From: a virus
Virus record (IMG/VR): IMGVR_UViG_3300030085_002148
Location: 6,934-26,975 of that record
Length of the DNA stretch: 20,042 bases
Direction: 5' to 3' (one strand)
Shown here: positions 1-20,042 of the stretch, in pieces
How positions within the stretch are numbered: position 1 is the first letter of the stretch
How the letters are laid out: each line of letters begins with the position of its first letter
Notes under the pieces: generated by a model
What the model saw: only the letters and a program-made list of their open reading frames with translations
Databases searched by the model: none
What the model was told of the DNA's origin: nothing
Translations under genes and position numbers: made by a program

Positions 1-1
1 T

Positions 2-1168
2 TATGAGCCAAGAATGAAAATACTCAAAAACGCAGGATTTTTTACAGTGCTTGAAGAACAAGCTTGGGATTATCCAAAAGATGGTATAGTTTATCGTTGT
101 AACTCTTATGCTAAATCACAACAACTAGGATATACCTCTAAATATCCAAGATTTGCAGTAGCTCTAAAACAACGAATGACTGAGACAGCAACTACAACTT
201 TGCAAGATGTATTATGGGTAGTAGGTCGTACAGGCACCGTAAACCCAACAGGTGTTGTAGACCCTGTTGTTTTAGATGACGCCACTATATCTCGTGTTAC
301 TCTTCATAATATAGGTATTATCGAAGAACACGGTCTTGGGCTAGGTGATACAATTCAGATTGAGCGTGCTGGTGGTGTAATACCTAAATTTATTGGAGTA
401 GTTGACCATTCTGAACACGGAATAAAAATTAATAAAAATCATGCTGAACAGACCATTGGTGTGCAGACAAAGAGAGATGGTCCTAGACTAATGGTTACTG
501 ATAAGAATAATATAAGTTCTATAAAATTTTTAGAGTATTTTATAAGAATTTTAGAGATTAAAGGATTAGGCCCCGCATCTGTTAAAAAGATGGGGCTTAC
601 TCATCCAGTAGATCTTTTTGAAGATCAAAACTGGGATAAACTTGGAGCCAATGGCTCTAAGGTCGAAGCTGAGATAGAAAGAACTAAAACTAAACCTTAT
701 GATATTGTTCTTGCTTCCCTTGGTATCTCTGGAGTTGGTAGACGAGCGGCTAAACTTATAGTCAGTAAGATTCCAGCTTTTAGAAATCTAAGAGACATTG
801 AAACCACAGAAATAAAAGGTATAGGTCCTTCTACAGTAGAATCAGTTTTATCTTGGCTTGACGAAAACGAAGAGTGGGTACATACTCTACCTCTTCAACT
901 TGAACAGAATGTCACGGTTGAAGACGTTGTAGGAACTCCTGCTCGAAAAGTGTGTATTACAGGCAAACTGGATATGACACGTAATGATCTAGGTGATCGC
1001 TTAGATAAGTTAGGATTCAAAGTAACATCAACTGTCACTAAAGATTGTTATGCTCTTATTACTGGCGGTGATACAACGTCATCTAAATATAAGCGTGCTG
1101 TTACTCTTGGTATAACCATCATTGACTATTGGTCAAGCCAAAAAAATGTGTTATCTGGTGATTTTTAA
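2..1168 (+). CDS. ligA: NAD-dependent DNA ligase, 5'-partial, lacking the zinc finger
   Basis: Seals nicks in DNA with NAD as cofactor, probably joining lagging-strand fragments. The frame is open to the left edge, so the gene starts outside the window; the ATG at 14 lies inside the adenylation domain. Numbered from that ATG: end of the adenylation domain (DGIVYR at 23-28 for the family's DGVVIK; PRFAVALK at 45-52), OB fold (VGRTGTVNPTG at 70-80, RVTLHN at 94-99, RAGGVIP at 118-124), helix-hairpin-helix region (IKGLGPASV at 182-190, LGISGVGRRAAK at 236-247, IKGIGPSTV at 267-275) and a BRCT domain (about 309-372). There is no cysteine between C29 and C314, so the four-cysteine zinc finger normally found between OB and HhH domains is absent. 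The catalytic KxDG lysine must lie upstream. T5 splits its ligase into two genes; whether this one is split cannot be seen here. Confidence 0.93.
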   Translation, partial: YEPRMKILKNAGFFTVLEEQAWDYPKDGIVYRCNSYAKSQQLGYTSKYPRFAVALKQRMTETATTTLQDVLWVVGRTGTVNPTGVVDPVVLDDATISRVTLHNIGIIEEHGLGLGDTIQIERAGGVIPKFIGVVDHSEHGIKINKNHAEQTIGVQTKRDGPRLMVTDKNNISSIKFLEYFIRILEIKGLGPASVKKMGLTHPVDLFEDQNWDKLGANGSKVEAEIERTKTKPYDIVLASLGISGVGRRAAKLIVSKIPAFRNLRDIETTEIKGIGPSTVESVLSWLDENEEWVHTLPLQLEQNVTVEDVVGTPARKVCITGKLDMTRNDLGDRLDKLGFKVTSTVTKDCYALITGGDTTSSKYKRAVTLGITIIDYWSSQKNVLSGDF

Positions 1169-1212
1169 TAAAAAGAAAAAGAACCAGGATACCAAAATCC
1201 GCAACATTTCAG

Positions 1213-1241
1213 TTGCTTGTTATAAAGTTTTTCTGTAATAT
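1213..1241 (+). promoter_or_regulatory. Possible sigma70-type promoter for the D5-like gene
   Basis: TTGCTT at 1213-1218 and TAATAT at 1236-1241 are separated by 17 bases. The match is 3 of 6 for the -35 box and 4 of 6 for the -10 box, so this is weak. The spacing and the isolated position ahead of an apparently well-expressed gene are the main support. Confidence 0.3.
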
Positions 1242-1271
1242 CTCTATATAAAGTCAAGAGAAAAACAAACT

Positions 1272-1301
1272 CTTGAAAATTCAACAAAACTTAAGTTCAA
1301 G
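1272..1301 (+). promoter_or_regulatory. Inverted repeat CTTGAA/TTCAAG upstream of the D5-like gene (possible operator)
   Basis: CTTGAA at 1272-1277 is mirrored by TTCAAG at 1296-1301, 18 bases apart. A tighter near-palindrome, TTGAA-AA-TTCAA, starts at 1274. The right arm runs into the Shine-Dalgarno AAGGGG (1299-1304) of the gene starting at 1314. A protein bound here, or an RNA fold, could affect that gene. Autoregulation by the HTH protein is an inference. Confidence 0.35.
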
Positions 1302-1313
1302 GGGAACAAATAC

Positions 1314-1997
1314 ATGTCTAAGTTTGAATATACTGATGAAATGGTTACTCGCATGCACGACGTTGCAGGTTCAGGTGTAACCGAAGAAATTATCGAATCA
1401 CTCATGGGTGAGTTCGATTTTCCGCGTCGTTCTGTAACAGCTAAATTGCGTAAGCTGGGTTACGACGTACCTAAAAAGCCAGGAGCAGCTCCTGTCTTTT
1501 CTGCTGACGAAACTGATGCTCTTGCATCTTTCTTGGAAGCAAATTCTGGCAATCTGACTGCCGAAGAAATCGCTGACCAGTTTGCTGGTAGTAAGTTTAC
1601 TGCACGTCAGATCAATGGTAAAGCTCTCTCACTGGAAATGACCTCGCATGTCAAGCCAGCTGAGAAAAAGGTTACCCCACGTACTTACTCTGAGGACGAA
1701 GAAGCTAAGATCACTTCAATGGTCGAGGGCGGATCTTACCTTGAAGAAGTTGCAGACGCAATGGGTCGTTCTGTTAACTCTATCCGTGGCAAGTTGCTGT
1801 CAATGGGCCTCAAGGCTCCTCAGCGTGATAAAAAAGCTGTTAAGTCTGACCCATATGAGGGTATCGATGATATGCTTGATCAGACTGTCGAAGAGATTGC
1901 AACATCTTTTGACAAAACAGTTCGTGGTGTCAAAACAGTACTTACCCGCCGGGGTTTGAGCTGTGCTGATTACACACCTAAAGCTGCTGGTGAGTAA
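1314..1997 (+). CDS. Tandem helix-turn-helix DNA-binding protein, T5 D5-like regulator
   Basis: A 227-aa protein built from four similar units at about residues 6-55, 62-112, 125-170 and 181-218. Each has an acidic helix, a helix like LTAEEIADQF, TVEEIATSF or YLEEVADAM, and a basic recognition-like helix such as RSVTAKLRKLGY or NSIRGKLLSMGL, which reads as repeated small HTH domains. The place after the ligase matches the T5 D5 DNA-binding regulator, but homology is inferred from position and architecture, not alignment. Codon choice differs from the neighbours (more CGT, AAG, CTG, GGT and GC-ending codons), suggesting high expression, as expected for an abundant DNA-coating or transcription factor. 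AAGGGG at 1299-1304 lies nine bases before the ATG. The gene is monocistronic-looking, with its own upstream gap. Confidence 0.7.
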   Translation: MSKFEYTDEMVTRMHDVAGSGVTEEIIESLMGEFDFPRRSVTAKLRKLGYDVPKKPGAAPVFSADETDALASFLEANSGNLTAEEIADQFAGSKFTARQINGKALSLEMTSHVKPAEKKVTPRTYSEDEEAKITSMVEGGSYLEEVADAMGRSVNSIRGKLLSMGLKAPQRDKKAVKSDPYEGIDDMLDQTVEEIATSFDKTVRGVKTVLTRRGLSCADYTPKAAGE

Positions 1998-2004
1998 TCA
2001 CTAT

Positions 2005-2024
2005 CTTAACTTTTAATTGTTAAG
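2005..2024 (+). other. Small AT-rich hairpin before the amidinotransferase gene
   Basis: CTTAAC (2005-2010) pairs with GTTAAG (2019-2024) around an 8-base TTTTAATT loop. The right arm overlaps the first two bases of the Shine-Dalgarno AGGAGG at 2023-2028. There is no T-run, so it is not a classical terminator. It may slightly mask the ribosome site. Confidence 0.3.
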
Positions 2025-2028
2025 GAGG
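2023..2028 (+). promoter_or_regulatory. Ribosome binding site that decides the start at 2039
   Basis: A perfect AGGAGG ends one base before a GTG at 2030, too close for initiation there, but ten bases before the ATG at 2039. This favours ATG 2039 over the GTG. Confidence 0.75.
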
Positions 2029-2038
2029 GGTGGCAGAT

Positions 2039-3109
2039 ATGCCATCCCTTATTTTTATGAAAAAACCACAGGCATATACAGAGTTTCAACCTTTAGAAGA
2101 AGTGTTGATAGGTAGGTGTTATGATAATAACTTTATAGACTCTCTAGATATCCCTTTTACGAAACAAACAAGAAGTCTGATGACTCATCTTATAGATGAG
2201 ACTGAAGAAGATTATCAGACATTAGTAAAAACCTTAGAATCTTTAGGAGTTACAGTAAGAAGACCTTCTAAAGATGCATATGTAAAAGGAATGGGGCATC
2301 ATCTTGCAGGAGGTTATCTAATGACTCCTAGAGATGATCAAATTGTCATAGACAATAAAATTATTTTTGGACAGTGGCACACCTCTCTAGGTAAAGGTTT
2401 TGCGCTGCCGCTATCTCATTATAAAAAACATTTTTTACCAGACCCTGTATTTAAAAAGATAGATTGTTCATCTATAGTAAGGTTGGGTGAACATATTATA
2501 GTTGATAACAACGAGTTCTCAAATAGACCGAAACATGTTGAAAAACTTAAAACATATTTTGAGCCTTTAGGTTATAAAATTATATATACAAAAACTCACG
2601 ACTTTAAATTTAAAAATAAGCTATCTCACGCAGATTCAGTGTTTGCGATTTTAAAACCTGGTTTAATTCTTCATGGAGCAGAAGATAGTCACTATTCTGA
2701 AAATATTTTTTCTGGGTGGGATTATATAAAAGTAGATCCTGAAGACTTAATGAAACGCTCTCTAAATTTTCAAACTTTTTTAAGACAAAAAAAGGGTTAT
2801 CAAGAGACATGTTCTTATGCTTTTGAGGATAAAAAGTATAATGATGAAGAATGGTTTAACTTTTTAAATAGTTGGTTTACTTCTCTCATGGGCTACTCTA
2901 AAGAAACATATTTTGATGTGAATTGTTTAGTAGTAGATGAAAGTAATGTTATTTTTTCTGGACATAACCCGATTGTTTTTAAAGAGCTAGAAAAAAGACA
3001 GATTAATCCCATAGTGTGTCCTTTTAGACATAGGTTGTTCTGGGATGGAGGCACTCATTGTTTAACTCTTGATTTAAAAAGAAAAGGCTCCCGTGAAAGA
3101 TATCTCTAA
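2039..3109 (+). CDS. Amidinotransferase (arginine:glycine amidinotransferase-like)
   Basis: Likely transfers an amidino group from arginine to an amine via a cysteine intermediate. The 356-aa chain follows the guanidino-modifying fold: PLEEVLIG at 18-25, TPRDD at 96-100 followed by N-KIIF, a DCSSIVRLGEH stretch at 142-152 resembling the DAADFIRAGRD segment of vertebrate mitochondrial amidinotransferase, HADSVF at 197-202 (family HIDATF, with catalytic His), and GGTHC at 337-341 followed by TLDLKRKG, matching the family's GGFHC...RRRG around the nucleophilic cysteine (C341). The match is closer to transferases than to dimethylargininase or deiminases. The next gene starts inside its 3' end (17-base overlap). 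In a phage the product is unknown; a guanidino metabolite or modification of a phage amine are both possible. Specificity cannot be read from sequence. Confidence 0.82.
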   Translation: MPSLIFMKKPQAYTEFQPLEEVLIGRCYDNNFIDSLDIPFTKQTRSLMTHLIDETEEDYQTLVKTLESLGVTVRRPSKDAYVKGMGHHLAGGYLMTPRDDQIVIDNKIIFGQWHTSLGKGFALPLSHYKKHFLPDPVFKKIDCSSIVRLGEHIIVDNNEFSNRPKHVEKLKTYFEPLGYKIIYTKTHDFKFKNKLSHADSVFAILKPGLILHGAEDSHYSENIFSGWDYIKVDPEDLMKRSLNFQTFLRQKKGYQETCSYAFEDKKYNDEEWFNFLNSWFTSLMGYSKETYFDVNCLVVDESNVIFSGHNPIVFKELEKRQINPIVCPFRHRLFWDGGTHCLTLDLKRKGSRERYL

Positions 3110-3554
3110 TCATAAAAAAGACATAGAAGAATGGATACAAAGGATTGGTATAGTACAAAATACAAAACACCCTATCTGCCCTTATGCAAAAAAAGCAAAA
3201 TACTGGATTTATCCGTATGAAGACAGGTTGTCTCTACAAATGAGAGCTGGTTTTTTTGATCATAGATATGATTTGTTTATATGCTTGCCAACTAATCAGT
3301 ATATAACAGTAGATGAAGCTAAATACTATGAATATAACTGTAATTTACATGCAAAAGACACTATCACTCTTTTAGATCACCCTGACGACCCAGGATATAT
3401 AGACGGAGTAAGCACAAGTAATGGAAAATATGTTATATTCTTAATTCAAGATAAAAAAGGATTAATAGATGCAAGAAAACATTTACATAAAACCTCTTAT
3501 TATGATTCTTGGTCTAAAGAGTATTATGAAAAAATTGTAGGTAATAGTAAATGA
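3093..3554 (+). CDS. Conserved-looking hypothetical protein with an HPICPYAK motif
   Basis: A 153-aa protein of unknown function. Its GTG start has AAGG five bases upstream and overlaps the amidinotransferase gene by 17 bases, so the two are probably co-translated. Near the N-terminus, after a WIQRIGIV segment, is HPICPYAKKAKYW. A Cys-Pro-aromatic-Ala pattern at this position recalls DUF1415-type proteins (CPFA), but the similarity is confined to that motif and I do not claim membership. Only two cysteines are visible, in HPICPYAK and YEYNCN. No membrane segment or signal peptide is seen. Its stop overlaps the next ATG (ATGA). Context suggests a partner of the amidinotransferase. Confidence 0.7.
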   Translation: MKDISNHKKDIEEWIQRIGIVQNTKHPICPYAKKAKYWIYPYEDRLSLQMRAGFFDHRYDLFICLPTNQYITVDEAKYYEYNCNLHAKDTITLLDHPDDPGYIDGVSTSNGKYVIFLIQDKKGLIDARKHLHKTSYYDSWSKEYYEKIVGNSK

Positions 3555-3856
3555 CACCCTTTCTCTTAGATGACTTAGAAGATTCTACTCTCGATGCTGT
3601 TCTGTCTTTAGAACCAAAAGTAAGAGTAGAGTATTATCGTAAAATAGCTAGAAAATATTTTCCAGAAGTGAAAGAAAACTCTAGTGAGTTTGAAGAATTA
3701 CTTGAGTATTATAATAGTTCTTTTTATGTAGAAAAAATGTATAGAAGTAATAAGTTTTTTCAAGAAAAATTTACAATAGTTTATACTGATAAAGGATTTA
3801 TCCGTAACATCATTGCAGATATGTATTATGCCGATGATGATCTCATAACTCATTAA
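3551..3856 (+). CDS. Hypothetical protein, third gene of the amidinotransferase cluster
   Basis: A 101-aa, acidic and tyrosine-rich protein that I do not recognise. It starts at an ATGA junction with the preceding gene, which strongly supports translation. The N-terminal half (VRVEYYRKIARKYFPEV at about 24-40) looks helical. There are no cysteines, no signal peptide and no clear nucleotide-binding motif. It ends 62 bases before the next gene, and a promoter lies in that gap, so it is the last gene of the amidinotransferase cluster. A small accessory or adaptor role is only a guess. Confidence 0.65.
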   Translation: MTPFLLDDLEDSTLDAVLSLEPKVRVEYYRKIARKYFPEVKENSSEFEELLEYYNSSFYVEKMYRSNKFFQEKFTIVYTDKGFIRNIIADMYYADDDLITH

Positions 3857-3864
3857 ATCATATC

Positions 3865-3893
3865 TTGCACAGTCCTCCTTAAATTGTTATAAT
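3865..3893 (+). promoter_or_regulatory. Sigma70-type promoter with extended -10, driving the replication genes
   Basis: TTGCAC (3865-3870), a 17-base spacer and a perfect TATAAT (3888-3893) preceded by TGT, giving an extended -10 TGTTATAAT. Transcription would begin near 3900. AGGAGA at 3908-3913 then precedes the ATG at 3919 by five bases, giving a very short leader. This is the best promoter seen in the window. It uses host-type consensus boxes, so the host RNA polymerase could read it. Confidence 0.72.
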
Positions 3894-3918
3894 TAGGCAT
3901 AATTTACAGGAGATATCA

Positions 3919-4683
3919 ATGGCAGAAATTACAGAAGCGAAAATTCGTCAAGCTATCTGGATGCTTAAAGCAAATAAGACTAAGAAGTCTGTTTGTGAAC
4001 ATCTTGGTATTGCTTATAATACAAAACGTCTTGATAACATCATTAAAGAATTCCATGAAAAATTAGAACGCGAAGCTGAATTAAAAAAGAAAGCTCGCAA
4101 TAAGATATTTACTAAAGTTGAAAAACAAGGTATTGCAGACGCGTACCTTGGGGGTGAAACTCAATCCGCATTAGCAAAACAGTTTCACATCTCTCCACAA
4201 AGAATCAAAAAAATTCTAATCGACATGAACGTGCCTATCCGCGCTAGAGGCAAAGGCAAAGCCGCACAAGTAGATCACGTTATTCAAGATTTAGAAGTTA
4301 AATTTGTTAAAGGCGATAAAGTATTCCTAGCTGCAGAAAATACTTTTGCAGATGTTCGTGAAGTGTACGACGAAGAGTGGCTAGAGGCACATGAAAACGG
4401 CTTTCAAAAATATGTTGAAATATACCCCTTTAAACCGGGTCGTAATGGTATGTCAGGCAAGTACTCAGAACCTGCACAAGGCGTTCATTATGAAATTTAT
4501 TGGATGTTAGAAGGAGAAGTTTTGCCTACTCGTAAACTAAATGCTTTTTTACATCAACGCGAAAAAGTTAGTAAAGTTATTGAAGAAACAGGTAGAGAAT
4601 CTTACCTAATTTATAAAACAGATGATTATGGCGGTTATAAAACCGTCACTCGTGATAAACTATTCCCTGTTAAGGTTACTTAA
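3919..4683 (+). CDS. Helix-turn-helix DNA-binding protein ahead of the helicase
   Basis: A 254-aa basic protein. The N-terminal part carries two HTH-like segments: KKSVCEHLGIAYNTKRLDNII at about 22-42 and SALAKQFHISPQRIKKIL at about 83-100, the latter a textbook resolvase/sigma-like HTH. Between them lies a charged, coiled stretch (about 44-62). The rest (about 117-254) is a mixed alpha/beta domain with many aromatics that I do not recognise. It is the first gene after the promoter at 3865-3893, and its TAA overlaps the helicase ATG (TAATG), so it is co-expressed with the replication proteins. It could be a replication initiator or origin-binding factor, a helicase loader or a regulator; context favours a replication role but nothing proves it. 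Confidence 0.7.
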   Translation: MAEITEAKIRQAIWMLKANKTKKSVCEHLGIAYNTKRLDNIIKEFHEKLEREAELKKKARNKIFTKVEKQGIADAYLGGETQSALAKQFHISPQRIKKILIDMNVPIRARGKGKAAQVDHVIQDLEVKFVKGDKVFLAAENTFADVREVYDEEWLEAHENGFQKYVEIYPFKPGRNGMSGKYSEPAQGVHYEIYWMLEGEVLPTRKLNAFLHQREKVSKVIEETGRESYLIYKTDDYGGYKTVTRDKLFPVKVT

Positions 4684-6071
4684 TGGCAATTGACCTACAA
4701 AAGCTTACTCTGCGTAGATTATTAGATACGCAGAGTAATGATCTATACTCTAAACTACTGAATCAATATTTTACAGGTATTAACTCAGTATTATATGATA
4801 AAATTAAATCTTTTTATAAAGCTAATACTCGTCTGCCTTCTACAGATGAGATTCTTGCGTTACGGAAGGATACTGGCTTACAAGAGTATATTGAAAACCA
4901 AATTTGTTCAGAAGATAATCAAAATGAACAAATTGCAGATGAGTTTTTAGTAGCACAACTACAAGACTACTATATACGAGATGAGACTATCCACTTTATG
5001 GATAAACTAGTAGATGATTTAGATGATCTTGAGAAAGTGGAGGTTGTAGATAAGTTTCAAAATCATTTGTTACATCTTAATCAAGCTATTCCCCATGACG
5101 ACGAACTTTATGATATTGCAGAACTAGATTTCTTTCCGTCTGAAGATGATTTTAGAATTTATCCATCAGGACTATCATCAGAATTTGATGCTGTAAACGG
5201 GGGTTTTGCAACACAAGAACTTATTCTATTGGGTGGCAGAAGAGGCTCAGGTAAATCAATTATTTCTTTAAACTTAGCTATCAATAGGTTTTTACAAGGT
5301 AATACTGTAGCATTTTTTACTATTGAAATGCGTTATAAAGAAGTCTATGACAGGGTATTAGCAATCGTATCAGGAGTTCCTTTTCTTGATATTTTTAGAA
5401 ATCAACTAAATGACACGCAAAGAATACAATTAGCAAAGGCAAAATTTGATACATTCTATAAACCCTCAGAAAAAGTAGATGATTTGATGAAGCATTTAGA
5501 GTATACAAAAGATTTTAAAAACTTTGAAAAAAGAGTGAAAATTGAAAAGCCAGATATGAAAGAGCATAGATTATTCATGATTGATGATGAGTCTCTCACT
5601 CTTAACAGGATTGATCACTACTGTAATATGTTTGCATCAAAGTACCCTAATTTTAATATGGGTGTTGTAGATTATATCAATATTGTTAAACATGACAATC
5701 AAAAAGATTGGCAAACACAGATTACTATAGCCGATAATCTTAAATCATTATCTCGTAAGTATGATATTACTATGATATCTCCTTATCAAATTGATGCTTC
5801 TGGGGAAGCAAGATTTGCAAAAGGTATTTTAGATTCAGCAGATAGAAGTTTTAACTTTTTTCCACCACCTGAAACAGAAGAACGCACACTAGAAAATAAA
5901 ATAACAATACACACAACAAAAATGAGAAATGGCAGGCATATGAGTTTTGACGTACACATGGACTGGTCTTGTGTTAAGATTAACCCTAACATGTCTGAAG
6001 TCGTGAGTGAAAAACCACATGCGGCTGTAAAATTCGGATCAGATAAACAGGAAGGTTCTAAAGATTTATGA
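4683..6071 (+). CDS. dnaB: Replicative DNA helicase, DnaB/RecA-fold
   Basis: Unwinds DNA ahead of the polymerase as a hexameric ATPase. The 462-aa chain has a helical N-terminal domain (about 1-135) and a RecA-type core: Walker A GGRRGSGKS at 184-192, the FFTIEM strand at 211-216 (family F-S-EM), Walker B GVVDYINIV at 327-335 and a SPYQID segment at 366-371 in the place of DnaB's LSQLNR. It is about the usual DnaB length. The C-terminus (about 435-462) is polar and probably disordered. Its ATG overlaps the upstream stop by one base and its TGA forms an ATGA with the next small ORF, fixing it in a coupled helicase-primase-polymerase operon. Confidence 0.92.
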   Translation: MAIDLQKLTLRRLLDTQSNDLYSKLLNQYFTGINSVLYDKIKSFYKANTRLPSTDEILALRKDTGLQEYIENQICSEDNQNEQIADEFLVAQLQDYYIRDETIHFMDKLVDDLDDLEKVEVVDKFQNHLLHLNQAIPHDDELYDIAELDFFPSEDDFRIYPSGLSSEFDAVNGGFATQELILLGGRRGSGKSIISLNLAINRFLQGNTVAFFTIEMRYKEVYDRVLAIVSGVPFLDIFRNQLNDTQRIQLAKAKFDTFYKPSEKVDDLMKHLEYTKDFKNFEKRVKIEKPDMKEHRLFMIDDESLTLNRIDHYCNMFASKYPNFNMGVVDYINIVKHDNQKDWQTQITIADNLKSLSRKYDITMISPYQIDASGEARFAKGILDSADRSFNFFPPPETEERTLENKITIHTTKMRNGRHMSFDVHMDWSCVKINPNMSEVVSEKPHAAVKFGSDKQEGSKDL

Positions 6072-6241
6072 AAGCAAAACTAGCGGCACTCCATCATTGG
6101 ATGGATACAGGATACTATAAGAAAAATGGTCAAATTGTTTGGGATTTATACTTACAATTACTTAGATATTGGGGAGTACTATCTCCAGACGAAAAACAAT
6201 TTATGGAAAATAGTAAAAAAATATTGTTGATAGGTAAGTAA
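6068..6241 (+). CDS. Small 57-aa protein between helicase and primase
   Basis: A short ORF beginning MKAKLAALHHWMDTGYYKKN and ending KKILLIGK. It opens at an ATGA junction with the helicase stop, and its TAA shares a base with the primase ATG (TAATG), so it fills the gap between the two exactly. That double coupling is the main evidence that it is real. It is basic, aromatic-rich (three Trp, four Tyr) and has no cysteines or signal peptide. I do not recognise the family. Its place suggests a small helicase- or primase-interacting factor, which is inference. Confidence 0.7.
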   Translation: MKAKLAALHHWMDTGYYKKNGQIVWDLYLQLLRYWGVLSPDEKQFMENSKKILLIGK

Positions 6242-7098
6242 TGGATTTAGTTGATCTTTTAAATCGTAGAGGGATTGAGTATCGCAAAACTAATAATCCA
6301 TCTGAGATTCTAATTAGTTGTACTAGTGGAGAACATATAGATAAATCTCCTAGTCTTTCGTATAATTTAGAAAAAAATATGTTCCATTGTTGGAGCTGTG
6401 GCTTTTCTGGTGGAGTAACTAAATTTATGCAGTCCATAGGAGAAACTATTAGACTAGATGTTGATAGTAAGCAACCTTTCAAAATTAAAAAACTTAAAGA
6501 TAAAATTAGAAAACTAGTAGAAATTGATGAGATTCATTTACCAGAAGAACGTCATATTTATAATGGAGAGTTTAAAGGTATAAGTGGAAGTGTTATGAAA
6601 GAGTTTCAAGCATTTACAACTCAACACCTTGGTCTGAAAGATTATATTTGCATACCTGTCTATCAATTTGGTAAACTTAAATTTATAGAAGGAAGATATG
6701 CAGGTATGATTGCAGGAAAACCTAAGTACTATCGTAGACCACAAGGTGCTCCTGTGTCTGAAATATTATTTCCTTTAGATAAAGTTAAAAATACTAACTA
6801 TGTAATACTAGTTGAAGGTATATTTGATATGTTGAATATGTGGCAGTTGGGATATAAGAATACTTTATGCATATTTGGTGCATCAAACTTTAATAGAAAA
6901 AAACTAGAAATTCTTGATCGTATAGGGGTAACAAGAGTTGATATAGTAATGGACCCTGACGCTCCTGGTCAGATGGCTGCTAGTAAAATAGCAGACCTAC
7001 TTAATACTCGTGATATTTATTCGCGCAACATTAAGCTACCAGTGGGTACAGACCCCGGTGATATAAACCAAAGGCAAGCGGAGAATTATTTAAAATGA
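6241..7098 (+). CDS. dnaG: DnaG-type DNA primase
   Basis: Makes RNA primers for DNA synthesis. The 285-aa protein starts with a zinc-ribbon-like domain: C27, H32, C50 and C53 in a CTSGEH...FHCWSCG arrangement, as in DnaG's CHC2 finger, followed by the usual G-x-FSGG. The catalytic Toprim domain shows VEGIFD at 191-196 (Glu192) and MDPDAPG at 237-243 with the DxD acidic pair (D238, D240). It is much shorter than bacterial DnaG (about 580 aa), lacking a C-terminal helicase-binding domain, which fits a compact phage primase working with the separate helicase encoded upstream. A one-base overlap with the 57-aa ORF and an ATGA junction with the polymerase tie it to the replication operon. Confidence 0.9.
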   Translation: MDLVDLLNRRGIEYRKTNNPSEILISCTSGEHIDKSPSLSYNLEKNMFHCWSCGFSGGVTKFMQSIGETIRLDVDSKQPFKIKKLKDKIRKLVEIDEIHLPEERHIYNGEFKGISGSVMKEFQAFTTQHLGLKDYICIPVYQFGKLKFIEGRYAGMIAGKPKYYRRPQGAPVSEILFPLDKVKNTNYVILVEGIFDMLNMWQLGYKNTLCIFGASNFNRKKLEILDRIGVTRVDIVMDPDAPGQMAASKIADLLNTRDIYSRNIKLPVGTDPGDINQRQAENYLK

Positions 7099-9347
7099 AT
7101 GAAGTATGTTTTGTATTTGCTAGTGCAGCAGAGAAAAATCCAGATAAGGTTATCAATAAATATCTAAAAGGCGTAGATTACGATACTAAATTTCTACACT
7201 CAGGATCGAAAGACAAAATTCTTAAAAAAGATATTGATCTGGACATGGATGAGCTTTCAGGATACAAGATCATGTGTCCAATCGGAGCAGATGCTCTTAA
7301 GTACGTTGCTGGTATGACAGGTATTCAAAAGTACAACGGTGTATTTATTGAGAAGAAATATCTTCCTATTATGCATCCTAATATTTGTATTATCAAGCCA
7401 CAGATGGAAGATGAGATTCAACGCGCTTTTTCTCAGATACCTAAATTACTTGCTGGAGAAGATTTACAAACACATGAAAAAGACTATTGTTTTATAGAAA
7501 CGGCAGAACAATTCGCTAAATATAAACAAGAACTTGAAGATGCCCCAACTCTTGTAGTTGATATCGAGACAACATCAGTATCTCCGCACACAGGTGTTAT
7601 TCTAGGTATCGCTATTTCAACTAGACCACATCAAGGTCTATATGTATCAATTGATGTCGTTATGGCAAACAAACAATGGTTTCATATGTTGTTTGTTAAC
7701 CGTAAGTGTATCTTCCATAATTCAAAATTTGATACTAACTATATGGAAACAGAGCTTGGTTTTGAATTTCCTGATTATGAAGATACAATGCTTTTACATT
7801 ACTGTCTAGAAGAGTCTGTTGGTACCCACGGTCTTAAACCTCTAGCCCTACGATTTACAGATTTGGGTGATTACGAAAGAGAATTAGATGACTATAAAAA
7901 AACTTGGGCGCGTAAAAATAAAGTTAAACTAGCAGATTTTAATTATGGTATGTTACCTAGTGATATTCTAGCTCCTTATGCTTGTAAAGATGCTGATGCA
8001 ACCTTTCAGCTATATATGAAATTCTGGCCTTTAGTACAAAAAAGTGAAGAGTTCTTATCTCTTTACAAAAATATTCTCATGCCCGCTACCCATGCAATGA
8101 AAAGACTTGAAAAGAATGGTGGCCCAATTAATATAGAACAAGTCACACACCTCACAGAACAGTACACTATTGATATGGAAGAGTGTCACGAAGAAATTAT
8201 GATGAGTGACGCAGTTCAACGCTTTGAACGTACTCAGGGTAAAGATTTTAATCCTAATTCTACGTATCATCTTAGAGAACTGTTCTTTAATATTCTAAAT
8301 ATGAAAGTAACTAAGAAAACAGAAACAGGGGCTCCTTCAACAGATAAAGAAGTTCTTGCAAACATGGGTCACCCTTTAGCAGATGCTATTCTTGACTTGA
8401 GAGAAAAGAGTAAACTAGCAGGTACCTACATTTCTAATATTAGAAAAGGAGTAGATAAAGATGGTCGCCTTCGTTCTGGCTTTAATATTCACGGCACTAC
8501 TTCTGGGCGTTTATCTAGCAGTGGAAACCTCAACTATCAGAATATTCCACGCGATAACAAAGACATCAAAAAGTTGTTCAAAGCAAGACCAGGATATAAG
8601 ATAATCCAGTGTGATTTAGGAACTGCTGAGGTATATTATGCAGCTATGTTATCAGGAGATCAGTTTCTTCAAAAAGCTTTTATTGATAAACTCGACTTTC
8701 ATTCTTATGTTGCGAAACAAATGTTTAATCTAGAGTGTGATGTTGATGAAGTTAAAAAAATATATCCAGCGCAAAGACAGTATGCTAAGGCTATTACATT
8801 TGGTATCATGTACCAAGCAGGTCCTGCAAAAATTGCAGAAACTGTTAATAAAGATGCAAAAGCTGGAGAAGAGATATCTATCCCTCAATCTAAACAGTTC
8901 ATTAACAAATATTTTTCTGAAGCTAAAGCTCTGAAAAAGTTTATTGATGGATCAAACTCACAAATAGAAAATCACGCATTTATTTATTCATTCTTTGGTC
9001 GTAAGCGTAGACTGCCCGAAGCAAAATCCCCAAATCCTGGAGTTTCTAAACATGCGATTCGGTCTGGAGTTAACTTTTTAGTTCAATCTGTAGCTTCAGA
9101 TATTAACGTTCTAGGTGTAGTTGACTTAATAAAATGGATTGAAGATAATAACTATCTTGAGGCTATTAAACCCTTTACAGTGGTACATGATTCTATCGTA
9201 TCTGAAGTTAGAGAAGACTTAGTAGATACTTATGTTGAGAATGCTCGTAGATGTATTCAAACAGACCGTGGCTTATCAATTCCAAACTGTCCTATTAAAG
9301 TAGATTTCGAGATTGGTCCTAGTTGGGGTGAGCTTGAAGACTTATAA
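7095..9347 (+). CDS. DNA polymerase, family A, with 3'-5' exonuclease
   Basis: The replicative polymerase. A DnaQ-like proofreading domain carries Exo I VVDIET (D156, E158), Exo II NSKFD (D213) and Exo III YACKD (Y295, D299). The polymerase domain has the TTSGRLSSSGNLNYQNIP block at 468-485, motif A CDLGTAE (D507, E512), motif B R561-x3-K565-x3-F569-x3-Y573 in exact register with E. coli Pol I R754/K758/F762/Y766, and motif C VVHDS (D699). All catalytic aspartates are present. Two departures are seen: motif A reads DLGTAEVY in place of DYSQIELR, and motif C is HDS where most family members have HDE. The N-terminal 130 residues show no clear 5'-nuclease motifs. The ATGA start overlaps the primase gene. 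Confidence 0.95.
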   Translation: MNEVCFVFASAAEKNPDKVINKYLKGVDYDTKFLHSGSKDKILKKDIDLDMDELSGYKIMCPIGADALKYVAGMTGIQKYNGVFIEKKYLPIMHPNICIIKPQMEDEIQRAFSQIPKLLAGEDLQTHEKDYCFIETAEQFAKYKQELEDAPTLVVDIETTSVSPHTGVILGIAISTRPHQGLYVSIDVVMANKQWFHMLFVNRKCIFHNSKFDTNYMETELGFEFPDYEDTMLLHYCLEESVGTHGLKPLALRFTDLGDYERELDDYKKTWARKNKVKLADFNYGMLPSDILAPYACKDADATFQLYMKFWPLVQKSEEFLSLYKNILMPATHAMKRLEKNGGPINIEQVTHLTEQYTIDMEECHEEIMMSDAVQRFERTQGKDFNPNSTYHLRELFFNILNMKVTKKTETGAPSTDKEVLANMGHPLADAILDLREKSKLAGTYISNIRKGVDKDGRLRSGFNIHGTTSGRLSSSGNLNYQNIPRDNKDIKKLFKARPGYKIIQCDLGTAEVYYAAMLSGDQFLQKAFIDKLDFHSYVAKQMFNLECDVDEVKKIYPAQRQYAKAITFGIMYQAGPAKIAETVNKDAKAGEEISIPQSKQFINKYFSEAKALKKFIDGSNSQIENHAFIYSFFGRKRRLPEAKSPNPGVSKHAIRSGVNFLVQSVASDINVLGVVDLIKWIEDNNYLEAIKPFTVVHDSIVSEVREDLVDTYVENARRCIQTDRGLSIPNCPIKVDFEIGPSWGELEDL

Positions 9348-9834
9348 AGATATAAAGTATCCTTTTTTCGGACTGTATAAAAAACCTGAAAAGATTACCT
9401 TTAGTTTAACAAAAATTTTTGCACACAGAACCTTACAAAGTCATAAGGAAACTATAGATGATAAAGCTCTAGAGGGAGATTACTTCGCAAGACTATTACA
9501 AATAGACAAGCGATTAACTTTTGATTGTACTTGTAAAAATTTAGCACAATTAGTTTTCCAAAGACCTAAGTGGGGAATGGACTCTCAAGCAAAACCTCAT
9601 GATATATCTGACATGTCTTATCATACCTCTTTAAAACTTCCTGTAAAAAAAGTGAGAGAGAATTTTGTGTGGTTTGATAAAATTTCTTACCCTTTTGAGA
9701 TACCAACACAAGAAGAGTTAGAAATACCAAAAGACATTTTTGGGGTTCTGATAAGTTTGGAAAATGAGTGGTTTTTAAGAGAGTTTACTATGAATGACAA
9801 AAATCTAGGATTAAGAAAGAAAATACTAGTATGA
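9328..9834 (+). CDS. Hypothetical protein downstream of the polymerase
   Basis: An unrecognised protein of about 168 aa, basic, with a Phe/Tyr-rich N-terminus (KYPFFGLYKKP) and a two-cysteine FDCTC segment. The start is uncertain. The frame opens with TTG at 9313, inside the polymerase gene, but GTG at 9328 gives a 20-base overlap and is my choice; TTG at 9334, two bases after GGGGTGA, is also possible. The stop overlaps the next ATG (ATGA), so the gene is embedded in the coupled operon. No signal peptide, membrane helix or nucleotide-binding motif is visible. Confidence 0.62.
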   Translation: MSLKTYKDIKYPFFGLYKKPEKITFSLTKIFAHRTLQSHKETIDDKALEGDYFARLLQIDKRLTFDCTCKNLAQLVFQRPKWGMDSQAKPHDISDMSYHTSLKLPVKKVRENFVWFDKISYPFEIPTQEELEIPKDIFGVLISLENEWFLREFTMNDKNLGLRKKILV

Positions 9835-10274
9835 AGATTCTAATATGTGGACTATCGGGTAGTGGAAAAAGCACCTTGGCAGAACCTTTTGCTAATCTTA
9901 TTGGAGGTATCTGGCTTAATGCTAATGCTGTTAGGAAACAATATGATGACTGGGATTTTAGTACTAAAGGCAGATTACGCCAGACACTGCGTATGACACA
10001 TATTGCAGATGGTATAGTAATGGCAGGTAAAATAGCAGTAGCAGACTTTATTTGTCCAACACATATTACTAGAGATTGGTTTAATGCTGACTATACTGTG
10101 TGGATGGATACTATAAAAGAGAGTCAGTACCAAGATACAGATGCTGTGTTTGAAAAACCAAAGCACTACGATTACCATGTAGCAAAATGGTTTGATAACA
10201 CGCATACCGAACTTGTAAAAGTAGTTAATAATTATATGCTAGCACAAGCAGGAAAACCTACGGAGAGATTATGA
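9831..10274 (+). CDS. P-loop kinase-like protein resembling adenylylsulfate (APS) kinase
   Basis: A 147-aa P-loop protein. Walker A CGLSGSGKST at 6-15 matches the APS kinase signature, followed by LNANAVR at 29-35 where CysC has LDGDxVR, DFSTKGRLRQTLRM (about 42-55) for the GFS...R...R segment, and VADFICPTHITRDWF at 70-84 for the ICAxISP...R segment. Overall layout is CysC-like, but the substrate-side LDGD is degenerate and the chain is shorter than CysC (about 200 aa), with no lid or C-terminal part. It may phosphorylate a different small molecule, or be an annotation lookalike. It starts at an ATGA junction and ends in another (10271-10274). Confidence 0.7.
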   Translation: MKILICGLSGSGKSTLAEPFANLIGGIWLNANAVRKQYDDWDFSTKGRLRQTLRMTHIADGIVMAGKIAVADFICPTHITRDWFNADYTVWMDTIKESQYQDTDAVFEKPKHYDYHVAKWFDNTHTELVKVVNNYMLAQAGKPTERL

Positions 10275-10504
10275 TGAATGATGAAGAAAAGAAAATAATT
10301 CTTATTACAGATCTAGTAGACCAACGACTGCGTAAAGAACAAGAGATAGAATACTACGAGAAAGAACTACATAAAATACAGGAACGTCTTGGGTATTTGT
10401 ATAAAGAGAAAACGCTTACAGAGACAATACTTGCAATTATACAGACAGACAAAGTAGTAGACATTAAAGAGCATATACAAGCAAAGTTAGAAAATAAAGA
10501 ATAA
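10271..10504 (+). CDS. Short coiled-coil protein
   Basis: A 77-aa highly charged protein, mostly Glu, Lys and Ile/Leu, with heptad-like spacing through QRLRKEQEIEYYEKELHK and the following helix, so a coiled coil is likely. GGAGAG shortly before the ATG serves as ribosome site, and the ATGA overlap with the kinase-like gene supports translation. It has no cysteines or signal peptide. Function unknown; a small oligomerising factor is the most that can be said. Confidence 0.6.
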   Translation: MMNDEEKKIILITDLVDQRLRKEQEIEYYEKELHKIQERLGYLYKEKTLTETILAIIQTDKVVDIKEHIQAKLENKE

Positions 10505-10506
10505 AA

Positions 10507-10830
10507 ATGCAGATAACAAAACTTAAGAATGCAGGTAAAAACGGTTGGTATATTGGTAACTTTGATGCTGCTGTAGTGAAATCAACTACTGTAGAAGTGT
10601 GTTATAACAAGATCAAAAAAGGCCATACAGACCCCCATTATCATACTAAGTGCACTGAAGTTATCTTAGTTTTAAGAGGCAAAGGTATTATAAAAGGTAA
10701 AAAAGTAAAAAAGGGTAATATAATAGTAATTAAACAGGGCGAAATAAATGATCTTGTCGCCATAACAAAGAAGTTTACCGTTGTAGGAGTAAAAATACCT
10801 GCGGGAGGAAGCGATAAGGTTAGGATATGA
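10507..10830 (+). CDS. Cupin-domain protein
   Basis: A 107-aa single-domain cupin. The first metal motif is DPHYH-x4-E (H44, H46, E51), followed by LRGKG (57-61). In the second motif (KGNIIVIKQGEINDLV) the usual His is replaced, so the metal site may be incomplete. Small cupins bind metal and a small sugar, acid or nucleotide, and can be isomerases, dioxygenases or sensors. It lies two bases after the coiled-coil gene and ends in an ATGA with the reductase gene. Substrate unknown. Confidence 0.8.
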   Translation: MQITKLKNAGKNGWYIGNFDAAVVKSTTVEVCYNKIKKGHTDPHYHTKCTEVILVLRGKGIIKGKKVKKGNIIVIKQGEINDLVAITKKFTVVGVKIPAGGSDKVRI

Positions 10831-11546
10831 TAAAGTTATTAGTTATTGAAGTTCAACATTATAGTCAGAGTATGTTTCGTATCCGTACTAATAGGCCTAA
10901 TACTTTTCGATTTACTGCGGGAGAGTTTGTTATGATCAGTTGCAGAGAAAATAGTGTTAAACGTGCCTATAGTATAACGAGCGGTCCTGGAGATGATTAT
11001 TTAGAGTTTCTTAGTATCAAAGTGCCTGACGGAGAGTTAACCCAAGAATTAGTTAGATATGAGCCGGGAGATGTGTTATATATTAATGAACGTACTTCAG
11101 GCACACTAACACTGGCTAATATTGAGCTAGGAGGTAGTTTATGGTTATTAGCAACAGGCACAGGTGTTGCCCCGTTTATTTCTATTCTAAAAGATGGTTA
11201 TACTTATGAACAGTTTAATAAAATAAATCTTATGTGGAGTGTTCGTAGAAGTAACGATTTAAATGTGTATAAAGAAATGCTTCGTACACTTCCAATTAAT
11301 TTTATACCAATCGTAACGCAAGATAAAACTTGGAAAGGTTTAAACAAGCGAATCACTGAGATGATTAGTGCCGGTATGGTACTAACACCAACAGACTTAG
11401 ATCCTAATAAAAATAAAGTGATGATATGTGGGAGTATGGAATTTAATAACGATATAAAATCAATACTAACTAGTTGGGGGTGGCAAGAAGGAAACAGAAA
11501 AACAGCAGGAACTTTCGTACAGGAGAAAGCCTTTGTCTCTCAGTAA
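10827..11546 (+). CDS. fpr: Ferredoxin/flavodoxin-NADP+ reductase
   Basis: A 239-aa FAD enzyme that shuttles electrons between NADPH and ferredoxin or flavodoxin. FAD-binding beta barrel: FTAGEFVMI at about 29-37 and the RAYSIT motif at 46-51. NADP domain: LLATGTGVAPFISIL at 107-121 (family LLATGTGxAPFxSI) and VMICGS at 198-203. The ending EKAFVSQ resembles the AFVEK terminus of bacterial subclass I reductases of the Azotobacter/Rhodobacter type, in which an aromatic residue near the end shields the flavin. The length is close to the family norm (about 255) and all core motifs are intact. It is unusual in a phage genome. Upstream is a cupin gene (ATGA overlap); the helicase gene downstream overlaps by 14 bases. 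Its electron partner, for instance a host flavodoxin, is not encoded here. Confidence 0.9.
   Translation: MIKLLVIEVQHYSQSMFRIRTNRPNTFRFTAGEFVMISCRENSVKRAYSITSGPGDDYLEFLSIKVPDGELTQELVRYEPGDVLYINERTSGTLTLANIELGGSLWLLATGTGVAPFISILKDGYTYEQFNKINLMWSVRRSNDLNVYKEMLRTLPINFIPIVTQDKTWKGLNKRITEMISAGMVLTPTDLDPNKNKVMICGSMEFNNDIKSILTSWGWQEGNRKTAGTFVQEKAFVSQ
11521..11525 (+). promoter_or_regulatory. Ribosome binding site supporting the TTG start at 11533
   Basis: AGGAG lies seven bases before TTG 11533, the ideal spacing, inside the 3' end of the reductase gene. The next alternative, GTG 11554, has no comparable site. Confidence 0.7.
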
Positions 11547-12825
11547 AGCTCATGTGAAAAAAATATACTTAGCAGAGAAGATTTACATCAAAAAAGAAGA
11601 TGTTATAGACGTAGATCAACTCTTAAGCTTATATACATATGATAATGGAGATGAATGGTTAACTACTATATCAGAGGATGATGATTATTACGTTGTGCCT
11701 TCAAACTCTTATCATAAGCTAACCTGGGATAAACTTGAGGATGATCGCAATTTTGTTCAAATGGATAATGAACATGAATTTATAGGTAAATTAAGATGGG
11801 AACAGCAAGAGGTAGCAGATAAATTCTTATCTAGAGGTAGAGCTAGGTCTGGTATATTACAAGCTCCCTGTGGTTGGGGTAAAACTTTTACAGGTTGCGA
11901 AATTATATCTAAAAATAACACAAAAACTTTAGTTATGGTCCACACTAAACTATTATTTAGACAGTGGATAGAAGAGTTAGAGCGTCAACTACCGTCAGCT
12001 AAAATAGGTAGAATAGGTGATGGATTAATGGATGTACAGGATATTACAGTTGGTATTTACAAATCTATATATAATAGACGAGATGAATTAGAAAATTCTT
12101 TTTCTACAGTTATAGTAGATGAAGCTCATCTTTGCCCTGCAGAAATGTTTTCAACAGCACTTAACTCACTAAACGCAAAAGTAAAAATCGGTATTTCAGC
12201 AACACCAAAACGTAAAGACGGCAAGCATGTTTTCTTAGCTGACTATTTCTCACCCTATATAGTACAAGCTCGTGATCCAAGACAATTACAAGATCCTATA
12301 GTTCAGATAAAAAGAACGGACTTTAGATTCCCAGTAATTGACCCCAAGAGAGATTGGTCGCGCCAGTTGAACAAACTTTGTGGTAATAAAGATTACTTGG
12401 AAGCTATCGCTAATTTTGCCAAAAGTCAGATAGTCTCTGGTAGATGTCCTCTTATTTTGGGTGAAAGAGTACAAATGTTAAAAGACTTACAGGAGTTAAT
12501 TCCTGATAGTATATGTTTAATAGGAGAAACAGATGAATCAACTAGAAAAGATGTTCTTTCGGGGGTTGGAGGAAAGTATAAAGCAGTCTTATCAACAAAA
12601 CTTTTTGATGAAGGGATTAGTTGTCATAGGCTCGATACATTGTATCTTACTTGTCCTTCTAATAATCCTATTAAGCTTGAACAGCGAGTTGGTCGCATTA
12701 TTCGTGAACACCCTGATAAACAAGTCCCTATGATAGTAGACTGGTGGTTGTCGGGTGGGATAGTTGCCAGGCAGCAAACTAAACGTTTTGAGTGGTATAA
12801 ACAACGTGGATATTATATACTTTAA
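11533..12825 (+). CDS. SF2 helicase, DEAH-type, T5 D10-like
   Basis: A 430-aa ATP-driven DNA translocase of the superfamily 2 (UvsW/RadD/XPB-like) group. Motif I QAPCGWGKT at 110-118, motif Ia-like LVMVHTKLLFRQW at 133-145, motif II VDEAH at 195-199, motif III ISATP at 221-225, and a second RecA-like domain ending in QRVGRIIRE (motif VI), then IVDWW. T5 D10 holds this place between polymerase and SbcCD and has the same class of helicase; the equivalence is positional. Such enzymes drive branch migration, repair or fork restart. It starts with TTG, set by AGGAG at 11521-11525, and overlaps the reductase gene by 14 bases. Confidence 0.88.
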   Translation: MSLSKAHVKKIYLAEKIYIKKEDVIDVDQLLSLYTYDNGDEWLTTISEDDDYYVVPSNSYHKLTWDKLEDDRNFVQMDNEHEFIGKLRWEQQEVADKFLSRGRARSGILQAPCGWGKTFTGCEIISKNNTKTLVMVHTKLLFRQWIEELERQLPSAKIGRIGDGLMDVQDITVGIYKSIYNRRDELENSFSTVIVDEAHLCPAEMFSTALNSLNAKVKIGISATPKRKDGKHVFLADYFSPYIVQARDPRQLQDPIVQIKRTDFRFPVIDPKRDWSRQLNKLCGNKDYLEAIANFAKSQIVSGRCPLILGERVQMLKDLQELIPDSICLIGETDESTRKDVLSGVGGKYKAVLSTKLFDEGISCHRLDTLYLTCPSNNPIKLEQRVGRIIREHPDKQVPMIVDWWLSGGIVARQQTKRFEWYKQRGYYIL

Positions 12826-13255
12826 CTGGTACGAATTAGTAGCAAAGGCAAGAAAGGATCAGGCAGCAATTCTTGTCTTGGCATTTGCACAAACTAAATT
12901 GTATAATGCTAGAACAACTAAGGGGCTGATGAAAGCACTAAATGTAAACCATATTCCTATGTTTTTATTTACCGCTGGCTTATTGGAGCAGAAAAAAGAT
13001 AGACTGGTTTGTAACTATAAAACAAAGGAGCCTATGAGTTATTTTTGTAACCCATGGTTTTTGACACACAATGTAAGTATTAGTAAAAAAATAGAATATT
13101 TACAGCTACTCTCTATGCGAAGAATTAGCGAAGCTCAAGACTACATCGCAACGAGTTATGTTAAGAAAGAAATAAAAAGCCCTTACATAGAAATAAAAGA
13201 CGATAAAATTTATTTTTTACCAGAGTCCTCGGTTTCGAGGAAATCCTACACTTAA
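12806..13255 (+). CDS. Hypothetical protein after the helicase
   Basis: An unrecognised protein of about 149 aa, with conserved-looking segments such as FNWYELVAKARKDQ, LAFAQTKLYNART and MSYFCNPWFL. The frame opens at TTG 12764 inside the helicase gene; GTG 12806 gives a more usual 20-base overlap and is chosen here, but neither has a clear ribosome site, so the start is uncertain. The last codons form a GC-rich hairpin (13226-13241). T5 has the small D11 gene between D10 and D12, but I see no sequence basis for equating them. Confidence 0.6.
   Translation: MDIIYFNWYELVAKARKDQAAILVLAFAQTKLYNARTTKGLMKALNVNHIPMFLFTAGLLEQKKDRLVCNYKTKEPMSYFCNPWFLTHNVSISKKIEYLQLLSMRRISEAQDYIATSYVKKEIKSPYIEIKDDKIYFLPESSVSRKSYT
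13226..13241 (+). other. Strong small hairpin just upstream of the SSB-like gene
   Basis: TCCTCG (13226-13231), loop GTTT, CGAGGA (13236-13241): a perfect 6-bp GC-rich stem with a tetraloop within the last codons of the preceding gene, 43 bases before the SSB-like ATG. No T-run follows, so termination is unlikely. An RNA processing or stability element that lets the SSB message differ from upstream genes would fit. Confidence 0.4.
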
Positions 13256-13284
13256 GAACCAACGTTCAATAAAGGAGAAACAAA

Positions 13285-13944
13285 ATGGTCGCATGGGATC
13301 AAGCCAAAGGTAAGCAAACTTCTGGCAACCAACAACGCAGAGAAATCCAAAGACTTACTATGGGTATCGGTGATACTAAAATAAGATTAATTGGAGATGT
13401 CATGCCTCGTTACTGTTACTGGGTAGTAACAAAAGAAGGTAAGAAGATGCCTGTAGAATGTCTTCAATTTAGTCGAGAGAACGAGAGTTTTGATAACTCA
13501 GCTCAAGACCCTTTTAAAGAAATTGATGAAGCTATCTATGCAGATAAACCTCAGTTTTCTTATGTTTGTAATGTGATTGATCGTGCAGATGGACAGATTA
13601 AATTATTTGACCTTCGCGCTACAATTTATTCTCAAATCGTAGATTATGCAACTAATCCTGACTATGGAAATCCAGCAGATCCTGCTAATGGTTATGATAT
13701 TACTGTTAAAAAAGAAAAAACAGGACCTCTTCCACAAAATGTTAAATACTCAATTATTCCAGCACGTAATAATGCACCTCTTACAGATGCAGAAAAAGAG
13801 CTTGAGTTATTTGATTTGAGCAAGATTTATAAGCGTCAAACTTATGATGAGCAAAAAGAATGGTTGCTTCAAAATACTGCCTACTTCGCTGGAGACGTTT
13901 CCGACGAATTTAAACCTGTAGAAGATGTGGATGACTTAGCATAA
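13285..13944 (+). CDS. Putative single-stranded DNA-binding protein
   Basis: A 219-aa protein with SSB features: a compact N-terminal domain with aromatic, basic segments (RYCYWVVTKEGKK), a central block (FSYVCNVIDRADGQIKLFDL followed by IYSQI, a P-x-YG segment and NGYDITVKKEKTG) resembling the layout of T4 gp32-type OB proteins, and an acidic tail ending EDVDDLA, like the protein-interaction tips of SSBs. No alignment was possible, so the call rests on this pattern and on lying between replication genes. AAGGAGA lies about six bases before the ATG, one of the strongest ribosome sites here, and the gene is set off from its upstream neighbour by 29 bases, fitting a protein needed in quantity. 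Its TAA overlaps the next ATG. Confidence 0.7.
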   Translation: MVAWDQAKGKQTSGNQQRREIQRLTMGIGDTKIRLIGDVMPRYCYWVVTKEGKKMPVECLQFSRENESFDNSAQDPFKEIDEAIYADKPQFSYVCNVIDRADGQIKLFDLRATIYSQIVDYATNPDYGNPADPANGYDITVKKEKTGPLPQNVKYSIIPARNNAPLTDAEKELELFDLSKIYKRQTYDEQKEWLLQNTAYFAGDVSDEFKPVEDVDDLA

Positions 13945-14756
13945 TGAAAAAATCCTTAGCAGACATGAAACCTGCTGACGGTAAAGAAGCACCGAAGGAA
14001 CGTTCTTTCGGTGCCTTTAAAACTGTTGAAGGTAATCAAGCAACAATTGATTTAGAAAAACTAAGAGAACATAACATTTTCTTTGCCACCCCTTGTTATG
14101 GAGGTATGTTAACAGATCAATTTTTCCTGTCAATGTTTCGTGCTTCTCAAACTTTAATGAGACACGGAATTAACTTTAGAGTAACTACTTTACGTAATGA
14201 ATCACTAGTTACTCGTGCAAGAAATATCCTTACAGCAATGTTTTTAGAATCTGACTGTTCACATTTACTATTTATTGACTCTGACATTGAATTTGATTCA
14301 GATTCTATTCTTAGAGCTTTAGCGTATGACAAACCAATAATGGCCGCTGCTTATCCAAAAAAAGCACTTCCTATTCAGTATGCTATTAATTTTAAATTTC
14401 AAGATATAGATACAAAACAGGTCAGAGTAGAAAATGGTGCAGTAGAAGTGCTTGACGCCTCAACCGGTTTTTTCTTGATTAAAAGAGAAGTGCTTGAAAA
14501 AATGATACAAGCATATCCTGAGCTTCATTACCGTAATGACTCAAATATCGATGAAAAATATAATAAGTATTGCTATGCTCTTTTTGATACATGGTTAGAC
14601 CCTGATGATAATCGTTACTTATCAGAAGATTATACTTTCTGCCGAAGATGGCAAAAAATAGGTGGTGAAATTTGGTTAGACCCAAACACTAAATTAAACC
14701 ATGTTGGAAGTTATACTTTTGAAGGTGATGTTGGAAAAATTATCGGAAACAACTGA
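13944..14756 (+). CDS. GT-A family glycosyltransferase-like protein
   Basis: A 270-aa protein with a GT2/GT-A look. After a charged N-terminal tail (about 1-42) comes FFATPCYGGMLTDQF, then SHLLFIDSDIEFDSDSI with a DSD metal/nucleotide-sugar motif at 112-114, a MAAAYPKK turn, ASTGFFLIKREVLE, and a C-terminal catalytic-like block, LSEDYTFCRRWQKIGGEIWLDP, followed by LNHVGSYTFEGD. This layout is common in phage glycosyltransferases of unknown acceptor. DNA bases, a virion protein or host surface sugars are all possible. It starts by a one-base overlap with the SSB-like gene and overlaps the radical SAM gene by 29 bases, so the three are co-expressed. Confidence 0.78.
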   Translation: MKKSLADMKPADGKEAPKERSFGAFKTVEGNQATIDLEKLREHNIFFATPCYGGMLTDQFFLSMFRASQTLMRHGINFRVTTLRNESLVTRARNILTAMFLESDCSHLLFIDSDIEFDSDSILRALAYDKPIMAAAYPKKALPIQYAINFKFQDIDTKQVRVENGAVEVLDASTGFFLIKREVLEKMIQAYPELHYRNDSNIDEKYNKYCYALFDTWLDPDDNRYLSEDYTFCRRWQKIGGEIWLDPNTKLNHVGSYTFEGDVGKIIGNN

Positions 14757-15693
14757 GTTAGAGTCTGTAATAACAACTTTTTCAGAGTATCAAGTAGAAA
14801 TAGAGTGGGACCTCACTATGAGATGTAACTATTCTTGTAGTTATTGTGTAAGTTACAACAATAATGGTCCCACTCATTTTCAGTCTTTAGATCAATATAA
14901 AGAAGCTTTAGAGTATCTTAAAAATTACCTTGGTAATAAAATTGCTAGAATAGATCTTCTAGGAGGAGAACCAATGTTATACAAAGATTGGGACTCTCTT
15001 CTAAATATCATATATGATTTAAATTTTACTCCAAAAGTTATAACAAATTTATCAATACCTAAAAAGACTTTAGAAAAGAAAATTACAAGACTAATACCAA
15101 AAAACTGTATAGACGTCAGTTGGCACCCTCAATTCGCAGATGAAAAAGAAATACTAAGTAAGATTAAGCTTATTCATGAAAGTGGTCACCTTAGATCAGT
15201 TTCTATTCTCGGAGACCTCCGCTACTGGGATAAAGTATTATCAGCGAGAAAAAGTGTTGATTTTTTAGACACAGCTGAGATATCTTATATAAAAGATGAA
15301 GCTACTACTAAAAATACCGTTGCAACGGAGTTAATTAAATATACTGAGGAACAAAGTAAGATTATAAAAGACTCTTGTGCAAAAAAACCAGATATGAAAT
15401 ATATTACAAAAGTTGTTTATACAGATGGAAAAGAAAAAACTTTTAGTACTATTACAGAGTTTTTTTCTAATGGTATTACAAATTTTAAAGGAATGAAGTG
15501 CGATGTAGGACAGTTACGGCTTCATATAAAACCGACTGGAGATGTATTTCCAAGTGCTTGTTTACTTAACTACCCAAAAGCAAAAATGGGAAATATCTAT
15601 AAAAGAGATTTAGTTAAACCAGTTAACTCCATAAAATGTCCATTTACTTTTTGTGGTTGTGGACCAGATTTAAGGATAAATAAATATGCATGA
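14728..15693 (+). CDS. Radical SAM enzyme with C-terminal cysteine-rich domain
   Basis: Uses a [4Fe-4S] cluster and S-adenosylmethionine for radical chemistry. With the chosen start, the cluster motif C33-NYS-C37-SY-C40 (CxxxCxxC) is in an MRCNYSCSYC context, and GGEP at 79-82 binds SAM. The C-terminus has five cysteines (258, 278, 304, 309, 311) around DVFPSACLLN and GNI, the pattern of SPASM/Twitch-type enzymes that carry extra Fe-S clusters and often modify peptides. The start is uncertain: ATG 14701 gives 330 aa but no ribosome site; ATG 14728, within GAAGGTGATG, gives 321 aa. The substrate cannot be identified. It needs low-potential electrons, and the phage carries a reductase gene about 3 kb upstream. 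An 8-base overlap links it to the oxygenase. Confidence 0.85.
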   Translation: MLEKLSETTELESVITTFSEYQVEIEWDLTMRCNYSCSYCVSYNNNGPTHFQSLDQYKEALEYLKNYLGNKIARIDLLGGEPMLYKDWDSLLNIIYDLNFTPKVITNLSIPKKTLEKKITRLIPKNCIDVSWHPQFADEKEILSKIKLIHESGHLRSVSILGDLRYWDKVLSARKSVDFLDTAEISYIKDEATTKNTVATELIKYTEEQSKIIKDSCAKKPDMKYITKVVYTDGKEKTFSTITEFFSNGITNFKGMKCDVGQLRLHIKPTGDVFPSACLLNYPKAKMGNIYKRDLVKPVNSIKCPFTFCGCGPDLRINKYA

Positions 15694-16330
15694 AAAAACT
15701 TATCAACTTAAGCCTATTACTGGTGATCAGCGTCAGGAGTGTTTAAATAAAATTATTATTAAAAAAGAAGTTTTTGATCAAGAGCTTCACTGGCCTACTC
15801 TTTGTAGAATTTTAAACGCAAATAAACATTTATTTAAAAATGAATATTTTATGAAGTCTCAGACTATTAAAGAATTTGCAGGAAGAACTATTCCATTTAA
15901 GTTATTAGACTCACAGAATGAAATTAGATATACATTTAAAATGTACATGAATACCTGTAGATTTTTAGGACAACAGCTAATTCATGATTATACTAAAGAG
16001 TTACATTTTCCAGATAATACAGAATTAACTAGGTGGGAAATGGGCAGAGAAATGACAGCACATTCTGATAATTCTTGGCCTGACGGAAATAAAACTAACC
16101 ATCCAACTTCCTTTAGAACTTGGTCTGGTATATATTATATTAATGATTTGTATGAAGGTGGAGAGATCTATTTTCCTAGATTAGACTGGGCCTATAAGCC
16201 AGTAGCTAACACTCTGTTATTATTTCCTTCTAATGATAACTTCGTTCATGGTGTTACGAAGGTAACTAAAGGTGAGAGATATACTTTTGCTATGTGGTAT
16301 ACACAAGATTTTCAATACCTTGAAATATAG
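15686..16330 (+). CDS. 2-oxoglutarate/Fe(II) dioxygenase, prolyl 4-hydroxylase-like
   Basis: A 214-aa non-haem iron oxygenase that hydroxylates a target using O2 and 2-oxoglutarate. The iron site is H126-x-D128 (TAHSDN) and distal H188 (FVHGV), with R198 (KGERYTFAMW) placed to bind 2-oxoglutarate. Between them is the family block YYINDLYEGGEIYFP at 150-164, typical of P4H-type enzymes. An N-terminal helical part precedes the barrel. AAGGA at 15672-15676 is nine bases before the ATG, which overlaps the radical SAM gene. The likely target is a protein side chain or a small molecule; nucleic-acid bases are also possible. It ends at the structured gap, so it closes this cassette. Confidence 0.86.
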   Translation: MHEKTYQLKPITGDQRQECLNKIIIKKEVFDQELHWPTLCRILNANKHLFKNEYFMKSQTIKEFAGRTIPFKLLDSQNEIRYTFKMYMNTCRFLGQQLIHDYTKELHFPDNTELTRWEMGREMTAHSDNSWPDGNKTNHPTSFRTWSGIYYINDLYEGGEIYFPRLDWAYKPVANTLLLFPSNDNFVHGVTKVTKGERYTFAMWYTQDFQYLEI

Positions 16331-16507
16331 GTATAGGAGTGACGTGACGCTAAGGCAACTCCGTTGCCACGGCTGCGTCTCTCCGAGACTAAAGCTAGAA
16401 AATAGCAATTCAAACCGTGTTCAACAGCTCTTCACCTGCGGTGCTACGTTGTTCACTTGCTAGAAAACATAAATTAGCATATTTTTTACGAAAGGGCAAA
16501 TTAAAAA
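16331..16507 (+). other. GC-rich structured gap, no gene
   Basis: No credible protein gene, but an unusual series of hairpins. GGCAAC (16354-16359), loop TCC, GTTGCC (16363-16368), enclosed by GACGC (16346-16350) and GCGTC (16375-16379); an alternative stem GTCTC (16377-16381), loop TCC, GAGAC (16385-16389); GCTA-GAAAA-TAGC (16394-16406); and CACC-TGC-GGTG (16433-16443). TGCTA (16458-16462) pairs with TAGCA (16475-16479) ahead of a run of six T at 16482-16487, a possible weak terminator. The stretch to about 16450 is far richer in G+C than its surroundings. A weak promoter (TTGCTA at 16457, TATTTT at 16480) overlaps its end. It could be a small RNA, a processing region or acquired DNA. Confidence 0.6.
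16458..16487 (+). terminator. Possible weak intrinsic terminator
   Basis: TGCTA and TAGCA arms separated by 12 bases are followed by a two-base gap and six T residues. The stem is short and AT-rich, so efficiency would be low. The T-run before a gene with no strong promoter is the best support for its being functional. Confidence 0.3.
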
Positions 16508-17248
16508 ATGTCAGATCAAATCGGACTTGAGCGATTTTTACACGAGGGAAGCGAAAGTTATGTTGCTAAACCAGAAAATATAGATACCTACTGGGATAAT
16601 GACTATGACTTGATGGATCCTAGCGGGTGGGAAGTTAGATATAAACACGAAGCCAATATTGTGTTAGGTATAGTAGAAGATCATGGACCAGTTAATAGCA
16701 TATTAGACATAGGATCAGGGCCAGGAAGGTTAGGTGACCTTGTGCTAGAAAATAGCTCTATGCTAGGAAAGAGCTCTGAACTGATATATGATAGAGTAGA
16801 CGGAGACAGTGCTAAAAGAGCTTTTTTACGTAGAAAATATAGGGGTAGGCATTTTTACACACAAAACTTATTTGATTCATTTGATGTATCAGAAATAAAA
16901 GATAAATATGATATGATTGTAATGAATGACTTTTTAGAACATATCAGAAATCCGAGTTTAATTTTGCAAAGATGTAGAGAAAACTTATGTAGTGAAAAAG
17001 GGTTTGTGTTTGTCTCTATCCCAAACTGGAGAATGGAGCATCACTTCTTTTATCCTGGCTTATTTGATTATGATAACTTTATAAAGTTTATGATATTTGA
17101 GGGATTTCATGTGCTTTTTCGGTATCCATCTTGGGGGTCACATGTACCTATTAGAGTTCCTAAACTAGTAAATGTTGAAACTAAATTGACTGACGATTCA
17201 GTTTTTGATTGGAACTGGTATGCATTATTTGCAAAAAATAAGGAGTAG
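16508..17248 (+). CDS. Class I SAM-dependent methyltransferase
   Basis: A 246-aa methyltransferase. Motif I is ILDIGSGPGRLGDL at 65-78 (family E/DxGxGxG), an acidic VDGD stretch at 97-100 closes strand 2, and YDMIVMNDFLEHI at 134-146 is motif IV/V, like UbiG/CAZy-associated enzymes that act on small molecules or sugars. The N-terminus (1-60) and the WxxxxHHFFYPG-like C-terminal third are not recognised. No DNA-methylase tetrapeptide (DPPY or similar) is visible, so a DNA adenine or cytosine target is unlikely. It begins at ATG 16508 after a long spacer from AAAGGG, and ends three bases before the nuclease gene. Confidence 0.82.
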   Translation: MSDQIGLERFLHEGSESYVAKPENIDTYWDNDYDLMDPSGWEVRYKHEANIVLGIVEDHGPVNSILDIGSGPGRLGDLVLENSSMLGKSSELIYDRVDGDSAKRAFLRRKYRGRHFYTQNLFDSFDVSEIKDKYDMIVMNDFLEHIRNPSLILQRCRENLCSEKGFVFVSIPNWRMEHHFFYPGLFDYDNFIKFMIFEGFHVLFRYPSWGSHVPIRVPKLVNVETKLTDDSVFDWNWYALFAKNKE

Positions 17249-17251
17249 TTT

Positions 17252-18217
17252 ATGATTAAAATTTTATGTAGTGCTGATTGGCACATAAATCTTCACAAAA
17301 AGAAAGTGCCGTTCGATTGGCAGACGTCTAGATTTCGTGAGATGTTTCGTAAACTACTCGCATTAGAACAACGCGTGGATGTGCATATAATCGCTGGAGA
17401 CATCTTTGATAAAAAACCAGAACCAGATGAAATCTCTCTATTTTTGAGTTATATCAATTCGGTCTCAATCCCCACATTCATCATCCCCGGCAATCACGAA
17501 GCTACTAGAAAAGGAGAATCTTTCTTTGAGCACCTTACTGAAAAGAACGCTATCAAAAATGAGAACGTGGTGGTATTTACTAGAAACGGACGTGCGACTA
17601 TCCGAGGCGTATCGTTCCAGTTTTTCCCGTATGGCGAAGTACAAACAGATAATCTACCAACACCAGTCCCAGGCGATATACTCGTTACACACATTAGAGG
17701 AGAAGTTCCGCCGCATATTACGCCGGAATATGATTTCTCCCGTCTCGCACCTTGGGGCTTGTGTTTACTTGGCGATCTACACTTTAATCATCGTTATGGT
17801 GACACTAACTGTTACTATCCTGGTTCTCCGGTAAACACAACTTTTGATCGTGATGAAAAAAGACAGTATGGAGTAGATATATATGACTTTATCGATTCAG
17901 CAAACTACAAACGTGAATTTTATGATCTAGACCTGCCTAAGCTACTTCGCCGTACTATTCAGGCAGGAGAGCAGATGCAATCAGATGAACGTCATCATGT
18001 GATTTATGAGGTAAAGGGTAATATTGATCAACTGTCTAAAATTGAACGCTCTGACCTGCTTGACAAAAAAGTAGTAGAAAAACCACAAGAAGATGTGACA
18101 CTTAACCTTAAAAATAAATCTATCTACGAAGAACTAGAGATTTATCTTAATCATATTAAGGTTGCAGATACAAACACAATCTTAGACGAGTTTAAGAGTC
18201 TTGATCTTAGAGTGTAA
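17252..18217 (+). CDS. sbcD: SbcD/Mre11-like nuclease subunit, T5 D12-like
   Basis: The metal-dependent phosphoesterase partner of an SbcC-like ATPase; processes DNA ends and hairpins. The 321-aa chain carries the calcineurin-like motifs: SADWHIN (D9, H11), IAGDIFD (D50), IPGNHE (N81, H82), VTHIRGE (H147) and LLGDLHFNH (D175, H177), then YYPGSP. All metal ligands are present. The gene matches T5 D12 in kind and in place. The N-terminal 200 residues hold the catalytic domain; the C-terminal part is a helical, charged capping region. It starts three bases after the methyltransferase, and its stop lies 17 bases inside the PP-loop gene. Confidence 0.93.
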   Translation: MIKILCSADWHINLHKKKVPFDWQTSRFREMFRKLLALEQRVDVHIIAGDIFDKKPEPDEISLFLSYINSVSIPTFIIPGNHEATRKGESFFEHLTEKNAIKNENVVVFTRNGRATIRGVSFQFFPYGEVQTDNLPTPVPGDILVTHIRGEVPPHITPEYDFSRLAPWGLCLLGDLHFNHRYGDTNCYYPGSPVNTTFDRDEKRQYGVDIYDFIDSANYKREFYDLDLPKLLRRTIQAGEQMQSDERHHVIYEVKGNIDQLSKIERSDLLDKKVVEKPQEDVTLNLKNKSIYEELEIYLNHIKVADTNTILDEFKSLDLRV

Positions 18218-19040
18218 TAGAACATTCTGGAAGTATTCAAACGGTAGTTGGTGGCGTCCTGCAGACTTTAAATGGGGTGCAGTAACTGATAATGTAACAG
18301 TGTCAGTGCCAGAATATAAACACAGAAGCTCTAAATTTAGGTATGATCTTAGTTATCTTGCTCTTAAATTTCATCTTTACCATAAAGGTGACTATGTAAT
18401 CGCTATGAGTGGTGGTATTGACTCTGAGGCGACAGCTGAAACCTTTTATCACTTAGGAATTCGTTTTAGAGTATTAATTTTATCTATATTTGATGGGATG
18501 AATCGCGGGGATATTATATGGGCAGTTAAGTGGTGTAAAGATCGAAACATCTCTTATAAAGTAGTAAAGCTCTCACTTGATGAGTTTATTGACAATACAA
18601 TTCAGCAAGCCATTGATTGTGGACAGTTTATACGCTCACACTCTCAGATGGCTCTCACTCATTTATTTAATTATATAGACCCCGAAGAGATTATAATCTT
18701 CTCTGGACACAATCCTGACTTTCATGATACTATAGGAATAGGTTGGCAAGAAGATTCACCAAATATGGTCAAATACGCTATCAATATGAGAAAAAGATTT
18801 TTTACATTTACCTCGTTAGAACCAATTTTTTGCTGGTATGCAGCAAACTATAGTAGAACAAAAGCAGGTAATAAAGATTCTGAGTTTATATTTAGAGAAT
18901 ATCCAGAATTAAAACGAAGACCTAAACTTACTGGTTGGGAATTTTCTCAACCGTACATGACTAAAATAATTAATAAAATTAACGAATTAAACGGTCACAT
19001 ACCGTATGAACCATTTATAACATGGAAAAGATTTAAATGA
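18201..19040 (+). CDS. PP-loop ATP pyrophosphatase-like protein
   Basis: A 279-aa protein of the N-type ATP pyrophosphatase fold (asparagine synthetase/QueC/ThiI/PAPS reductase group). The diagnostic PP-loop is SGGIDSEA at 70-77 in VIAMSGGIDSEATAETF, preceded by a strand and followed by a Rossmann-like region (FRVLILSIFD, SYKVVKLSLDEF) and a downstream SGHNPDFHD segment. The family activates a substrate with ATP, releasing pyrophosphate, then adds nitrogen or sulfur. The substrate, possibly a base or a tRNA modification, is not identifiable. The N-terminal 65 residues carry WW and WRPADFKW segments I cannot place. The start is a TTG with a weak ribosome site. It lies between sbcD and sbcC, overlapping the first by 17 bases and meeting the second at ATGA. 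Confidence 0.78.
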   Translation: MILECNRTFWKYSNGSWWRPADFKWGAVTDNVTVSVPEYKHRSSKFRYDLSYLALKFHLYHKGDYVIAMSGGIDSEATAETFYHLGIRFRVLILSIFDGMNRGDIIWAVKWCKDRNISYKVVKLSLDEFIDNTIQQAIDCGQFIRSHSQMALTHLFNYIDPEEIIIFSGHNPDFHDTIGIGWQEDSPNMVKYAINMRKRFFTFTSLEPIFCWYAANYSRTKAGNKDSEFIFREYPELKRRPKLTGWEFSQPYMTKIINKINELNGHIPYEPFITWKRFK

Positions 19041-20042
19041 CTCAAGTTACTCTTAAAGAACTTAAATTTTCTAATATGTTTTCTTATGGGAAAGATAATG
19101 TTATAGCTCTTGATAAAGCTAGAATATCTCAGCTTACTGCTCCTAATGGTAGCGGTAAGTCGTCTATCGCTATGATTATTCAAGAGACTCTTTTCAATAA
19201 AAACATTAAAGGAATCAAAAAAGCTGACATACTTAATCGTTGGTCAAAAGAAAAGAACTGGAATTCAGAACTTACTTTTGTTGCTGACGGTAAAGATTAT
19301 GTAGTATCTGTGACTAGAACAGGTGCTCAAACAAAAGTTAAATTAATTGAAAACGGTAAAGATGTCTCAGACCACAAAGTTTTAGACACATACAAAATGC
19401 TCTCACAGATTATAGGACTAGACTTTGAAGTATTTTCTCAGTTAACATACCAATCTTCAACTGATCTGCTTGAATTTCTCAGGGCTACAGATGCAAATCG
19501 TAAAAAGTTTTTAATTAATCTATTCAATCTAGAAAAATATATTGCCGTAGGAGAGAAAATTAAAATACGCTCTTCTGAAGTTGATAAAGAGCTTATTAAA
19601 TTACAAGGTGAGTTAAAAACCATTGAAGATTTCTTATCTATTACAACTATTCCAGATGTAAAATATGAGAAAGAAGTACCAGCAGTAGACGAAAGTTTAC
19701 AGCAGAAAATAGGTGTGTTACAGCAAGAATTAACGAATTACGAAACAACTTGTAAAAAAATTGATAAGAATAATATGTACGTTGAAGAAAGAGATGCTAT
19801 TATTTTTGATGCAGGCTTAACTGCTCCCGCAGAGTTTGAACACTGGGACGAGTATCAAACTCTAAAAGAAAATCTAAATATGTATAAACGTGATATTATG
19901 AAATATGAAAATGATATCGCAAATATTAGAGTTAATGATGTTTGTCCCTCGTGTGGACAAACTATTGATACGTCTCATTTAGAAAAACTAAAGTTAGAGT
20001 TGCAAGATCAGTTAGACGCAGCTAAAACTCTGCAAAATGAAG
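19037..20042 (+). CDS. sbcC: SbcC/Rad50-like ATPase subunit, T5 D13-like, 3'-partial
   Basis: The ATPase that drives the SbcD-like nuclease. Translation from ATG 19037 runs open to the right edge: 335 codons read, no stop. It begins MTQVTLKELKFSNMFSYG, with Walker A APNGSGKSS at 35-43, then a Q-loop region FSQLTYQSSTDLLEFL (about 133-148) with AxxRKKFL, and a charged coiled-coil arm. A zinc-hook motif CPSCG appears at 303-307, so the remaining arm and the Walker B half lie beyond the window. T5 D13 occupies the same place. It starts by an ATGA overlap with the PP-loop gene and has no ribosome site of note. The hook is near residue 305, so the arm is short compared with bacterial SbcC. Confidence 0.93.
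   Translation, partial: MTQVTLKELKFSNMFSYGKDNVIALDKARISQLTAPNGSGKSSIAMIIQETLFNKNIKGIKKADILNRWSKEKNWNSELTFVADGKDYVVSVTRTGAQTKVKLIENGKDVSDHKVLDTYKMLSQIIGLDFEVFSQLTYQSSTDLLEFLRATDANRKKFLINLFNLEKYIAVGEKIKIRSSEVDKELIKLQGELKTIEDFLSITTIPDVKYEKEVPAVDESLQQKIGVLQQELTNYETTCKKIDKNNMYVEERDAIIFDAGLTAPAEFEHWDEYQTLKENLNMYKRDIMKYENDIANIRVNDVCPSCGQTIDTSHLEKLKLELQDQLDAAKTLQNE

Follow-up and report, generated by a model that had tools for sequence, protein, structure and literature searches.

In the early replication operon of T5-like phages we found a core glycosyltransferase gene (GT) that is followed by a slot of changing content. We read this locus as a probable glycan-tailoring island carried by a lineage of T5-like phages. 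Its core GT, co-translated with a single-strand DNA-binding protein (SSB), would move a sugar from a nucleotide-sugar onto one conserved acceptor. Tailoring enzymes would recombine in and out of the SbcD-bounded slot behind GT, each of them changing the sugar or the glycosylated product. In the DNA studied here this set would consist of a radical SAM enzyme (rSAM), a 2OG-Fe(II) oxygenase (OXY) and a methyltransferase (MT).

Genomic setting and layout of the locus

The window, i.e. the whole stretch of 20,042 nucleotides that was analysed (G000:C1:6934-26975), belongs to a virus contig of 28,276 bases. It contains a T5-like replication module with LigA, a D5-like regulator, DnaB, primase, PolA, a helicase and the gp32-type SSB, and its PolA is about 39-41% identical to those of T5-like phages. 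SbcD and then an SbcC-like ORF lie 3' of the cassette region.

Table 1. Features of the locus, with positions in the window
Feature	Position	Strand	Basis
SSB, gp32/T5-D11-type single-strand DNA-binding protein	13285..13944	+	phrog_1607 E 1e-26
GT, core GT-A glycosyltransferase, 270 aa	13944..14756	+	phrog_1574 family, invariant DxD
rSAM, optional radical SAM gene of slot 1	14728..15693	+	PF04055, alignment, CteB 5wgg
OXY, optional 2OG-Fe(II) oxygenase of slot 1, 214 aa	15686..16330	+	PF13640, alignment, 8k0e
Hairpin-rich spacer separating slots 1 and 2	16331..16507	+	Conserved; perfect short inverted repeats
MT, optional class I SAM methyltransferase of slot 2	16508..17248	+	Methyltransf_23
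SbcD-like nuclease subunit, constant right-hand limit of the variable slot	17252..18217	+	phrog_100, synteny

The initial annotation had described three modifying enzymes overlapping directly after an SSB-like gene, and the ORFs and coordinates (Table 1) bear this out: GT, rSAM and OXY are intact, overlapping plus-strand ORFs. The SSB stop and the GT start have one base in common (TAATG), the reading frames of GT and rSAM share 29-56 nt, and those of rSAM and OXY 8 nt. The longest rSAM ORF spans 14701-15693 (330 aa), but translation more likely begins at the second ATG, at 14728. The cluster had been given the extent 13944-16330, which holds for the three genes and is one gene short. It left out MT, a fourth modifying gene located between OXY and sbcD, 3' of the conserved hairpin-rich spacer. 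The spacer was rejected as an RNA family, as a comparison with Rfam gave no match and its hairpins are too invariant for covariation.

The core glycosyltransferase

GT matched phrog_1574 (E 2e-45), and Pfam Anp1 matched below threshold. The DxD motif (D112, D114) was invariant among 62 sequences. A structural model built from these 62 sequences reached a pLDDT of 87 and showed a GT-A fold, superseding an earlier and poor model from 23 near-identical sequences; profile, fold and DxD together assign GT to the GT-A family. The top structural match was STIV A197 (Z 17.8, rmsd 2.2, 24% identity over 162 residues), and one sequence-level relative of GT carries the annotation A197-like. Further fold matches were the GT-like domain of LH3 (Z 16), Mnn9 and mimivirus R699 (Z 15.3), and COLGALT1 (Z 14). 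The AGT and BGT transferases of T4, which make glucosyl-hmC, have a GT-B fold, and GT is not of their type, its model matching GT-A structures. With a pI of 5-7, a basic DNA-binding surface on GT was rejected.

In T5-like relatives GT is a core gene conserved like the replication genes. Mean identity to the window gene was 90% for SSB, 87% for GT, 87% for polA, 81% for sbcD and 50% for rSAM. In a scan led by SSB, GT was located directly downstream in all 78 loci with room for it, 0 or 3 nt apart.

A swappable slot between GT and sbcD

We compared by tblastn eighty-odd IMG/VR loci, found with GT, rSAM and OXY separately. The lineage carrying the GT slot is a sizeable assemblage of bacterial viruses, which are uncultured and for the most part marine. 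Among 62 complete GT-to-sbcD intervals, 14 were empty, 21 contained rSAM, 29 contained OXY, 11 contained both and 4 contained an MT of the window type; GT was retained where the slot is empty. Slot 2 was occupied in other genomes by a B12-binding radical SAM enzyme, by other methyltransferases including Methyltransf_24 enzymes, by an SGNH-like protein for which Pfam gave a weak DUF6473 match and nothing else, by an NAD-sugar epimerase, or by nothing. A 97-residue fragment in locus L032 looks by eye like a UDP-galactopyranose mutase, for which Pfam reports an FAD/NAD-binding fold only. An 80-kb T5-like relative carries further sugar genes. The region between GT and sbcD is thus a swappable cassette.

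The radical SAM enzyme and the oxygenase

rSAM matched PF04055 above cut-off, and its CX3CX2C motif (C34, C38, C41), invariant across relatives, identifies it as a radical SAM enzyme. Its C-terminal part contains five invariant cysteines (C259, C279, C305, C310, C312) in the pattern CX12GX6C...CX4CXC, which by sequence are probably of the auxiliary-cluster type. The best PDB match was CteB (5wgg, E 2e-11). The enzyme classes originally proposed for the locus were correct, with the label SPASM-like applying loosely to rSAM: the SPASM domain has seven cysteines, and rSAM has five and gave no PF13186 match. Viperin, the top NCBIfam/PADLOC name, was rejected for rSAM, as the score of 54 bits is far below the cut-off of 180 and the match covers the N-terminal half alone; PADLOC pVip reached 58 bits over residues 25-121. 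The search for cellular homologues returned a single remote match, on a MAG contig equal in size to that of the viral locus L217.

OXY belongs to PF13640 (2OG-FeII_Oxy_3, E 4e-13, 50.5 bits against a cut-off of 27) and not to PF12851, the TET/JBP family. The HxD...H motif and the arginine (H126, D128, H188, R198) are invariant across relatives, as in a 2OG-Fe(II) oxygenase. Best PDB matches were prolyl 3-hydroxylase 1 (8k0e, E 1e-10) and then bacterial P4H. By this resemblance OXY is prolyl 3-/4-hydroxylase-like, a likeness that indicates no substrate.

Independent occurrence and dedication to GT

The initial annotation had envisaged a stepwise pathway from hydroxylase over GT to rSAM and had proposed conserved co-occurrence as the check. 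rSAM and OXY occurred together in 11 of 62 intervals, with about 10 expected by chance. We further counted the changes that each gene needs on a tree of 40 taxa (SSB, GT and sbcD) and compared them with 500 label shuffles. rSAM was scattered, with 10 changes (at least 7 forced) and 216 of the 500 shuffles as low, and OXY was strongly clustered, with 4 changes. Each of rSAM and OXY is thus present or absent regardless of the other, so the two do not form a fixed pathway. Co-occurrence and tree counts rule out an obligate three-enzyme route, and the stepwise scheme finds no support either, as GT is retained beside an empty slot.

Scans of IMG/VR led by the two slot enzymes nevertheless pointed to GT. 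With the rSAM profile we found 64 loci in the whole of IMG/VR. Every one of the 57 that could be evaluated at 39% identity or more had GT upstream; rSAM relatives located elsewhere had 23-29% identity only. The OXY-led scan gave 52 evaluable loci, and all of these except L266 (43%) lie behind GT, 51 in number. Because both scans land almost only behind GT, rSAM and OXY are dedicated GT partners. The claim that the enzymes belong together is therefore supported for the tie of each family to GT and not supported for the two families with each other. The best reading is that rSAM and OXY would tailor whatever GT makes, and a tailoring role is probable for the slot enzymes in general.

Contexts of the wider GT family

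In a tree of the wider GT family each genomic context formed one clade: T5-like SSB, T4-like sliding clamp, UvsY/UvsW, PrkA, oxygenase-plus-tail, and other structural contexts. GT is located at the sliding clamp in the T4-like phages Sinorhizobium phiM12, Ochrobactrum OC, Caulobacter Cr30, Stenotrophomonas DLP6 and RHph_I1_18. In pelagic T4-like relatives the gene directly after it encodes a dNMP kinase (PF21448) or is of the dGTPase type. Cr30 and DLP6 encode near GT a true TET/JBP gene (PF12851), annotated as 'SNF2 DNA repair protein', and locus L170 has the order cobS-GT-dNMP kinase-TET-clamp. Of the 79 stretches from a TET-led scan, 36 contained GT, among them all 29 that reach the clamp. 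The clamp context and the TET neighbours of these T4-like homologues therefore favour a DNA acceptor. TET and GT are separable, with a 145-kb TET contig lacking GT and with GT lacking TET in phiM12, OC and RHph_I1_18; their pairing at the clamp may reflect shared ancestry. No C5-MTase was found in this comparison of TET and GT. The PF00303 matches in Cr30 and phiM12 were rejected as hydroxymethylases, as they carry the Asn motif of ordinary thymidylate synthases.

The acceptor and alternative explanations

The initial annotation had placed a protein acceptor first and DNA second. Both candidates were kept and the order was not: given the location of GT in the replication module and the tie to TET among T4-like relatives, DNA is no less probable an acceptor than protein. 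We tentatively take the phage's own DNA as the most likely acceptor, at a little below an even chance. A varying sugar on this DNA would protect the genome from host nucleases, from which glucosyl- and arabinosyl-hmC shield the genomes of T4-like phages. In T5-like contigs of up to 80 kb, all of them fragments, we found no hydroxymethylase-type enzyme of PF00303 (ThyX is encoded in most), no C5-MTase and, the 28-kb contig of the window included, no TET/JBP gene (PF12851). Where a hydroxylated base would come from is therefore not apparent in these fragments, and the absences speak against the T4-type hmC route and against a TET route within the lineage. OXY is often absent, and among OXY-less genomes checked for a substitute of PF13640 or PF13759 most had none (G019 has one), so OXY is not a general source of hydroxylated bases either. 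It is possible, if doubtful, that this marine T5-like lineage remodels a DNA glycan by interchangeable rSAM, B12-radical SAM, prolyl-hydroxylase-like and MT enzymes, independently of TET/JBP or a hydroxymethylase; we would also hold with reserve that such modular DNA-glycan diversification is not yet described.

GT might instead glycosylate a phage protein, i.e. a virion protein or even SSB, and OXY and rSAM might act on that protein or on the sugar attached to it, by analogy with collagen, which LH3/COLGALT1 hydroxylate and glycosylate. We consider this rather unlikely, although the nearest structures to the GT model (STIV A197, LH3, Mnn9, mimivirus R699 and COLGALT1) act on proteins or glycans and the closest match to OXY is prolyl 3-hydroxylase 1. 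The LH3 match, however, is to an accessory GT-like domain, and likeness in fold says nothing of the acceptor. One GT clade has oxygenase-like genes on one side and a putative tail protein on the other, GT of ACG-2014f adjoins tail fibre genes, and other clades adjoin tail or structural genes, but no virion gene is located near the T5-like locus, where GT sits in the replication operon. A protein acceptor requires no prior hydroxylase and hence fits the empty slots. On the other hand, half of the lineage lacks OXY, and no collagen-like target, i.e. repeats of at least 10 triplets, was found in the T5-like stretches examined.

Alteration of a host surface glycan during infection, by which GT and its cassette would block rival phages, appears improbable. 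Gene clusters for surface glycans typically contain genes such as the epimerase, the methyltransferases and the other sugar genes seen here, and rapid exchange of cassettes would suit an arms race. The same reading has been offered for GTs of pelagimyophages (PMC7029224). Yet the locus encodes no membrane protein, flippase or polymerase, and GT is tied to SSB, retained without any cassette and conserved like replication proteins. We give a slim chance to GT, rSAM, OXY and MT being unlinked auxiliary passengers with unrelated substrates at a hotspot before sbcD. The chance-level co-occurrence of rSAM and OXY and the very varied slot 2 would agree with passengers, but their families should then also occupy other hotspots, and they are found almost nowhere in IMG/VR except behind GT.

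The pattern of the slot looks like a quickly changing sugar disguise of the virus DNA or, less likely, of its proteins. If the reading as a tailoring island is true, a common marine phage lineage possesses a plug-in port at which a glycosylated product is decorated, and devotes radical SAM and 2OG chemistry to this task. The natural series of GT alone, with rSAM, with OXY, and with rSAM, OXY and MT would let single steps be read off. The island would further provide a short list of enzymes and a direct way to learn whether phages vary the sugars on their DNA in order to stay ahead of restriction.

Comparison with known systems

In TET/JBP-dependent hypermodification of phage DNA, reportedly the subject of Iyer 2013 and Burke 2021, bases are said to be oxidized and then glycosylated. 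The locus resembles this system in the location of GT in the replication region together with a 2OG-Fe(II) oxygenase, and in the true PF12851 gene near T4-like homologues of GT. It differs in that the oxygenase is an optional PF13640 enzyme, GT can stand alone, cassettes are swapped, and the T5-like contigs showed neither TET/JBP nor C5-MTase. Radical SAM steps in DNA hypermodification have already been described. A phage GT among replication genes is shared with the glucosyl- and arabinosyl-hmC systems of T4 and RB69, relatives that differ in their DNA sugar; here, unlike there, no dCMP hydroxymethylase-type gene was found and GT is of the GT-A type.

Collagen modification by LH3, COLGALT1 and the mimivirus enzymes likewise combines a 2OG hydroxylase with a GT-A transferase, and the folds match at Z 14-16. 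LH3, however, hydroxylates lysine and is a fused protein, whereas OXY is separate, optional and nearest to prolyl hydroxylases. STIV A197, the best structural match to GT and like it a viral GT-A enzyme, is essential and is thought to glycosylate the capsid protein (PMC10551542). It differs in this presumed action on the coat protein of an archaeal virus, and in having no known cassette of rSAM and oxygenase. Pelagimyophages, also marine phages, combine radical SAM gene cassettes with GTs in a hypervariable region by the tail fibres, which was read as surface glycan synthesis (PMC7029224); here the variable region is a small slot that follows one invariant GT within the replication operon.

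A GT paired with a 2OG oxygenase is of an already known kind, whether it acts on DNA, as in the TET/JBP type, or on protein, as in the collagen type, and the acceptor decides to which of these the island belongs. What is new is the invariant, SSB-coupled GT with a swap-in port and its dedicated families of radical SAM enzymes and oxygenases.

Conserved spacer and other features of the phage

A hairpin-rich spacer, to which about 80 relatives matched by blastn, always separated slot 1 of the variable cassette behind the core glycosyltransferase gene (GT) from slot 2/sbcD. Its invariant elements were GGCAACtCCGTTGCC, GTCTCtcCGAGAC and CACCTgCGGTG. A search of Rfam with the spacer gave no match, and its hairpins varied too little to show covariation. 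The spacer is possibly a structured RNA, a promoter/terminator or a recombination joint for cassette exchange.

The best PHROG of the slot 1 oxygenase (window 15686-16330), phrog_2297, is labelled "DNA endonuclease", which is probably wrong since the match spans the oxygenase core. The second variable block encoded an APS-kinase-like P-loop kinase, a cupin and a ferredoxin-NADP-reductase-like protein, the last of which might serve as electron donor for the radical SAM enzyme of the window. The tripartite tricarboxylate transporter genes are possible auxiliary metabolic genes of this phage.

Features in the window and in related phages
Feature	Location	Strand	Family/length
Spacer	window 16331-16507	+	~150-175 nt
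Second variable block, PolA to helicase	window 9831-11546
TctA, then TctC-like protein	L002:2479-4971 (window's contig, left of window)		PF01970 (TctA)
Sugar-related island, G001	L176:7619-22407
Sugar-related island, G001	L178:7261-10661
Deoxynucleotide monophosphate kinase	L152:1172-1855		PF21448
Deoxynucleotide monophosphate kinase	L160:6792-7385		PF21448
TET/JBP-family dioxygenase, DLP6	L096:3428-4774
TET/JBP-family dioxygenase, Cr30	KF301602 59353-60681
TET/JBP-family dioxygenase	L170:4939-6303

Glycosyltransferase neighbourhoods in related phages

In the 80-kb T5-like relative G001, the methyltransferase was the sole occupant of the GT slot. Its two further islands encoded a UDP-Glc-dehydrogenase-like protein, an epimerase, a cytidylyltransferase and a hexapeptide transferase, as well as a sulfotransferase, a carbamoyltransferase-like protein and a true SPASM radical SAM protein. 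On the pelagic T4-like contigs L152 and L160, GT was directly followed by the deoxynucleotide monophosphate kinase gene (overlap ≤4 nt) and then the sliding clamp.

In the T4-like phages DLP6, Cr30 and L170, GT lay close to dioxygenase genes of the TET/JBP family, whose annotation or database entry reads "SNF2 DNA repair protein". Because no C5-methyltransferase was found in these three genomes, the substrate of these dioxygenases may be thymine, as in a base-J-like modification, rather than 5mC.
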